Assembly (NCBI GenBank): GCA_947456795.1
Contig: CANGTI010000002.1
Location: 124,001 to 188,000 of the forward strand
Direction of reading: 5' to 3'
Source: Rickettsiales bacterium
GTDB lineage: Bacteria > Pseudomonadota > Alphaproteobacteria > Rickettsiales > Rickettsiaceae
Length of the DNA: 64,000 nt
Notes under the pieces: model-generated
What the model saw: the letters and a program-made list of their open reading frames with translations, nothing else
What the model was told of the DNA's origin: nothing
The model's database searches: none
In this document: positions 1 to 64,000 of the stretch, piece by piece
Layout of the letters: each line of letters starts with the position of its first letter
Numbering within the stretch: the stretch's first letter is position 1
Position numbers and translations under genes: made by a program

Positions 1-2
1 TT

Positions 3-659
3 CCCTCCACTCACAGCCAGGACTCACTGATAGAAAAAAAGTCCGATCTCAGTAAGGAAGATTTGCTATCTGCAATCAAAAAATCTTTTAAAGGAAAAAA
101 CCTCTGCTCTCTAGCACAATCTTATGAGAGTAAAACAGAAAAAGGATATACGGTAAAATTGTGTGCAATACAAGAATTTGGATCAGTGACTTATTTGGAT
201 CTTGCAAAGGTTACTCCCACTGCAATTAAAGGTAAGCCTAATAAATACAACCCTTCCAGTAAGCAAAATGGTAAATTTTCTCATCTAGAAAGCACATCCT
301 ATTGTATAGGCCTATGCGGAGAAATAGGAGTTAATGACACAAAAGTCAGAACCTCTGCATCTCACACTATAGTAGGGGATGTGTTTTCTAATGTAGTACT
401 TTCTTGTGGAATAGAACAAAAGATTTCTGATGGATTCAAAGCTGGTCTGTGCTACGTGCAATCCCACGATCAACAAAGTCAAAAACTTATGGATACTGAT
501 AGTAGTACTTATAAATCCATTGCTGTGTATGCATCTAAAGAACTGAGACCAGAAGTCTCTCTATATTGTGGCTTAACTCATTATAGAGGCTACCAAACCT
601 CAGCAGAGGCAGTCAACCAAGGAATAGGATTTTGCATTGGTACGAAAATTGCACTGTAA
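3..659 (+). CDS. Probable outer-membrane beta-barrel protein, C-terminal part (5' end outside window)
   Basis: The frame is open from the left edge, so the gene starts outside the window; a TTG at 63 is only an internal codon. The last ~150 residues alternate short hydrophobic strands with Gly/Ser/Asn turns, as in the final strands of a porin-like barrel, and the protein ends in a strand (GTKIAL), although its last residue is Leu rather than the usual Phe. Cysteines recur in or beside the predicted strands (LCSL, KLCAI, YCIGLCG, LSCGI, GLCYV, LYCGL, GFCIG), which is unusual for a barrel. The family cannot be named from this fragment; the outer-membrane location is inferred from the pattern only. 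Confidence 0.45.
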   Translation, partial: PSTHSQDSLIEKKSDLSKEDLLSAIKKSFKGKNLCSLAQSYESKTEKGYTVKLCAIQEFGSVTYLDLAKVTPTAIKGKPNKYNPSSKQNGKFSHLESTSYCIGLCGEIGVNDTKVRTSASHTIVGDVFSNVVLSCGIEQKISDGFKAGLCYVQSHDQQSQKLMDTDSSTYKSIAVYASKELRPEVSLYCGLTHYRGYQTSAEAVNQGIGFCIGTKIAL

Positions 660-715
660 AAAAGGCCCCTCTTCTCGATAGTTGGTTACTGGATCTTTCT
701 GTTTTGGCAAGAATG

Positions 716-724
716 TGCTATAGT
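716..724 (+). promoter_or_regulatory. Candidate extended -10 promoter element for rplY
   Basis: TG-C-TATAGT lies 75 bp upstream of the rplY start and has the extended -10 form (TGn before a TATAAT-like hexamer). No good -35 hexamer is seen at 16-18 bp upstream, so the call depends on the -10 element alone. Confidence 0.3.
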
Positions 725-798
725 GTGGCAAGTAATTAACACGACTTGGTTACACTAGCCTGGATCGTCTCTCATAACTTTACGTTAACATTTGAATC

Positions 799-1365
799 AT
801 GATCAGCAAGGACTTTGTAATCAAAGGTAGCATTAGACAAGAGCTGGGAACCGGAGCATCCAGATTAGTTAGAAGACAAGGAAGAATACCTTGCGTGATC
901 TATGGAGGCCTGATGACTAATCTCTATGTGTCAGTTCTAGAAAAAGAAATGACTAAACTTTATAATTCCGGAAAGCTTTTTAATACCAGAATTGATCTTC
1001 AAATAGATGATGCAAAAACCTTGCCAGTAATAGTGCAAGATATTGCCGTGCATCCAATCACTGACTTGATCACGCACATTGATCTTTTATTCCTCTCGGG
1101 TGATTTTCATGAAGTCAAAGTGCCCATTAAATTTTTTGGAACTGAGTCCTCTCCTGGACTGAAAAGAGGCGGTTTCTTGAACAAAGTGATGCGCAGTTTA
1201 TTAGTCAAATGCCCCATTAACAATATTCCAGAAAGCGCTATTTGTGACGTTTCCTCTCTTGCGATTGCAAGCAAAGTTAATGCTTCCACAGTAAAAATAC
1301 CTTCTGATTGCACTTTGATTACTTCTCCAGATTCTATCGTTGCCTCAATAATAGGAAAGTCGTAG
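799..1365 (+). CDS. rplY: 50S ribosomal protein L25 (Ctc-type long form)
   Basis: The product is a large-subunit protein that binds 5S rRNA. The N-terminal ~90 residues carry the L25 beta-barrel domain, with the family's RxxGxIPxVIYG motif near residues 26-37 (RRQGRIPCVIYGG). The rest matches the TL5/Ctc C-terminal domain. Its 188 residues fit the long alphaproteobacterial form (about 190-220). ATG at 799 is the first start. In many alphaproteobacteria pth follows rplY; no pth frame is seen here, and 400 bp of non-coding DNA follows instead. Confidence 0.93.
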   Translation: MISKDFVIKGSIRQELGTGASRLVRRQGRIPCVIYGGLMTNLYVSVLEKEMTKLYNSGKLFNTRIDLQIDDAKTLPVIVQDIAVHPITDLITHIDLLFLSGDFHEVKVPIKFFGTESSPGLKRGGFLNKVMRSLLVKCPINNIPESAICDVSSLAIASKVNASTVKIPSDCTLITSPDSIVASIIGKS

Positions 1366-1766
1366 AAGAGTTTTGTGCTTTAATCAAATAAATTCCGGAT
1401 GTCTGGCACGCTGCAGTTTGTCACTATGCCGCCCAGGCAAAGTCTTTAAATGACATTGTCAATGATGAATCAAACACAATTCTAAGTGCCCGCTTCTGCT
1501 TTGAAAACACTTTTGCTTTCCTTTTAAAGTAAAACTTAAGATATCCTCACCCATGTTGGGCAACAAGTTTGCGCCAACTGTCCTTTGATAAGATTTGTTT
1601 AAAGTCTCCGGATATCTTTTTGAAATTTAAGAGCCCCAAGCACTGGAGCCTTCAAAGTTTCCTATAAAAGCACTGCAGCAAAAGTGTTATTAGACTTACT
1701 GTACTTATTTTGGCCTGCTTGATCTCAAATAATTTTTATTCAGCAATTTGAAAACTCAAAAAAACG
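1366..1766. other. Intergenic region without a gene
   Basis: No frame of useful length and no recognisable family was found on either strand. The stretch holds the structured segment listed at 1538-1622. Its position after rplY is where pth often sits, but no Pth motif can be read, so a decayed pth is not supported. Confidence 0.5.
1538..1622 (+). ncRNA. Candidate structured RNA or terminator-like element of unknown family
   Basis: A perfect 9-bp inverted repeat (AAGATATCC at 1538-1546, GGATATCTT at 1610-1618) closes a segment of about 80 nt and runs into a T stretch (1617-1621). Inside it is a second hairpin, GTTGGGC (1555-1561) with GCGCCAAC (1571-1578), a 7-bp stem with one bulge. A closing stem, internal stem and U-tract resemble a small stand-alone RNA with a terminator-like 3' end. 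It does not match 4.5S RNA, tmRNA, RNase P RNA or a tRNA as I know them. It could also simply be the rplY 3' region. Confidence 0.3.
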
Positions 1767-2258
1767 TTATTCATAGTTGTCAACTACACCAAGAATCAGA
1801 TCTTCAAGAGACTCTCTGATTTGCTCTTGAACATACGACTCTTTTTCGTACGATCTATGCTCTGCAAATTTAATTATCGATTCTTGATCCAAAGTTTGTA
1901 GTGATTGCATCACGAGATTATTTACTGCACTAAATGGTACTTTCAATTCTAATTCCAGAGGAGTTAAACTAGTTGGTTCAAAAGATTTCTCATCACTAAA
2001 ATTTATTGGCACTTTTTCGTAATATTGGGCGCCGTAATATTTTTCAAAATACTCCTTTAAAGGTGCACTAGAATATGTAGGATCTAGATCACTAAAATAC
2101 CTACAGTCCTCCGCCATATTACGAAGAACAAATGAGGAAGGCAACGGAAGCACCCGGTCCGAAAAACCCAAAAGTTTCATTTTAGCACTAGCAAGCCTTT
2201 GTCCAAAAAGATTTGAGTGACTCTCTTGCTCTATAATGGTGATTTTTTTTCTAATCAT
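1767..2258 (-). CDS. Hypothetical protein, probably the 3' part of a broken gene
   Basis: This is a 163-residue frame of unrecognised family, rich in Glu, Ser and Leu, with no signal peptide or membrane segment. The ATG at 2258 may not be the true start: the same frame continues upstream without a stop to a TAA near 2407, adding about 49 helical-looking residues with no other ATG. It is followed upstream by another small frame in a different phase (2417-2689). Together they look like one gene interrupted around 2405-2420, with stops in each frame there. It could equally be two small adjacent genes. Confidence 0.4.
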   Translation of the reverse strand: MIRKKITIIEQESHSNLFGQRLASAKMKLLGFSDRVLPLPSSFVLRNMAEDCRYFSDLDPTYSSAPLKEYFEKYYGAQYYEKVPINFSDEKSFEPTSLTPLELELKVPFSAVNNLVMQSLQTLDQESIIKFAEHRSYEKESYVQEQIRESLEDLILGVVDNYE

Positions 2259-2416
2259 TATGGAGGTTAAAAATTCTAGAGTTTGCTCATGATCAGTACG
2301 ATCTTCTTTTTGTAAGAGGAACTCTAGCCCACGAAAAAAATCAACACACTCTCTAGCATGTTTGGCAGCTATTATTGCAGGTGAAACTTTTTCGTGAATG
2401 TCTTTTTAGTACCAAA

Positions 2417-2689
2417 TCAACCTTGCAACACCAGCCCTGCATACTCTGCTCTGTCAATGTAATACTGTAAGGGATCTCCAATCATACCTAGATCCAGATG
2501 ATTGCTTGCTCTAGCAAACTCTAATTTGAATTGAAAGGTAGATTTAAAATCTACCGCACTAAATTCATCTTTCAACGCTTTAAGAGCTGAGTTATGGTCA
2601 TTCGTACATCTTTTAAGAAAAAACATCTCAGATGCTAATTTTTTAAACACTACTGGATTTGAGAGATCTTGTTGTGCTTGAGCTTTCAT
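2417..2689 (-). CDS. Hypothetical protein, probably the 5' part of a broken gene
   Basis: A 90-residue frame starts at an ATG and is predicted helical (start MKAQAQQDL, end GLVLQG). No family is recognised. It ends 10 bp before the stop that bounds the extended downstream frame, which is in another phase, so the pair 2689-1767 may be a single decayed gene of about 300 codons. Neighbours (rplY side and the 16S gene) give no hint of function. Confidence 0.35.
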   Translation of the reverse strand: MKAQAQQDLSNPVVFKKLASEMFFLKRCTNDHNSALKALKDEFSAVDFKSTFQFKLEFARASNHLDLGMIGDPLQYYIDRAEYAGLVLQG

Positions 2690-3254
2690 AAAAGTGCCAC
2701 AGAATTTTTAGTATATTAAAAATGGACCGCGTCATAATACATCCATATCTCTTTAAGTCAAAGACTTTTATATGCGTTCAACTGCAACACTAGGTATTTA
2801 GTCGACTTGAGATAAGGGGATGCATATCTACGCTTTGCTCAAAAAATCCTTTAATTTGCAATTCTTATTTTTCCTCTATACCGCTTAGCGGGCAAAAGAT
2901 ATAATCAAACCTTATGTCAAATATTGGGTAAAAATGACTATTTCACTTTTTAGTATGGGAGATAGAGGGAGTAGATCTATTTTTAACTTAGCAGAACGTT
3001 GTTAATGATTCAAAGTAGAAATTGTTTTTATCTCTTAAACAAAATCGTTTAGTTTTTCCTCTTTTTCGTCCAGCTCAATTAAACATCTGGAAAGGTTGGA
3101 TGGAATGCAGGATGAAGGTACAGTTTATGTTCCTGATTGGAATGTACAAGAGGTGCGTGCCAGTGACGGGCAAAACTTTTGTTCAACATTCCCAGAGAAA
3201 TTCCCAGAAAAAGGGAATAGCAGAAGTGCTTTTCTATAAGATGACAAATGAAGG
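2690..3254. other. Intergenic region downstream of the 16S gene, no supported gene
   Basis: This stretch is AT-rich. It contains short inverted repeats (CCGC-TTA-GCGG at 2881-2891; GTACA...TGTAC near 3117-3149 enclosing TTCC/GGAA) that may belong to the 16S 3' trailer. A plus-strand frame of about 66 codons (3039-3239) reads as protein-like but has no recognised family or good start. No 23S, 5S or tRNA follows the 16S gene here. Confidence 0.5.
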
Positions 3255-3273
3255 CAGTGGCAATTTTTCACTG
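3255..3273 (-). other. Small hairpin directly after the 16S 3' end
   Basis: CAGTG (3255-3259) pairs with CACTG (3269-3273) around a 9-nt loop. In the transcript it starts one or two bases after the changed anti-Shine-Dalgarno segment (CCTCTAA). It could guide 3' maturation of the unlinked 16S transcript. The stem is only 5 bp. Confidence 0.35.
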
Positions 3274-4788
<1,515 letters not shown>

Positions 4789-4808
4789 TAAACATTAAAT
4801 CAAATTGA

Positions 4809-4885
4809 CGTGAGAATCATTATTAATCTCACGCGCCACTACCTTCAATTGTCAACTTATAAAAACAGCTGTTCAAGAAAGAACA
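4809..4885 (-). promoter_or_regulatory. 16S leader: hairpin and boxA-like sequence
   Basis: Between promoter and 16S 5' end the leader holds a perfect 7-bp inverted repeat, CGTGAGA/TCTCACG (4809-4815 and 4827-4833, 11-nt loop), about 20 bp before the mature 5' end. It also holds TGTTCTTT (4885-4878), one mismatch from the boxA core TGCTCTTT used in rRNA antitermination. A likely processing stem and an antitermination site are inferred from position. Confidence 0.4.
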
Positions 4886-4891
4886 TGAGGG

Positions 4892-4920
4892 ATTATCTAG
4901 ATAATAAGGGTCTAAGTCAA
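4892..4920 (-). promoter_or_regulatory. Sigma-70 type promoter of the 16S gene
   Basis: In minus-strand sense TTGACT (4920-4915), a 17-bp spacer and GATAAT (4897-4892) match the -35/-10 consensus at 5 of 6 positions each. It lies about 100 bp before the 16S 5' end and just outside the trxB stop. A second TTGACA occurs closer to the gene but has no matching -10. Confidence 0.6.
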
Positions 4921-4923
4921 GAG

Positions 4924-5943
4924 CTATTTGCTATGTTTATTAGATCCCTGCAAATTTATTTCATCAAGCTCTGTAGATAAACATTTTTGAGCCTCAAGTG
5001 CAGCCATACATCCGCTTCCCGCGGCGGTAACTGCCTGACGAAAAACTTTGTCTTGTACATCTCCAGCTGCAAACACGCCAGCGATACTTGTTTTAGTCGA
5101 CCCAGGAGCAGTTATTATATAACCTTCTTCATCACAATTAAGAGCATTATTAAAAAGCCTAGTGTTTGGAGAATGACCAATTGCAATAAAGACTCCTTGA
5201 ACATCCAATTGAATTGTTTCGAAGGTAATGTGATTAAGTATAATGGCCCCAATAACGTTTTTGTCAGACCCATTTTCCTGGCCTAGTATTTCTACTAGAT
5301 TTGAATTCCACAATATCTCAATGTTTGGAGTCGCAAAGATTCTTCTTTGCAGAATATCTTCCGCTCGCAATTTGTCTCTTCTGTGAATTAAGGTCACTTT
5401 TTTTGCAATAGAACTAAGATATATAGCTTCCTCTGCAGCAGTATTGCCTCCTCCTATAACCAGTACATTTTGATTTTTATAAAAAAAGCCATCACACGTT
5501 GCACACGAAGAAACTCCAAATCCCATAAATTTTTTCTCAGACTCAATGCCCAACCATTTAGCACTCGCTCCCGTTGCAATCACTATAGTGTCAGCTAAAT
5601 ACTTCCCTCCAGAATCGTCTTCTACATCAAAAGGGCGAGTAGAAAAATCTACGCTGACTACATCTTTTGGAATGATTCTTGTATCAAATCTTTGAGCCTG
5701 CTTAGTCATTTGCTCCATAAGATCAGGACCAGTAATAGAATTAGCAAAACCAGGATAATTTTCTACATCGTTTGTGATCGTAAGCTGACCCCCAGGCTGC
5801 CTTCCTTGCATCATGATTGGGTTAAGCCCTGCCCTTGCTGCATAAAGAGCCGCGGTGCATCCAGCTGGCCCAGATCCTATGATTAAGACCTTTGTAGAAA
5901 TTGGGGTAATTAAGTTTTTTTGCTGTTCTGCGAGTCTATCCAT
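4924..5943 (-). CDS. trxB: Thioredoxin-disulfide reductase
   Basis: NADPH-dependent flavoenzyme that reduces thioredoxin in the cytoplasm. The FAD-binding motif GSGPAG is at residues 23-28, the redox-active CATC (SSCATCDGFF) near 147-150, the NADPH-binding GGGNTAAEE near 165, and the C-terminal FAD motif around VFAAGDV. Length 339 is slightly long for the family (about 310-335) because of an N-terminal extension before the first strand. The ATG at 5943 lies inside the end of the upstream hydrolase gene, so the two overlap by 34 bp and are probably translationally coupled. Confidence 0.95.
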   Translation of the reverse strand: MDRLAEQQKNLITPISTKVLIIGSGPAGCTAALYAARAGLNPIMMQGRQPGGQLTITNDVENYPGFANSITGPDLMEQMTKQAQRFDTRIIPKDVVSVDFSTRPFDVEDDSGGKYLADTIVIATGASAKWLGIESEKKFMGFGVSSCATCDGFFYKNQNVLVIGGGNTAAEEAIYLSSIAKKVTLIHRRDKLRAEDILQRRIFATPNIEILWNSNLVEILGQENGSDKNVIGAIILNHITFETIQLDVQGVFIAIGHSPNTRLFNNALNCDEEGYIITAPGSTKTSIAGVFAAGDVQDKVFRQAVTAAGSGCMAALEAQKCLSTELDEINLQGSNKHSK

Positions 5944-6791
5944 TGTAAAACCCTATTAATATGATCTTTGTTAAACAAAATCGGAAAATGACCGGCACCA
6001 AATATTTTATACTCCTCAAACCTATGTTTGCAGAGTCTCATTTTTTCAATAGTCTGGGGTAATAATACCTCAGACTCACTGCCGGAAATCAATAAAACCG
6101 GACATTTAACCCTATTCCACCAGAACCATAAGGATATCTTGTCAGATTTTTTAGAATTTCTTATGTCATTTGTTATTTTGGGATCGTATTTTAGCACGTA
6201 TAAAGATGAATCTTTATCTTTTTTGACTATGTGCTTTGAAAAATACTCCCAATGTTCTTCATTGGAGATTCCAAGTCTACTATAAGCAACTTTGCCGTAG
6301 TCTATGACTTGCTGTAGATTTTTAAACTTAAGGTCCAAATCTATGTATTGCTTCATTTTACCAAGAAATCTTTTTGGTATTTCTGGACCAATATCGTTCA
6401 GTAAAAGGCTAAGGATTTTTTTAGGAAAACAAGCAGCCAATATCATGCCAACTATGCCACCCATAGAAGTGCCAATCCAATGCACTTTAGTACAAGATAA
6501 TTTTTTGAGTAAAAAGAGGCTGTCTCTTATATAAACATAATAATGATAATGCTTAGAAAGGGGCAACCAAGAGCTGGCGCCCCTACCAGCAAAATCAAAT
6601 AAGATAACTCGATATCTAGATGATAGAACGTTTGCTAGATAGTCAAATTCATGAAAATTTGTAGTAGACGAATGGGCGCAAACAACAGTTTCACAATGAT
6701 GCGCTCCTAAGATGCGGTAAGAAATAGTATGTTTGGGAACCCAACAAAATTTTAGCCAATTAAAATAGCCATCCACATCTAAAATCTGCAC
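5910..6791 (-). CDS. Alpha/beta hydrolase
   Basis: This is a 293-residue alpha/beta-hydrolase-fold protein. The nucleophile elbow is GTSMGG (Ser in VHWIGTSMGGIVG, near residues 107-119), preceded by the FDFAGRGAS loop. The catalytic His is in GAGHFPIL near the C terminus and an acidic residue is likely around LLISGSESE. Oxyanion and substrate residues do not name a substrate; esterase or peptidase are both possible. The only plausible start is GTG at 6791. The gene runs into trxB with a 34-bp overlap. Confidence 0.8.
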   Translation of the reverse strand: MQILDVDGYFNWLKFCWVPKHTISYRILGAHHCETVVCAHSSTTNFHEFDYLANVLSSRYRVILFDFAGRGASSWLPLSKHYHYYVYIRDSLFLLKKLSCTKVHWIGTSMGGIVGMILAACFPKKILSLLLNDIGPEIPKRFLGKMKQYIDLDLKFKNLQQVIDYGKVAYSRLGISNEEHWEYFSKHIVKKDKDSSLYVLKYDPKITNDIRNSKKSDKISLWFWWNRVKCPVLLISGSESEVLLPQTIEKMRLCKHRFEEYKIFGAGHFPILFNKDHINRVLQWIDSQNSKKT

Positions 6792-6889
6792 AGATCACGC
6801 CCTAAATTAGTTCCTTCTTAGAAAAATCAAATGCAAGAAAGCATCAAAATCAGCAAGAGTCATCAAGAGATTCAGTGACATCAAAACAA

Positions 6890-7453
6890 TTAATGCTTTT
6901 CTCCAGTAATCTTGTGTTTTTCTATAAACCGCATCTGCATTAGGATAAATAGTGCAGATAAAGTGCCTATTCCAAATATTTTGAAATTCACCCAAACTTC
7001 TTCACTAAACAAACGCCAGGTAAATTCATTAATCACTGCAAGAAGAATAAAATATGCCGAAACTCTCAATGAAAGCTCTCTCCAATGCCTGTATCTCAGC
7101 CTGACTCCGCTTTCAACAATATCCTTAATAAAAAACTTTTTAAACAATATGCCTACGTAAGTGATCAAACCAAACGAACCAAACACTATCGTTGGCTTCA
7201 TTTTTATGTAAGCAGTATTTCCGGTAATTAATGTAATACTGCCAGACACAATCAATATTGCGCTAGAAAACAAAAGAGATAGAGATATGTTCTTTACAAT
7301 CAAGTATCTTAATGCAAGACAAACAACACTAGCTATTATGATCCAAATCGTTGCAAGCAAGATATTGGATTGAGACAGTTTATAGGTCGCAAAAAATACG
7401 ATCATTGGACCCGCTTCTAAAAGAAACTTTATGTTAAACACTAACTTGCTCAT
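6890..7453 (-). CDS. yciB: Inner membrane-spanning protein YciB (septation protein A family)
   Basis: A small polytopic membrane protein of 187 residues with about five hydrophobic segments. It shows the family features: N-terminal LLEAGPMIVFFATYK, a GSITLITGN turn, the motif KMKPTIVF, and NEFTWRLFSEEVWVNFKIFG in the second half. YciB proteins act in cell-envelope integrity and division in gammaproteobacteria and are conserved in Rickettsiales; the exact role is unknown. ATG at 7453 fits the family start. It is divergent from radA, with about 100 bp between them. Confidence 0.9.
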   Translation of the reverse strand: MSKLVFNIKFLLEAGPMIVFFATYKLSQSNILLATIWIIIASVVCLALRYLIVKNISLSLLFSSAILIVSGSITLITGNTAYIKMKPTIVFGSFGLITYVGILFKKFFIKDIVESGVRLRYRHWRELSLRVSAYFILLAVINEFTWRLFSEEVWVNFKIFGIGTLSALFILMQMRFIEKHKITGEKH

Positions 7454-7554
7454 TTTGATGTCTCGTTTAAGATTTAGTTAATCATACAGTTGAATAGAAT
7501 CTAGTAAAAGCCTACATCGTCTAAACTCTTTTGAGAATTTATTTCAATTGAATT

Positions 7555-8895
7555 ATGAAAAAGGATAAAAATCTCTATTCGTGCGCTGTATGCAGGGCCA
7601 TTGTTAATAAATGGATGGGTCAGTGTCCTCAATGCAACTCTTGGGGAAGTATATCAGAGCAACAAGAGGCCACAAGCACTAAAGGAGAAGCTTTGCAAAT
7701 CTCCACCTTTTTTGACAAAGATTTATACACTCCGGACAAAATCATATACACATCAATCAAAGAAATGAACCATGTGCTAGGTGGTTCTTTAGTATGTGGA
7801 GCAACAATACTGCTTGGAGGAGATCCAGGAATAGGAAAGTCAACTTTGATGCTACAACTTGTAACAAATTTAGCAAAAGATGGAGTTACTTGCCTTTATG
7901 TATCTGGCGAGGAATCAGTCAATCAAATAAAACTAAGAGCCTCAAGATTAAAGGAAGAGCCAATAAACGATTGTGCAAAAGTCCTTGCAACAGGTGATTT
8001 AGAAGACATAATTGCTACAATTGAGTCAATAGCAAAATTGGATGTAGTAGTAATAGACTCCATCCAGACTTTACATTGCCAGGACACAAGCTCTGCGCCT
8101 GGCACTATGGCTCAAATCCGCAGCTCTGCTCAAAAGCTGATTTGTTACGCAAAACGCAAAAATATTAGTCTGTTTTTGGTAGGGCATATAACTAAAGATG
8201 GACAAATTGCAGGACCAAAAGTGTTGGAACACATGGTAGATACTGTTCTCCAATTTGAAGGAGACCATAATTACCACTACAGAATTTTAAGAGCTTTAAA
8301 AAATCGCTTTGGTCCAGTAAACGAAGTAGGAGTATTTGAAATGACTCAAAACGGTCTAGAAGAAGTAACAAACCCATCTCAAATTTTTCTCACAAATACC
8401 TCTGATTCAAAAACTGGAACTAGCATATTTGTCAGCATAGAAGGATCAAGAGCAATCTTGGCTGAAATACAAGCACTTGTTGCCCCTTCGCCTATTAATT
8501 TAGCAAAAAGAAACGTAATTGGATGGGATCATAATAGACTTTCGATGATTCTTGCTGTTCTTGCTGTACGCTGTGGTTTAAATTTGTACGCCTATGACGT
8601 ATATTTAAACATAGTGGGAGGATTAAAAATTAGCGAGCCCGCAGCAGATCTAGCAGTAGCTGCCGCGGTAATTTCTGCAAGTACTAACAGAGCCCCTCCT
8701 GCGGGCAGTGTGTTTTTTGGAGAAATAAGCCTCTCTGGAGAAATAAAAAAGGGAGTGCAGCAAGCAAAAAGAATAAATGAAGCAAGAAAAGTAGGTTTTA
8801 AGACTATCGTTTGCAACGTCTCCCAAGAACAAAAAGACACAGATCTTAACATAATATCTTTATCAAACGTTCAACAATTACGAGATATTTTTTAA
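7555..8895 (+). CDS. radA: DNA repair protein RadA (Sms)
   Basis: RecA-like ATPase that helps branch migration during recombinational repair. Domains in order: an N-terminal zinc finger (CAVC ... CPQC, residues 10-27), the RecA core with Walker A GGDPGIGKST near residue 85 and Walker B VVVIDSIQTL near 160, the RadA-specific KNRFG motif near 247, and a C-terminal Lon-like domain. At 446 residues it has the usual length. The ATG has no obvious Shine-Dalgarno motif. ftsK follows after 34 bp, suggesting a shared transcript. Confidence 0.95.
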   Translation: MKKDKNLYSCAVCRAIVNKWMGQCPQCNSWGSISEQQEATSTKGEALQISTFFDKDLYTPDKIIYTSIKEMNHVLGGSLVCGATILLGGDPGIGKSTLMLQLVTNLAKDGVTCLYVSGEESVNQIKLRASRLKEEPINDCAKVLATGDLEDIIATIESIAKLDVVVIDSIQTLHCQDTSSAPGTMAQIRSSAQKLICYAKRKNISLFLVGHITKDGQIAGPKVLEHMVDTVLQFEGDHNYHYRILRALKNRFGPVNEVGVFEMTQNGLEEVTNPSQIFLTNTSDSKTGTSIFVSIEGSRAILAEIQALVAPSPINLAKRNVIGWDHNRLSMILAVLAVRCGLNLYAYDVYLNIVGGLKISEPAADLAVAAAVISASTNRAPPAGSVFFGEISLSGEIKKGVQQAKRINEARKVGFKTIVCNVSQEQKDTDLNIISLSNVQQLRDIF

Positions 8896-8929
8896 TAACA
8901 TTACTTTAATAAAAACGATATTTTTTCAT

Positions 8930-11038
8930 ATGAGACTTAGATTGTCCGATGCTTTTATGCAAAAGATACGAACTGCTGCATGTGGTATTTTTGGAATATG
9001 CACTATGATTTCCTTAGCTTCGCATCACTGCGATGACAGAAGTTTTAATGTTTTTAATGAAAAGCCTATAAGAAATATCCTTGGAAAAATAGGAGCTTTT
9101 TACTCAGACATATTGATCCAATTTTTTGGGCAAGGGTCCTACTTATTAGCTATAGTACCAATTTTTTGGTGCTATTACGGATTGGTCAAAAACTTCTCAC
9201 TATTTGGAAAGCGCGTTAGATATTTCTCCCTCTTAGTTTTCATTATAACATCTTGCATACTTTTGGAAGGTATCAAAAAACTCACTGGTGCTATGTATGG
9301 AGGGATTGTTGGATCTTATTTCTTTCCTCAAATTAAAGGACCAACAAGATACTCCGTATTATGTGTTTTATTTTTAATGAGCGTATTTTTATCGTTGAAT
9401 TTTCGCAAAACCGTCGTTTTAAATTTTTTTAATGTTGCAAGAGTCAAACTGTTTCGCATCAATAAGACGCCTGTTAAACAGGATTTGACAAAAAACAAGA
9501 TAGGCAAAAAAGTGAGTTCTTTAGCAAGGGATCACTCAAAAGACTTTAAGATGCCTCCTACTGATCTGCTTTCTCAATATAAAAATAAAGTCAAATCTTT
9601 ATCTCAAGATCAACTGAGAAAAGATGCAGACCAATTGCTGAAAGTCTTGGAAGATTTTGGCGTCAAAGGTCAAATATTAAATATTAAACAAGGACCCGTA
9701 GTAACGTTACATGAATTCGAACCTGCGGCTGGAATCAAAGCTTCCAGAGTTATTGGGCTTGCTGACGACATCGCCAGATCACTTGGCGCGCAATCAGCTA
9801 GAATATCCAGCATACCAGGACGTAAAGTGATTGGCATTGAAATTCCAAATGCAGAAAGAGCTTTTTTTGGTCTCAGGGAATTAATTGAATCTCAAGAATA
9901 TACGAACAATGACTATTCACTTCCAATAGTCTTAGGTAAAGCCTTAGACGGAGAGCCCTGCATAGTAGATTTAGCTAAAATGCCTCACTTATTGATTGCA
10001 GGAACAACGGGATCTGGAAAATCGGTATCAATCAATACATTAATTTTGTCACTTCTGTATAGATACACACCTGAAAACTGTAAACTAATAATGATTGATC
10101 CCAAAATGCTAGAATTGTCTGTATATGCAGACATTCCTCATTTGCTTACTCCCGTTGTTGTAGAACCCAGCAAGGCAGTTGCCGCCCTAAAATGGACAGT
10201 AAGAGAAATGGAAAAAAGATATAAACTCATGTCAGCATTAGGAGTCAGAGGCATTACTAGTTACAACCTAAAATGTGAAGAAGCAGAAAAATCTGGATCT
10301 TCGCTAGAAAAAAAGGTTCAAACGGGGTTTGATCTAGCTTCTGGATTACCTCAATACGAAACCATAACCGCTCATCCCACAAAATTGCCTTTTTTAGTGG
10401 TTATTGTAGATGAAATGGCTGATTTAATGTTGGTCGCAGGAAGAGAGATTGAAACCTCAATACAAAGACTAGCTCAAATGGCCAGAGCCTCAGGTATACA
10501 TTTAATCATGGCAACTCAAAGACCTTCTGTTGACGTCATTACAGGAGTAATTAAAGCAAACTTTCCTAGTAGAATAAGTTTTAAGGTTACTTCAAAAATT
10601 GATTCACGCACGATTCTAGGAGACGTTGGAGCAGAACAACTACTTGGCTCCGGAGATATGTTGTATATGGGCTCTGGGGCAAAAATTTTACGTGTCCACG
10701 GCCCCTTTGTAGGAGATAAAGAAATAGAAGAGATAGTTACATATCTTAAAACTCAGGGCAGTCCAGATTATGTGACAGATGTTACTACTACAGATTTTGA
10801 AGACGAAAACGGTTTTGAGACAATCAACAGTGGAGATAAAAAATCAAATTTAAATTCCTCTGATCTGTATAAAAAAGCTGTAGAGATAGTCACAAGAGAT
10901 AATAAAGCTTCTATCAGTTACATACAGCGCCGACTCAATATAGGATATAACAAAGCAGCGTCCTTGATAGAAAAGATGGAAACCGAAGGAATAGTGTCCG
11001 CGCCTACTCCCTCTGGAAAAAGAGAAATTTTAAATTAA
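8930..11038 (+). CDS. ftsK: DNA translocase FtsK
   Basis: Septum-anchored motor that pumps chromosome ends apart and activates XerCD at dif. The N-terminal ~160 residues hold four membrane segments; a linker of only ~60 residues follows. The motor has Walker A GTTGSGKS near residue 358, Walker B VVIVDEMADL and the conserved ATQRPSVDVITG stretch. The C-terminal ~60 residues form the winged-helix gamma domain (SISYIQRRLNIGYNKAA) that reads KOPS sites. The linker is short compared with E. coli FtsK, giving 702 residues, as is common in small genomes. Confidence 0.96.
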   Translation: MRLRLSDAFMQKIRTAACGIFGICTMISLASHHCDDRSFNVFNEKPIRNILGKIGAFYSDILIQFFGQGSYLLAIVPIFWCYYGLVKNFSLFGKRVRYFSLLVFIITSCILLEGIKKLTGAMYGGIVGSYFFPQIKGPTRYSVLCVLFLMSVFLSLNFRKTVVLNFFNVARVKLFRINKTPVKQDLTKNKIGKKVSSLARDHSKDFKMPPTDLLSQYKNKVKSLSQDQLRKDADQLLKVLEDFGVKGQILNIKQGPVVTLHEFEPAAGIKASRVIGLADDIARSLGAQSARISSIPGRKVIGIEIPNAERAFFGLRELIESQEYTNNDYSLPIVLGKALDGEPCIVDLAKMPHLLIAGTTGSGKSVSINTLILSLLYRYTPENCKLIMIDPKMLELSVYADIPHLLTPVVVEPSKAVAALKWTVREMEKRYKLMSALGVRGITSYNLKCEEAEKSGSSLEKKVQTGFDLASGLPQYETITAHPTKLPFLVVIVDEMADLMLVAGREIETSIQRLAQMARASGIHLIMATQRPSVDVITGVIKANFPSRISFKVTSKIDSRTILGDVGAEQLLGSGDMLYMGSGAKILRVHGPFVGDKEIEEIVTYLKTQGSPDYVTDVTTTDFEDENGFETINSGDKKSNLNSSDLYKKAVEIVTRDNKASISYIQRRLNIGYNKAASLIEKMETEGIVSAPTPSGKREILN

Positions 11039-11162
11039 TAAAGCTATCAAAACTAATACGTCTGTAAAAACATAAATTGTACCAATGTTTGTCGAATTTT
11101 TAAGAAAATTAACTATAATTGCCAGATAAGGTTCTCGAAATAGATGCAAATCACACACACTC

Positions 11163-12548
11163 ATGCACCACCAGAAAAACAACACAAATGAAACAGAGAC
11201 TTATGCTAAAATTTGGTCCGATATAAAAAAAGATTTGCTGACTCAGTATGGTGAAAAACTCTTCAATAGCTGGTTTAGCAAAATGTTTTTCTTGGATAAG
11301 CAGGATAACCAGGTTGTGTTGGGTGTGCCAAACGGATTTATAAAGGATTGGATAACAAACAATTACTATGATCTGATACTCGGTCTTTGGCATCATTACG
11401 GACACAACAATATCTCATTAGAAATCAGAATTGCAGACAACACCCAAACCAATGAGGAAATTCACTCTTTTACGCCCCCATTGAGCAATGCTGAAGAAAA
11501 TTTGGCAGCAGAATCAGCTTTTAATACAAATTTAGATAGACGTTTTACATTCGAAAATTTTGTAGTGGGCTCTCCAAATGAGCTCGCCTATTCTGCTGCA
11601 AGAGCAGTTGCAGAAGGCAATAAAGCAATGCCAGAATCCAATCCACTTTTTCTATACGGAGGAGTGGGTCTTGGTAAAACTCATCTTATGCACTCGATTG
11701 CATGGCATATGCTTTCCCATAACGCAAAGAGGAAGTTTATTTATATCTCGGCTGAAAAGTTCATGTATCAATTTGTTAGAGCTTTACGTAATAAGAATCT
11801 GCTATCATTCAAAGAACAATTTCGCTCAGTAGACGTGCTAATGATTGATGACATACAGTTTATTTGTGGCAAAGATAGTACACAGGAGGAATTTTTTCAT
11901 ACCTTTAATACTTTGATAGACAATCACCGTCAGATGGTAATCTCTTGTGATCGTTCTCCTTCAGACCTTGATAATGTAGAGGATAGGATAAAATCCAGAC
12001 TTGGGTGGGGCTTGGTAGCCGATGTACATAGTACAACCTATGAATTAAGACTTGGTATATTAGAATCCAAAATAGAACAATTAAAAGTCCAAGTGCCAAA
12101 AGATGTAATAGAATTTCTAGCAAGCAAAGTAACATCCAACGTAAGGGAGTTAGAAGGCGCTTTGAACAAAGTGATTGCTCATTCCTCCCTCACAAAGCAG
12201 CCAATTGCATTGGATCAAACAAAACATATTTTGCAAGATCTGCTCAAATCTGCAGATAAGGCGATTTTGATAGAGGATATACAAAAAAAGGTTGCTCACC
12301 AATACAGAATTAAAATCACTGATATGGCTTCAACATGTAGAGAACGAAAAGTTGCAAGACCTAGACAAATAGCCATGTATCTATCAAAAAGACTCACGCC
12401 TAAAAGCTTGTCGGAGATAGGAAGAAAGTTTGGAAACAAAGATCACACCACAATAATTCACGCAATCAAAAAGATTGAGGAAATGTGCGCTTCCGATCAA
12501 GAATTTGCTAAGGAAATAGAACTTTTTGCCAGAAATATGCAACATTAA
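11163..12548 (+). CDS. dnaA: Chromosomal replication initiator protein DnaA
   Basis: AAA+ initiator that binds DnaA boxes and opens oriC. Domain I (residues 13-85) contains the FNSWF segment; the linker is short. Domain III has Walker [10 protein letters not shown] near residue 165 and Walker [10 protein letters not shown]. The C-terminal helix-turn-helix has the signature [13 protein letters not shown] and [13 protein letters not shown]. Length 461 is usual. dnaN follows after about 80 bp, the classical dnaA-dnaN order. No cluster of DnaA boxes is seen around it, so oriC is not located here. Confidence 0.97.
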
Positions 12549-12629
12549 ATCCAAATAGACGCATTCTACAAACCTATCTACAACAAAATGTAAATTTCAT
12601 AGCAGCATTTTAATTGAGGCAACATATTT

Positions 12630-13793
12630 ATGGAAATAAGAATAGATACTAAAAGTTTAGCAATAACTTTGGGCAGTATGCTTGCAATAGTGGAAAAAAC
12701 TAGTGTAAAGCCAATTTTAAATAACGTACTACTCTCTGCAATAGGGGGAGTTTTAACTCTTTCTGCCTCAGATGTAAGCACGTATGCTTCTAAAGACCTA
12801 AGGGCCCACATTAAAAAAGAAGGATCAACTACAACCTCTGCACGCATGTTGCACGATATCGTTCGTAAAATCAGTGATGAGGAAATTGTTTTGCACTATC
12901 TAGAACAAAACGAGCAGTTACAAGTCAGGGGGAATAATTGTGAATTCACCCTTGCAACCTTGCCAAGTAGCCAATTTCCAAGCATAGAAAACTTTACACC
13001 TACAACTGCGTTTGAAGTTTCAACAGCAGATTTTGTAAAAATTTTAGAAAACACTGTATTTTCTACTTCAACAGAAGAAACCAGATACAATCTCAACGGA
13101 GTCTGCCTACATATTACCTCTGAGTCTGAATCGTTATTACGTACAGCTTCTACAGATTGTCATCGTTTGTCTTTTTCATCGTGCAAAATAAAACAAGGAT
13201 GCAAAAGCTTTGAAATCATTCTTCCAAGAAAAACAACCGAAGAGTTTATCAGGCTTGCAAAAAATACAAACGCAGAAAATCTAGAGATCGGAGTGAGCGA
13301 CAGACTAGTCAAGATAAAAAACGAAAACACCATTATTGTATCCAAACTTGTAGATGGTAAATTTCCTGAATATAAAAGTCTCATACCAAGTAAAAATACA
13401 AATCTGCTTAAAATAGATTCCGAATATTTTGGAGAAATCATAAGTAGGGTTTCAACTATTACAACAGGGGCAATAGAAAAACTTAGAACAGTTGAGATCA
13501 AAATAAATAATCAACAAATGACTGTAAGCGCACACGGTAACGCGTATGCATTTGCAAATGAAACTGTTAAATTTTTAGGCAAAGATAAGGCGCATTACAC
13601 TGGAGAGGAACTAATCATTGGATTTAATCCACGGTATTTACTTGATGCACTAAAAGCAATAGGCAAAACAGACGTAGAATTGCTTTTTGGAACATCCTTA
13701 TCTCCAATTTTGATACAGCCAAAAAATGATGCTACTACTTCTTTCGTGGTCATGCCTATTAAGGTAGCAGCAAGCAACAGTCAAATTGGGTAA
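12630..13793 (+). CDS. dnaN: DNA polymerase III beta subunit (sliding clamp)
   Basis: Ring-shaped processivity clamp for DNA polymerase III. It shows the three tandem clamp domains, with starts such as LNNVLLSA, TRYNLNGVCL and the C-terminal IQPKNDATTSFVVMPIKV. At 387 residues it is slightly longer than E. coli DnaN (366) because of small insertions and a tail. GAGG stands about 10 bp before the ATG, one of the few weak Shine-Dalgarno matches in this part of the window. Two tRNA genes on the opposite strand follow. Confidence 0.96.
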   Translation: MEIRIDTKSLAITLGSMLAIVEKTSVKPILNNVLLSAIGGVLTLSASDVSTYASKDLRAHIKKEGSTTTSARMLHDIVRKISDEEIVLHYLEQNEQLQVRGNNCEFTLATLPSSQFPSIENFTPTTAFEVSTADFVKILENTVFSTSTEETRYNLNGVCLHITSESESLLRTASTDCHRLSFSSCKIKQGCKSFEIILPRKTTEEFIRLAKNTNAENLEIGVSDRLVKIKNENTIIVSKLVDGKFPEYKSLIPSKNTNLLKIDSEYFGEIISRVSTITTGAIEKLRTVEIKINNQQMTVSAHGNAYAFANETVKFLGKDKAHYTGEELIIGFNPRYLLDALKAIGKTDVELLFGTSLSPILIQPKNDATTSFVVMPIKVAASNSQIG

Positions 13794-13848
13794 ACTCAAA
13801 GAATGTTTTCTTAAACGGTATTGGTCCTTGAGTTAGAGGATGTAATTT

Positions 13849-13925
13849 TGGAGCATTCGATTGGATTCGAACCAACGACCTTTGCCTTCGGAGGGCAACG
13901 CTCTATCCAGCTGAGCTACGAATGC
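13849..13925 (-). tRNA. tRNA-Arg (CCG)
   Basis: A cloverleaf can be folded in minus-strand sense: acceptor GCATTCG/CGAATGC, D-loop GCTCAGCTGGATAGAGC, anticodon stem TTGCC/GGCAA with loop CTCCGAA giving anticodon CCG, T-arm GTTGG-TTCGAAT-CCAAT, and an encoded CCA. It reads CGG codons. It is adjacent to tRNA-Ser. Confidence 0.95.
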
Positions 13926-13926
13926 A

Positions 13927-14014
13927 TGGAAGATGGGGTGGGATTCGAACCCACGGTGCATCGCTGCACAACGGTTTTCAAGACCGCAACTTTAAGCCAC
14001 TCAGCCACCCATCC
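13927..14014 (-). tRNA. tRNA-Ser (TGA)
   Basis: Class II tRNA with a long variable arm (TGCAGCGATGCA). The acceptor is GGATGGG/CCCATCT, whose 1-72 pair is G-U; the anticodon stem GCGGT/ACCGT encloses loop CTTGAAA, giving anticodon TGA; the T-arm is GTGGG-TTCGAAT-CCCAC, with encoded CCA. It reads UCN codons, mainly UCA. One base separates it from tRNA-Arg(CCG), so the two are probably co-transcribed. Confidence 0.95.
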
Positions 14015-14163
14015 AAGTCATTCATTTACACACTGCAACAAAGCAGCATAGGCAAGCATAAGTAAAAAGACCCGAAAGTCAATAAATCGAATGTATCATA
14101 TCAAAAATCTTTATTAATTAGTAAATTTAAACTCAAGTGACAAATTCTAAAGCAACAAGATAT

Positions 14164-15081
14164 TCAAATCTTGAGTTTCTTATTTGATAAATAAAGCACA
14201 ACAGGACCTGAAAATATTATAGAGGTATACGTCCCAATTAAAATACCAATAAAGACAAGTAAGCTAAAGCTAAATATAGTTTTTCCTCCAAAAATGATAA
14301 GCGCAAGGTTTGCAAGCAAAGTAGTCAAAGAGGTCAAGATAGTTCTAGACAAGGTGCGATTAATACTTAGGTTAATCGTCTCTCTATTTAAAAACTTTAA
14401 TTGTTTTGCATTGTTTAAGATTTTGTCGTAAATCACGATAGAATCGTTAACGCAGTAACCTATGATAATTAATAGAGCTGCAACAGTGCTTTGATTAAAA
14501 TCAAGACCAGAAATACTCATAAACCCAAAACACATTATCAAATTATGCAAAAGCGTAACCAATATTCCCAGGCCAAAAGATAACTTAAATCTGAGCCATA
14601 TGTATAAAAATATACCCAAAATAGACAACACTACAGCTTTAATACCAGATTTAATAAGATATGCATTAACCTGTGGTCCAATAAAACTAACGCTGAGATA
14701 CTCAAATTTATGATTTGGAAAAACATTGCTTAAAGTACTCTTTACGATATCTAGATGAGATTCAGTTTTGTGATTTGGGCTAGCTATCTTAATCAATATC
14801 TCAGTAGAATTTTCGTCTTGTCCTTGAGATTGTAATGATATTTCTCCAAGGTTGAGATCTTCCATCACTTTGCGTACTTGATTCAAGGAAATAAATTTAT
14901 CAGCTCTTATTTCTAATTGCGTGCCTCCAATAAAATCTATGCCAAAATTAAAGCCTTTCGTGAAAATGAATCCGCATCCCAACGCCATAGCCATTAAGGA
15001 TATAATGAAGGCATATTTGGCTAATTTAATAAAGTCGATCTGAGTATTGTCAGGTACAAGTTTTAGAGGATATATTTGCAT
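14164..15081 (-). CDS. secF: Protein translocase subunit SecF
   Basis: Membrane partner of SecD that uses the proton gradient to help protein export through SecYEG. Six membrane segments are visible; the first is followed by the conserved FGIDFIGGTQ motif (residues 47-56), then the periplasmic P1-like domain and the RND-type segment with NQSTVAALLIIIGYCVNDSIVI. Length 305 is typical. Unusually, it is about 26 kb away from yajC-secD in this window; in many bacteria secD and secF are adjacent. It is followed upstream by fmt and def. Confidence 0.95.
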   Translation of the reverse strand: MQIYPLKLVPDNTQIDFIKLAKYAFIISLMAMALGCGFIFTKGFNFGIDFIGGTQLEIRADKFISLNQVRKVMEDLNLGEISLQSQGQDENSTEILIKIASPNHKTESHLDIVKSTLSNVFPNHKFEYLSVSFIGPQVNAYLIKSGIKAVVLSILGIFLYIWLRFKLSFGLGILVTLLHNLIMCFGFMSISGLDFNQSTVAALLIIIGYCVNDSIVIYDKILNNAKQLKFLNRETINLSINRTLSRTILTSLTTLLANLALIIFGGKTIFSFSLLVFIGILIGTYTSIIFSGPVVLYLSNKKLKI

Positions 15082-15107
15082 AATTGATGATTAATAAAAG
15101 ATTGAAC

Positions 15108-16025
15108 TCATTCTACACTGTCTCCTAAAGATATGGCAAAACCTCTAAGAAAAGCCTCAAGATCAACTGCTTTTCTACCAGGACGTTGTAATGTTAAAGG
15201 TCTTAAAAGCCCCTCTCCACAAGCAATACCCAAATTAGCATCCATCACTGTTCCAGGCTTTGATAAATGTACACATTGCTCACACTGAGCACTGAAAATT
15301 CTTATAGATTCCCCCTTATACCGAAAAAAGCTCACTGGCCATTGTACAAATGCACGTATACTGCGCTCAATTTCAATTGCAGACTTATTCCAATCAATTA
15401 ACCCATCGGATTTTTTTATCTTTTTGGTATAAGAAGCATTAATTAAAGATTCGTCTTGAGGAATCGGATCTAAAGATTTGAAATCTTTTAATACTTCAAT
15501 CAACAAAGCAGATCCAATTTTTGAACAATAATTCTCCAGTTGCGGAAAAGAGATATTTGGATCTACGTCAAAATCAGATCTCAACAAAATCCTACCAGTG
15601 TCTATTCCAGCATCCATCTTCATGATGCATACACTACTCTTTTCATCGCCCGCAAGTATGGTATGTTGCAGCGGAGAAGGGCCACGAAATCTAGGCAAAG
15701 AAGAAGGATGAATATTAATTGCGCCCAAAGTTTTATTGTTTAATACAAATTCATTCAGTATCTGACCGTAAGATACAACAACTATAATGTCGGCATCAGT
15801 TGAATCAATTAGGTCCATCGCTTCATGTGATTTTAAAGAAAGTGGAGTATAAATGTTTAGATTTTTTGAATCTGCAAATTCATGTAGAACATTCTTGACA
15901 ATTACAGACCCCTTTGTGCATCTAGGAGGCGCAGTAAAAACTGCAACTACATTGTGATTACTGTTCAACAAAGCGTCTAAAGGGGCAACAGCAAAATTAC
16001 CACTACCCATATAAATAATATTCAT
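15108..16025 (-). CDS. fmt: Methionyl-tRNA formyltransferase
   Basis: Formylates the amino group of Met-tRNA-fMet with 10-formyl-THF. The ATG at 16025 gives the family start MNIIYMGSGNFAV; the frame extends 16 codons further to a TTG, which does not fit the family. The hydrolase-like formyl-transfer domain contains INIHPSSLPRFRGPSP with catalytic Asn/His and MKMDAGIDTG; the C-terminal OB domain follows a DGLIDW linker. 305 residues. It forms a pair with def, about 70 bp upstream. Confidence 0.95.
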   Translation of the reverse strand: MNIIYMGSGNFAVAPLDALLNSNHNVVAVFTAPPRCTKGSVIVKNVLHEFADSKNLNIYTPLSLKSHEAMDLIDSTDADIIVVVSYGQILNEFVLNNKTLGAINIHPSSLPRFRGPSPLQHTILAGDEKSSVCIMKMDAGIDTGRILLRSDFDVDPNISFPQLENYCSKIGSALLIEVLKDFKSLDPIPQDESLINASYTKKIKKSDGLIDWNKSAIEIERSIRAFVQWPVSFFRYKGESIRIFSAQCEQCVHLSKPGTVMDANLGIACGEGLLRPLTLQRPGRKAVDLEAFLRGFAISLGDSVE

Positions 16026-16094
16026 CTTATAAAAATGCGAATCCCTGAGTTCTAAAAATGCGTCCTTAAGCAAAATAGAGCTCAGGCACTTGGA

Positions 16095-16616
16095 TTAAAA
16101 TGGCTTGTATCGCGTGCTTGCCTTTTCTAGGATCTTATCTTGTTCAAGATAAGGCAAGTAATCTATTAAAAGCTTGCCCTGCAAATGATCATATTCATGC
16201 TGTATCACTCTGGAAAGCAGTCCGTCGGCATTCATATGACAAGCTTGCCCTTCTAAATTAAGATATCGCACACTTACAGAGCTAGGGCGAACAATCTTGA
16301 CATATTCTCCAGGTACAGAAAGACACCCTTCTTGCATGCTTGAGGTCTTATTATTGAGAAATGAAACTTCTGGATTAATCAGACAAATTGGATACTCAAA
16401 GCTTGGATTTTCTTCTAGATTATCGATGTCAATCACAATAATTCTTTTAGGCACGCCTACTTGTATTCCAGCAAGGCCTATGCCCTCTGAGTTATACATT
16501 GTATTAACCATGGAATAAAAGAGTTCTTTTATAGAGTTGTCAATTTGCGTAATTTCTTCTGAAACAACTCTGAGCCTTGCATCTGGCACTGTGATAAGAG
16601 TTAACAAATCAGACAT
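16095..16616 (-). CDS. def: Peptide deformylase
   Basis: Metalloenzyme that removes the formyl group from nascent proteins. The three motifs are present: GIGLAGIQ (motif 1, with Gly where Ala is usual), EGCLSVP with the metal Cys, and QHEYDHLQG with the HExxD/H metal ligands. The ATG at 16616 gives 173 residues; an upstream TTG three codons earlier is less likely. def and fmt share a strand and function and are probably one operon, as in many bacteria. Confidence 0.96.
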   Translation of the reverse strand: MSDLLTLITVPDARLRVVSEEITQIDNSIKELFYSMVNTMYNSEGIGLAGIQVGVPKRIIVIDIDNLEENPSFEYPICLINPEVSFLNNKTSSMQEGCLSVPGEYVKIVRPSSVSVRYLNLEGQACHMNADGLLSRVIQHEYDHLQGKLLIDYLPYLEQDKILEKASTRYKPF

Positions 16617-16778
16617 AAAAAACAAAATTGCTCGCGGACTTTATTAAAGTAAAATGATACTCTCAAATGAAAGAAATCCATACGATTGAACCATACGATC
16701 ACTATCATTGCAACATAGTCTAGCGCCATATAGAGTAAAATCGCATTCAATCAAATACCACAATCAAAGTAAGTTTCA

Positions 16779-17585
16779 ATGACCAATAAAAATAATTCAA
16801 TCAAGATTTTAACCTGGAACGTTAATTCTGTAAGAGTGCGTATGCCTCTTTTGTTGGAATTAATCAGCAATGAGTCTCCAGACGTTTTGATGCTGCAAGA
16901 GCTAAAGTGTGAAGATGCAAAATTTCCTGCAGAGGAATTGTTAGATTTAGGTTACAACGTGATCACTGCCGGACAAAAAACCTACAACGGAGTAGCAATT
17001 TTAAGCAAATTTCAAATAGAAAGCAGTAAAAAAACTTTTACAAATAATCCTGTACCAAATCAGGCAAGATTTTTAGAAACTGAAATAACGCTTCCAATAG
17101 GACACGCTAAAATCATCTCTGTCTACGTACCAAATGGAGGAGAAGTAAACAGCGAGAACTATTATATGAAACTGGAATTTTTGAAAGCCCTATCCCAATA
17201 TCTGAGTGACTTAAAAAATCATCACGAATTTCTGATCATAGGGGGAGATTTTAACGTAGCAGCAGAAGAAATAGACGTACATGACCCACATAAATATTTT
17301 GAAAGTACATGCTTTACCCTACCAGAAAGACAGGCAATGAGAACAATTCTAAATTCCGGAATATATGACTTGTATAGACTCGCTAATCCAGAAAAAAAGG
17401 AATTTAGCTGGTGGGACTACAGAGGCTCTGCTTTCAAAAAAGAAGAAGGAATGAGAATCGATACAATTATTGGCTCATCTAAATTAACGCAACACAATCT
17501 AGAGTGCTATATCAAAAAAGAATGGAGAGAGCTTGATTCCCCTTCAGATCACGCACCAGTAATTTTGAAGATCACGCCAATCTGA
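16779..17585 (+). CDS. xthA: Exodeoxyribonuclease III / AP endonuclease
   Basis: Mg2+-dependent base-excision-repair nuclease of the exonuclease-endonuclease-phosphatase fold. Visible motifs: TWNVNSVR at residues 12-19, LQELKCED with the metal Glu near 44, YVPNGGE, GGDFNVAAEEIDVHDP with catalytic Asp and Asn near 157, the WWDYRG motif, and SDHAPV with the catalytic Asp-His pair near the end. 268 residues, the usual length. Its 3' end overlaps the convergent znuB by 14 bp. Confidence 0.96.
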   Translation: MTNKNNSIKILTWNVNSVRVRMPLLLELISNESPDVLMLQELKCEDAKFPAEELLDLGYNVITAGQKTYNGVAILSKFQIESSKKTFTNNPVPNQARFLETEITLPIGHAKIISVYVPNGGEVNSENYYMKLEFLKALSQYLSDLKNHHEFLIIGGDFNVAAEEIDVHDPHKYFESTCFTLPERQAMRTILNSGIYDLYRLANPEKKEFSWWDYRGSAFKKEEGMRIDTIIGSSKLTQHNLECYIKKEWRELDSPSDHAPVILKITPI

Positions 17586-18375
17586 TTCTAAGAGCATACC
17601 TACTTATACTGTAGATTGTAATAAAAACTCCAAAAGAAAGCACTGCAATAGTAGGCGCAATAGGAGTTTTAAAATTTTTAGCTATCAAGGTTCCAACAAG
17701 ACTCACCACAAAAGCATAAACTACAGAATTAAATAAATTACCAAAAGGATTTCTGCTAAAAAACCTGCTGCTTGCAGCCGGAAGAATAAGCAATACTCCA
17801 ACTAAAAACATTCCTACCGCAGAAACAGCTAAATTGATTGCCGCAGCTGATAATAGGAAAAACAACATATCGATTTTTTTGACAGCAATGCCAGATACAA
17901 TTGCTAAATCGCGATTAAAAGAAATGAATACAAGTTGTTTAAAAAAGATGCCTATAAATCCGGCAGAAAAAAAAGCAAGCACCATCAAAACTTTATAGTC
18001 AATAAAATGATGCAATCTATGACAACAGGTGCTACCCAAGAGAACTTTACCAATGTCAATCTTAGTAGGAGAAAAATGACAAATGAGTACTGCACAAGCA
18101 ACAGAAATCATCGAAACAATGTTAGTGGCAACGTAAATGTCACTACTATCTTCAAGCCAATAAATAATTAATACCAGCCCCAAAGCCACCAAAATTCCTA
18201 TTGGAACTACGTTGTATAAAAAAATACCCGCTATTGTGTTTGCAAGAACGCTAGCATGAGAAAGCCCATCAGCCATATAGGTAGATCTTCTCCACAAAGA
18301 AACGCACCCAATTGGAGCAAGCAAGCAACTAAGCATCACTATGCTAAAAGTATCATTAAAAAAATTAATGCTCAT
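17572..18375 (-). CDS. znuB: Zinc/manganese ABC transporter permease (ZnuB-type)
   Basis: ABC-3 family permease of 267 residues with seven to eight membrane segments. Family features include the N-terminal LLAPIGCVSLWRRSTYMADGLSHASV and AVGMFLVGVLLILPAASSRFF. It pairs with the ATPase gene just upstream (11-bp overlap), giving a two-component importer. The substrate-binding protein ZnuA is not in the window, so Zn2+ versus Mn2+ is not settled; Zn2+ is more usual in Rickettsiales. Confidence 0.88.
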   Translation of the reverse strand: MSINFFNDTFSIVMLSCLLAPIGCVSLWRRSTYMADGLSHASVLANTIAGIFLYNVVPIGILVALGLVLIIYWLEDSSDIYVATNIVSMISVACAVLICHFSPTKIDIGKVLLGSTCCHRLHHFIDYKVLMVLAFFSAGFIGIFFKQLVFISFNRDLAIVSGIAVKKIDMLFFLLSAAAINLAVSAVGMFLVGVLLILPAASSRFFSRNPFGNLFNSVVYAFVVSLVGTLIAKNFKTPIAPTIAVLSFGVFITIYSISRYALRIRLA

Positions 18376-19036
18376 GCTTATAAATACTTAGTTTTGAAAA
18401 GTCTTGATTGCTATCTTTGCTGAATTCTCCCTCTGAATGACAACGCAACCTTTTGTTGAGACACAGAATTTGATCAGCATAATTAACAACGGCCCTTAAA
18501 TCATGGGATATCAGCAGAATAGACATGTCAAAATCAGATTTTAATTTGCGTATTAAATGATGCAACTCATCCTGACTTTCCACATCTAGACCATGCATAG
18601 GCTCGTCTAAAACCAAAAAATCCGGTTTTGCCACAATACTTGCTGCTATCAAAACCTTTTGTAATTGCCCTCCTGAAAGATTAGCTATCTGTTCATGCAA
18701 AAGATCCAAAATGTTTAAGGATTTTAACAAATTTTGATCTATACCCTCAGACTTGCCTATAAGCTTTATTACAGATAAAACACTCATAGACATTGAGGTG
18801 TTCAAGCTCACTCTTTGAGGCAAATACCCAAATCTCATTTGTTTAGATCGAGTTATTGAGCCAAGACTAGGCTTTTCGATGCCTAAAAGTAATCTTGCCA
18901 ATGTACTTTTGCCAGCCCCGTTAGGGCCCATAAGTAAGGCTATTTGATTAGAATATAGTTTGAATTCTAGATCTTCTAATACAAACCTATCTCGGTAGGT
19001 TTTGCTTACGTTATTTATTTTAAGCAGTTCTTTCAT
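18365..19036 (-). CDS. znuC: Zinc/manganese ABC transporter ATP-binding protein (ZnuC-type)
   Basis: ABC ATPase of 223 residues from the ATG at 19036; a longer frame starts 17 codons upstream but lacks a family match there. Walker A is GPNGAGKST near residue 37, signature LSGGQLQK, Walker B FLVLDEPMHGLD, and the switch His in LLISHDL. The Tyr-Leu-Pro-Gln Q-loop (FGYLPQRV) is typical of the ZnuC group. Its end overlaps znuB by 11 bp, indicating translational coupling. Confidence 0.9.
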   Translation of the reverse strand: MKELLKINNVSKTYRDRFVLEDLEFKLYSNQIALLMGPNGAGKSTLARLLLGIEKPSLGSITRSKQMRFGYLPQRVSLNTSMSMSVLSVIKLIGKSEGIDQNLLKSLNILDLLHEQIANLSGGQLQKVLIAASIVAKPDFLVLDEPMHGLDVESQDELHHLIRKLKSDFDMSILLISHDLRAVVNYADQILCLNKRLRCHSEGEFSKDSNQDFSKLSIYKHEH

Positions 19037-19219
19037 GTCAAAAAGTAGAACTCTTTTATATACAAGGTTGAGACATAATACCCGCAAATTAGAAACGAGT
19101 CATTTGCAAAACGAAAGTTTCCCTTTTAATAATGCCAATCGGCGATTCAGACAAAAGTCCTCTACAAATAATGCTGCTTAAAAGTTAATTAAGTAACATT
19201 CCTCCAGAAGGCATGCACC

Positions 19220-19576
19220 TTAAGCGGCGGCAGACCGCACAGTTGCAACAATTGCACTAAATGATTCAGGCTGACTGCTTGCAAGATGGGCAAGAATCTT
19301 TCTGTCTATAACAACGCCAGACTTTTTTAGCATGTCTATAAAGCGAGAATAAACCATTCCATGAGCACGCACAGCAGCGTTGATTTGCTGAAGCCATAGT
19401 CCACGGAAATCTCTCTTTTTCCTACGACGATCTTTGTAGGCGTCTCTTAAAGCGTTTTCGACTCTTTGCAAAGCAACTCTATAGCAAGTGCTAGATCTAC
19501 CTCTGTATCCCTTAGCAAGCTTTAGAATTTTTTTGTGCTTCTTTTTAGTAACAACACTAGATATTGCTCTTGTCAT
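19220..19576 (-). CDS. rplT: 50S ribosomal protein L20
   Basis: Early assembly protein of the large subunit. The sequence has the highly basic N-terminal extension ([16 protein letters not shown]) and the C-terminal globular domain with [11 protein letters not shown]. 118 residues, the usual length. It follows rpmI after 20 bp. The common infC-rpmI-rplT order is only partly kept, since infC is not upstream here. Confidence 0.97.
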
Positions 19577-19596
19577 ATTTTAGATCAAACTGAGAC

Positions 19597-19797
19597 TTAA
19601 GAATACGGTATGAAAAATCTCTTCACATTTTTGACCTGCTTGCCTTCCAATATGGTGGTACCACGCGAGTCACGAAGTTGAGATTTAGATTTATGTCTCA
19701 TCAAATGCTGCTTGTTTGCCTGAGAAGCCTTCAACTTGCCCGAAGCAGTCAAACTAAACCTTTTTTTTGCTGCAGAGCTACTTTTTAACTTAGGCAT
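19597..19797 (-). CDS. rpmI: 50S ribosomal protein L35
   Basis: Small basic large-subunit protein of 66 residues. It begins [20 protein letters not shown], where the family has MPKLKTKSAAKKRF, and carries the conserved [12 protein letters not shown]. It is the first gene of the rpmI-rplT pair. No Shine-Dalgarno-like motif is visible before the ATG. Confidence 0.97.
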
Positions 19798-19944
19798 AAA
19801 AACAAGTTACAATGCATTTGTAAGAGAATTAAGTTATATCCTAGCAGAAAAACCCAAAAACACAACGAAGGAGAAAAACAAATCGTTACGATTAGATGTC
19901 AAATTTCCCTAATTAAGATGGGCTCCAAAAATAAAATGGCAATA

Positions 19945-20220
19945 CTATTGATCCATTATTTCTTTTAAAGTAATACCAATTTTATTGTCCACAACAACAA
20001 TCTCACCCTTTGCTATTAATTTCTCGTTAACAAAAATTTCAACTAAATCATCTACATTTTTGTCCAGTTCTATGACAGAGTCGACTTCTATTTTCAACAG
20101 ATCGCTCAATCTCATTTTACAACGACCCAAAACAACGGATATTTGAACAGGCATCTTAGACAAAGAGACCAAACTAACACCTTCTTTCATTTTTCTTTCC
20201 TCCATAAAATTAACCGACAT
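19945..20220 (-). CDS. fliN: Flagellar motor switch protein FliN
   Basis: C-ring protein of the flagellar switch, made of the SpoA/CheC-type domain. The domain (VQISVVLGRCKMRLSDLL ... GEIVVVDNKIGI) occupies residues 26-85. From ATG 20220 the length is 91; an ATG at 20190 is preceded by GGAGGA and would give 81 residues, which may be the real start. It is the last gene of the fliF-fliG-fliH-fliN cluster and lacks the long N-terminal region of gammaproteobacterial FliN (137 residues). Confidence 0.9.
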   Translation of the reverse strand: MSVNFMEERKMKEGVSLVSLSKMPVQISVVLGRCKMRLSDLLKIEVDSVIELDKNVDDLVEIFVNEKLIAKGEIVVVDNKIGITLKEIMDQ

Positions 20221-20269
20221 AACAGTATTGTAGATTGGTCAAGCTAGGCCCCATGCAGATTTTCATAAC

Positions 20270-20875
20270 TCAAGATCCTCGGCTTATTGCTTCTTTAATT
20301 TCCTCAACAACATGCCCTTGATCGTACTCTAAAGTAGTAGACATATAAAGAACACGACAAACATTTTTGTCGGATGCTGGCAATTCTATTACTTCTATAT
20401 CCCCTTTTTTAAAAATCTTATCTGGCAAATGCTCCACCATATTGAGACAAACTTTATAATAATCCGAACTCACCTCGATACGTACGAGCCCACCCTGATA
20501 ATGATTCTCAATTTTACTTAAAAGTTTATTTGCAATAAGTTTAAAATCAATAGACATCTCAAGGCATAGCAAATCCACTATACGCCCTAAAATTTGCACA
20601 TTGTATTTCCAAATCTCTTCCCCAAAAGATTCTGAAAGATTGCAAGAAGCAACAACGCTTTTTAAAATCTCGACAAAAGCGTTTTTACAATCATTTTCCT
20701 GAATTTTGTTCTCAAGTTCTTTTTTATAAACTTCAAAAATCTCAAGATGCAATTGATCTTTTTGATCATTCGCTAAAGGCTTGGCGCTAGAAGTAGAATC
20801 TGGCTCCTTAAAATCATCAAGTTTTGAGATAAAAAGAGAATTAAGATTTGGAAATAAAAACCTAGGGTAATTCAC
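20270..20875 (-). CDS. fliH: Probable flagellar assembly protein FliH
   Basis: 201-residue protein assigned mainly by position: in alphaproteobacteria such as Caulobacter the order is fliF-fliG-fliH-fliN, as here. The sequence supports this: a helical, charged middle part (KKELENKIQENDCKN) is followed by a C-terminal alpha/beta domain with GGLVRIEVSSDYY, as in the FliH/HrpE/V-ATPase E family. FliH regulates the export ATPase FliI, which is not in the window. The start is GTG at 20875, 11 bp after fliG. Sequence similarity is weak. Confidence 0.65.
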   Translation of the reverse strand: MNYPRFLFPNLNSLFISKLDDFKEPDSTSSAKPLANDQKDQLHLEIFEVYKKELENKIQENDCKNAFVEILKSVVASCNLSESFGEEIWKYNVQILGRIVDLLCLEMSIDFKLIANKLLSKIENHYQGGLVRIEVSSDYYKVCLNMVEHLPDKIFKKGDIEVIELPASDKNVCRVLYMSTTLEYDQGHVVEEIKEAISRGS

Positions 20876-20886
20876 AAAAAAGTACT

Positions 20887-21897
20887 TTATACGTATTCTT
20901 CGTTGTCTGATTGTAAGCTGATCTTTCCTTCAGCAATTAAAATCTTAACTTTTTCTAATATTTTCTTTTGAGCATTTTTTATATCTTTCATTTTTACTTT
21001 ACCCATAATGTCCCATTCATCTTGTATCATTTTTACCATACGCTGAGGCATGTTTGAGAAAAAAAAGTTCTGCAATTCAGCGGATACTCGCCTTAGCGCT
21101 AATACCAAATCTCCCTGATCGATAGCACTCAAAAGAGCATTTAAACCTCCAATACCGATACGAGTTAAGTCCTCAAAAGCAAACATCAAATCTTCAACAT
21201 TTTGAGCAATTTCTGGATGTTTTTCCTTCAGTAAGTCTAGATATTTATTTTTATCAGTTTCACTCATGTTTTTCAGAGTCAGAGCCAGTTGTTTTGCAAC
21301 GTCTTGTTTCATGCCAAGGTCCTTAACACCCACGATAAGCTCCATTTTTAAGCACTGCTCTATTTGATCTAAAATGTCCTTAGATACAGGTTTCAAATGC
21401 ACCATTCTTTCCATCACTGCATTTGCAAAGCTCTCTTCTAAAAAAGGCAAAACAGCTCCCACGTGAGAGGGTTCCAGTTTTGAGCAAATCAAGGCGACAG
21501 TTTGTGGATTTTCTTCAGATAAATATTCTGCAAGAGTTTTAGGGTTTACTATCTCCAAAGCCTTCCAGACACTAACTTGAATTTTTGCCAAAAGAGCACT
21601 TAATTCTTCCTTATTTAAAAAATTCCCCAAAATACGCTCAGTAGCTTTGCTGGTATTACCAATAGAGCTCCTGCCTTCTTGAACTTCTTGAGCAAATTTG
21701 GCAAGCACTGCGTCCACCACATCTGATGAAACAAATCCAAGAGCTGACATAGCAGATGCAAGGGTCAAGATCTCCTCCTGATCCATTGCAGACATGATCG
21801 TTGCAGCATTTGTATGAGTCAAACTCAGCAGCACTATCGCGGCCTTTTTTTCTCCACTTAAATCTTCACTGACTAACATATTATTTTTTTGTTTCAT
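20887..21897 (-). CDS. fliG: Flagellar motor switch protein FliG
   Basis: Rotor protein that contacts the stator. The N-terminal domain binds FliF (GEKKAAIVLLSL near residues 15-26); the middle ARM domain has the typical EHPQTVAL-like EENPQTVALICSKL; and the C-terminal torque domain has FAFEDL and charged residues around RRVSAELQNFFFSNMPQRM. 336 residues, the usual length. It overlaps the end of fliF by 17 bp, so the pair is coupled. Confidence 0.95.
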   Translation of the reverse strand: MKQKNNMLVSEDLSGEKKAAIVLLSLTHTNAATIMSAMDQEEILTLASAMSALGFVSSDVVDAVLAKFAQEVQEGRSSIGNTSKATERILGNFLNKEELSALLAKIQVSVWKALEIVNPKTLAEYLSEENPQTVALICSKLEPSHVGAVLPFLEESFANAVMERMVHLKPVSKDILDQIEQCLKMELIVGVKDLGMKQDVAKQLALTLKNMSETDKNKYLDLLKEKHPEIAQNVEDLMFAFEDLTRIGIGGLNALLSAIDQGDLVLALRRVSAELQNFFFSNMPQRMVKMIQDEWDIMGKVKMKDIKNAQKKILEKVKILIAEGKISLQSDNEEYV

Positions 21898-23476
21898 TAA
21901 GCCAACGCCTCAAAATGCTCACAAACTTTTCTGGATTTTCTAAAGCAAGCTTTTCAAGATGATGATTTTTTGAGGCTGCATCATTAAAGGAACGATTTTC
22001 AAATAAAGCTTCCTGAATTTGTTTTGCACGCTCAGAATTATCATCCTCTTGTACTTGCATTTTAGCAAAGCTCATATCATTTTTTTGAGGAGAAATTCTT
22101 GATAAAAGAGGCCGCAACACATAAAACAAAAGAGTCACAAAAGCTAAAAATCCAAGAGACGCATTCACAATAGAGCTCAAATGCTCCTTCCACCAAACGC
22201 TTGTGCGCATCAAATCAATTTCTGCAGACGCTAAGTCTTCTTTAAAAAATGGCATGTGCACAACAATAACAATGTCATCTCTTGATTCTTGATAGCCAAT
22301 TGCAGCCTTTACCAATTCTTCGATTTTCTTCATATCTCCTTCAGATCTAGGAGCAAAAGTCCCAGTTCTAGAGTCGTAATGGTCGTTTACAAGCACAGAA
22401 ACAGAAATCTGCTTTACTGTTCCTACCTCCTTAATAGTGTTTTGTACAATCCTTGAAACTTCATAATTGTTTATATCTTCTAGTTTGTTAGATTCAACAA
22501 AGCCCCCGACGCTTTCTACTTCTTCTATAGAATCGGGCAAATTATTAGCAACAGAAATGTCTCCTCCGCCTCTAGAATCACTTGTAGAACGCTCTCTTTC
22601 TTCTTTTGAATGACTAGAGCGTATAACATTCTTGTCTGGATCATATGTTTCAGCATTAGTTACTACCTTGTCAAAGTGCATATCGGCATTAACTTTCACC
22701 TCAACATTTCCAAAGCCCACTACCTTGCTTATGAGAGTTTCTATTTTAGATTGAATCCGTTTTTCATATGAGCTTCTGTGCTGCATGTTGTACGATGCAC
22801 CAAAACCAAAAGCATCTTCTTCTCCACCCATCTGCAAAATGTTGCCTTTGGTATCTACGATTGTAATGTCTTTTTCGCTAAGTCTTTCAACCGATCCGGC
22901 AACTAAATGACTGATTGCTTTTACCTCTTGTGTACCAAGAGACCCTCCGTACTTGAGTGTAAGCATTACGGACGCAGTAGGGCGATGGCTCTCTTTTGAA
23001 AATAACTCTCGTTGAGGCACCGCAAGATGTACTCTTGCTCTTAAAACATTCTCAAAAGTCTGAATAGTACGACTTAACTCTCCTTGTCTAGCCCTAACGT
23101 TTTTAACATTTTGCAAAAAATTGGTTGTGCCTAAAGCCTCTTCTTTGTCGAAAATTTCGTACCCCACCACTGCACCCGAAAAAGGTAAACCCTCTTTTGC
23201 TAACAAAGCCCGAGTGCGATGCACACTTTGCCCATCTACCTTAATAACTTTACCGTCCTGAGACAAAGAATAAGGGATATTTTCTTGATCGAGCCTATGT
23301 GTAATGGATTCGGCGCTATCTCTACTTAACTCAGAATAAAGAACAGCCATGGCATCTTTTTGCATGACTGTTAAAATAACAAAAGAAAAGCCGACAACTC
23401 CTAGCAATGCAGAGCCAGCCAAAAAAATCCTCAGTCGCCCCAGATTTTTCAGATAAGATAAAAAACTTTGCAGCAC
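21881..23476 (-). CDS. fliF: Flagellar M-ring protein FliF
   Basis: Builds the MS ring in the inner membrane. A membrane segment at residues 15-37 is followed by the YscJ-like ring-building region (VLYSELSRDSAESI ... ALGTTNFLQNVKNVRARQGELSRTI), a Ser/Glu-rich linker and a second membrane segment near 440. The C-terminal tail, which binds FliG, is present (VSILRRWLNE). 531 residues is within the family range (about 530-570). The start is GTG at 23476. It heads the flagellar operon. Confidence 0.95.
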   Translation of the reverse strand: MLQSFLSYLKNLGRLRIFLAGSALLGVVGFSFVILTVMQKDAMAVLYSELSRDSAESITHRLDQENIPYSLSQDGKVIKVDGQSVHRTRALLAKEGLPFSGAVVGYEIFDKEEALGTTNFLQNVKNVRARQGELSRTIQTFENVLRARVHLAVPQRELFSKESHRPTASVMLTLKYGGSLGTQEVKAISHLVAGSVERLSEKDITIVDTKGNILQMGGEEDAFGFGASYNMQHRSSYEKRIQSKIETLISKVVGFGNVEVKVNADMHFDKVVTNAETYDPDKNVIRSSHSKEERERSTSDSRGGGDISVANNLPDSIEEVESVGGFVESNKLEDINNYEVSRIVQNTIKEVGTVKQISVSVLVNDHYDSRTGTFAPRSEGDMKKIEELVKAAIGYQESRDDIVIVVHMPFFKEDLASAEIDLMRTSVWWKEHLSSIVNASLGFLAFVTLLFYVLRPLLSRISPQKNDMSFAKMQVQEDDNSERAKQIQEALFENRSFNDAASKNHHLEKLALENPEKFVSILRRWLNETKK

Positions 23477-23856
23477 AATATTGTATAAATTCGTTGAAAT
23501 GCCTCAGGTAAGGTCAGAGAGATTCTAGAGCATCCGCATTAAAATTGAAAATAAAAAAAATCTCGCAATTGCAACACTTAAAAGAAAAATGCTTTGCAAA
23601 AAATTTATCATGAAAAGCATTAAGAAAAAAATAGCAGTTACATTCCAAAAATAACAAATTCATTACCAAATCAAATCTAACAATCAAAGACTCCGTATAC
23701 TGGAATCCATGATTGACATTTATCGTGCAGAAGATTTAGGCAAAAGTCTGCTTCAAGTTGTATTCTTTTAAACTTAAAGCTGATAGGATTAAGTTGATAA
23801 TCTCAGGCTAATTACAAGAAAACAAACCTCTTGTTTTTACTCAAACAAAGTAATCT
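23477..23856. other. Intergenic region between divergent fliF and parB
   Basis: About 380 bp of AT-rich DNA with no gene. An 8-bp inverted repeat, AATGCTTT (23588-23595) and AAAGCATT (23614-23621), is the only clear structure. In most alphaproteobacteria parA would lie directly upstream of parB; it is absent here. No perfect or near-perfect parS was found. Confidence 0.5.
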
Positions 23857-24744
23857 ATGGATACCTCAAATAAAACAAGCAAAATAGCTGCAATTCTTGG
23901 AGAACAAATAGGCAAAGCGACAAACAATCCCTTAAAATACGTTGACATAGATTCTATTTTTTCTAACCCAGAGCAGCCCAGAAAACATTTCGACCAAGAA
24001 AAATTAGAAGAACTAGCTCAGTCTATAAGACAATATGGAGTACTACAGCCCATAATACTACAGGAATTAGAGGCAGAAAAATATTCGATTATAGCGGGAG
24101 AGAGAAGATGGAGGGCTTGTAAAATAGCAAATGTCAAAACAATTCCAGCAATCATTAAGTCTCCAAAAGAAAAAAGGGATTCCGAAGCAGTAGCCCTAAT
24201 AGAAAATTTACAAAGACAAAACCTAAGTATCACAGAAGAGGCGTCTTATTACGCAAATTTCATTGAAAAATACGAATACACTCAGGAGGAACTAAGCCAA
24301 ATCATAGGCAAAAGCAGAAGCCATATCGCTAATTTACTTAGAATTAATGCCCTTCCTGAATCAATTAAGAGCTATGTAGAACAGCAAAAAATTTCTCTGG
24401 GACATGCAAAAATTATAGCCGGAAGAAGCGATGCCGAGGAAATAGCAAAAATAATTTTGGAGAAGAATTTAAATGTACGACAAACAGAGGAATTGCTACA
24501 ACAATCAGATCGCAAAATAAAAGTTGGCAACAAAAAAGACAAAAAAAAAGATAACGTTGTAGATCAAGGTCTGGATTCTGATTTGATGCAAATAGAAGAA
24601 ATGCTTTTTACTAAAATAGGATCAAAAATCACAATAGATAAAGCTAAAGGAGAGATACGTTTGCCCTTTAAAGATTTTATAGAATTAGACCGCATCATTG
24701 AAAAGCTGCACCAGATACCCACCAAATTGACTCAACAAGAGTAA
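23857..24744 (+). CDS. parB: Chromosome partitioning protein ParB
   Basis: parS-binding CTPase that loads onto the origin region for segregation. Visible: FSNPEQPRKHFDQEKLEELAQSI (ParB N domain), the C motif GERRWRA near residue 79, ENLQRQNLS, and a helix-turn-helix (TQEELSQIIGKSRSHIANLL). The C-terminal ~40 residues form the dimerisation domain after a Lys-rich linker. 295 residues, the usual length. parA, its normal partner, is not adjacent. Confidence 0.95.
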   Translation: MDTSNKTSKIAAILGEQIGKATNNPLKYVDIDSIFSNPEQPRKHFDQEKLEELAQSIRQYGVLQPIILQELEAEKYSIIAGERRWRACKIANVKTIPAIIKSPKEKRDSEAVALIENLQRQNLSITEEASYYANFIEKYEYTQEELSQIIGKSRSHIANLLRINALPESIKSYVEQQKISLGHAKIIAGRSDAEEIAKIILEKNLNVRQTEELLQQSDRKIKVGNKKDKKKDNVVDQGLDSDLMQIEEMLFTKIGSKITIDKAKGEIRLPFKDFIELDRIIEKLHQIPTKLTQQE

Positions 24745-24807
24745 ACAGATGAGCTTTAGAGTAATTAGCACAAAGCTTCTTTACACATTAATAGGTTAAG
24801 GAAAGTT

Positions 24808-25602
24808 TTAAACAAGGAAATTAATTTCCAGCTCTCCTTCTTTGCTCAACAAATTCTGCACCATTTCAAAATTTTGCTCCCTCATGCCGTACAACTTATA
24901 CTTTAGTGTTTTAGACTCTTGGACATCATCACCAGATTCAAAAATCACAGAAAAGTCTATTTCATCAAATTGAGCTGTCTGTTGCAGATCTTGCTTTAAC
25001 TTTGAAATATTTTTGGAAAATTTGTCAAAAAAACTCTTACTAAGAGTGGTTAATTTGACATCTTTGATTTTGCGGTCACAACTAAAAGTAACAGAGATAC
25101 TCCATTGTTCGGTAAAGATGTTAAGAGTGGTGTCTATTGTCAGAAACCTAATCTGATCCTCATACCGCTCTTTACAGATCAAGCTCAAAGAGTGACTTAA
25201 TCTTTGAAGAAAAGTAAAATCTTTGGACTCGTGATCTACATGCTCCTGATAATGAAGAAAAAAGTCTTGCAAAAATACTTGCAAAGAAACGACTGACAAA
25301 TAATCTTCTTCACCTTTCTTGAAATTCACACTTACCTCAGATGCAGTTTCCTCAAGATCTGGAAATTGTGCGTGGTCAATTTTATTCAAATTTTGCAAAG
25401 TAGTGCTTTTCTGAGCCCTAGATATTGTTGAAGCTTTTTTGCCCACAATTGTCTTTTTGAGATGGTATAAAAAAGACTGATCTGCGATTTTTGATATTTT
25501 CCGGGATTGCTTAGTGCTTCTAGAGGCAAACTGACAACGCAGATCTCTGGAGTTGGCCTTTTTCACACTCAGCATTGAATTTCCTAGATCTTCTTGAGTC
25601 AT
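24808..25602 (-). CDS. Hypothetical protein, 264 aa
   Basis: No family recognised. The start is ATG at 25602. The N-terminal ~90 residues are basic and Ser-rich with low order (RSTKQSRKISK, SRAQKSTTLQN). The remainder is folded-looking: residues 100-140 are aromatic-rich (LQVFLQDFFLHYQEHVDH), and the last ~100 alternate strands and helices. No signal peptide or membrane segment. A basic disordered start with a compact C-terminal domain recalls flagellar or secretion-substrate regulators in general, but no FliK motif is present. It sits between parB (convergent) and ppa (6 bp upstream on the same strand). Confidence 0.6.
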   Translation of the reverse strand: MTQEDLGNSMLSVKKANSRDLRCQFASRSTKQSRKISKIADQSFLYHLKKTIVGKKASTISRAQKSTTLQNLNKIDHAQFPDLEETASEVSVNFKKGEEDYLSVVSLQVFLQDFFLHYQEHVDHESKDFTFLQRLSHSLSLICKERYEDQIRFLTIDTTLNIFTEQWSISVTFSCDRKIKDVKLTTLSKSFFDKFSKNISKLKQDLQQTAQFDEIDFSVIFESGDDVQESKTLKYKLYGMREQNFEMVQNLLSKEGELEINFLV

Positions 25603-25608
25603 GGAAAT

Positions 25609-26130
25609 TTAATCTTGAATAATAGATTTCTGTATTAAAGTTTTAGCTTCTTCAACAGAGCCCCATCTTTCAATCTTAACCCATTTGCCTTTATCAATGG
25701 TCTTATAGTTGGAAAAGAAGTGTTCGATTTTTTCTTTAGACTCAGAATCTAAATCTGCAAGAGAGCGCACATTCGATAGATAGGGTGCAATCTTATCTTG
25801 AGGAACAGCAATAATTTTTTCATCTCTTCCAGATTCATCGTCCATCAAAAGAACCCCAATGGGGCGACACTCAATGACCGCGCAAGGCAATATTGGATAG
25901 GGAGAGATAACCATAACGTCAAGAGGATCTCCATCGCCTCCGCAAGTAGAAGGTATATACCCATAGTTAAATGGATAATACATAGGAGCTTTTAGAAATC
26001 TGTCCACCCTCAAAAATCCAAGATCCTTGTCAAACTCATACTTTATGTGAGCCTCATTCATGGGAATCTCAATCAACACATTGAAGGATTCCGGAGCGTG
26101 TAAACCTATAGAGAGAGAACTTTTGAGCAT
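25609..26130 (-). CDS. ppa: Inorganic pyrophosphatase
   Basis: Family I soluble pyrophosphatase; it hydrolyses PPi to drive biosynthetic reactions. The active-site signature DGDPLDVMV is in PSTCGGDGDPLDVMVISPYP (near residues 58-77). Other landmarks are NYGYIPS, DKIAPYL and the C-terminal KGKWVKIERWG. Starting at ATG 26130 gives 173 residues; a TTG three codons upstream is possible. Usual length is about 175. Confidence 0.96.
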   Translation of the reverse strand: MLKSSLSIGLHAPESFNVLIEIPMNEAHIKYEFDKDLGFLRVDRFLKAPMYYPFNYGYIPSTCGGDGDPLDVMVISPYPILPCAVIECRPIGVLLMDDESGRDEKIIAVPQDKIAPYLSNVRSLADLDSESKEKIEHFFSNYKTIDKGKWVKIERWGSVEEAKTLIQKSIIQD

Positions 26131-26201
26131 TTCAACCAAAATTAAGTTACAACACCAGCCAGGCGTATATTAGACACTAAAGGCTGTTGAATCAAAACAC
26201 C

Positions 26202-26570
26202 TTATACTCTATTGCGATCCTCTTTTATTCTTGCAGCCTTACCGGTAAGGTTTCTAAAGTAATACAATTTTGCTTTGCGCACCAGGCCTTTACGTACCAC
26301 TGTAATACTTTCAATGCAAGGAGAGTAGAGAGGAAAGTAATGTTCCACTCCATGCTCATCTGCAACTTTTCTTATAAGAAATGAAGACCCTAGGCCTCTG
26401 TTGCGCCTTGCAATTACCAAACCCTGACAAACCTGGACTCTACTAGACGATGCAGAAGCAACTCTAAGAGCCACCTTAATCACATCCCCTACTTTAAATT
26501 TTGGAATCTCTCTTAGACTTAGTATTTTAGCGATTTGTTCTTGCTCAATTTTTTCTACGATACTGGTCAC
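26202..26570 (-). CDS. rplS: 50S ribosomal protein L19
   Basis: Large-subunit protein at the 30S-50S interface. Family landmarks: FKVGDVIKVALRV, FQGVVI-like VCQGLVIARR, SFLIRKVADEHGVEHYFPLYSPCIESITV, and AKLYYFRNLTGKAARIKE. 122 residues. The start is GTG at 26570, one base after the trmD stop region. TTTAGAGG ends a few bases before it; that string is complementary to the changed 16S 3' end, but it also lies inside trmD coding sequence. Confidence 0.96.
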   Translation of the reverse strand: MTSIVEKIEQEQIAKILSLREIPKFKVGDVIKVALRVASASSSRVQVCQGLVIARRNRGLGSSFLIRKVADEHGVEHYFPLYSPCIESITVVRKGLVRKAKLYYFRNLTGKAARIKEDRNRV

Positions 26571-26571
26571 T

Positions 26572-27276
26572 TTATTTTTCCTCTAAAATTAGATCAGGTC
26601 TTTTTAAGTTAGTTATCTCAAAAGATTTTTGTTTTTTCCAACGAAAGACAGCCTCGTGATTTCCACTGACTAAAACTTCCGGAATAGACTTATTCTTCCA
26701 CGTACGAGGTTTTGTGTAAAGAGGATACTCGAGCATTCCAGAGATTCCCTTCCCAAAAGAATCGTCATCTACAACACGATGGTCCGTTAACACACCAGGC
26801 AAAATTCTGACGCACGCTTCAAGTAGCGCCATCGCAGCAACCTCACCCCCAGAAAGTATAAAATCTCCTATACTCAACTCCTTCACATTGTATTCTTCGA
26901 GCACACGCTCGTCAACACCCTCAAATCTTCCACAGATTAGCATTATCCGATTGCTGCGCACTATTTCCTCTATAACACTTTGAGAAACCTTGCGTCCTCT
27001 AGGAGAAAGATAAAAAATATCATCCCCTTTAGCTAAATGCGCATCAATCGCATTACTCAAAACGTCTGCCCTCATCACCATTCCTCCAAGACCAGCGCAT
27101 TGAGGATCATCTACTCTTTTATGTACTCCTATGCCAAAATCTCTTATGTTAACTGTTTGATAAGACCAGAGTCCTTTTTCCAAAGCCTTCTTCGGAATAG
27201 AAAATCCTAAGGTACCAGGAAACATGTCCGGAAAAATTGACAATATAGTGACGTGAAACTCCTTTTGCTTGACCAT
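26572..27276 (-). CDS. trmD: tRNA (guanine-N1)-methyltransferase
   Basis: Makes m1G37 in tRNAs with G36. The trefoil-knot SAM site is visible: YLSPRGRKVSQ, LICGRFEGVDERV and LSIGDFILSGGEVAAMALLEA. The DDSF segment of the interdomain linker is present near residue 160. ATG 27276 gives 234 residues and the expected start VTILSIFPDMF; the frame continues upstream to a TTG. trmD-rplS order is conserved, but rpsP and rimM are not next to it (rpsP is at 47.4-47.8 kb). Confidence 0.95.
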   Translation of the reverse strand: MVKQKEFHVTILSIFPDMFPGTLGFSIPKKALEKGLWSYQTVNIRDFGIGVHKRVDDPQCAGLGGMVMRADVLSNAIDAHLAKGDDIFYLSPRGRKVSQSVIEEIVRSNRIMLICGRFEGVDERVLEEYNVKELSIGDFILSGGEVAAMALLEACVRILPGVLTDHRVVDDDSFGKGISGMLEYPLYTKPRTWKNKSIPEVLVSGNHEAVFRWKKQKSFEITNLKRPDLILEEK

Positions 27277-27346
27277 CAATTTTTTGCTTTTGCTAAATAC
27301 GTATAAGCCAATATAATTTGGCAATCTAAAGTCTGAAATTAAAAAA

Positions 27347-28150
27347 ATGCAACTTACAGCACCCTACATTGATCCAATAATGTTTTCAATAGGACCTTTA
27401 AGCCTTAAATGGTACGGATTCCTTTTTGCAATAGGACTTTTGCTCGGCTCTTTATACGTAAAAAAGATGATCGAGACCTATAAAATAGATTTTTCCAAAA
27501 CTCACATAGATGATTTTTTCATCTGGGGCACGCTCGCAATAGTACTTGGAGGAAGACTCACGTATGCAATGCTTTACGCTCCTACGTTGTATTTAGAAAA
27601 TCCAATTGATATTTTAAAAATCTACGAAGGAGGAATGTCTTTTCACGGAGGAGCATTTGCTATGGGTGTTGCAATCTATGTGTTTTGCAAAAAAAGGGCC
27701 TTGGAATGGAAAACATTAAGCGACTTACTTGCAATCAGCGCTCCAATAGTCATCATATTTGGCAGAATTGGCAATTTCATCAATCAGGAATTATGGGGAC
27801 GTACTACAACCGCTGCCTGGGGTATAATCTTTCCTAATGTTGATAGCTTGCCAAGACATGCCAGCCAAATTTATGAAGCACTCTTTGAGGGAGTAGCCCT
27901 TTTTATAATCATCAAACTCATGATTCACAAATATAAAATATTGAATCACAAAGGGCTTACAAGCGGAATATTTTATCTTGGGTATGGATGTGCAAGAATT
28001 TTTGCAGAATGTTTTAGAGAGCCAGATGTACAAATGGGGTTTTTAGCGAACAAATTCACAACGGGTCAATTACTTTCAATCCCCTTGATTCTATTTGGCA
28101 CCCTACTTATTTGGCAAGCATTGACGAATAAAAAAAAGTCAGCTAGCTAA
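27347..28150 (+). CDS. lgt: Prolipoprotein diacylglyceryl transferase
   Basis: Inner-membrane enzyme that attaches diacylglycerol to the lipobox Cys of prolipoproteins; a likely client is Pal, encoded 7.5 kb downstream. The signature GRIGNFINQELWGR is present near residues 141-154, with the H-(x)GG region FHGGAFAMG before it. Seven membrane segments fit the family. 267 residues. The 3' end overlaps tolA by 4 bp (convergent). Confidence 0.95.
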   Translation: MQLTAPYIDPIMFSIGPLSLKWYGFLFAIGLLLGSLYVKKMIETYKIDFSKTHIDDFFIWGTLAIVLGGRLTYAMLYAPTLYLENPIDILKIYEGGMSFHGGAFAMGVAIYVFCKKRALEWKTLSDLLAISAPIVIIFGRIGNFINQELWGRTTTAAWGIIFPNVDSLPRHASQIYEALFEGVALFIIIKLMIHKYKILNHKGLTSGIFYLGYGCARIFAECFREPDVQMGFLANKFTTGQLLSIPLILFGTLLIWQALTNKKKSAS

Positions 28151-28896
28151 TTCTGAGTAAACCTCAACCTTAAATGTTGCCAACTTTTGTGTTTTGCAAA
28201 ATCTAATTTTTCAAAAGGCGCTGCAAGTTGAATAGCCCGGAGATTTTGACAAATTAGGGCCTGCCTTGTTGTATCCGTAATTGAACTTCCAGCATTATCC
28301 CCTAAATATTCAGCAAAATTAATTGAGCCGTCTGCATTTAAACCAATTTCGAAAACCATTTCTACTTCATCTAAACCTTTTGCACACAATCCAACAAAAT
28401 TTCTGTGTTCTTCAATTTTACCTTTTATATAATCCATAGCTTTAACACTCTCTGGACTATCTGGAGAAACTTCTCCGAGACTAAATAGATCTTCCTCTTG
28501 TTCGATACTTTTATTGTCTGCTAATGGAGAAACACCAGATGTTTTTACCACTTTTTCTGAAGCAAGTTTAACTTTATTGTCTTTAGGCTGGATTTGCTTT
28601 ATTTCCTTTTTTACAGGAACAGGAACAGGAACTGCCGATTTGACCTTATTAACCGGAATCTTTTTTGCTTGCTCCCCAGTTTGCTGTAAAGCTTTTTTGC
28701 GAACAGAGTGAGCATTTTTAGATTTTGCTTTGATATTTCTATTGTCAGAAACTACGTCAAAATTAATAGTAACCTCGTTGGAGATTTCTTGCTGAATAGC
28801 TTGATTTTCGAATCTTAAAAAAGCCAGAGCAAGAATGCAAGAAGCATGTAAAAACAAGGAGATCCAAGTAAATTTTACATCAAAGCCAATAAACAT
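28147..28896 (-). CDS. tolA: TolA-like periplasm-spanning protein
   Basis: 249 residues in TolA layout: one N-terminal membrane anchor (residues 10-28, WISLFLHASCILALAFL), a Lys/Pro-rich linker (VPVPVPVKKEIKQIQPKD), and a compact C-terminal domain starting near 155 with conserved FEIGLNADGSI, as in TolA/TonB C-terminal domains. The linker is much shorter than in E. coli TolA (421 residues). The position after tolQ and tolR supports the call over TonB. Confidence 0.85.
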   Translation of the reverse strand: MFIGFDVKFTWISLFLHASCILALAFLRFENQAIQQEISNEVTINFDVVSDNRNIKAKSKNAHSVRKKALQQTGEQAKKIPVNKVKSAVPVPVPVKKEIKQIQPKDNKVKLASEKVVKTSGVSPLADNKSIEQEEDLFSLGEVSPDSPESVKAMDYIKGKIEEHRNFVGLCAKGLDEVEMVFEIGLNADGSINFAEYLGDNAGSSITDTTRQALICQNLRAIQLAAPFEKLDFAKHKSWQHLRLRFTQN

Positions 28897-28920
28897 GTTT
28901 CCCCAAGATAGTGCACCATT

Positions 28921-29349
28921 TCAATCCTTATTCTTAGTTGCAGAAGTAACCAAGCCTATTTTGTGAAATCCAGCCAATTTTACTCTATCAACTACATCAA
29001 TAATATCTCCATAAGATGCTTTCGAATCTCCAGAAATTAGAATCTTTACTTCAAAATTTGCACGAGCAATTGCTAAAAGCTTTTTTTGCAGCTGCGATAA
29101 GGGTATCAAAGTATTTAAAACGTAAACTTGCTTGCCTTTTGTAACGCTGATTTCGATAGGATCTTCCTTAGATTCTTTTTGCGAACCGGCCTCTGCATGA
29201 GGCAACTTGACATTAATCTGAGAAACCAACATTGGAGAGGTCACCATAAACACTATTAGCAGAACCAACATTACATCAACCATAGGTGTAACGTTTATGT
29301 CTTCAATCAATGGAACTTTCCTTCTTTTAAAACATTCAGGAATCATCAT
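28921..29349 (-). CDS. tolR: Tol-Pal system proton channel subunit TolR
   Basis: ExbD/TolR family protein of 142 residues. The single membrane segment has the conserved Asp (INVTPMVDVMLVLLIVFMV, Asp near residue 26), which carries protons with TolQ; a periplasmic domain follows (LLISGDSKASYGDIIDVVDRVKLAG). tolQ lies 12 bp upstream and tolA 24 bp downstream, the standard order of the Tol operon. tolB is not adjacent. Confidence 0.95.
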   Translation of the reverse strand: MMIPECFKRRKVPLIEDINVTPMVDVMLVLLIVFMVTSPMLVSQINVKLPHAEAGSQKESKEDPIEISVTKGKQVYVLNTLIPLSQLQKKLLAIARANFEVKILISGDSKASYGDIIDVVDRVKLAGFHKIGLVTSATKNKD

Positions 29350-29361
29350 CGCAGAACTTTC

Positions 29362-30030
29362 TCAAATAGATTGATCATCTAACAACCTAGAAAATAGATT
29401 GTATAAATCTCCCATAAATCCTTGCATAATAGAATCAAGTTTATTGAGCTTATCAGCGAACAAATTGTAGGCAACAATTGCAGGAATAGAGACAAACAAT
29501 CCTACAGCAGTAACAAATAAAGCTTCTGCTATACCAGGAGCTACAATACTAAGGCTAGTGTTTTTAGAAGCAGCAATTGATTGAAAACTATGCATTATTC
29601 CCCAAACAGTACCAAAAAGCCCTAAAAATGGTGCCTTTGATCCAAGAATAGCAAGTATAGAAAGATTTCTTTCAGCCCTTGCAAGAGATGCATTTTTAAT
29701 TGAATTTACGGAGAACAAAACTCTTTCTTTTGTACCAGATCTTAAGTTATGGTTTGTAGAGCCTTTCAAATTTTGACACTCCTCCATAGCACTCACAAAC
29801 ATCCTTGCCAAAGGATTGTTCATCTTGCCCCTAGTGAATTCATATAAAGAATCTAGAGATTTGGCTTCCCAAAAGATTTTCTCAAACTGACGCATTTTAA
29901 TGGTCAGCTCCCTATAGACTACATATCTTTCAAAAATAACAGCCCAAGAAATTACAGAAGAACCAAATAATAATAACAAAACAGATTTTATCACAAAATC
30001 TGAAGCAAAAATGGTACTTATCAAAGACAT
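29362..30030 (-). CDS. tolQ: Tol-Pal system proton channel subunit TolQ
   Basis: MotA/TolQ/ExbB family protein of 222 residues with three membrane segments (residues 15-37, ~130-155, ~165-190). The conserved channel region LGLFGTVWGIMHSFQSIA, the first part of helix 2, is present. It energises TolA for outer-membrane constriction during division. It is first in the tolQ-tolR-tolA row. Confidence 0.95.
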   Translation of the reverse strand: MSLISTIFASDFVIKSVLLLLFGSSVISWAVIFERYVVYRELTIKMRQFEKIFWEAKSLDSLYEFTRGKMNNPLARMFVSAMEECQNLKGSTNHNLRSGTKERVLFSVNSIKNASLARAERNLSILAILGSKAPFLGLFGTVWGIMHSFQSIAASKNTSLSIVAPGIAEALFVTAVGLFVSIPAIVAYNLFADKLNKLDSIMQGFMGDLYNLFSRLLDDQSI

Positions 30031-30121
30031 GAATTACTTATTGTCAAAACAAAACTGATCGATTGCACTGTAGCCAAACCTCTCCTTTTCCGTGGTAAAA
30101 ATCAAGCCCAAGTCTAGCAGA

Positions 30122-31519
30122 TTAAATGTGAATAGAAATGCCAAACGCATTGGCAACAGACTCTTGTAACACTTCAGAAAGAGTGGGATGAGGAAATATC
30201 ACATTAAGTAAATCTAATTCTGTAGCTTCCAACTGTTTTGCTAACGCAGAAGAGTGTATTAGTTCACTCACTCCATTGCCAACCATGTGTACACCCAACA
30301 ACTCTCCAGATTTTTTGTCAAACACGGACTTAATAAAACCTTCAGCATGTCCAGAAGTTAGAGCTTTACCACTTGCCTTAAACGGACATTTGCCAATTCG
30401 AATTTCGTAACCTTTATCAAGAGCTACTTTCTCAGACAAACCGATACTTGCAACCTGAGGATTGGAATATATACAAGAAGGAATGTTCAAAAAATTAATA
30501 GGGAAAGTCTGCAATCCTGCGATTTTATTTATACACACGATTGCCTCAGCACTTGCTTTATGGGCAACCCAAGGGCCTTGAGTCAAATCTCCAATAGCAA
30601 ATACGCCTTCTTGATTTGTTTGAAGAAAGCCGTCAGTCTGAATCACGCCATTGCTCAGCACTACTTTTGTATTTTCTAATCCTATATTAGCACTATTTGG
30701 CACAACACCAGTGGCCATCAAAATCTTATTGGCTATTACGGATTTTTGCTTACCGTCCTTATTAAAATTAGCTTTTACTTGCGATGAAGATTTTGTAAGA
30801 GAATCCAAACGCACATCCGTTATAATTTCTATACCACTTTGCACTAAAGAGGCTTTCATAAATTCAGACACTTCCAGATCTTCATTCATCAGAATTCTAG
30901 CAGAACCCTCAAGCATTGTAACTTTACTGCCTAAAGCATTATACATGTAAGCAAACTCTACACCGATTGCGCCTCCTCCAACAACGATTAAAGATTTCGG
31001 TATAGCATTTTGCATCATAGCATCCTTATAACTCCAAACATCTTGACCATCAAAATCAAACCCTTGAATGGTTTTTGGGCTACTACCAGTTGCAAGTATA
31101 ATGTTTTTTGCAGAAATCTTTCTTACTTGATTTTCAGCTAAATGCACATCAAGGACACCAGGAACAAGTATTTTACCTCTGCCGTATACAACTTCAATTT
31201 TGTGCTTTTTCAAAAGCAGTTCTATCCCCTGATTCAAACGAGCAACGATCTCCCTTGATCGCTGCACCATAAGTTTTATGTCACACGATACATTATCCGC
31301 ATGTACTCCATATTGAATTGCTTCTTTGACTATGGAAAAAATTTCTGCTGATTTAAGTAAAGCCTTAGTTGGTATACAACCCCAATTAAGACATATTCCT
31401 CCTAAATGTTCTTTCTCAATCAAAACAACTTTCATCCCTAACTGAGCCGCTTTGATTGCGGCCACATATCCACCAGGACCGGCACCTAAAACAGCAACAT
31501 CATAGATCTCTTGAGACAT
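30122..31519 (-). CDS. lpdA: Dihydrolipoamide dehydrogenase (E3)
   Basis: FAD enzyme that reoxidises lipoyl groups of 2-oxoacid dehydrogenases. The FAD motif GAGPGGYVAA is at residues 11-20, the redox disulfide in GGICLNWGCIPTKALLKS (Cys 41 and 46), and the NAD motif GGGAIGVEFA near 178; the C-terminal dimer-interface His-Glu pair is in IFPHPTLSE. ATG 31519 is preferred to a TTG three codons earlier; 465 residues. It closes the pdhA-pdhB-pdhC-lpd operon and may also serve 2-oxoglutarate dehydrogenase. Confidence 0.96.
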   Translation of the reverse strand: MSQEIYDVAVLGAGPGGYVAAIKAAQLGMKVVLIEKEHLGGICLNWGCIPTKALLKSAEIFSIVKEAIQYGVHADNVSCDIKLMVQRSREIVARLNQGIELLLKKHKIEVVYGRGKILVPGVLDVHLAENQVRKISAKNIILATGSSPKTIQGFDFDGQDVWSYKDAMMQNAIPKSLIVVGGGAIGVEFAYMYNALGSKVTMLEGSARILMNEDLEVSEFMKASLVQSGIEIITDVRLDSLTKSSSQVKANFNKDGKQKSVIANKILMATGVVPNSANIGLENTKVVLSNGVIQTDGFLQTNQEGVFAIGDLTQGPWVAHKASAEAIVCINKIAGLQTFPINFLNIPSCIYSNPQVASIGLSEKVALDKGYEIRIGKCPFKASGKALTSGHAEGFIKSVFDKKSGELLGVHMVGNGVSELIHSSALAKQLEATELDLLNVIFPHPTLSEVLQESVANAFGISIHI

Positions 31520-31561
31520 ATCAAACAAACACAGGGTTCTTTAATTTAAGTAAAAGTGGCT

Positions 31562-32878
31562 TTAAAATATTAGCCGCAAAGGGTTTTCGATTAAATTTTT
31601 AAATTCAGAAAGCCATTGAGCACCAGTCTTACCATCCACAGCTCTATGGTCACACGATAAAGTGACCTTCATAACACTTCTTGCGGCAAAACCTCCTTCT
31701 CCAGCATCTTGTAGAAAAATTTCCTGACGAATGGCTCCAACAGCCAAAATAGCACTTTGTGGATAATTGATAATGGCACTAAATTCAGAAATGCCGTACA
31801 TACCAAGATTAGATACAGTAAAACTTCCTCCCTGATATTGATTAGGCATCAATTTCTTCTCTTTAGCTTTGATCGCTAAATCTTTTACTTCTGAAGAAAT
31901 TTGTAACAAATTTTTCTTATCTGTTTGAAATACTACAGGCGTAATTAGACCATCCTCTAATCCAACTGCTACACAAACATCAATGTTATTGTGTATAACA
32001 ACGCCATTTTCAGACCAAGAGGAATTCAGAGATGGTATCTTTTTCAGAGCATAGGCACTGGCCTTGAGTACAAAATCACCAATTGAAATATTGGAGTTTA
32101 AATCCTGATTGATACTAGATCGCAGTTTCATCAGGGCATCCATGCGACAATCTAACGCTAAATAAAAATGCGGTATCTCGCTTTTTGATTGAGACATTTT
32201 TTGTGCAATAGCGCGCCTCATAGGACTATGACTTACTACTTTATTAGCCTCTAGATTTCTCTCAAAAGATTCTTCTTGTATGCAGACACTCTCACTAGAA
32301 ATAGCAAAGTTTAAAATATCTGATTTGAGTATTCTACCACGAGGGCCTGTGCCAATAATTTGATCTAATTCTAAGCTCCTCTCTTTTGCAAGACGCTTTG
32401 CAAGAGGAGAAATAAAAATGCGGGAATCAGACGTGCGTATTGTGTCAGAAGATTCTTTAGGAAGGCCCTTTATCATAGTAGATTCTAAAACCTTATCTTG
32501 TAAAAATGCCTCAGTTGAATTTTTTTCTTCTACCAAACTCCCATATGCTGCTGGAATTATTGCCTCAGAATGTACTTCTTTAGCAGGATTCATATGATAG
32601 GCCAGCAAAATCTCTGCTGGATCTTTATTTTCTTCACCCTCTTCTAATAAAATGCCAATTTTAGCATTTACAGGCACATTTTCAGTTCCTCCTGGAACCA
32701 AGATTTTAAATAAAATGCCAGAATCAACAGCTTCCACCTCCATTATCGCTTTGTCGGTCTCAATTTCCGCAACAACCTCTCCGGGCTCTATCAAGTCCCC
32801 TTCTTTTTTTATCCAACGAGCGAGTTTGCCCCTCTTCATAGTAGGAGATAGGGCCGGCATTAAAATATCTATAGGCAT
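31562..32878 (-). CDS. pdhC: Pyruvate dehydrogenase E2, dihydrolipoamide acetyltransferase
   Basis: Core of the pyruvate dehydrogenase complex. There is one lipoyl domain (lipoyl Lys in [11 protein letters not shown] near residue 42), a peripheral E1/E3-binding domain ([28 protein letters not shown] near 155-185) and the catalytic domain with HRAVDG near the C terminus. 438 residues from ATG 32878. The lipoyl domain depends on lipoate attachment genes not in this window. Confidence 0.95.
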
Positions 32879-32933
32879 CGTCAACTATTTATAATTGAAA
32901 AAAGCTAAAATTTCATATCTAGATAGGTATACT

Positions 32934-33917
32934 TTAGCGAGAATAGGTAACTTTTTTGGAGGCCTCCAAAACCTTTTCAACAGAAGGAAGGGCTAGTTTT
33001 TCCAAATTAGATGCATAAGGCAGAGGAACGTCTTCTCCCGAAACAATTAAAACTGGAGCGTCTAAATAATCAAACACTTCTTGAGTTATAAGAGCAGAGA
33101 TTGTAGCTCCTATTCCCGCATAAAACCATCCTTCTTCAACAACAACTGCCCTATTGGTTTTTTTAACAGAATTACATATGGTTGCGCTATCCAAAGGACG
33201 CAAAGTACGAACATCTATAACCTCCGCACTGATGCCATGATCTTTTGATAAAATTTCAGCAACCTCAAGTGCGATTCCAACCTGTCTTGAAAAAGCAATT
33301 ATGGTTAAATCTGAACCAACTCTACGAATTCTAGCTTGGTTTATGGAGAGCAATTCAAAATCAGGATCATCTTCAAAGCTCTGAGAATAAAGAACTTCGT
33401 TCTCTAAAACAATTACAGGATTTGGATCTGATATTGCATTTCTAAGGAGCAAATTTGCATCTTGAGCACAATAAGGTGTTACAACCTTGAGACCAGGAAT
33501 ATGAGCAAACCATGCAGAATAGTTTTGGCTGTGCTGTGCCCCAACGCCAAGAGCCGCTCCATTAGGACCTCTAAACACTATAGGGCAAGAAATCCCACCA
33601 CCTGACATATAAAGAGTTTTTGCAGCCGAATTTACAATGTGATCAATTGCCTGCATTGCAAAGTTAAATGTCATAAACTCCACTATTGGCTTTAATCCAG
33701 CAAAAGCAGCTCCTACGGCAATTCCCGCAAAGCCGTGTTCACTAATAGGAGTGTCAATGACTCTTTTCGGTCCAAATTGAGCAAGCAAACCCTGAGTACA
33801 CTTATATGCACCCTGATATTCTCCTACTTCTTCTCCAATGATAAAGACAGACTCATCCTTTTCCATTTCCTCTTTGATAGCATCTCTAATTGCTTCCCTT
33901 ACGGTTTTTGATTGCAT
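32934..33917 (-). CDS. pdhB: Pyruvate dehydrogenase E1 component beta subunit
   Basis: Thiamine-diphosphate-dependent E1 beta subunit of 327 residues. Landmarks: [20 protein letters not shown] with the ThDP-contacting Glu near residue 28, [35 protein letters not shown], and RTLRPLD. Here it lacks the N-terminal lipoyl domain that some alphaproteobacterial PdhB proteins carry. It lies between pdhA and pdhC in an operon. Confidence 0.95.
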
Positions 33918-33985
33918 AAAAGACGTACTTTTCTAGATTTGAGTGACTAATTTATTTGTAAGTAACAGTAGGATTTGTAATAGAT

Positions 33986-35005
33986 TTAAATTAAAACATT
34001 AGAGTATAGCTCTTTTGCATCAGGAACGAACGATTGCTCAGAAAAATCTACAGCCTCTTTAATAATATCTTTAACTTTTTGCTCGCTTTTTTTTAATTCT
34101 TCCTCAGAAGCTATGCCCTTTTCTACGATATAGCCTTTTAAATAAACAATAGGGTCATTTTGTTTATACGAGTCTACTTCCTCTTTTGATCGATAATTTG
34201 CAGGATCAGACATTGAGTGTCCTCTAAATCTATAGGTCTCAACTTCTAGAATCTTAGGTCCTTGACCATCTCTTACGCTTTTAGCATTACGTATAAATGC
34301 TTCATAAAGAACATCAAATTTCATTCCGTCAACACGTTCTCCCTTAATATCAAAAGATGCACCCCTATTGAATAAATCCGTAGAGCGCGTAGATCTTGCA
34401 ACAGATGTGCCCATTGCATAACCATTGTTTTCTATGACGTAAAGAACTGGCAGATTCCACAATTTTGCCATATTAAATGATTCAAATACTTGGCCCTGAT
34501 TCGTTGCCCCATCTCCCAAGAATGTATAACAAATATTGTTCGTATCTTTATATTTCTCAGCAAAAGCAAGACCAGTGCCAATAGAAGCAGAAGCCCCGAC
34601 GATACCATGCCCACCGAAAAATTTACCTTCTTTACTAAAAATATGCATAGATCCCCCTTTGCCTTTGGAAGAACCAGTAGCTTTGCCCATCAGTTCAGCA
34701 AGAACGTTTTTTGCATCAATGCCACATAAAAGAGCATGTCCATGATCTCTATAGCCAGTAACCATACTGTCCCCTTTTTGTTTAGAGAGATTAGCAGCAC
34801 TAATTACGGCCTCTTGCCCTATGTATAGATGACAAAAACCAGCAATCTTACCCATTCCATAAAGCTGTCCACATTTTTCTTCAAATCTACGAATCAAGAG
34901 CATCGATTCAAACGTATCAATCCAGTCACATTTTTTTAAAAGAGACAGGCAATTTTCAGTCTCATTTACAACAACGGCAGGACCTTTTCTCTTAACTTTA
35001 GACAT
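33986..35005 (-). CDS. pdhA: Pyruvate dehydrogenase E1 component alpha subunit
   Basis: E1 alpha subunit of 339 residues that decarboxylates pyruvate with ThDP. The ThDP motif GDG...NQG is visible (LGDGATNQGQVFESFN near residues 165-180), as are YRDHGHAL, GKGGSMHIFSK and the phosphorylation-loop region YRFRGHSMSDPANYR. It is the first gene of the operon; its ATG at 35005 is about 150 bp from the divergent small frame at 35157. Confidence 0.96.
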   Translation of the reverse strand: MSKVKRKGPAVVVNETENCLSLLKKCDWIDTFESMLLIRRFEEKCGQLYGMGKIAGFCHLYIGQEAVISAANLSKQKGDSMVTGYRDHGHALLCGIDAKNVLAELMGKATGSSKGKGGSMHIFSKEGKFFGGHGIVGASASIGTGLAFAEKYKDTNNICYTFLGDGATNQGQVFESFNMAKLWNLPVLYVIENNGYAMGTSVARSTRSTDLFNRGASFDIKGERVDGMKFDVLYEAFIRNAKSVRDGQGPKILEVETYRFRGHSMSDPANYRSKEEVDSYKQNDPIVYLKGYIVEKGIASEEELKKSEQKVKDIIKEAVDFSEQSFVPDAKELYSNVLI

Positions 35006-35156
35006 AGACTTAACCTAAATTAGTTGTCAAAATTACTCCTTTAGAGGCTGGATTGTATTAGACACTTTAATAAAAATCAAATAAGCAGTAATTTTCAATA
35101 GAGTGATTTGATCAATTAAGTCATAAAAAAAGCAAATCTGTCTTTATAAAAAATAA

Positions 35157-35474
35157 ATGTACTCTTGCACTTACTACGTTGTTTGCAATCGCGCAAAAGA
35201 CACGCAAGCAATTAAGAAATTGATTTTAGATGGCAAAAAATCAATTTCCCTAAGCAATAAGCCACTCCAAATACACTTTTTAGGAGTTTTGCTTTTGCAT
35301 CACTGCTTTGAACATCTCAGAACAGAGTTTTCAAGCTTTGTAACGATGATCACACTAGACGTTGACTCCAGCATGGCTGCATTTTGGAGTGCAACAAAAT
35401 TAGGCTACTTAAAACCCAATAAAAATATTAAACATAATTTAAAATCTGCGTTAATAAACACAATTTATCAATAA
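35157..35474 (+). CDS. Hypothetical protein, 105 aa
   Basis: The frame begins at ATG 35157 with no Shine-Dalgarno-like motif and no recognised family. The sequence mixes strand and helix patterns (LQIHFLGVLLLHHCFEHL; TLDVDSSMAAFWSATKLGY) and ends in a basic tail. It fills the gap between divergent pdhA and pal, and its peptide composition is protein-like, so it is more likely real than chance. No function can be given. Confidence 0.45.
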   Translation: MYSCTYYVVCNRAKDTQAIKKLILDGKKSISLSNKPLQIHFLGVLLLHHCFEHLRTEFSSFVTMITLDVDSSMAAFWSATKLGYLKPNKNIKHNLKSALINTIYQ

Positions 35475-35566
35475 AAACAATTTAAAGTTGCAACATTTGG
35501 GAATCAAAGCGTATTTTAAGTTGTATGGTTTTTATGATTACATAAACCAATTTATGGGATTTTTGT

Positions 35567-35595
35567 TTGACATTTTAACGAGCAATATGTTTAAT
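35567..35595 (+). promoter_or_regulatory. Sigma-70 promoter of pal
   Basis: TTGACA (35567-35572), a spacer of exactly 17 bp, and TTTAAT (35590-35595) match consensus at 6/6 and 5/6. It lies about 94 bp before the pal start, leaving an untranslated leader of roughly 85 nt. Confidence 0.65.
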
Positions 35596-35688
35596 ATAAA
35601 AGTGCGCCTCAGGCAAAGGTGATTATCTCTCTGCTCCGGGTAGCGATTGATTTAAAAGCTTCCTAACTCATTAAAAAGGTCTACTTTC

Positions 35689-36198
35689 ATGAAAAATTTT
35701 ACAAAAGCTGCATCTTTATTGTTTTTGTTAAGTCTTGCGTCCTGTGGAGGTAAACAAGGCAAAATAAACATGAGAGACAAAGTGGGCACGTCTGGAAATG
35801 AGCTTAGCTCATTAGAACATTCTCCAGAAGTAGCATTAAAAAACTTTGAAGAAAACGTCCTTTCTGTTGTTCTATTTGATTTTGACTGCAGCTCACTATC
35901 TGAGAAGACTAAAGCGATTTTAGACAAACAAGCTGAATGGCTAAGTACTCACAATAACTTTAACTGTAACGTGATAGAAGGTCATTGCGACAAGATTGGT
36001 ACCAGAGAGTATAACCTTGCTTTAGGAGAAAGAAGAGCAGAAGAGGTCAAAAGATATTTAGTTAGCTGTGGAATAGCATCTGAAAGACTTGAAGTAAGAT
36101 CTTGTGGTAAAGAAAGACTTCTAAGACTCGGCGACTCTCCCGAAGATCACAGTGCAAACCGTAGAGCAATTTTAATACCAGGAACCGAATACAGGTAA
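35689..36198 (+). CDS. pal: Peptidoglycan-associated lipoprotein Pal
   Basis: Outer-membrane lipoprotein of 169 residues that links the outer membrane to peptidoglycan in the Tol-Pal system. The signal peptide ends in the lipobox LASC (Cys 19). The OmpA-like domain spans residues ~60-165, with RRAEEVKRYLVSCGI and the peptidoglycan-binding NRRAIL. The usual GHTDERGTxEYN reads GHCDKIGTREYN here. Five further Cys occur in the mature part, more than usual for Pal. It sits apart from tolQRA and has its own promoter. Confidence 0.93.
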   Translation: MKNFTKAASLLFLLSLASCGGKQGKINMRDKVGTSGNELSSLEHSPEVALKNFEENVLSVVLFDFDCSSLSEKTKAILDKQAEWLSTHNNFNCNVIEGHCDKIGTREYNLALGERRAEEVKRYLVSCGIASERLEVRSCGKERLLRLGDSPEDHSANRRAILIPGTEYR

Positions 36199-36845
36199 TC
36201 CACATACATTCTCTACCAAAAGTAAATTACTTTCGGTAGAGTCACTCGAGCTCTTGGGTTGTACTTGAGAGCCTAGTGCGATATCTAAGCAAATGTGCTT
36301 ACCCCCCCTTTTTTTTGCGCAAAATCATGTGAATGTTTTTCGTTGAAAAATTTCATAATCTTTGCAAAATTCTCAAAACAAAAACAGGTAGGCCAACCTA
36401 GAGAGTCTTAGACTCTTCATGTCTAAGCCAAATTGATTTCTGAAATTTTTTAGAAACACCGCTGGCACAAAAACATAGAAACACATCCATTTTACTTAAG
36501 GTCTTTCTACGAGACAGATATAAAAATATAGCAATACGTTCTTTGCATTCTAGCGCTTAAGTATTTTACTCGCAAAAATTTAGCATCCAAATATATTGCA
36601 AAAAACTGTTGCTACAATGGATTCTAAAGGATCTATATCTAATGAAATTTGATTAACTATCATACAATGCTTTTTCACAGCAAGTTACTAAGCTCAAAGC
36701 TTAATCTTGAGTAACACATCATCTCTAAGCCCAAATAAAGAGTTATTAAGGCTCTTAAGAGTTAAACTCTACAGTACGAATAAATAATAGGGGTATTGGA
36801 GCAATAGGGTTTCCTCTTTAAATAGAATTTGCGAATCTAATGAAG
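36199..36845. other. Intergenic region between pal and tRNA-Val
   Basis: About 650 bp with no gene on either strand. It holds the hairpin cluster listed at 36211-36318 and a 7-nt perfect inverted repeat with a single-base centre (AGAGTCT-T-AGACTCT, 36402-36416). The rest is AT-rich with no further structure that I can support. Confidence 0.5.
36211..36318 (+). terminator. Hairpin cluster and C/T tract downstream of pal
   Basis: Three stems stand in tandem after the pal stop. The first is CTCTACC/GGTAGAG extended by AAAGT/ACTTT (36211-36241). The second is CACT..GCTCT/AGAGC..AGTG (36243-36278). The third is AAGCA-aatg-TGCTT, followed by a run of seven C and about eight T (36302-36317). The last stem plus T run resembles an intrinsic terminator, although the T run is separated from it by the C run. 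Confidence 0.45.
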
Positions 36846-36920
36846 TGGTGGGCGGTAGTGGTATCGAACCACTGACCTCTACGACGTCAACGTAGCGCTC
36901 TACCACTGAGCTAACTGCCC
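36846..36920 (-). tRNA. tRNA-Val (GAC)
   Basis: Acceptor GGGCAGT/ACCGCCC (one A-C mismatch at pair 5-68), D-arm GCTCAGTGGTAGAGC, anticodon stem CTACG/CGTAG with loop TTGACGT giving GAC, T-arm AGTGG-TTCGATA-CCACT, and encoded CCA. It reads GUC/GUU codons and lies 10 bp from tRNA-Pro on the same strand. Confidence 0.94.
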
Positions 36921-36930
36921 TAAAAAGAGT

Positions 36931-37007
<77 letters not shown>

Positions 37008-37146
37008 ATAAATCAACGATGTGGATGATAAATTGTATTATATAATCATGCAACAAAAAACCTTTTGTTACGTCTTTTTCTCCAATCAATGCATCACAAT
37101 TCCGCATCAAATGACTTTTTGTGAAGATGCGAACGCAATTGCGACC

Positions 37147-38865
37147 TTACATGGAATTCATGGGTTCAATGCCTATTATGTCAAAACCAGAATCAATTAT
37201 GTTAATAGTAGCCCTAGCAATCAAAGAACGAGCAACAGTCAAAGACAAATCATCTTTAACGATCAATCTGTAAGGAGATTTCACATCGCACAAATCCCAC
37301 AAATAATGAAACTGCACCGCAAGATCTTGTAGGTAAGCAACAATTCTATGAGGCTCTAGGGAAAGTGCGGCATCCTCAAGAACTTTAGGCCATTGAGTAA
37401 ATTTTCTGATGATTGCTAGTTCCTCTTTGCGTGTCAATTGAGACATATCACAAGTGTTAATCTCAAGATTATTTAGACATTGAGGAAAATGTTCTTCTAT
37501 CTTTCTTAAAACTGATTTAGACCTTGCATAAGCATAATTAACATAAAAAATGGGATTGTCCTTAGACTGAGCTTGAACCTTGGTTATGTCAATGTCCAGG
37601 CCCACTTCGTTGGCCTTACTAATCATCATAAATCTAAAAACATCACACCCAATCTCTTCTATTAAGGATTGTACGCTTGCAAATGTACCTTTACGTTTTG
37701 ACATTGCAATTGGAACACCATCTTCAAAGTACCTTACCAGCTGACAAACTCTGATGTGGCAATCAACTTTATCATCGCTTAATGCATTTACAGCAGCTTT
37801 TAAGCGATCCACGTATCCAATATGATCTGCTCCTAAGACGACAATCAAAGACTCAAAACCTCTGTCTATCTTATCCTTGGTATACGCAATTTCACCTCCA
37901 AAGTAGGACCAACTACCATCCCCCTTTGCAAGGGATCTATCTTGACTGTCTCCAAATTGAGTGCTTTTAAAAAGCAGTTGGGGTACATCAGGTTCTCTCT
38001 GTGATCCCTGATGTCCTTTAGGCTCTGGAATCACACCTTCATACACCAAATTTTTGTTCTTTAGTAATGCAACAGCTTTTTCAACTTTTCCGTCCTGGTG
38101 CAGTAAAGCTTCAGAAGTAAAAACGTCGTGCTGCACTTTAATACATTCAAGATCTTGCTTAATAAGACGCATCATAGAATCTATAGTATGCTTTCTTACA
38201 ATTGCAAACCAATCTTGACTTGTTAGCAAAGCGTTACCGTATAAATCACTGATCTCTTTGGCAACTGCAATCAAATACTCTCCGGGATATAGACCTTCTG
38301 GTATTTGTTCATCTTCGTTTAAAACTATATTTTTGTATCGAATCCACACAGTATTTACCAGATCATTAATCTGGCCTCCGTAATCGTTGATGTAAAATTC
38401 TTTTGTGATAGCAAAACCACATTTTTTGAGCAACATTGCAAGAACATCTCCGTAAGCAGCAAGCCTTGCATGCCCTATATGCATTGGACCAGTAGGGTTT
38501 ACTGAAACATATTCAACGTTTACTCTTTTACCAAGACCAACATTTGGCGTCATGTACTCTGCATTATTCTCGATAATGTTTAAGAAATGCTTGTGCCAAA
38601 AAACATCCTTCAATGTTAGGTTTATGAAACCTGGTCTTGCAACTTCTACTATTTTGACGTATTCCAACTCTTCCAATCGTGCCTTAAGAAGCATTCCAAC
38701 ATCGAAGGGATTCTTAAGAAGCAATTTGCCAAGAACAAATGATATGTTCGTAGAAAGCTCTCCATGTTCACTGGCAAAACTAAGACCAACTTTTTCTAAC
38801 TTCAGATGAAAAACACTTTCCACAATGTCAGATAAATCTTTGCTTACCTGATGAAAAACTGTCAT
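37147..38865 (-). CDS. argS: Arginyl-tRNA synthetase
   Basis: Class I synthetase of 572 residues. The HIGH motif is in VNPTGPMHIGHARLAAYGD (near residue 118), and the KMSKS loop appears as AMSKRKGTFASV, a normal ArgRS variant. The N-terminal Add1 domain and the C-terminal anticodon-binding domain (LEDAALSLEPHRIVAYLQDLA) are both present. It charges the two tRNA-Arg genes in this window. Usual length is about 560-590. Confidence 0.96.
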   Translation of the reverse strand: MTVFHQVSKDLSDIVESVFHLKLEKVGLSFASEHGELSTNISFVLGKLLLKNPFDVGMLLKARLEELEYVKIVEVARPGFINLTLKDVFWHKHFLNIIENNAEYMTPNVGLGKRVNVEYVSVNPTGPMHIGHARLAAYGDVLAMLLKKCGFAITKEFYINDYGGQINDLVNTVWIRYKNIVLNEDEQIPEGLYPGEYLIAVAKEISDLYGNALLTSQDWFAIVRKHTIDSMMRLIKQDLECIKVQHDVFTSEALLHQDGKVEKAVALLKNKNLVYEGVIPEPKGHQGSQREPDVPQLLFKSTQFGDSQDRSLAKGDGSWSYFGGEIAYTKDKIDRGFESLIVVLGADHIGYVDRLKAAVNALSDDKVDCHIRVCQLVRYFEDGVPIAMSKRKGTFASVQSLIEEIGCDVFRFMMISKANEVGLDIDITKVQAQSKDNPIFYVNYAYARSKSVLRKIEEHFPQCLNNLEINTCDMSQLTRKEELAIIRKFTQWPKVLEDAALSLEPHRIVAYLQDLAVQFHYLWDLCDVKSPYRLIVKDDLSLTVARSLIARATINIIDSGFDIIGIEPMNSM

Positions 38866-38967
38866 ATTTAGGCCTTATAAGTCAAGATATTGAAAAAATG
38901 TCCGCAAATCTTCATAGTCAGTTTTAAGAACGAACAAATCATCCTAATCCTATAAGAAAGAATAATA

Positions 38968-39306
38968 ATGTCTTCAGATTTTTGTTTAAACATCACAAAA
39001 AGCGCACAAGACAGAATACGTCACCTGATCTCTTTAGAGGTAGACCCTGAGCTCAAATTACGCATTTCTGTAGATAGCGGGGGTTGCTCAGGCCTTTTCT
39101 ATAGATATGAACTCACGAGCATTGTAAATCAGGACGATATAGTTTATACCGCCTCAGAAACGAATTTAATAATAGACGAAATCTCCCAAACATTTCTTCA
39201 AAATAGCACATTAGATTATGTGGAAAATTTGGGAGGCTCTTTTTTTAAGATTATCAATCCAAACGCAAAATTAAAATGCGGTTGCGGCAGTTCTTTTGCT
39301 GTATGA
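38968..39306 (+). CDS. erpA: A-type iron-sulfur cluster carrier (ErpA/IscA family)
   Basis: 112-residue Fe-S insertion protein of the HesB family. The three cluster-binding cysteines are present: one in SGGCSGLFYRY (near residue 41) and two in the C-terminal CGCGSSF. ErpA, IscA and SufA cannot be separated on sequence alone; the stand-alone position favours ErpA. It is divergent from argS with about 100 bp between starts. Confidence 0.88.
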   Translation: MSSDFCLNITKSAQDRIRHLISLEVDPELKLRISVDSGGCSGLFYRYELTSIVNQDDIVYTASETNLIIDEISQTFLQNSTLDYVENLGGSFFKIINPNAKLKCGCGSSFAV

Positions 39307-39322
39307 AGACTACGCGCTTTCG

Positions 39323-40354
39323 TTATGAAATGGATAAAGAATCCATGGGCCATCTAGATAAAGGACGGAAATACATTTGCGTAGATTGACCAAATTTGAA
39401 TCTTTCTTGAGCTGCCCAGGCTATCATTGCTGCGTTGTCAGTACACAACCGCAATGGAGGTGCAATTAAAATAAAGTCCTGTTTTTCAGCAAAATCACCA
39501 ATAATCTGGCGCAAATAAAGATTAGCAGCCACACCTCCCGAAAGCACTAGTGTATTGGCTTCTTTACTTGCTGCCAATTTCCTAAATGCGTCGATTGCAT
39601 GCATACATTTTCTAACCAGAACCCTGCCCACTGTATACTGAAAAGAAGCACAAATGTCTGCAACATGCTTTTGGCTCAAAGTCCCAAGACTTAAAATCAA
39701 ATGTCTCAAAGAGGTTTTTAATCCCGAAAATGAAAGGTCGCTGCCAGGCTCATTCATCAAAGGATGAGGCAAGGCAAATGCATAGGGATTACCATTTCTA
39801 GCATAATCTTCTACTATAGGACCCCCCGGATAACCCAAATTTAGCATTTTTGCTAGTTTATCAAATACCTCTCCCAAAGCATCATCTAACGTTGATCCAA
39901 GCACCGTGTAACGACCAAGGCCCAAGACAGCTACAAATTGACAATGCCCTCCAGACATCAACAATAATAAATACGGATACTTAATTCCATGAGTAAGCCT
40001 TACGGTAAGAGCGTGCCCTTCTAGATGATTAATTGCAATAAAAGGTATACCCAAAGATGAAGAGATGGCTTTTGCAAATGTTACACCAGTAATTAACCCC
40101 CCTATTAATCCGGGTCCCCCAGTTGCTGCAACTGCAGCAAGTGATCTAATGTCATGATTTGCAAGGGCGCTCTCTGCAAGATGTTTTATATTGAGCAGAT
40201 GCAATCTTGAAGCTATCTCTGGAACAACCCCCTTATACTTAGCGTGCTCATCATGTTGACTACTGATAATATTGCTTATGATATTTCGCTCTGAATCTAC
40301 GAGAGCAACGCAAGTATCATCACAGCTAGATTCTATTCCTAGTATCAAAGTCAT
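39323..40354 (-). CDS. tsaD: tRNA N6-adenosine threonylcarbamoyltransferase TsaD
   Basis: Catalyses transfer of threonylcarbamoyl to A37 of ANN-reading tRNAs, with TsaB (encoded at 62.6-63.3 kb), TsaE and threonylcarbamoyl-AMP from TsaC. ATG 40354 gives ILGIESSCDDTCVAL at the start; the frame continues five codons upstream to a TTG. The metal-binding His pair appears in INHLEGHAL (HxxxH), and SGGHCQFVAV, GGVAANLYLR and CTDNAAMIAWA are the further ASKHA-fold motifs. 343 residues. Confidence 0.96.
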   Translation of the reverse strand: MTLILGIESSCDDTCVALVDSERNIISNIISSQHDEHAKYKGVVPEIASRLHLLNIKHLAESALANHDIRSLAAVAATGGPGLIGGLITGVTFAKAISSSLGIPFIAINHLEGHALTVRLTHGIKYPYLLLLMSGGHCQFVAVLGLGRYTVLGSTLDDALGEVFDKLAKMLNLGYPGGPIVEDYARNGNPYAFALPHPLMNEPGSDLSFSGLKTSLRHLILSLGTLSQKHVADICASFQYTVGRVLVRKCMHAIDAFRKLAASKEANTLVLSGGVAANLYLRQIIGDFAEKQDFILIAPPLRLCTDNAAMIAWAAQERFKFGQSTQMYFRPLSRWPMDSLSIS

Positions 40355-40442
40355 AAATTGTGCTATCAACTATTGAAATAGCTATGTTAACTCATTTGTC
40401 ATTTTATCCAATTTTTCCCATACTAAAAATAGTAATAGAAAC

Positions 40443-40727
40443 TTAAGATCTTTTATTTTTATGTAGCTTTATCATTTTGGAAGCAATGGAGCGGACGCAG
40501 TCTACTTCCAAATCAGCACTTACGCATACTTCTTGAAAACTCTGATTATCAACAAAAAGCCACTCCAATGCCTCTTCTGCAAACTGTTTGGCAATAAGGT
40601 TATTAGAAGTATTAGATGCATCAACAACTGCTTGCAAAATGATTGCTCTGCATAAAGCAATTTCTGCAGATTCATTTGCAATTTTCAATCTTTCAAAAGG
40701 TGCCTGAGGTTTGATTACGGAGAACAT
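40443..40727 (-). CDS. Small helical protein, possibly phage-derived DNA-binding type
   Basis: 94 residues, all predicted helical, start ATG 40727. The second half (AEEALEWLFVDNQSFQEVCVSADLEVDCVRSIASKM) resembles a small family common in alphaproteobacteria and their phages, in which a WL..D...F..VC..A.L....VR pattern is conserved; its function is unknown and a helix-turn-helix role is only inferred. It stands alone between tsaD and a 380-bp gap. Confidence 0.55.
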   Translation of the reverse strand: MFSVIKPQAPFERLKIANESAEIALCRAIILQAVVDASNTSNNLIAKQFAEEALEWLFVDNQSFQEVCVSADLEVDCVRSIASKMIKLHKNKRS

Positions 40728-41108
40728 AAATTACGTATGCTTTATTGAGTTAAAAATTAGTGTGCATTCTAAAATAAGCACATTTTTTGTTAAGCACTAA
40801 TATGAATAAAAGCTTAACTAGCTCAATTCAAATTCATGATTTCAAACTATGTACTCATTATCTTAAATACTTTTTTTTCCAATAAACAAGGCCTTTTTTA
40901 GTACTATAATAGTTTTTTTCATGTTAAATGCAAATTAATGGTCATTTTTTATATACGCCAATTATTAATTAATGCTAAAGAAAATGTCGCGTTTTATTGA
41001 TACAAGAATGAGATTCTTGTAAATTCAGAAATAAACAAAATCTCCCCTTATGCTAATTTGCAAAAAAAAAAGATTTTATTTATGCTAAAGTCAGAATAAG
41101 AAAAAAGA
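40728..41108. other. Intergenic region downstream of secD
   Basis: About 380 bp, very AT-rich, no gene. It contains one perfect 9-bp hairpin with a 3-nt loop (TACAAGAAT-GAG-ATTCTTGTA, 41001-41021) and a repeated ATGCTAA string (near 40972, 41050 and 41083). The hairpin has no T run on either side, so a terminator role for secD is possible but not shown. Confidence 0.45.
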
Positions 41109-42650
41109 TTAGGCCTTAATCAATCTGCGTCGATAATAAGAACTAACTAAAGGCTGAGAAATCCAAAAACAGGTAAACATCGAAACGAAGATTCCAAGCC
41201 CAAAAGTGACAGCAAAGCCTTTCACCGCCCCTATGCCAAAAATATAAAGCAACACTGCGGCTATCAAACTTGTAAGATTTGCATCCAAGATAGTTTTGTA
41301 CGAAATTTTAAAGCCTCGCTTTACCGCAGACAGAGAGCTCATTCCGCCTCTTAACTCTTCTCTTATGTGTTCATATACCAATATGTTGGAATCAACGGCC
41401 ATACCCAAGGTCAAAATTATGCCCGCAATACCCGGTAGCGTGAGCGTGATCTGAAATAAAATTAATGTAGCCAAAATGTAAATAACGGTAGCAAACAAAG
41501 CAAACGTTGCCACAAGTCCAAGAAATCCATAACACCATATCATAAGCAATGAGACAGTGATCATTGCAATTAGTCCAGAAATTTTACTAGCAACTAGGGA
41601 ATCTTCACCAAGGGATGGTCCTATAACTTTTTCTTCAATAATTTTAAGTGGGGCAGGCAAAGCTCCAGCTTTAAGAAGAAGCGCTAGCTCCTGAGCAGTG
41701 TCTATATTAAAATTTCCAGAAATGATACCAGCTCCACCTGGTATATGGTCATTTATCACTGGAGCACTGATCAGCTCATTATCTAAAACTATAGCTAATT
41801 GCCTTCCTTTGTAAGACCTTGTAACGTCACCAAAGATGCGAGCGCCAATACTGTTAAAACTAAATGCCACAACAGGTCGACCCTCTATAAATTGCACGCA
41901 AGCATCTGTAAGCAAGTCCCCAGTAATTAAAGGCAAAAAGCCTATTTGACAAAGTTGTGAACCAAAAAGGATGCTTTTAGAAGCAATGCCCTTAGATTGA
42001 TCTTGAGCATCAATCATAAGATGAAAAGATAATTGCGCAGTCTTTCCTATAATGCTTTTCAAAGAGGATAAATCTTTTATACCAGGAACCTGAATCAACA
42101 AAGCACGATTACCTTGTTTTTGCAGAGTAGGCTCTTTAGTGCCAAAAGCATCAACACGTCGTCTAATCGTCTCCATAGAACGCTCCATGGTCTCGTCGAG
42201 CAATTGATCACAAAAAGATGCATCGTAAGATACCTTTATGATTTTTGAATCCCCTAATGTGTCAGCATGTAAAGCCAAATCACGGTCAAGAGATTTGATC
42301 TTTTTTGTGATTTTTTGCAGGTCGTGAGAAGTCCTGATACAAACATTGTTTCCTTCTTTGTAAATATCTAAGAAGTCTATGCCTTCTTTATTGAAGACCT
42401 TTTTTATATCTTGGCAAAGTAAGTTTAGTTTGTCCGCAAGACACTTGTCAAAATCCACTTCAAGCAATAACTGCACCCCTCCTCTAAGGTCCAAACCCAA
42501 CATAACCTCTTGTTTAAGGGCAGAATTCTGAATAGATGTAAGGTTGTTTCCGAAAAATGCGGCAAAAAGGAGAAAGCAACAAAAAAGAAGCAAAAAAGAG
42601 CTTATAAGAAATTTTATTGAGCTCCAGCTAAAAAGTTTGGTAATTGACAT
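41109..42650 (-). CDS. secD: Protein translocase subunit SecD
   Basis: Membrane protein of 513 residues with one N-terminal membrane segment, the LGLDLRGGVQLLLEVD motif near residues 47-62, a large periplasmic domain, and five C-terminal segments with TLPGIAGIILTLGMAVDSNILVYEHIREELR. It works with SecF in the last stage of protein export. yajC is immediately upstream, giving yajC-secD; secF is placed elsewhere (14.2-15.1 kb). Confidence 0.96.
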   Translation of the reverse strand: MSITKLFSWSSIKFLISSFLLLFCCFLLFAAFFGNNLTSIQNSALKQEVMLGLDLRGGVQLLLEVDFDKCLADKLNLLCQDIKKVFNKEGIDFLDIYKEGNNVCIRTSHDLQKITKKIKSLDRDLALHADTLGDSKIIKVSYDASFCDQLLDETMERSMETIRRRVDAFGTKEPTLQKQGNRALLIQVPGIKDLSSLKSIIGKTAQLSFHLMIDAQDQSKGIASKSILFGSQLCQIGFLPLITGDLLTDACVQFIEGRPVVAFSFNSIGARIFGDVTRSYKGRQLAIVLDNELISAPVINDHIPGGAGIISGNFNIDTAQELALLLKAGALPAPLKIIEEKVIGPSLGEDSLVASKISGLIAMITVSLLMIWCYGFLGLVATFALFATVIYILATLILFQITLTLPGIAGIILTLGMAVDSNILVYEHIREELRGGMSSLSAVKRGFKISYKTILDANLTSLIAAVLLYIFGIGAVKGFAVTFGLGIFVSMFTCFWISQPLVSSYYRRRLIKA

Positions 42651-42753
42651 AAAGGGCTCATAAAGGCAAACCCTCTCTCTGAAAAAAAGGAGGAGAAAAG
42701 TGTATTTAAGATCAAGCGCAGAGGATTAATAAAAACTCCACACATTATTCATT

Positions 42754-43176
42754 CTAGTTGGTGACCTCATTTTCATTCTTACCAGAAGGTTCCACAGCTG
42801 CTATAGAGCTTTTAAGCATCTTAATTTTTACACCTTTGGAAACTTCTAGCTTAAAATGTCTATCTCCACATTCAGAAACAGCACCAAAAATACCAGCATG
42901 GGTAATGACATTATCTCCAGATTTGATATTGCTGATCATTTCTTCTAAAGCCTTACGTTTTTTATTTTGAGGTCTTATAATCAGAAAATAAAATACTCCA
43001 AATACTAGCAAGATGGGAACGTATCCAGTCCAATTTTTGACAAATCCGGCAAATCCATCTTGTATCATGGATGAAGAATCTGCAAAGCAAACGGAGGTAA
43101 ACAGAAAATTTAACAAGAAAAGAGAGCAAAAACTCATCCCTTTTCTAACATTTTCAAACAAATCAGCTAAAGTCAT
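42754..43176 (-). CDS. yajC: Preprotein translocase subunit YajC
   Basis: 140 residues. A first hydrophobic stretch (residues 15-32, possibly a signal peptide with the start at Met 14) precedes the family's membrane segment and signature PILLVFGVFYFLIIRPQNKKRKA, followed by a cytoplasmic domain (GDNVITHAGIFGAVSE). The double hydrophobic N-terminus is also seen in other Rickettsiales YajC proteins. It forms an operon with secD. Confidence 0.93.
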   Translation of the reverse strand: MTLADLFENVRKGMSFCSLFLLNFLFTSVCFADSSSMIQDGFAGFVKNWTGYVPILLVFGVFYFLIIRPQNKKRKALEEMISNIKSGDNVITHAGIFGAVSECGDRHFKLEVSKGVKIKMLKSSIAAVEPSGKNENEVTN

Positions 43177-43414
43177 AGTAAGTTCATCTTAATTGAAATT
43201 CATGTTGGATTTTACTAAAATTAGGTAAATCCCAATATACAGAATAAAATCGTGGGATCATAATATAAAAAGATTTGATAAGCAATACGAAGACAAATAA
43301 TCTAATTACAATCCCAGAACTTTAAACTAGAGTATTGATAGAGTATTGAATTGACTTTTGCTCTGGCCCCAATAAAGTCAGGTTTGGTCTCTGCTTTATC
43401 TATTTATTTGCACT

Positions 43415-44698
43415 ATGTGTATGAATAACTTCCTTCGTGTGCTGATCATTTTTTTAGGATTGGTCTTTGAGAGCAATGCCCTTGGGTTGACTTTAGAAGA
43501 ATGTTTTGAATCAGCAAAAAAAACAAATCCAAGATTTGAAATCTTAAAGATCAGCAAAAAGGAACAAAAACTCTACAAAACGAAATCGTTTCTAGATATT
43601 TTGCCCCAAGTAGACTTGAGTCGCAAACTCAATGACGACCCACAACCCTTAAGAACCAAAATTGCATCCAAAAAACCAAATGCTATCATTGCAAGAGGAA
43701 ACATCTCCTTAGCTCAAATATCATCAATAGGATCTCACAGCTACCGTGCAAACGTAGAACAAAATATCGCATTGTCTGAAGAGCAAAAGCTTCTTATGGA
43801 GGGAATTAAATGTTATCTAAGCTTTTGTGAGGAAAAACACAAACTTGCATTATCATCTTCCACTTTGGAATTTGCAAAAAGTGGAAATAAATTAGCTACA
43901 GCAAAATTCCAAATGGGATCTGCTACAAAAATTGACGTACTCAATTCTGAAGCTGAATTAGCTAAAGCCGCATTTGATAAAGATTCCCAAGAAAATGCAT
44001 TGACAATAGCTAAACGCACATTTACACAATTTTTCGGCATTACACCAGATGGAGAAATAGAAACACCAAGTAATCAAAGAGAAATGGCCCTTTCTCGAGA
44101 TGAATTGCTGCAATTTACCTTAGCAAACAACCCAAATCTCAAAGCAAAGCAAAACTCTGCATCAATGCAAAAGGCTATGCTTGCACAAAGCGCCGCTGAA
44201 AGACTACCTCAAATCGAGTACTCATTCAGGACCACTCTTGACAATGCAAATCCTGACGAAACCGTACAATGGGCCTTATCGATTCCAATTCTTGCAGGAC
44301 AACAAAGTTCTATTTTAGATATTCCTTTAAAAAAACATGCTCTGAGAAAAGCCATGATAGCCAAAATGCATTACCAAGATGAGCTAGAAGCAAATGTGCT
44401 TGCTAATTGGCAAAATCAAGAACAACAAAAAGCGCAATTAAGGATGTTGGAAAAATACATAGAGGCAAAAAATTTGAGATTGACAGCAATCACTCAGGAA
44501 TGCGCATTAGGTAAGGGCACCTTAATTGATTTATATAAAGCAGCACAAGAACTCGATATAGCAAAGTTACAGCAAGTGAAAGCGCAATATGGTCTAATCA
44601 TATCAAAGTACGAAATACTTGCCCTTTGCGGCAACTTGAGTAAAGAGCTATTCCCAAATACAAAAGACAGCAAAAAAATCAAAAAAATACAAAGTTAG
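43415..44698 (+). CDS. tolC: TolC-like outer-membrane efflux protein
   Basis: 427-residue outer-membrane factor. A signal peptide (about residues 5-22) leads into LTLEECFESAKKTNPRFE, the usual TolC start. Two repeats of long helices follow, with SATKIDVLNSEAELAKAAFD and GKGTLIDLYKAAQELDIAKLQQ as the paired conserved segments. It would form the exit duct for type I secretion or drug efflux; partners (membrane fusion protein, ABC or RND pump) are not in the window. ATG 43421 is an equally good start. Confidence 0.88.
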   Translation: MCMNNFLRVLIIFLGLVFESNALGLTLEECFESAKKTNPRFEILKISKKEQKLYKTKSFLDILPQVDLSRKLNDDPQPLRTKIASKKPNAIIARGNISLAQISSIGSHSYRANVEQNIALSEEQKLLMEGIKCYLSFCEEKHKLALSSSTLEFAKSGNKLATAKFQMGSATKIDVLNSEAELAKAAFDKDSQENALTIAKRTFTQFFGITPDGEIETPSNQREMALSRDELLQFTLANNPNLKAKQNSASMQKAMLAQSAAERLPQIEYSFRTTLDNANPDETVQWALSIPILAGQQSSILDIPLKKHALRKAMIAKMHYQDELEANVLANWQNQEQQKAQLRMLEKYIEAKNLRLTAITQECALGKGTLIDLYKAAQELDIAKLQQVKAQYGLIISKYEILALCGNLSKELFPNTKDSKKIKKIQS

Positions 44699-44837
44699 GC
44701 CATCCGAATTTGACATATAGGTCAACATATATAAGAATGTGATCTGCAGTAGCTGGTCTTATGAAACCTTGGTAAGAAGTTTTAGAGGCTAGTTCTGGCT
44801 GCATAGTTTTTGAATACAAGTATCAATAAAAACATCC

Positions 44838-45461
44838 GTGACTAACATCGCAAAATCAAAATACAAAGTCAGCCGAAGATTAGGCGTGAGCATATGGGGA
44901 GACGCTAAAGATCCTTTCCTTTCCTCTAGAAATTACAAGCCTGGTCAGCATGGAGCAAACGCTAGGACAAGCTTTTCTTACTATGGAAGAAGGTTGAGTG
45001 CCAAGCAAAAAATCAAAGCCCATTACGGTAGAATCACTGAGACGCAATTAAGAAATACATTTGAACTTGCTAAGAAAACTCAAGGTAACGCTGCGGACAA
45101 CTTCATATCCTTATTGGAAAGAAGACTTGACGTAGTTGTCTACAGACTCAACATTGCCCCAACAATTTTTACGGCAAGACAACTTGTGAGTCACAAACAT
45201 ATAACCGTCAATAGTAAAGTAGTAAACATTGGAAGCTATAGAGTCAAACCTGGAGATATCATAGGGCTTACAAGTAAATCTCAAGAAATGAAGTGCATCT
45301 CTGACTCACTGGAGATGATGGCAAGACAAGTACCTGGTTATTTGAAGATGGATGCTAAAAATAAAATTGGAGTCTTTGTAAGAACCCCTGAAAACTTTGC
45401 AGAAGTGCCTATTCCTTTTCAGGTAGATACGGATCTGATCATTGAGCATTACTCTCGATAG
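44838..45461 (+). CDS. rpsD: 30S ribosomal protein S4
   Basis: 16S-binding assembly initiator of the small subunit. The start is GTG at 44838. The N-terminal region (KYKVSRRLGVSIWGDAKDPF), YKPGQHG, KQKIKAHYG and the S4 RNA-binding domain (ERRLDVVVYRLNIAPTIFTARQLVSHKHITV) are all in place. 207 residues, the usual length. It is a single gene, not part of a ribosomal operon, as is normal in alphaproteobacteria. Confidence 0.97.
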   Translation: MTNIAKSKYKVSRRLGVSIWGDAKDPFLSSRNYKPGQHGANARTSFSYYGRRLSAKQKIKAHYGRITETQLRNTFELAKKTQGNAADNFISLLERRLDVVVYRLNIAPTIFTARQLVSHKHITVNSKVVNIGSYRVKPGDIIGLTSKSQEMKCISDSLEMMARQVPGYLKMDAKNKIGVFVRTPENFAEVPIPFQVDTDLIIEHYSR

Positions 45462-45505
45462 AAAAATTTGTGCGCATTGGTCGTCAATACGCAAACATGT
45501 AGATC

Positions 45506-45703
45506 ATGTCTTTATTTATTAGATTTGCTGCGATAAAGCTGGTAAGGCTTTATCAATTGTGTGTGAATCCCATCTTCTTTGGGGGTTGTTGCAGATTTAA
45601 TCCAACATGTTCCAGATACGCTATTATAGTGTTAAAGCGATTACCTTTAAAGATTGCATTTTATCTAATCTGTAAAAGACTGCTAAAATGTCACCCCTTT
45701 TAA
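45506..45703 (+). CDS. yidD: Membrane protein insertion efficiency factor YidD, 3' end apparently shifted
   Basis: 65 residues matching YidD: IRLYQ-type KLVRLYQLCVNPIFFGGCCRFNPTCSRYAI and the end KRLLKCHPF. The family continues with a short GGxDPVP-like tail, but the frame stops right after HPF at a TTTT-TAA. Removing one base of the CCCCTTTT run would read on as KGDNHYLQNQ and 19 more residues to a stop at 45791. So either the tail is lost, the gene is frameshifted, or the run holds a sequencing error. YidD helps YidC insert membrane proteins. Confidence 0.8.
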   Translation: MSLFIRFAAIKLVRLYQLCVNPIFFGGCCRFNPTCSRYAIIVLKRLPLKIAFYLICKRLLKCHPF

Positions 45704-45791
45704 AGGAGACAATCATTATTTGCAGAATCAAGATGTAGATTTTTTGCAAATGCTTGAATCACATCCAATCCTTAAAGCACCTTCCAAGTAA

Positions 45792-47425
45792 CTATTAAAC
45801 TTACCTCTTGATCCTTTGTCCTTGTCTTTCGACAATCAGTCTTTTATACCTTAGACCACAAAAAAGGGTGACTCCGCTTATTGCCAACAAAAATCACTAA
45901 ACCGGATTTTTACATTCTTGTTTATTCTAAAATTTGCTAGAAAAAAAGATAAAACTAAAGACAAAAAGATTTAAATCCCTGCAGTATTCTAAAAATCTAG
46001 CAACAAGCTACCGAAAAGATGTGCGGGAATGATCAATAAATTTCATACTAGCCGCACCTAAAATAAAGGCATAGTTCCCTTACTAATCCTGCATAGCCGT
46101 GCAATAAGACTCTAGAACAATATTGCTAACAACAAGCTACAAATACACCAAATGACTATATACTTAGAGCGTTGGGGATCTGCACGAAAGTAATGCAAGA
46201 CCGGCAATACAGTCGCCCAAAAAGCACAATTTAAATTAAAAATCCCACCAAAGATACACAACTAAATAATTAGAGCAAGTTTGTATAGGTCTGCACAAAA
46301 AAGTGCTCAACAAGACCTTAGAAATGTGGCTAAGGGCTCTAATAAGCTACAAAAGGTCAATCAAAACCCCTCCACCAAGCAGGAGTACTGCCCTGCCAAA
46401 TAAGACACACGGCAATACGGTGAAGATAAACATAAGGAACGAAAAGGTCCATCAATGCGGCAGGTGGCACACCCGCGCAAGAAAAAAATACGACTGAGGA
46501 TAAGCTAAGACCAATGCCCAAGAGTATAAACTCACAAGCCCCCCAGACAACACACTATAAAGGCAAACACACCTAAGAAATTTACTAAAGAACAAACGCA
46601 ATTAGGTTGCTTTTAGAAGAGTAATTAAAACCCCAGCACATAGAGTGCTCAAGAAGACTTTGGCAATATTACTAAAACAAGATACAAAGACACAAAAGGT
46701 GCACAACTGTAAACCCGCACAAAAGGGCACAACACCCTGAGCCAAAAGGACCCATGAAATGGGGGTTGCAGGCATCCGAGAATACTTGCCAAAAGTCGAT
46801 CAATTCACAAGCGAACCAGCACACCAAAAGTACTTTAAGACCCTAGCTAACCAATACCTACTAAGGAGCATCTAAATAACTTACCGCAAAGCGCGTACCA
46901 CCCCTCCACCCGCAAGAAAAAGTGCCGCCCTGCACCAACAAGACCTTGTAAATAGAGTAAAACTAAATAACCTTCAGGCACAGTTTGTATAGGCGCGCAT
47001 AAAAGAGCGCTCAACAAGATTTTGAAAATATCACTGAGGACAAACCAAAGAATCCATCAAAAAGGCAATATTAATGCTTAGCAGCGTGTAAAATGCACCA
47101 AAGTACTTTAAAACCTTTGCAATACACTGCTAATGGCAAATCAAAGAATCTATAAAAAAAGCACAATATAAATACCGCGCTTTGGCAAATTTTGGAAGCT
47201 GCAACAAAAAAAAGAAGGATGCAGGCCTTAAGAAAACAGTGCTAAAAGAGGAGTCAGAGCTAACATGAGGCTATGAATGAGAGAAAGATGGCTTGTTGAG
47301 CCACAATAACTCGGTAGAACCTACCTAAAGCAATACAGACACACAAAAGCTGTAGTGGTTTCAACATTCAAAAGCAGGCATTTGAAGCCTAGAAAAAAGG
47401 CAACAAGATGAATGCCAGCGAGACA
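45792..47425. repeat. 1.6-kb gene-free block with degenerate repeats and small hairpins
   Basis: No coding frame is supported and stops are frequent in all frames. On the plus strand the block is A/C-rich and T-poor from about 46.2 kb on, unlike the flanks. Related copies recur. A small stem-loop followed by TCAA(C/G)AAGA occurs at 46293, 46636 and 46995. GTTTGTATAGG occurs at 46279 and 46983, CCCCTCCACC at 46367 and 46901, and AAAGTACTTTAA at 46827 and 47100. ACTAAATAA and (A/T)AAGCTAC strings also repeat. Copies are diverged and not evenly phased, so this is not a CRISPR array or a clean tandem repeat. Confidence 0.55.
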
Positions 47426-47761
47426 TTAAGCAGCAGATGAGCTTTGTCTCTGCAATGCCAACTTTTCCCAGTGCTTAACTTTAGCATCCCATTTTTGGCG
47501 CATCTTGGAGGGAACATCAAAACCTCCCCGAACCAAGAGCTTTAGAACAGAGTCCGTTGGATGAGCACCGCAGTTAAACCAGTAGCTTAGCCTGTCAGCT
47601 TTTAACACAAACCTCTCGGCGTTATCCTTGGCAAGCATTGGATGATAAGTGCCGAGTTTTTCCAAAAATTTACCATCACGCTGCACAGTAGAATCTGTAG
47701 CAACAACAGCATAACAAGGATGACTCTTTCTTCCCGCTCTTCTTAATCTAACTTTGACCAC
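47426..47761 (-). CDS. rpsP: 30S ribosomal protein S16
   Basis: 111 residues beginning MVKVRLRRAGRKSHPCYAVVATDS, close to the family MVKIRLKRxGxKKxPxYRIVV start, and including FLEKLGTYHP and the Trp/Leu-rich segment WFNCGAHPTDSVLKLL. The start codon is GTG at 47761. In most bacteria it leads rpsP-rimM-trmD-rplS; here it lies 20 kb from trmD-rplS and pairs with rpmG instead. Confidence 0.96.
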   Translation of the reverse strand: MVKVRLRRAGRKSHPCYAVVATDSTVQRDGKFLEKLGTYHPMLAKDNAERFVLKADRLSYWFNCGAHPTDSVLKLLVRGGFDVPSKMRQKWDAKVKHWEKLALQRQSSSAA

Positions 47762-47770
47762 AAAAAACCT

Positions 47771-47941
47771 TTACTTAATCTTGGCTTCTTTGAAAATAAC
47801 ATGCTTGCGCACTCGAGGATCATATTTACGAAACTCAAGCTTAGTAGATAGAGTCTTTGGATTCCTTTTTTTTACAAAGAATACCCCAGTGCCTTCACTG
47901 CTTACAAGCTTTACTAAAGTGCTCTTAGCTTTGCGAACCAT
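47771..47941 (-). CDS. rpmG: 50S ribosomal protein L33
   Basis: A 56-residue gene read directly from the sequence: [19 protein letters not shown], then [22 protein letters not shown] and [14 protein letters not shown] before TAA (revcomp 47773-47771). These match the L33 pattern (KLVSSAGTGxFY-TKKN, KLELKKYDPxxRKHVxxKE). The zinc-ribbon cysteines of some L33 forms are absent, as in the Zn-independent type. It ends 9 bp before the rpsP start; the two are likely co-transcribed. Confidence 0.93.
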
Positions 47942-48079
47942 GATACATACTATCGACCAAACATAACCACTAAATGTTAGCTAAAACTCCACACAAATCA
48001 AGGTAAAGTTTTAATTTGGAGTGAAAAAAAGAATAAAACTATACTAAAAAGCCAAATCTCGTAAATATCATTCCATGTT

Positions 48080-48925
48080 TTACTTAGTGAGCAATAACTC
48101 TTGCACGTTAGATTTAAAACAATCAGCTACATCCGCAACTATATCCATTCCGAATCTACGCCTTACCCAGGACTCTCTCTTTTTTATGAATTTTACAATA
48201 ACTTTGTCTCCAAAAGTTTTATCTATGAATTCATACAAATTTTGTATCTCATCAACTAAGCCAAGTTTTACTCCTTCAATACCAGTCCAGATTCTACCAT
48301 CAAAAAGATCAATCGAATCATTTTTGTTAAGCTTTTCCCCTCTTCTGTTACGAACATATGCAATAAAAGCTTCGTGAATTTGCCTTTGCATATCCAACAG
48401 GATCTCAACCCTTTCTGGATCTTCTGGCAAAAATGGATCAGAAATAATCTTGTTTCTACCTTGAGTACGTATTCTGCGTTCTATACCAAGCTTTTTTGCA
48501 ATTTCTGTCAAACCAAATGAAGAGCTAATCACCCCAATGCTACCCACAATGGAATTTACAGAAGAAAAAATCTTTTCTCCAGCACAAGCAAGCCAATAGC
48601 CCCCGGATGCTCCTACGTCCTCAATGAAACTGTATACAGGAACTTTTTTCTTTTGAGACAAAGATATGATTCTTGAAGAAATTAACTCTGATTGAACGGG
48701 AGATCCCCCAGGAGAGTTAATAAGCAAACATACGGCATGAAGATTTGGAAAGGCAAAAGCCTGATCTATGCTTTCACTCAATGATTCCAAATTCATGGCA
48801 AACCTGCCATTTTTTGCTATCACACCAGAAAGACTTAAAACTGAAACTAAAGGCTTTTTTTTTAAAAAATTCCAACCAAAACCCTTATTTGGATTTGCAA
48901 TGCAATTTAAATGCTGACTATTCAC
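48080..48925 (-). CDS. sppA: S49 family signal peptide peptidase (SppA/SohB type)
   Basis: Serine protease of the ClpP-like fold that degrades signal peptides or membrane proteins. The catalytic Ser is in EDVGASGGYWLACAGE; INSPGGSP precedes it as in the family. The catalytic Lys is expected near RRIRTQGRNK. The gene has one protease domain, as in alphaproteobacterial short SppA. No ATG fits the start: GTG 48925 (with GGA before it) gives 281 residues, and TTG 48988 gives 302 with a hydrophobic N-terminus that may be a membrane anchor. Confidence 0.88.
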   Translation of the reverse strand: MNSQHLNCIANPNKGFGWNFLKKKPLVSVLSLSGVIAKNGRFAMNLESLSESIDQAFAFPNLHAVCLLINSPGGSPVQSELISSRIISLSQKKKVPVYSFIEDVGASGGYWLACAGEKIFSSVNSIVGSIGVISSSFGLTEIAKKLGIERRIRTQGRNKIISDPFLPEDPERVEILLDMQRQIHEAFIAYVRNRRGEKLNKNDSIDLFDGRIWTGIEGVKLGLVDEIQNLYEFIDKTFGDKVIVKFIKKRESWVRRRFGMDIVADVADCFKSNVQELLLTK

Positions 48926-49035
48926 AAAATTCCTAATAATTAATAATAGACAATGAACTAGCTTAAAAGCTTTCAGATTCAGACTCAAGTATAATTCAGA
49001 TGGAATTTCTAATATAGATAAAAAAAACCTACACT

Positions 49036-50142
49036 TTAGTACTGTTTAAAAAGAAGATGTTTTAGTTCTCCAAAACGTTCTAGCACCATGCCTGTACCTT
49101 GTACCACGGAAAACAAAGGCTCTGTTGCCAAAATAACCGGAAGCTTAGTAGCCTGCCTAAGAACAAGATCTAGATCTCTTATCAAAGAACCTCCCCCAGT
49201 TAAAACAATACCCGTATCTGCTATGTCTGATGCAAGTTCTGGAGGAGTCAATTCAAGAGCATCTTTTACGGCCTTGATAATTTGAGCAGTAGCATCTTCC
49301 AAACTTTGAGCAACTTCAGCAGAAGTTAAAACAATCTCTCTTGGTATACCAGTTAAATAGTCTCTGCCCCTAATTTTCATACTTAAATTTGTTGCACCCT
49401 CCCCAACGTATACCGTGCCTATGGTTTTCTTTACATGCTCTGCCGTCACATCTCCAATAAGTAAATTGTGCTTTTTCTTAATATAAGAAATCACACTCTC
49501 TTCCATATAATCGCCCGCAACCTTGGTAGACCTTGAGTATACTATTCCCCCTAACGATAAAACTGCTACCTCTGTGGTACCTCCACCGATGTCTACTATC
49601 ATAGATCCTATTGCTTCAGTCACTGGCAGACCAGCACCTACCGCAGCTGCCATTGGTTCTTCAATGAGAAATACCTCTCTTGCACCCGCACTGTCACATG
49701 CCTCCTGTATGGCTTTGCGCTCAACAGGAGTTGAACCAGAAGGCACACAAATCAGCACCCTTGGACCTATGAAAGAACGTTTTTCTCTCACGCGATGTAT
49801 GAAGTATCTCAACATAGCCTCAGCCGCAGTAAAATCTGCAATTACGCCGTCCTTTAGAGGTCTTTTGGCAACAATGCCAGCAGGAGTCCTACCTAGCATT
49901 TTTTTTGCTTCATGCCCAAAGGTATAAAAATTTTTCTGTCCGTCAGTAAATTTTGCAACCACCGAAGGTTCATTCAAAACTATCCCTCTACCCTTTAAGT
50001 ATACCAAGGTATTTGCAGTGCCTAGATCTATTGCTATATCGCTTGATAAATCTGCAAAAGCTGACAGAAAAAAGTCAGAGCCCAGACTTAACATTCTACC
50101 GAACCAGCCTCTTTCATTTATACTTAACTTATGATTTGCCAT
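49036..50142 (-). CDS. mreB: Rod-shape-determining protein MreB
   Basis: Bacterial actin that organises cell-wall synthesis. The actin-fold motifs are present: phosphate 1 SSDIAIDLGTANTLVY near residues 32-47, phosphate 2 GSMIVDIGGGTTEVAV near 180, and adenosine motif GIVLTGGGSLI near 310. 368 residues, about 20 longer than usual at the N-terminus because of the early ATG (an ATG at codon 14 is an alternative). mreC and mreD are not adjacent. Confidence 0.96.
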   Translation of the reverse strand: MANHKLSINERGWFGRMLSLGSDFFLSAFADLSSDIAIDLGTANTLVYLKGRGIVLNEPSVVAKFTDGQKNFYTFGHEAKKMLGRTPAGIVAKRPLKDGVIADFTAAEAMLRYFIHRVREKRSFIGPRVLICVPSGSTPVERKAIQEACDSAGAREVFLIEEPMAAAVGAGLPVTEAIGSMIVDIGGGTTEVAVLSLGGIVYSRSTKVAGDYMEESVISYIKKKHNLLIGDVTAEHVKKTIGTVYVGEGATNLSMKIRGRDYLTGIPREIVLTSAEVAQSLEDATAQIIKAVKDALELTPPELASDIADTGIVLTGGGSLIRDLDLVLRQATKLPVILATEPLFSVVQGTGMVLERFGELKHLLFKQY

Positions 50143-50272
50143 AATGATTGGAATGAACTAAATAACATTTAAAAACCTTTGACTAGAGCTCTAGTTGATT
50201 ATTCTGATTTAGCATTACACTCTTAGTTGTAAAATTGCAAAAGAAATAGTTTATAAATTAACTTTATAACAT

Positions 50273-50998
50273 TCAATTTGGCATACTCCGTTGCCTTTTG
50301 TGCACATAGCTTTTATCCACAAAGATGATAGAAATGCGCATGTTAATTGGAGCTAAAGGATGCTCTTTATCAATTAAATCCCTATCCCCATTGCCAGTAA
50401 CCTTAATAATTTGATCATTGCGAGCATATTTTTCCAAATAACGCCTTACAATATTAGCGCGACAAAAGGAAAGATTCCAACAATCGGCACTCCGTGCACT
50501 TGAGCAAGCATGACCTTCAACCACTACGTAATCCTTTTGATTTTTAAGAATCTGTTTGCCAAAGCTATTTATAAGATTTACGGCCCAAGGTTGTAAATTT
50601 GCTGTAGAAGAAACAAAAAGAGAGCGATTATAAGTGTCAAACAAATCTACAACTACGCCGTTATGCCAATAGACACAAAAATTATCTGCAAACTCTTTTG
50701 GGATTTCGCTGTCCTTAACGCTTTGGAGAACGCTAGAAAGCCTTTCTTTTTCCTCTGAAGACAAACCCTTAGCAGAAAAAATATCCTTTTCCTGATCAAG
50801 GATAGATTTTTGCTTTACCATTTCTTTGACAAAATCAACTTTTTGACTCGGAGCATTTTCACCAAAATATTCAGATATACCTTGCAAGTCAGACTCAGGA
50901 ACTGCTCCTACAAGCCACAACATCAAAAAAAGCACCATCAATGCCGTAATAAAGTCTGCATAAGCAATTTTCCACGTGCCTTGTATCTTGCGAGCCAT
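50273..50998 (-). CDS. motB: Flagellar motor stator protein MotB
   Basis: Stator subunit anchored to peptidoglycan. The single membrane segment carries the proton-binding Asp in WKIAYADFITALMVLFLMLWLVG (Asp 15). A plug/linker region and the C-terminal OmpA-like domain follow (VVVEGHACSSARSADCWNLSFCRANIVRRYLEK). 241 residues is short compared with E. coli MotB (308). It directly follows motA (14 bp). Confidence 0.92.
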   Translation of the reverse strand: MARKIQGTWKIAYADFITALMVLFLMLWLVGAVPESDLQGISEYFGENAPSQKVDFVKEMVKQKSILDQEKDIFSAKGLSSEEKERLSSVLQSVKDSEIPKEFADNFCVYWHNGVVVDLFDTYNRSLFVSSTANLQPWAVNLINSFGKQILKNQKDYVVVEGHACSSARSADCWNLSFCRANIVRRYLEKYARNDQIIKVTGNGDRDLIDKEHPLAPINMRISIIFVDKSYVHKRQRSMPN

Positions 50999-51012
50999 AA
51001 AAGTGGTGGTTT

Positions 51013-51879
51013 TTAAGTTATTTTCAAAGAGTTTTCACGAATAAATTTTTCCGTCTCTTGAAAACTAGGTCTACACTTGTCCGGAATTGCTTCTCTGACA
51101 ACCTCTACTATCACAACAGGAGAATGACCATTTAAATAAGAAAGCATCCCAATTCTAAGACAATTGAGAAAATCCACTCTATGTTGCATTCTACTCATAA
51201 TAAAATGCCCAACAGGAGAAACCAGAACATATGACAGTAATATTCCACAAAAAGTACCAACCAATGCAGCAGCAATCTTTTTACCTAAAACCTGAGGAGG
51301 CTCTCCTATACTTTTCATAGAAACTATCACTCCAAGCACTGCTGCAACTATACCCAATGCTGGTAAGCTGTCCCCTAGTTGCAAAAAGAAATTTCCATAC
51401 GCACCATTTTCTTCATCATGAGATTTAATCTGTTTTTTCATAACAGTGTCTAAGACATCTGGATGAGACATACCAAATGTTATTAATCTAAGACAGTCAC
51501 ACATAAAATCTAAACCCTTAGGGTCATGCAACAAAAACGGAGCACTCTGAAATACCACACTATCAACAGGACTGTTAATATGTTTATCTATTTCCACCAC
51601 ACCCTTGGCTTTAACAAGCCTAAAGATGTTAAAAAAGAATAAAAGCACTTCCAAATAATCTTTTCGTACAGGAATTTCAATTTTAAAAAGATATTTTAAA
51701 GAGTAAAAAGATCCAACGACCACCCGCCAAGGAGCAGTAAAAATAGCAGCACCTATTGCCGAACCAAAGATTATAAGAAATTCCCAAGGCTGAAACAATA
51801 ACCTCAACTCTCCACCACAGCCTAAATACCCTACAAACATCGAACCAAAAGCCAAAAACAGCCCAGCTAAAATGACCAT
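51013..51879 (-). CDS. motA: Flagellar motor stator protein MotA
   Basis: Proton channel partner of MotB with four membrane segments. Landmarks: the first membrane region (LAGLFLAFGSMFVGYLGCGG), the charged cytoplasmic loop, and the conserved LGDSLPALGIVAAVLGVIVSMKSIGEPPQVLGKKIAAALVGTFCGI before segments 3 and 4. 288 residues, the usual length. It lies 8 bp downstream of tadA on the same strand. Confidence 0.95.
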   Translation of the reverse strand: MVILAGLFLAFGSMFVGYLGCGGELRLLFQPWEFLIIFGSAIGAAIFTAPWRVVVGSFYSLKYLFKIEIPVRKDYLEVLLFFFNIFRLVKAKGVVEIDKHINSPVDSVVFQSAPFLLHDPKGLDFMCDCLRLITFGMSHPDVLDTVMKKQIKSHDEENGAYGNFFLQLGDSLPALGIVAAVLGVIVSMKSIGEPPQVLGKKIAAALVGTFCGILLSYVLVSPVGHFIMSRMQHRVDFLNCLRIGMLSYLNGHSPVVIVEVVREAIPDKCRPSFQETEKFIRENSLKIT

Positions 51880-51887
51880 AATACTTA

Positions 51888-52358
51888 CTAATTTAATTTT
51901 CTAAGATTTTGAAAAAAAACACTCATCAACTCTCGAGATTCATTCGCACACAATGATGCATAAATAATGTCAGGTTTTTTGTAACTAGCTTGCGCCCTTT
52001 GAAAAAAACTTATGTCACTCTCAACAGCACCATACTTATCATCGCTTGCGCCATAAAACAACTTTTCAATACGAGAAAGAGAAATAGAGGCAGCACACAT
52101 GCAACAAGGCTCTAAAGTGGTATATAAAGCACATTTGTAAAGGTATTTGCTTTGTAGAAAGCGACAAGCCTTTGAGATTGCAATCATCTCTGCATGCATC
52201 AAAGGGTTCTTGTATGTTTCTACCAAATTATGAGCTTTGGCTATCACGCGTCCATCAAAAACAACAACACTACCCACAGGAATTTCTCCCAAATCAAATG
52301 CTATTTTTGCTTGCTCTAAAGCCATTCTCATAAAAAAGTCAGACTTACCTATACCCAT
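51888..52358 (-). CDS. tadA: tRNA-specific adenosine deaminase TadA
   Basis: Zinc deaminase of 156 residues that converts A34 of tRNA-Arg(ACG) to inosine; that tRNA is encoded at 56.7 kb. The zinc ligands are in HAEMIAI (His, with catalytic Glu) and TTLEPCCMCAASI (two Cys). Length and the C-terminal helix are typical. It precedes motA-motB. Confidence 0.95.
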   Translation of the reverse strand: MGIGKSDFFMRMALEQAKIAFDLGEIPVGSVVVFDGRVIAKAHNLVETYKNPLMHAEMIAISKACRFLQSKYLYKCALYTTLEPCCMCAASISLSRIEKLFYGASDDKYGAVESDISFFQRAQASYKKPDIIYASLCANESRELMSVFFQNLRKLN

Positions 52359-52488
52359 TATGTAAGATGTATGAAAAAATAATCTAAAATCTTAAATCAG
52401 ATTGACCAAACAGCATAACCAAAGATTGCAGATAACGTCAAAAGTGTAACCTTTTTGCAGTAAAAAAGCCAAACAAATAAAGTACTGT

Positions 52489-52731
52489 TCAAGCCTCCGA
52501 CTTCATCTCCTCAGTAGCAACCCTACCTTCTGATGTACCAACTACTTTTTCAATTCTAAGACGAGCCAGTTCCAATTTTTTTTCGCAATGATTACGAAGT
52601 TGTGCAGCCCTTTCGAAAGCAGAAACGGCATTTTCTAATGGCTCCTCTCCCATATCGATGCGATTTAATATGTTTTCCAATTCTTTCATGGCATCCTCAA
52701 ATGACATGGCAGATATATCTTTTTGCTTCAT
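52489..52731 (-). CDS. xseB: Exodeoxyribonuclease VII small subunit
   Basis: 80 residues with the XseB coiled-coil pattern: MSFEDAMKELENILNRIDMGEEPLENAVSAFERAAQLRNHCEKKL, matching SFEEALxELExIVxxLExGxLxLEESLxxYERGxxLxxxCxxxL. It binds XseA; xseA is not in the window. The frame starts at ATG 52731; an internal ATG eight codons on gives the most family-like start. Confidence 0.92.
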   Translation of the reverse strand: MKQKDISAMSFEDAMKELENILNRIDMGEEPLENAVSAFERAAQLRNHCEKKLELARLRIEKVVGTSEGRVATEEMKSEA

Positions 52732-52818
52732 GGTTAATCCTTTTGTCTAATCAAATAAAAGTTTGCAACTTATTGGCTCTAGAGTAAAAACTCCTTACCA
52801 CTCAAATCAATTCAAACA

Positions 52819-54063
52819 ATGCAAGAAAACAAAAATTTAAGACTTTCGATTCTGTTTTGCAACATTATCACACATTACGATACAACGATATACGCCCTTT
52901 TAATCCCTACAATAGCGCCTCTGTTTTTTGATAATCAGACACCAATGCTTGCAATAATCAAGGGATATGCAGGACTTTTACTGGGAATCATCTCAAGACC
53001 ACTTGGAATTTTATACTTTGCAAAGCTTGAAAACATTAATGGATATGTCCATGCATTTGCAAAATCTGCACTAGGAATCACCTTAACCACATGCGCAATA
53101 GTCATTTTACCAACTCAAGACAAATTCAGCATAATTGCTCCGATAGCTTTACTATCAATCAGATCCTTACAATCATTTTTCTCAGCAGGAGAAAATAATT
53201 TGGCTAAAATATATATAATGAGCAATAAAGATTGTGCCAATTACGAACACTATGCGGCTCAATACGAGATTTCGTGTTTAACGGGTATAACGCTAGCTTT
53301 CATATCCGCATATTTTTGTTCCAAGCAACCAAATTTTTGGCGTTTTGCGTTTTTATTCCCTTGCCTGGGAATTATATTATCAACAATAATCAGATTCCAA
53401 TTTAGTAAGGCTTTACAAGATTCAAAACCAAGTCAGGTTGCTATCAACTCTACAAAAAAGCTCCTTACAATAATCAAATCAAATAAAAAAGTGTTGCTAC
53501 AAATCTCTGTTCTGCACGGCTTTAACTATTTTACTTACTCGCTTGTATTCATCTTCACTAACGTTTTTATACCTACCGTGGATCCCCATATCACTTACAA
53601 GCAAATGCTAAGTCTTAATATTCCTTTTTTAGGTTTAGATATATTTGTCTTACTGGCGCTTTATTATTCTAAGATACTAAATACAAGATTCAGGATAGTA
53701 GTATTCTTACCCCCGTTGCTGGCAATATTGATATTTGTCACATTTTGTCAGACTGGAACTCGTCTCTATCTATGCGCAAACGTACTGAGAGGCATTACAG
53801 TAATTATCGGAGTAATATGTTCAATTGCTTTTGCAGGCGTCATTTTTAGCGCTAGCAAAAAAGTTTCTAAAGATAGTTATATACTGTATGGAATACTTTA
53901 TTGCATTGGAAGTGACCTATTGGGAAGATCCTTACCAGCCATTGGACTTTTTTTAACTCATTACCTACAAAGCCTTTGGCCTGCAGTGTTATTTTGCATT
54001 TGCATATGTACATACACAAGCTTGTGCTATAGCGCATTGCAAAAGTTCATCCAAAAAGACTAA
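52819..54063 (+). CDS. MFS transporter (ProP/MHS-like)
   Basis: 414-residue carrier with about twelve membrane segments. The N-terminal pattern NIITHYDTTIYALLIPTIAPLFF and the LLGIISRPLGILYFAKLE loop match the metabolite:H+ symporter branch that includes proline/betaine ProP proteins, abundant in Rickettsiales. The substrate is unknown; loops are short and several charged signature residues are changed. It is a single gene, divergent from xseB by about 90 bp. Confidence 0.8.
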   Translation: MQENKNLRLSILFCNIITHYDTTIYALLIPTIAPLFFDNQTPMLAIIKGYAGLLLGIISRPLGILYFAKLENINGYVHAFAKSALGITLTTCAIVILPTQDKFSIIAPIALLSIRSLQSFFSAGENNLAKIYIMSNKDCANYEHYAAQYEISCLTGITLAFISAYFCSKQPNFWRFAFLFPCLGIILSTIIRFQFSKALQDSKPSQVAINSTKKLLTIIKSNKKVLLQISVLHGFNYFTYSLVFIFTNVFIPTVDPHITYKQMLSLNIPFLGLDIFVLLALYYSKILNTRFRIVVFLPPLLAILIFVTFCQTGTRLYLCANVLRGITVIIGVICSIAFAGVIFSASKKVSKDSYILYGILYCIGSDLLGRSLPAIGLFLTHYLQSLWPAVLFCICICTYTSLCYSALQKFIQKD

Positions 54064-54080
54064 CACAATTCTCAAAAAGA

Positions 54081-54686
54081 TTATCTCTTGCAATCAATAT
54101 TGTCATTTTTGCAAACAAGCCTTTTATAAACAAATTCCTTGAGCAATTGAATTGGCTTTAAGCAGAGATTGTAAGTCAAGATCGCAACAGCCCTAGTAAT
54201 TGGCGCAAGCAAAATTCCCCAGACAATATCAAATACGTAATGACACCTTAGAGAAAGAAGGACGACAGAGTTAATAGTGATTAATAAACACATTACAACA
54301 ACCATTAATTTGGAAAAATATCGGTAAAAATGACAAAACAAAGTGCACGCAAGACCAGAGTGAGCACTTGGAAAGGAGGTCAAATCATTTGCATTATTTG
54401 GCCTAGGGCAGGCAAAAAATGTTTTTGCTGACAAATAAACAATCACAAATGTGAAAAACACAAATCCTAATTTAGAGAAAAAATCAAACACATCGTTGTA
54501 AACCTTATATTTGTCTTGTCCTTTGTAAGTAAAAACAATCAGTGCCCAGATAACTGCTGCAACGCTATACACTATGACGAACAATTCTCCTGAAAAAAGA
54601 AAGGAAAAATAATAACAAAATCTTGCAAATATGGCATTTTGAGCAAATTCAGAACACAATTTTTCAATCAAAAGAATGTAGTACAT
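54081..54686 (-). CDS. PAP2-family membrane phosphatase
   Basis: 201 residues with five to six membrane segments and the three PAP2 motifs: K-x6-RP as KTFFACPRP (near residues 88-96), SFPSAHSG (near 102-110) and SLRCHYVFDIVWG (near 145-158), carrying the catalytic His pair. It is likely to act on undecaprenyl-PP, phosphatidate or lipid A; the substrate cannot be settled from sequence. Confidence 0.88.
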   Translation of the reverse strand: MYYILLIEKLCSEFAQNAIFARFCYYFSFLFSGELFVIVYSVAAVIWALIVFTYKGQDKYKVYNDVFDFFSKLGFVFFTFVIVYLSAKTFFACPRPNNANDLTSFPSAHSGLACTLFCHFYRYFSKLMVVVMCLLITINSVVLLSLRCHYVFDIVWGILLAPITRAVAILTYNLCLKPIQLLKEFVYKRLVCKNDNIDCKR

Positions 54687-54757
54687 TGTTCAGGGAATAA
54701 TTTTTTAACAGTCTTGCAAATATCAATCGCTTATGCGATGGATGGATCTTTGCGGTT

Positions 54758-55483
54758 TTACCATATGTGAGCAACCTCAGCTATAGCAGAAACAAATTGC
54801 AGTACAATAGATTGCAAAGTAAGAGAGAATACAAAAAGCATCACCAAAGTTTGAGCGGGCGTTAGAACTAAAAAAGACTGAAAAGAGGGTATTAATCTAG
54901 AAAGCAACCCTCCTCCAATTATCAGTGTTATATTTGTTATGATAAAAGGCGAAGAAAGCTTAAAAGCAACTACGAAACTTTTACTCACGATTGAAGCCAT
55001 GATATTTGCAGCATCTCCTAAATTTGGTACCTGCCCAAATGTCATAGTTTTGTAACTATCTATTATGCTTTTTATAAAGACGTGAGAAACTCCAGTGTCA
55101 AAAATGCCAAATATCGTTATAAGGAAAAGAAAATTATAGAAAATGGCACTTTGCTCTGGAGTACTTAAACCAAAAGAATAAGCATGAGAAAGGCCCACTT
55201 GTAAAGAGATCAAAGTTGCAATTACACTAAGCGCTTCAAAGAAAATTTTTGTCAGCAATCCAATAAAACATCCGAGAAGAAATTCTATCAAAAAATCTGC
55301 AGCAAAGTCCAAAATTGCAATATTAGCGTAAGGAAATGCAACCAAGCTCAAAATTAAAGACAGCCCAATGCGTAATTTTATCGGTACAAATTGCACGCCA
55401 AAACCAGGAATAAAAAGCAATACTCCAGAAAGACGAGCAAAAATTACACCAAATTTTTGCAGATTTGGTAAAAAATCTTCCAA
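54758..55483 (-). CDS. fliR: Flagellar biosynthesis protein FliR
   Basis: Polytopic component of the flagellar type III export gate, 241 residues with about six membrane segments. The start (FGVIFARLSGVLLFIPGFGVQFVPIKLRIGLSLILSL) and SLQVGLSHAYSFG ... QSAIFYNFLFLITI match FliR. The start codon appears to be TTG at 55483. fliP, fliQ and flhB/flhA are not adjacent; the cluster is broken up compared with free-living relatives. Confidence 0.92.
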   Translation of the reverse strand: MEDFLPNLQKFGVIFARLSGVLLFIPGFGVQFVPIKLRIGLSLILSLVAFPYANIAILDFAADFLIEFLLGCFIGLLTKIFFEALSVIATLISLQVGLSHAYSFGLSTPEQSAIFYNFLFLITIFGIFDTGVSHVFIKSIIDSYKTMTFGQVPNLGDAANIMASIVSKSFVVAFKLSSPFIITNITLIIGGGLLSRLIPSFQSFLVLTPAQTLVMLFVFSLTLQSIVLQFVSAIAEVAHIW

Positions 55484-55568
55484 TATAGTGACCGCGCAAA
55501 AGGATGAAAATTACTAAAAGCCCACTTTAATCAAAACAAAAACCCACGAACAGGGGCTCGCATGACCT

Positions 55569-56084
55569 TTATAGAAATTTTGCTGGCAAAAACCAATCAG
55601 GGGCGCCGCGTCTTGTCCATCTCGTTTTTTCCAAATTGGAAGAATATTTTGCGCACATGTATAATTTATACGCATCATGCACGTCTAACACATTTCTAAA
55701 ATCAACGCACAATACTTCAGATCTAGTACAGTTTGCAAAAGGCGTCAATTCACCTTGAAGGTTGCAAAAAGTTTTGTACTGAAGAAATTTTTCCATCAAA
55801 AACGATGATTTATGTACCTTATCGTAACGAAACGTATATTCATCACAAAGAGCTTGCATGTGCAGATAAAGCCATTCCCAATTTTTTAAAGAAGATGCAG
55901 CCCAAATCGTGCAGGGATGCTTCATGTGAGTTGGTTTATATATATCCAAATAAAGCATGCCCGAGAGCAAGTACACTGTTGTACTTAAAATTTGAGCACT
56001 TTCCAGCACCATTTTGACAACCCTTTTGTCGTCTAGTTCAATTGCAGAAGTAACAGGGCAAGGGCTGGTTGCAAAAATGTTCAT
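55569..56084 (-). CDS. Phage-type conserved protein of unknown function
   Basis: 171 residues resembling a conserved protein seen in many tailed phages and some bacteria. Shared pattern: a start with a short strand, LDDKRVVKMVLESAQILSTTVY (family: CDKHVVKMILExAQxLxTA), then THMKHPCTIWAASSLKNWEWLYLHMQALCDEYTFRYDKVHKS, and a C-terminal WTRRGAPDWF. The role is unknown; some annotations call related proteins pyrimidine-dimer glycosylases, which I cannot confirm. No other phage gene is nearby, so it is probably an isolated acquisition. It lies between fliR and dksA. Confidence 0.7.
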   Translation of the reverse strand: MNIFATSPCPVTSAIELDDKRVVKMVLESAQILSTTVYLLSGMLYLDIYKPTHMKHPCTIWAASSLKNWEWLYLHMQALCDEYTFRYDKVHKSSFLMEKFLQYKTFCNLQGELTPFANCTRSEVLCVDFRNVLDVHDAYKLYMCAKYSSNLEKTRWTRRGAPDWFLPAKFL

Positions 56085-56159
56085 GATCTGATGATCATCT
56101 CAACAAGATTTCTCCAGCAGGAGAAAACGTTCGTGCAAAAGGATTGTAGGGACATGATT

Positions 56160-56612
56160 TTATCTTCGGGAACGCAAACTCAAAGTAGCCTTACTTTTGT
56201 CCTTTTCTTGCCTTTCTTTCATCTCATGCTTACGTTGCGCCTCAATAGAAAGGGTTGCAACGGGTCTAGCTTTTAGACGCTCCACACCTATGGGGCTTCC
56301 AGTGAGTGTACAATAACCGTATTCCTTTTTTTTAATGCGATCTATAGCGGCTTCAATTTTTTCTATCAATTTTCTACACCTAGTACCCTTTCTAAGTTCA
56401 AAACGCGCATGAGACTCTTCGCTGACTCTATCGCTTAAATCAGGATCACCAAGGCTTGTCCCTTGCAGTACTCGGCTCAGTTGACTCGATGCAGTATCTA
56501 AAGACTTTTTCCATTCGCTCAATTTTCTATAGAAAAACTCAAGTTGCATAGGATTCATGTATTCCTCCGAATCAGAAGGATCATATCCTTCTGGCAATTC
56601 TATTCTTTGCAT
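56160..56612 (-). CDS. dksA: RNA polymerase-binding transcription factor DksA, cysteine-poor form
   Basis: 150 residues with the coiled-coil hairpin (EFFYRKLSEWKKSLDTASSQLSR, Asp near the tip) and the globular end (KKKEYGYCTLTGSPIGVERLKARPVATLSIEAQRKHE). In canonical DksA four Cys bind zinc; here only one remains (YGYC), the others being Thr, Ser and Ala-like positions, as in Cys-poor DksA2 proteins that work without zinc. GAGGAGGTAATTT before the ATG is a strong Shine-Dalgarno; its GAGGTAAT pairs perfectly with ATTACCTC in the 16S 3' end. Confidence 0.9.
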   Translation of the reverse strand: MQRIELPEGYDPSDSEEYMNPMQLEFFYRKLSEWKKSLDTASSQLSRVLQGTSLGDPDLSDRVSEESHARFELRKGTRCRKLIEKIEAAIDRIKKKEYGYCTLTGSPIGVERLKARPVATLSIEAQRKHEMKERQEKDKSKATLSLRSRR

Positions 56613-56748
56613 AAATTACCTCCTCGAACAAAACAATACAAAAGCACCCAAAAAACGAATCCTTACGTATCTCAAAACACTTTCAAAAGACAATTATAAG
56701 AACATAACAACTCTTGTAAAGTAAGGCTGAAAAAAATCAACTTCAAAG

Positions 56749-56826
56749 TGGCGCGCCCGAGAGGACTTGAACCCCTGGCCTTGTGATCCGTAGTCACACG
56801 CTCTAATCCAACTGAGCTACGGGCGC
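56749..56826 (-). tRNA. tRNA-Arg (ACG)
   Basis: Acceptor GCGCCCG/CGGGCGC, D-arm GCTCAGTTGGATTAGAGC, anticodon stem TGTGA/TCACA with loop CTACGGA giving ACG, T-arm GGGG-TTCAAGT-CCTC-type, discriminator G and encoded CCA. A34 is the substrate for TadA, making an inosine that reads CGU/CGC/CGA. Confidence 0.95.
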
Positions 56827-56979
56827 TTAATAGGTAACAAAACCTACATAGGATTAACTCAGTTTTAAAAAACTGTCATTAAAATTGTCCTTATAACAAA
56901 AATAAAAATATTTATAAAAAAGAAACTCGCTATTAGAAAAGTCAAAAACATTGATTAAAGAGTTGACAAAATCCACAAT

Positions 56980-57008
56980 TGGTAAGATCTCTACGCTCTG
57001 GTAAGATC
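56980..57008 (+). promoter_or_regulatory. Direct repeat upstream of pccB (candidate operator)
   Basis: TGGTAAGATC occurs twice (56980-56989 and 56999-57008), 19 bp apart, roughly two helix turns, shortly after a TTGACA at 56963-56968. The spacing and place before pccB suggest a regulator site, but no -10 fits well and the regulator is unknown. Confidence 0.3.
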
Positions 57009-57111
57009 GGGTTTCTCAGTTTCAGAGGCAACCAAAGCTTAAATATTGATAAAGAAATTTTTTTTAAGGATAAAACTAAGAAACACTCAAAAAAATAAAA
57101 AGGTCTTTTCT

Positions 57112-58650
57112 ATGTCTTACAGTAAAAAGTACCCAAGTCTTTACGAAATGCAAAAACGCTCTCTAGAAGCTGGCACCGTAGAGAAGATTAATATTCAGCA
57201 TAGTAAAGGAAAACTCACAGCTAGAGAAAGAATATCCGTTCTCCTCGATACCGCATCATTTGAAGAAACAGGAACTTTTGCTCAAAATATCGATCCCCAA
57301 AGTCTTGGATTAAACGAAAGTAACAGCGTAGGAGATGGAGTAGTGACTGGTCATGGTACAATTAATGGAAGATTAGTTTTTGTATACAGTCAAAACTTTA
57401 CGGTTTTAGGGGGATCACTTGGCAGAACTCACGGTAGCAAGATATGTAACCTTATACAAAAAGCCATACAAGTTGGGGCTCCAATAATTGGGCTCAATGA
57501 TTCAGGAGGAGCCAGAATACAAGAAGGAGTAGACGCACTTGCTGGATATGGAGACATATTTCAACAAAACGTTATAGCTTCAGGAGTCGTGCCCCAAATT
57601 TCAGTCATCATGGGGCCATGCGCAGGAGGCGCAGTTTATTCGCCTGCACTTACCGACTTTGTCTTTATGGTCAAACAAACCTCTTATATGTTTTTGACTG
57701 GTCCAGAAGTAGTAAAAGAGGTATCCGGAGAAGAGGTATCTTTTAAAGATCTGGGCGGAACAAAAGTGCACACAAACAACGGAGTATCCGATCTAGTATT
57801 TAAGAACGATATAGAAGCACTTCTGGAAATCAGAAGATTCATAAATTTTCTCCCTCTATCAAATAAAAAAGGATCTCCAAAAAGGCCCTCCTCAGATCCT
57901 GCAGACAGGGTAGACATGGCACTTAATACATTAGTGCCTCAAAACCCTAACAAAGAATACGATATGAAAGAGCTCATTCTGCGTATCGTAGACGAAGAAG
58001 AGTTTTTTGAGCTAAAACCCGATTTCGCAAAGAATATCATAACAGGATTTGGATGCCTTGAAGGCCAAACCGTAGGGTTTGTTGCAAATCAACCAATGCA
58101 TCTTGCCGGATGCCTAGACATTAAGGCATCTTGCAAAGGAGCAAGATTCGTACGCTTTTGCGATGCTTTTAATATACCCATCATAACATTAGTTGATGTA
58201 CCAGGCTTTCTTCCGGGCGTTCAGCAAGAAGAGGGAGGAATAATCACACATGGTGCCAAACTCTTGTATTCATATGCAGAAGCAACAGTGCCCAAAATTA
58301 CAGTTATCACAAGAAAAGCTTATGGAGGCGCCTACATAGTAATGGGATCCAAGCATCTAAGAGGAGACGTTAATTATGCATGGGAAAATAGCGAGATCGC
58401 TGTAATGGGAGCACAAAGCGCTGCAAAAATTATTTTTAGAAAAGAAATGAACGATCCAATCGCTTTAGAAAGAAAAATAGAGGAATATAAAAATTCAACG
58501 TCTTCTCCCTTTACAGCAGCTGCAAGAGGGCATTTAGATGATATCATCCACCCTTCCCACACAAGACTCAGAATATGCAAAGCATTAAATTTCTTAAGAA
58601 AAAAAGAAACTCAGTTGCCTTGGAAAAAACATGATAACATGCCACTTTGA
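57112..58650 (+). CDS. pccB: Propionyl-CoA carboxylase beta chain (carboxyltransferase)
   Basis: Transfers carboxyl from carboxybiotin to propionyl-CoA, giving methylmalonyl-CoA. ATG 57112 gives 512 residues, the usual length; the frame runs 22 codons further upstream to an unlikely start. The acyl-CoA pocket glycine pairs appear in [20 protein letters not shown] and [14 protein letters not shown]; carboxybiotin side motifs are in [31 protein letters not shown] and [14 protein letters not shown]. pccA follows after 70 bp. Confidence 0.94.
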
Positions 58651-58720
58651 TTATACTTTCTCAGAAAAATAATCAAACTCGTAACTATCCTTTTAGTCAT
58701 CATTAATAAAAAGCATCTCA

Positions 58721-60715
58721 ATGTCTTATTTTGACTCAATTTTGGTAGCAAATAGAGGAGAAGTGGCACTACGCATCATAAGAACCTTAAAGAAAATGAA
58801 TATACGCTCCATAGCCGTATATTCAGAGGCAGATTCTAATGCATTGCATGTGCAAAGTGCTGATGAAGCCTACTATATAGGAAATTCTCCAGCAACAGAA
58901 AGCTATCTCTCTATTCAAAACATCATTACTGCAGCAAAACAAACTGGCGCTCAGGCAGTGCATCCAGGTTATGGTTTTTTATCTGAAAATCCTAAATTTG
59001 CCTTAAAATTAAAACGAGAAGGCATTGGTTTTATTGGCCCTAGTGCAGAAGCAATCAAAAGCATGGGGGATAAAATTGAAGCAAAAAAAATTGCAATAGA
59101 CGCCAATGTTAACGTAGTGCCCGGATACATAGGAGTCATTTTGGATGTAAACAAAGCAATATCCATTGCAGAAGAAATAGGCTTTCCTGTAATTGTCAAA
59201 GCAGCAGCAGGCGGGGGCGGAAGAGGAATGAGAGTTGTATACAACAAGGAACAAATGGTTGCAGCACTGGAGTCAGCAAGAATAGAGGCTGCAAACAGCT
59301 TTAATGACAATAGAGTTTTTATAGAAAAATTCATAGTAAACACCCCAAGACATATTGAAATTCAAGTGTTAGCAGACAAACACGGAAACGTAGTATGCCT
59401 TGGCGAAAGAGAATGCTCTATACAGCGGAGTCATCAAAAAGTAATAGAAGAAACTCCAAGTACCTGCATAGATGAAGACTCTCGCAGAGAAATGTACAGG
59501 CAAAGCATTTCTTTAGTAAAAAAAGTGAATTATCATTCCGCAGGAACGGTAGAGTTTATGCTAGATAGCGACCACCGCTTCTACTTTTTAGAAATGAACA
59601 CTAGGTTACAAGTTGAACATACAGTAACAGAAATGGTCACAGGAATAGACCTGGTAGAAGAGATGATCAAAGTAGCTGCAGGAGAAAAACTCAGTTTTGC
59701 TCAAAATGATATTCTCATTAATAAACACGCAATAGAATGCAGAATTTGCGCAGAAGATCCTGCTAGAGGATTTTTACCCTCTAGTGGACGAATCACTGAG
59801 TACAGAGAGCCAACAAAATCAACAAATATTCGTATAGATACAAGTCTTGCAGATGGAATTGAGGTAAGCGTTTATTACGATACGATGGTTGCAAAGCTTT
59901 GCACCATAGGAGACTCCAGAAAAGAAGCAATAGAACAGATGCTATCTGCATTAAGCGCCTTTGTCATTAGAGGCATAAACCATAATATTGCATTTTTAGA
60001 GGCCTTGATATCCCACCCCAAATTCATTGCTGGAGACATACACACAGGCTTTATAGCAGAAGAATATCCGCAAGGTTTTGGAGGAGCAGAACTCACCTCT
60101 GAGATTTCCCAAATTTTTGTTGGAGCAGCAATCCACCTCTTTATCACAGAACAAAAAAGGCTACGTCTTATTAACGAAAGGATGGACGATCAAACTCATA
60201 AAATTATGACCAGATGGGTTGTCACTGTCGATAACGTGTCATTTCCAGTTGTACTCAAACCTATGCCCGGAGGATACAATATAAGACAAGGAAGCAATAG
60301 AATTGCAGTTCGAAGCAATTGGGCAATAGGAAATAGACTTTTCGTATGCCAAATTAATGGTAAAAATTTAAATGTAAAAGTAGAGCATATCACTACAGGG
60401 TATAGGTTGATTCATGCTGGAGTTACAGCAACTGTTTATGTGAGATCTCCAAAAGTCTCAGAGTTAGAAGGTTTTATGATAGCAAATGAGAGCGAATCAG
60501 ATACAAAAGAAGTATACTCACCTCTTGGGGGACAAATTATAGATATTAAAATCAATGAAAAAGATTCAGTTAAAGAAGGAATGACACTACTCACGCTTGC
60601 TGCCATAAAAATGGAAAACACAATCAAAGCACCAATGAGTGGCGTAATAAAAAAGATTCACGTTCAGACACAACAAGTTGTTCGAAGTGGAGATCTATTA
60701 GTAGAGTACGAATAG
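58721..60715 (+). CDS. pccA: Propionyl-CoA carboxylase alpha chain (biotin carboxylase with BCCP)
   Basis: 664 residues. The ATP-grasp biotin carboxylase occupies residues 1-450: [27 protein letters not shown], the Gly-rich loop [30 protein letters not shown] and [16 protein letters not shown] linker (BT) domain follows and the C-terminal BCCP carries the biotin Lys in AAIKMENTI, where AMKM is usual. It forms a functional pair with pccB. Biotin ligase is not in the window. Confidence 0.95.
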
Positions 60716-60744
60716 GAATAATTGCGAACAAAAAAACCAATACA

Positions 60745-62544
60745 ATGCAAACAGAACAAAAGCTTATACGTAATTTCGCAATCATAGCGCATATCGACCA
60801 TGGAAAATCTACGCTTGCAGATCGATTGATTGGAATATGTGAAGGATTAAGTCCAAATGAAATGCGAGATCAGGTTCTTGACTCGATGCCTCTTGAAAAA
60901 GAAAAAGGAATAACAATCAAAGCCCAAACAGCAAGACTCACGTATACAGCTGATTCTGGTCACAGATATCAATTCAATCTTATAGATACTCCAGGACACG
61001 TGGATTTTGCTTATGAAGTAAGCAGATCACTTGCAGCATGCGAAGGTTCCATTTTGTTAATCGATGCAACTCAAGGCATACAGGCACAAACTCTTGCAAA
61101 CGTCTATCAAGCAATAGATAACAATCATGAAATTCTACCAGTACTGAATAAAATTGACGTACCTTCTGCTTGTCCAGAGCTAATTTTGGAAGAGATAAGA
61201 GAAATAATAGGTATCTCTACTGAAAATGCTGTCCTGATTTCGGCTAAAACAGGGCAAGGAATAAAGGAATTAATGGAAGCAATAGTCAAATGGTTACCTC
61301 CACCACAAAGCGATGATTATGCACCTTTAAAAGCACTCATAGTGGATAGTTGGTACGACCAATATTTAGGAGTCGTAGTTTTAGTACGCATTGTAAGTGG
61401 AATTTTAAAAGTTGGAATGCAAGTAAGACTTTTCTCAACTGGCTCTCTCTATACCGTAGACAAAGTAGGCTTTTTTTCTCCTAAAAAACAATTTACAAAT
61501 GTTTTGTCTGCCGGAGAAATAGGCTTTTTGGTTGCAAAAATAAAACAAATTTCTGACTGCAAAGTCGGAGACACAGTATACGACGCAAAGGACGAAAATC
61601 CCGTAGCATTAAAAGGTTTCAAAGAACAAAATCCTCACGTATTTTGCGGTCTTTATCCAAAAGAAAAAGAGCTTTTTGCCCAATTACAAGATTGTTTGTC
61701 AAAATTAAAATTAAATGACTCTAGCCTAAAATTTGAACAGCAAAGCTCAGCAGCTCTTGGTCACGGCTTTAGATGCGGATTTCTAGGCCTACTACACCTT
61801 GAAATAATACAAGAAAGAATTACGAGAGAATTTGATCTTGATGTGGTAACAACAGCTCCTAGCGTGAATTATAAAATTTGCCTTAATAATGGAGAAGTCC
61901 TGGACATGCACGATCCCGCATCTCTTCCAGACACAACTTTAATAAAAGATATATTAGAGCCTTGGGTTTTAGCAACCATCATCACTCCTCAAGAATTTTT
62001 GGGCAACATTTTACAACTGTGCATAGAAAAACGAGGAAGACAAGTCAGCACATCGCACTCTGGTCAGAGAGTAATTCTGACCTATAAGATCCCTTTAAAC
62101 GAAGTAGTACTGAATTTTTATAATAGAATTAAAGCTCTCTCTAAAGGCTTTGCAAGCATAGATTGGGAATTTTGCGAATATGAAGCCGGAGATCTTGTAA
62201 AGCTCAACGTACTAATCGCAGGAGAACCTGTAGATGCCTTATGCGCCATAGTGCACAGACAACACGCAGAACGCAGAGGAAAAGAATTATGTGACAAGCT
62301 CAAAGATCTTATTCCAAGACATTTATTTCAAATTCCAATTCAAGCTGCAATCGGTGGTAGAATCATTGCAAGAGAAACAGTAAAAGCAATGAGAAAAAAT
62401 GTACTATCTAAGTGCTATGGTGGAGATATTTCAAGAAAGAGAAAACTTCTTGAAAAACAAAAAGCCGGAAAAAAGAAAATGCAAATGGTGGGCAATGTCA
62501 GCGTGCCCAAGTCAGTTTTCATAGAAGCTTTAAAAATCGATTAA
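60745..62544 (+). CDS. lepA: Elongation factor 4 (LepA)
   Basis: Translational GTPase of 599 residues. G1 is [15 protein letters not shown]2 includes GITIK, G3 DTPGHVDF, G4 NKID and G5 SAKTG. The LepA-specific C-terminal domain is present ([52 protein letters not shown]). It back-translocates or helps stalled ribosomes. It follows pccA by 29 bp. Confidence 0.97.
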
Positions 62545-62563
62545 CACTCAAAGAAAGAGTCTC

Positions 62564-63268
62564 CTAAATCACTCCTACGCTTGGTGCTTTGATGTATAAA
62601 GGTAAAACCTCTTTGTGATGACCCTCTAATTTACCAAATGATATTATATGATGTGCTAACTGTCCTAGGACTTTAGCATTTACATGTCTTGGCAAAAACA
62701 AAAAGTTAGGATTGTCAAAAAATGAATCATAAATCTGTAGCATTCCGCTCCCTATAAAACCAACGATTTTGTCGGACAAATGCTCTACATGCGCTTTTAA
62801 ATCTTGAACACAAATTAGGATAGGTTCGTCTTTACTGTGATTATTACCATACTCAAAAATTTGTAGGTAAAGCTGCCCAGAATAAGCTTTAATTAGAACA
62901 ACAACCGCTTCAAGTTTTTTACCAATCTGCATTTGGGCTCTATAATGCCACAAATCAAAATTAGACATTACTAAAGGAGACGCCCGAGTAGAAATTAATA
63001 TCCCTTGGGCAGCGGCAAGACCCACCCTTATTCCTGTAAAACTACCAGGACCTTTCGTGAGAGCCAAATAATCTAGATCGTTATAACTTAAACCAGATTT
63101 TTCCATTACACGATTAATCATTGGAATCAAAATTTCCGCAGCTTGTAAAGAACGAGATACATCCTGATCAAAAGCAAGGAGTATATTGCCAACATGCAAA
63201 GCTGCAGAACAAAAATCTCCAGAAGTATCAAAGCTTAAAATGCTCATTTGATGATGAACTGTTTGCAT
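62564..63268 (-). CDS. tsaB: tRNA threonylcarbamoyladenosine biosynthesis protein TsaB
   Basis: 234 residues; partner of TsaD in t6A synthesis. ASKHA-fold landmarks: SILSFDTSGDFCSAAL at the start, LDYLALTKGPGSFTGIRVGLAAAQGI near residues 66-90, and a shortened second half. ATG 63268 and ATG 63247 both possible; the latter gives the usual family start. It lies 15 bp downstream of ffh and convergent with lepA. Confidence 0.93.
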   Translation of the reverse strand: MQTVHHQMSILSFDTSGDFCSAALHVGNILLAFDQDVSRSLQAAEILIPMINRVMEKSGLSYNDLDYLALTKGPGSFTGIRVGLAAAQGILISTRASPLVMSNFDLWHYRAQMQIGKKLEAVVVLIKAYSGQLYLQIFEYGNNHSKDEPILICVQDLKAHVEHLSDKIVGFIGSGMLQIYDSFFDNPNFLFLPRHVNAKVLGQLAHHIISFGKLEGHHKEVLPLYIKAPSVGVI

Positions 63269-63283
63269 CTCCTTGAACCAACT

Positions 63284-64000
63284 TTAAAAAAATTTCTTAG
63301 CAGTGTTAAGGATAGATTTTGGCCCACCCTTAATTAAAGTAGACATCTGATGAAATTGTTTTAAGAGAGCCTCAACCTGAGCAACTGTTACACCAGAACC
63401 CGCTGCAATTCTTTTTTTTCGAGAATGAGTAAGAAGCTGAGGAATTCTCCTTTCTTTTGGCGTCATAGACCTAATGATACTTTGTTGCTTTAGCAAAGTT
63501 TTATCGATACCTCCCTTGTCAAATGCAGAATGATCCATCAATTTGCTAGCGTTTGGAAGTAACCCCACTATCTTAGCAATACCGCCCATCTGACCTAAAC
63601 GCATGATGTATGATTCATAATCTTGCAGATTAAACCTACCCTCTTGCATTTTTTCAAGATCTCGATTACGAGTCTTGGAATCTACAACTGCATCTAATTT
63701 TTTAGTTAAAGCTTCTAAGTCTCCCATATCCAATATGCGCAATGCCATACCTTTGGGATCAAAAAGCTCCAGGTCTTTTACATCTTCTCCCACTCCAATA
63801 AATTTTATAGATTTATTGGTTACGTATTTGATGCTTAATGCGGCAGCTCCCTTGGAATCTGCATCCATTTTTGTCAGTATTACACCAGAAATACCAACAA
63901 TATCTGCAAAACATTTAGCAGATGTTACGGCGTCTTGTCCGGTCAAAGCATCTGCAACTAAAAGAACTTCCTTTGCTCCAATTGTGTCTTTAACTTCTGC
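63284..64000 (-). CDS. ffh: Signal recognition particle protein Ffh, C-terminal part (gene continues past the window)
   Basis: The frame runs off the right edge, so the N domain and the first GTPase motifs are outside. Seen here: LVADALTGQDAV (G-domain closing loop), ILTKMDADSKGAAALS (G4 TKMD), IGVGEDVKDLELFDP, and the M domain with MTPKERRIPQLLTHSRKKRIAAGSGVTVAQVEALLKQFHQMSTLI that binds 4.5S RNA. The tail after it is short (FNxAKKFF-type). The protein guides membrane proteins to FtsY and SecYEG. Confidence 0.96.
   Translation of the reverse strand, partial: AEVKDTIGAKEVLLVADALTGQDAVTSAKCFADIVGISGVILTKMDADSKGAAALSIKYVTNKSIKFIGVGEDVKDLELFDPKGMALRILDMGDLEALTKKLDAVVDSKTRNRDLEKMQEGRFNLQDYESYIMRLGQMGGIAKIVGLLPNASKLMDHSAFDKGGIDKTLLKQQSIIRSMTPKERRIPQLLTHSRKKRIAAGSGVTVAQVEALLKQFHQMSTLIKGGPKSILNTAKKFF

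Follow-up and report, generated by a model that had tools for sequence, protein, structure and literature searches.

A decayed block of direct repeats in the spacer between converging yidD and rpsP genes of a reduced Rickettsiales genome

We analyzed a stretch of 64,000 nucleotides (hereafter the window) from a Rickettsiales genome of 573,489 bases in 5 contigs (G000), in which a repeat-bearing block lies between yidD and rpsP. The initial gene list was cut at 100 amino acids, and the 65-residue yidD gene at the upstream border of the block fell below this cut and was therefore missed; a shorter piece of it also matches PF01809 (E 2.1e-15). Because yidD ends at 45703, the true spacer is 45704-47425, flanked by the converging yidD and rpsP genes. 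The features of the locus are as follows.

44838-45461, plus strand: rpsD, ribosomal protein S4 (NF003717, E 3e-68)
45506-45703, plus strand: yidD, 65 amino acids, upstream border of the block (PF01809, E 5.7e-16)
45704-46060: yidD-side part of the spacer, free of repeat excess, like other spacers; GC 32-36% and AT skew +0.03 to +0.18 in tiles
46061-47260: repeat-bearing core, A-rich on the plus strand, with diverged direct repeats; GC 35-48% in 200-bp tiles
46086-46136, plus strand: weak repeat copy, hairpin columns unaligned (19.2 bits, E 0.0031 within the block)
46278-46340, plus strand: repeat copy 1, stem GCAC 46293-46296 with GTGC 46303-46306
46366-46508, plus strand: second repeat, copy 1, beginning CCCCTCCACC; 60% identity over 154 columns to 46900-47048 (E 0.064 alone)
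46621-46682, plus strand: repeat copy 2, stem GCAC 46636-46639 with GTGC 46645-46648
46900-47048, plus strand: second repeat, copy 2, which extends into repeat copy 3; weaker pair with 46366-46508
46911-46967, plus strand: weaker repeat copy, hairpin columns unaligned (13.6 bits, E 0.075 within the block)
46982-47044, plus strand: repeat copy 3, stem GCGC 46995-46998 with GCGC 47007-47010, the 5' arm 2 bases off relative to copy 1
47426-47761, minus strand: rpsP, ribosomal protein S16, the other, converging border (TIGR00002, E 2e-25)

The gene order rpsD-yidD-rpsP is common to G000, to a sister genome of the same genus (G001, contig CAJBEU010000002.1) and to a genome of the same family (G018), with relatives of yidD at the same place in both. 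The yidD-rpsP spacer is 1.72 kb long here, about 0.9 kb in the sister and under 0.2 kb in G018. As a separate observation on this 573-kb reduced genome, MotA- and MotB-like genes lie on the minus strand at 50273-51879 (PF20560, E 1.9e-18; PF13677, E 9.2e-14).

Comparison of the block with itself yielded a summed self-match score of 135, whereas none of 100 dinucleotide shuffles exceeded 64, and so the repeat signal that an earlier note on this DNA had described stands above chance. The core (46061-47260) by itself reached a sum of 119, with 49 as the largest value in 50 shuffles, and the yidD-side part (45704-46060) held no repeats above chance, its score being reached by 13 of 50 shuffles. 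Among seven other spacers tested in the window, only 36199-36845 exceeded all its shuffles in repeat content. This spacer is located before tRNA-Val/tRNA-Pro: it contains 19 short hairpins where 6.2 are expected and 10 stems of 5 bp where 2.5 are expected (each reached by 0 of 200 shuffles), its short direct repeats were reached by none of 50 shuffles, and it has no Rfam match at E <= 1.

Three copies of a unit of about 63 bp are separated by 342 bp (copy 1 to 2) and 362 bp (copy 2 to 3), in agreement with the distance of about 350 bp claimed before, and their alignment needs a single 1-base gap. The stem-loops at 46293, 46636 and 46995, each followed by TCAA(C/G)AAGA, are present as the note had them, and the strings it listed as recurring (GTTTGTATAGG, CCCCTCCACC, AAAGTACTTTAA and ACTAAATAA) were each found repeated. 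The main repeat pair, 46260-46361 and 46961-47069, is 71% identical over 109 columns, made up of 77 matches, 18 transitions, 7 transversions and 7 gap columns; a further pair joins 46293-46357 to 46636-46700. After the weak copy at 46086-46136, the model of the unit found three more matches within the block (E 0.075, 0.15 and 0.38). With the three copies taken out of the block, both halves of the unit still recurred weakly, the summed score of either half being reached by 0 of 100 shuffles. The consensus of hairpin plus tail, allowing up to 3 mismatches, matched 10 times in the window, where 4.5 matches are expected and 3 of 100 shuffles reach 10. Against the minus strand of the block, the unit's score was reached by 5 of 100 shuffles. 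A lag scan suggested a period of about 89 bp, which we keep as a candidate: single strong lags confound the comb test, and random lags matched the fit in 2.5%, 8.7% or 26% of trials according to the choice of lags.

The note had taken copy 3 to change both sides of its stem while keeping the pairing, a sign of selection on structure. With AGTTTGTATAGG (12 identical bases) as left flank and GCTCAACAAGA as right flank, copies 1 and 3 align gap-free, and these identical flanks fix the register in which the stems are to be compared. In this register, none of the four stem pairs is changed on both sides, and 11 of 12 cells are paired across the three copies. At column 18 all three copies carry A, and the change of its partner from T to C in copy 3 leaves an A-C mismatch, so that the pair is lost; at column 19, a change from C to T in copy 3 opposite an unchanged G gives a T-G wobble. 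The hairpin of copy 3 uses a GCGC 5' arm that lies 2 bases further 5' than the GCAC of copy 1, and the apparent compensation therefore results from comparing arms at unlike positions. A doubly gapped alternative alignment does give one compensatory pair, with a lower hand-counted score (1 versus 5 over 17 columns). The three copies thus display no covariation, in a test whose power is low with three copies only, and the particular change that the note cited is absent. Furthermore, the hairpin columns were left unaligned in all four weaker plus-strand matches shown (46086, 46911, 46552 and 46436).

Short hairpins are nevertheless in excess over their expected number. The block contains 13 GC-rich 4-bp hairpins versus about 3.6 expected, a count reached by 0 of 200 shuffles (1 of 500 in another set), and 32 hairpins of a looser class versus 21 expected (9 of 200 shuffles). 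Stems of 5 bp are not in excess (9 versus 7.4 expected, 68 of 200 shuffles), and the sister spacer shows no excess of GC-rich 4-bp hairpins (1 versus 1.6 expected). Between 45400 and 47500 we counted 10 terminator-like sites, 9 of them on the T-rich strand, versus 2.3 expected. Copy 1 folds well relative to shuffles (z -3.3 on the plus and -3.5 on the minus strand); this does not hold for copy 2 (-0.6 on both strands) or copy 3 (-1.3 plus, +0.4 minus). In 120-nt windows over the block, mean fold z was -0.54 (plus) and -0.18 (minus), with 1 of 80 windows below -2, versus means of 0.07 and 0.02 in control tiles of the window. Folds of 1 kb gave z of -0.57 (plus) and 0.03 (minus), and the rpsP-side 585 bases of the sister spacer gave -0.20. 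Copy 1 excepted, the average folding of the block is close to that of shuffles.

The strand bias in composition reported earlier is real: AT skew is +0.33 over the spacer, rising to +0.56 in 200-bp windows, and ranges from +0.27 to +0.56 on the plus strand of the core, into which the composition shifts gradually. GC in the core (35-48%) is mostly higher than in 200-bp tiles of the seven other spacers (22-40%). At 4-fold sites read on the plus strand, AT skew is +0.16 for genes on the plus and +0.28 for genes on the minus strand, with a GC of 26-28%. The core exceeds 4-fold sites in GC and so departs from the composition reached by unconstrained sites; its AT skew is likewise higher than theirs. 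Strand-specific mutation could explain part of its A excess, not its GC. In the sister spacer, the half next to rpsP has a GC of 38-45% and an AT skew of +0.15 to +0.26; elevated GC and A content is a trait common to both spacers without common sequence. This composition would suit a source shared by both species that was once richer in GC and then decayed in each of them separately, and it would also suit a weakly constrained element. The A excess and raised GC of the core are explained only partly.

Searches outside the spacer did not recover the unit. A covariance model of the three copies (R1), of the kind that the note had proposed for a genome-wide search, returned at E <= 0.01 only these three copies in G000, G001 and G018. 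Its next best matches were one in G018 (E 0.41) and, within G000, the weak copy at 46086 (E 0.90); on the sister and G018 loci, the best match within the sister spacer had E 0.98 and the best overall, outside the G018 spacer, E 0.055. The score of the unit against the sister spacer resembled that of shuffles (reached by 46 of 100 on the plus and 31 of 100 on the minus strand), so the stems are not conserved in this related genome, one of several outcomes that the note itself had named as together telling against its reading. Against five other spacers of the window (plus strand), the unit's score was reached by 34 to 97 of 100 shuffles. The block as a whole was aligned equally well or better with the sister spacer by 72 of 100 shuffles, versus 0 of 100 for yidD in the same test, and the score between the yidD-side parts of both spacers was reached by 10 of 100. 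In reverse orientation, a similarity between the two spacers was matched by 0 of 100 shuffles at permissive gap costs; it was rejected when stricter costs gave 25 of 200. The sister spacer (1916-2840 of locus L051, minus strand) has a different direct repeat of its own, 88% identical over 34 columns at a spacing of 161.

When the DNA of 57 relatives was searched with the spacer region, a single match resulted, 34 bases long, at 45721-45754 on the plus strand (85% identity, E 1e-3), in the frame of an ankyrin-repeat gene of another genome (locus L010 of G013). We treated this candidate ankyrin remnant as probable chance, since Ank_2 is absent from G000, G001 and G018 at E <= 10 and, when the peptide of this segment was compared with solved structures, MccF was the only match (E 0.56). 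Plasmid, phage and viral collections held no similar DNA. In Rfam, no family reached its gathering score in the block (best sub-threshold E 0.073). A diverged core RNA hidden in the block was considered and rejected: RNase P and tmRNA were found above the cut-off elsewhere in G000, together with an SRP RNA candidate below the cut-off. Tandem Repeats Finder at score 30 found no array in the block, and near-identical head-to-tail copies are absent. A narrow literature search did not find this spacer named.

We weighed several explanations of the block. As the note had stated, all six frames contain stops, 25 to 41 per 571 codons, where composition predicts about 35 on the plus and 30 on the minus strand. 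Its suggestion of a long-decayed repetitive gene can be framed as a core that is the remnant of a lost plus-strand protein gene with internal repeats, broken by stops and small indels. Five of nine gap-free repeat pairs are spaced by multiples of 3 (96, 210, 342, 534 and 537), unlike the other four (272, 628, 704 and 937) and the distance of 362. The amino-acid similarity of the repeats is, in some frames, somewhat above that of column-shuffled controls: the best of six frames for the main pair 46278/46982 was reached by 14 of 1000 shuffles and two others by 58 and 56; pooled in-frame pairs were reached by 66, 97 and 59 of 1000 (two plus frames and one minus frame); and an 18-base repeat pair was reached by 10 of 1000 in one frame. 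However, frame contrast under a codon-phase model was 3.05 (plus) and 3.53 (minus), below the shuffle means of 4.13 and 4.18, and the six read-through frames had no credible Pfam match, the best (E 0.058 and 0.2) being to unrelated families; three shorter pieces likewise had none (best E 0.068). A combined read-through query, in which the best plus frame was joined to one frame of the sister spacer, recovered both source spacers and, in 83 other genomes of the family, gave three matches of E 0.050-0.060 and none better. At the DNA level, 84 other genomes of the family were searched with the core; 10 of them, G001 and G018 not included, gave short matches at E <= 0.01 that cover 25 to 56 bases of the query, compared with 1 of 85 genomes when the sequence was reversed. 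We opened four of these 10 places, and each falls within an open reading frame on the same strand as the match, one place being open on both strands. The genes concerned differ, however, apart from one gene that is hit in two genomes. Our guess is that the excess over the reversed control reflects shared short coding-like words. These codon-level signals are possibly a weak hint of a lost gene and no proof of one; what stands of the suggestion is this hint, with a credible family match and a reading-frame signal both absent, and we regard such a gene as possible, though on balance rather unlikely.

The two other suggestions of the note, a family of small structured RNAs and protein- or DNA-binding repeats, would make the repeats a selected set. 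The excess of 4-bp hairpins, the folding of copy 1 and a GC above most other spacers are what such selection might leave. Set against them are three copies that lack covariation, weaker copies whose hairpin columns do not align, average folding near that of shuffles, an Rfam comparison of the block in which no gathering score was reached, a sister spacer with no trace of the unit, and a genome with no further copy at E <= 0.01; we consider selection of this kind improbable. An element of either sort that turns over fast, kept in the rpsP-side half of the spacer within the genus by virtue of composition or simple hairpins rather than sequence, is in our estimate very improbable. The unusual composition would also suit an assembly error or a foreign insertion, to which the plasmid and phage searches speak neither for nor against. 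Since the sister has the same gene order and a long spacer, G018 shares that order, and the composition changes gradually into the core, we find this scarcely credible.

We propose instead that the block is probably a relic spacer without function in a small genome, its core consisting of local duplications that have since decayed. The setting would be that of a strongly reduced, rickettsia-like genome, in a spacer between converging genes. Local duplication of segments of A-rich, moderately GC-rich DNA may have generated the core, after which the copies would have drifted to about 70% identity, mostly by transitions and small gaps. Shifted or unaligned in other copies, the small hairpins could be by-products of the repeated sequence. 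The analysis shows the repeats, how far they have diverged, a search that recovered them nowhere else in the genomes covered, and three copies that do not covary; we infer both the absence of function and the origin of the copies by slippage or recombination. Because the hairpins lack the matched changes expected under selection, the block is most likely ordinary genomic debris. Several observations run against a relic: the GC and AT skew of the core, the excesses of 4-bp hairpins and terminator-like sites, the folding of copy 1, and a sister spacer that is likewise richer in GC and A in its half next to rpsP.

Rickettsia palindromic elements, which are dispersed over the genome, resemble this block as short repeated DNA with possible hairpins in a rickettsial genome. 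They differ from it in that the unit here occurs in one spacer only of the genome searched (G000), and its 4-bp stem is not a conserved palindrome. Ehrlichia ruminantium belongs to the order Rickettsiales, and tandem repeats in its noncoding regions were reportedly described by Collins in 2005 and Frutos in 2006. PMC10710844 describes these tandem repeats as undergoing active expansion and contraction. In both cases an intracellular bacterium has repeats within long intergenic regions, and the repeats would arise as spacers lengthen and shorten; unlike the active repeats of E. ruminantium, the copies here are only about 70% identical and thus probably old.

The block is a decayed repeat block in a spacer, real but ordinary, and so far found in one genome. 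Its analysis adds the missed yidD gene and carries a caution, that hairpins read by eye in diverged repeats can look compensatory if the arms compared differ in position. It also provides a small example in which two sister species, each with a genome of about 0.6 Mb, differ in the length and the repeats of one spacer.
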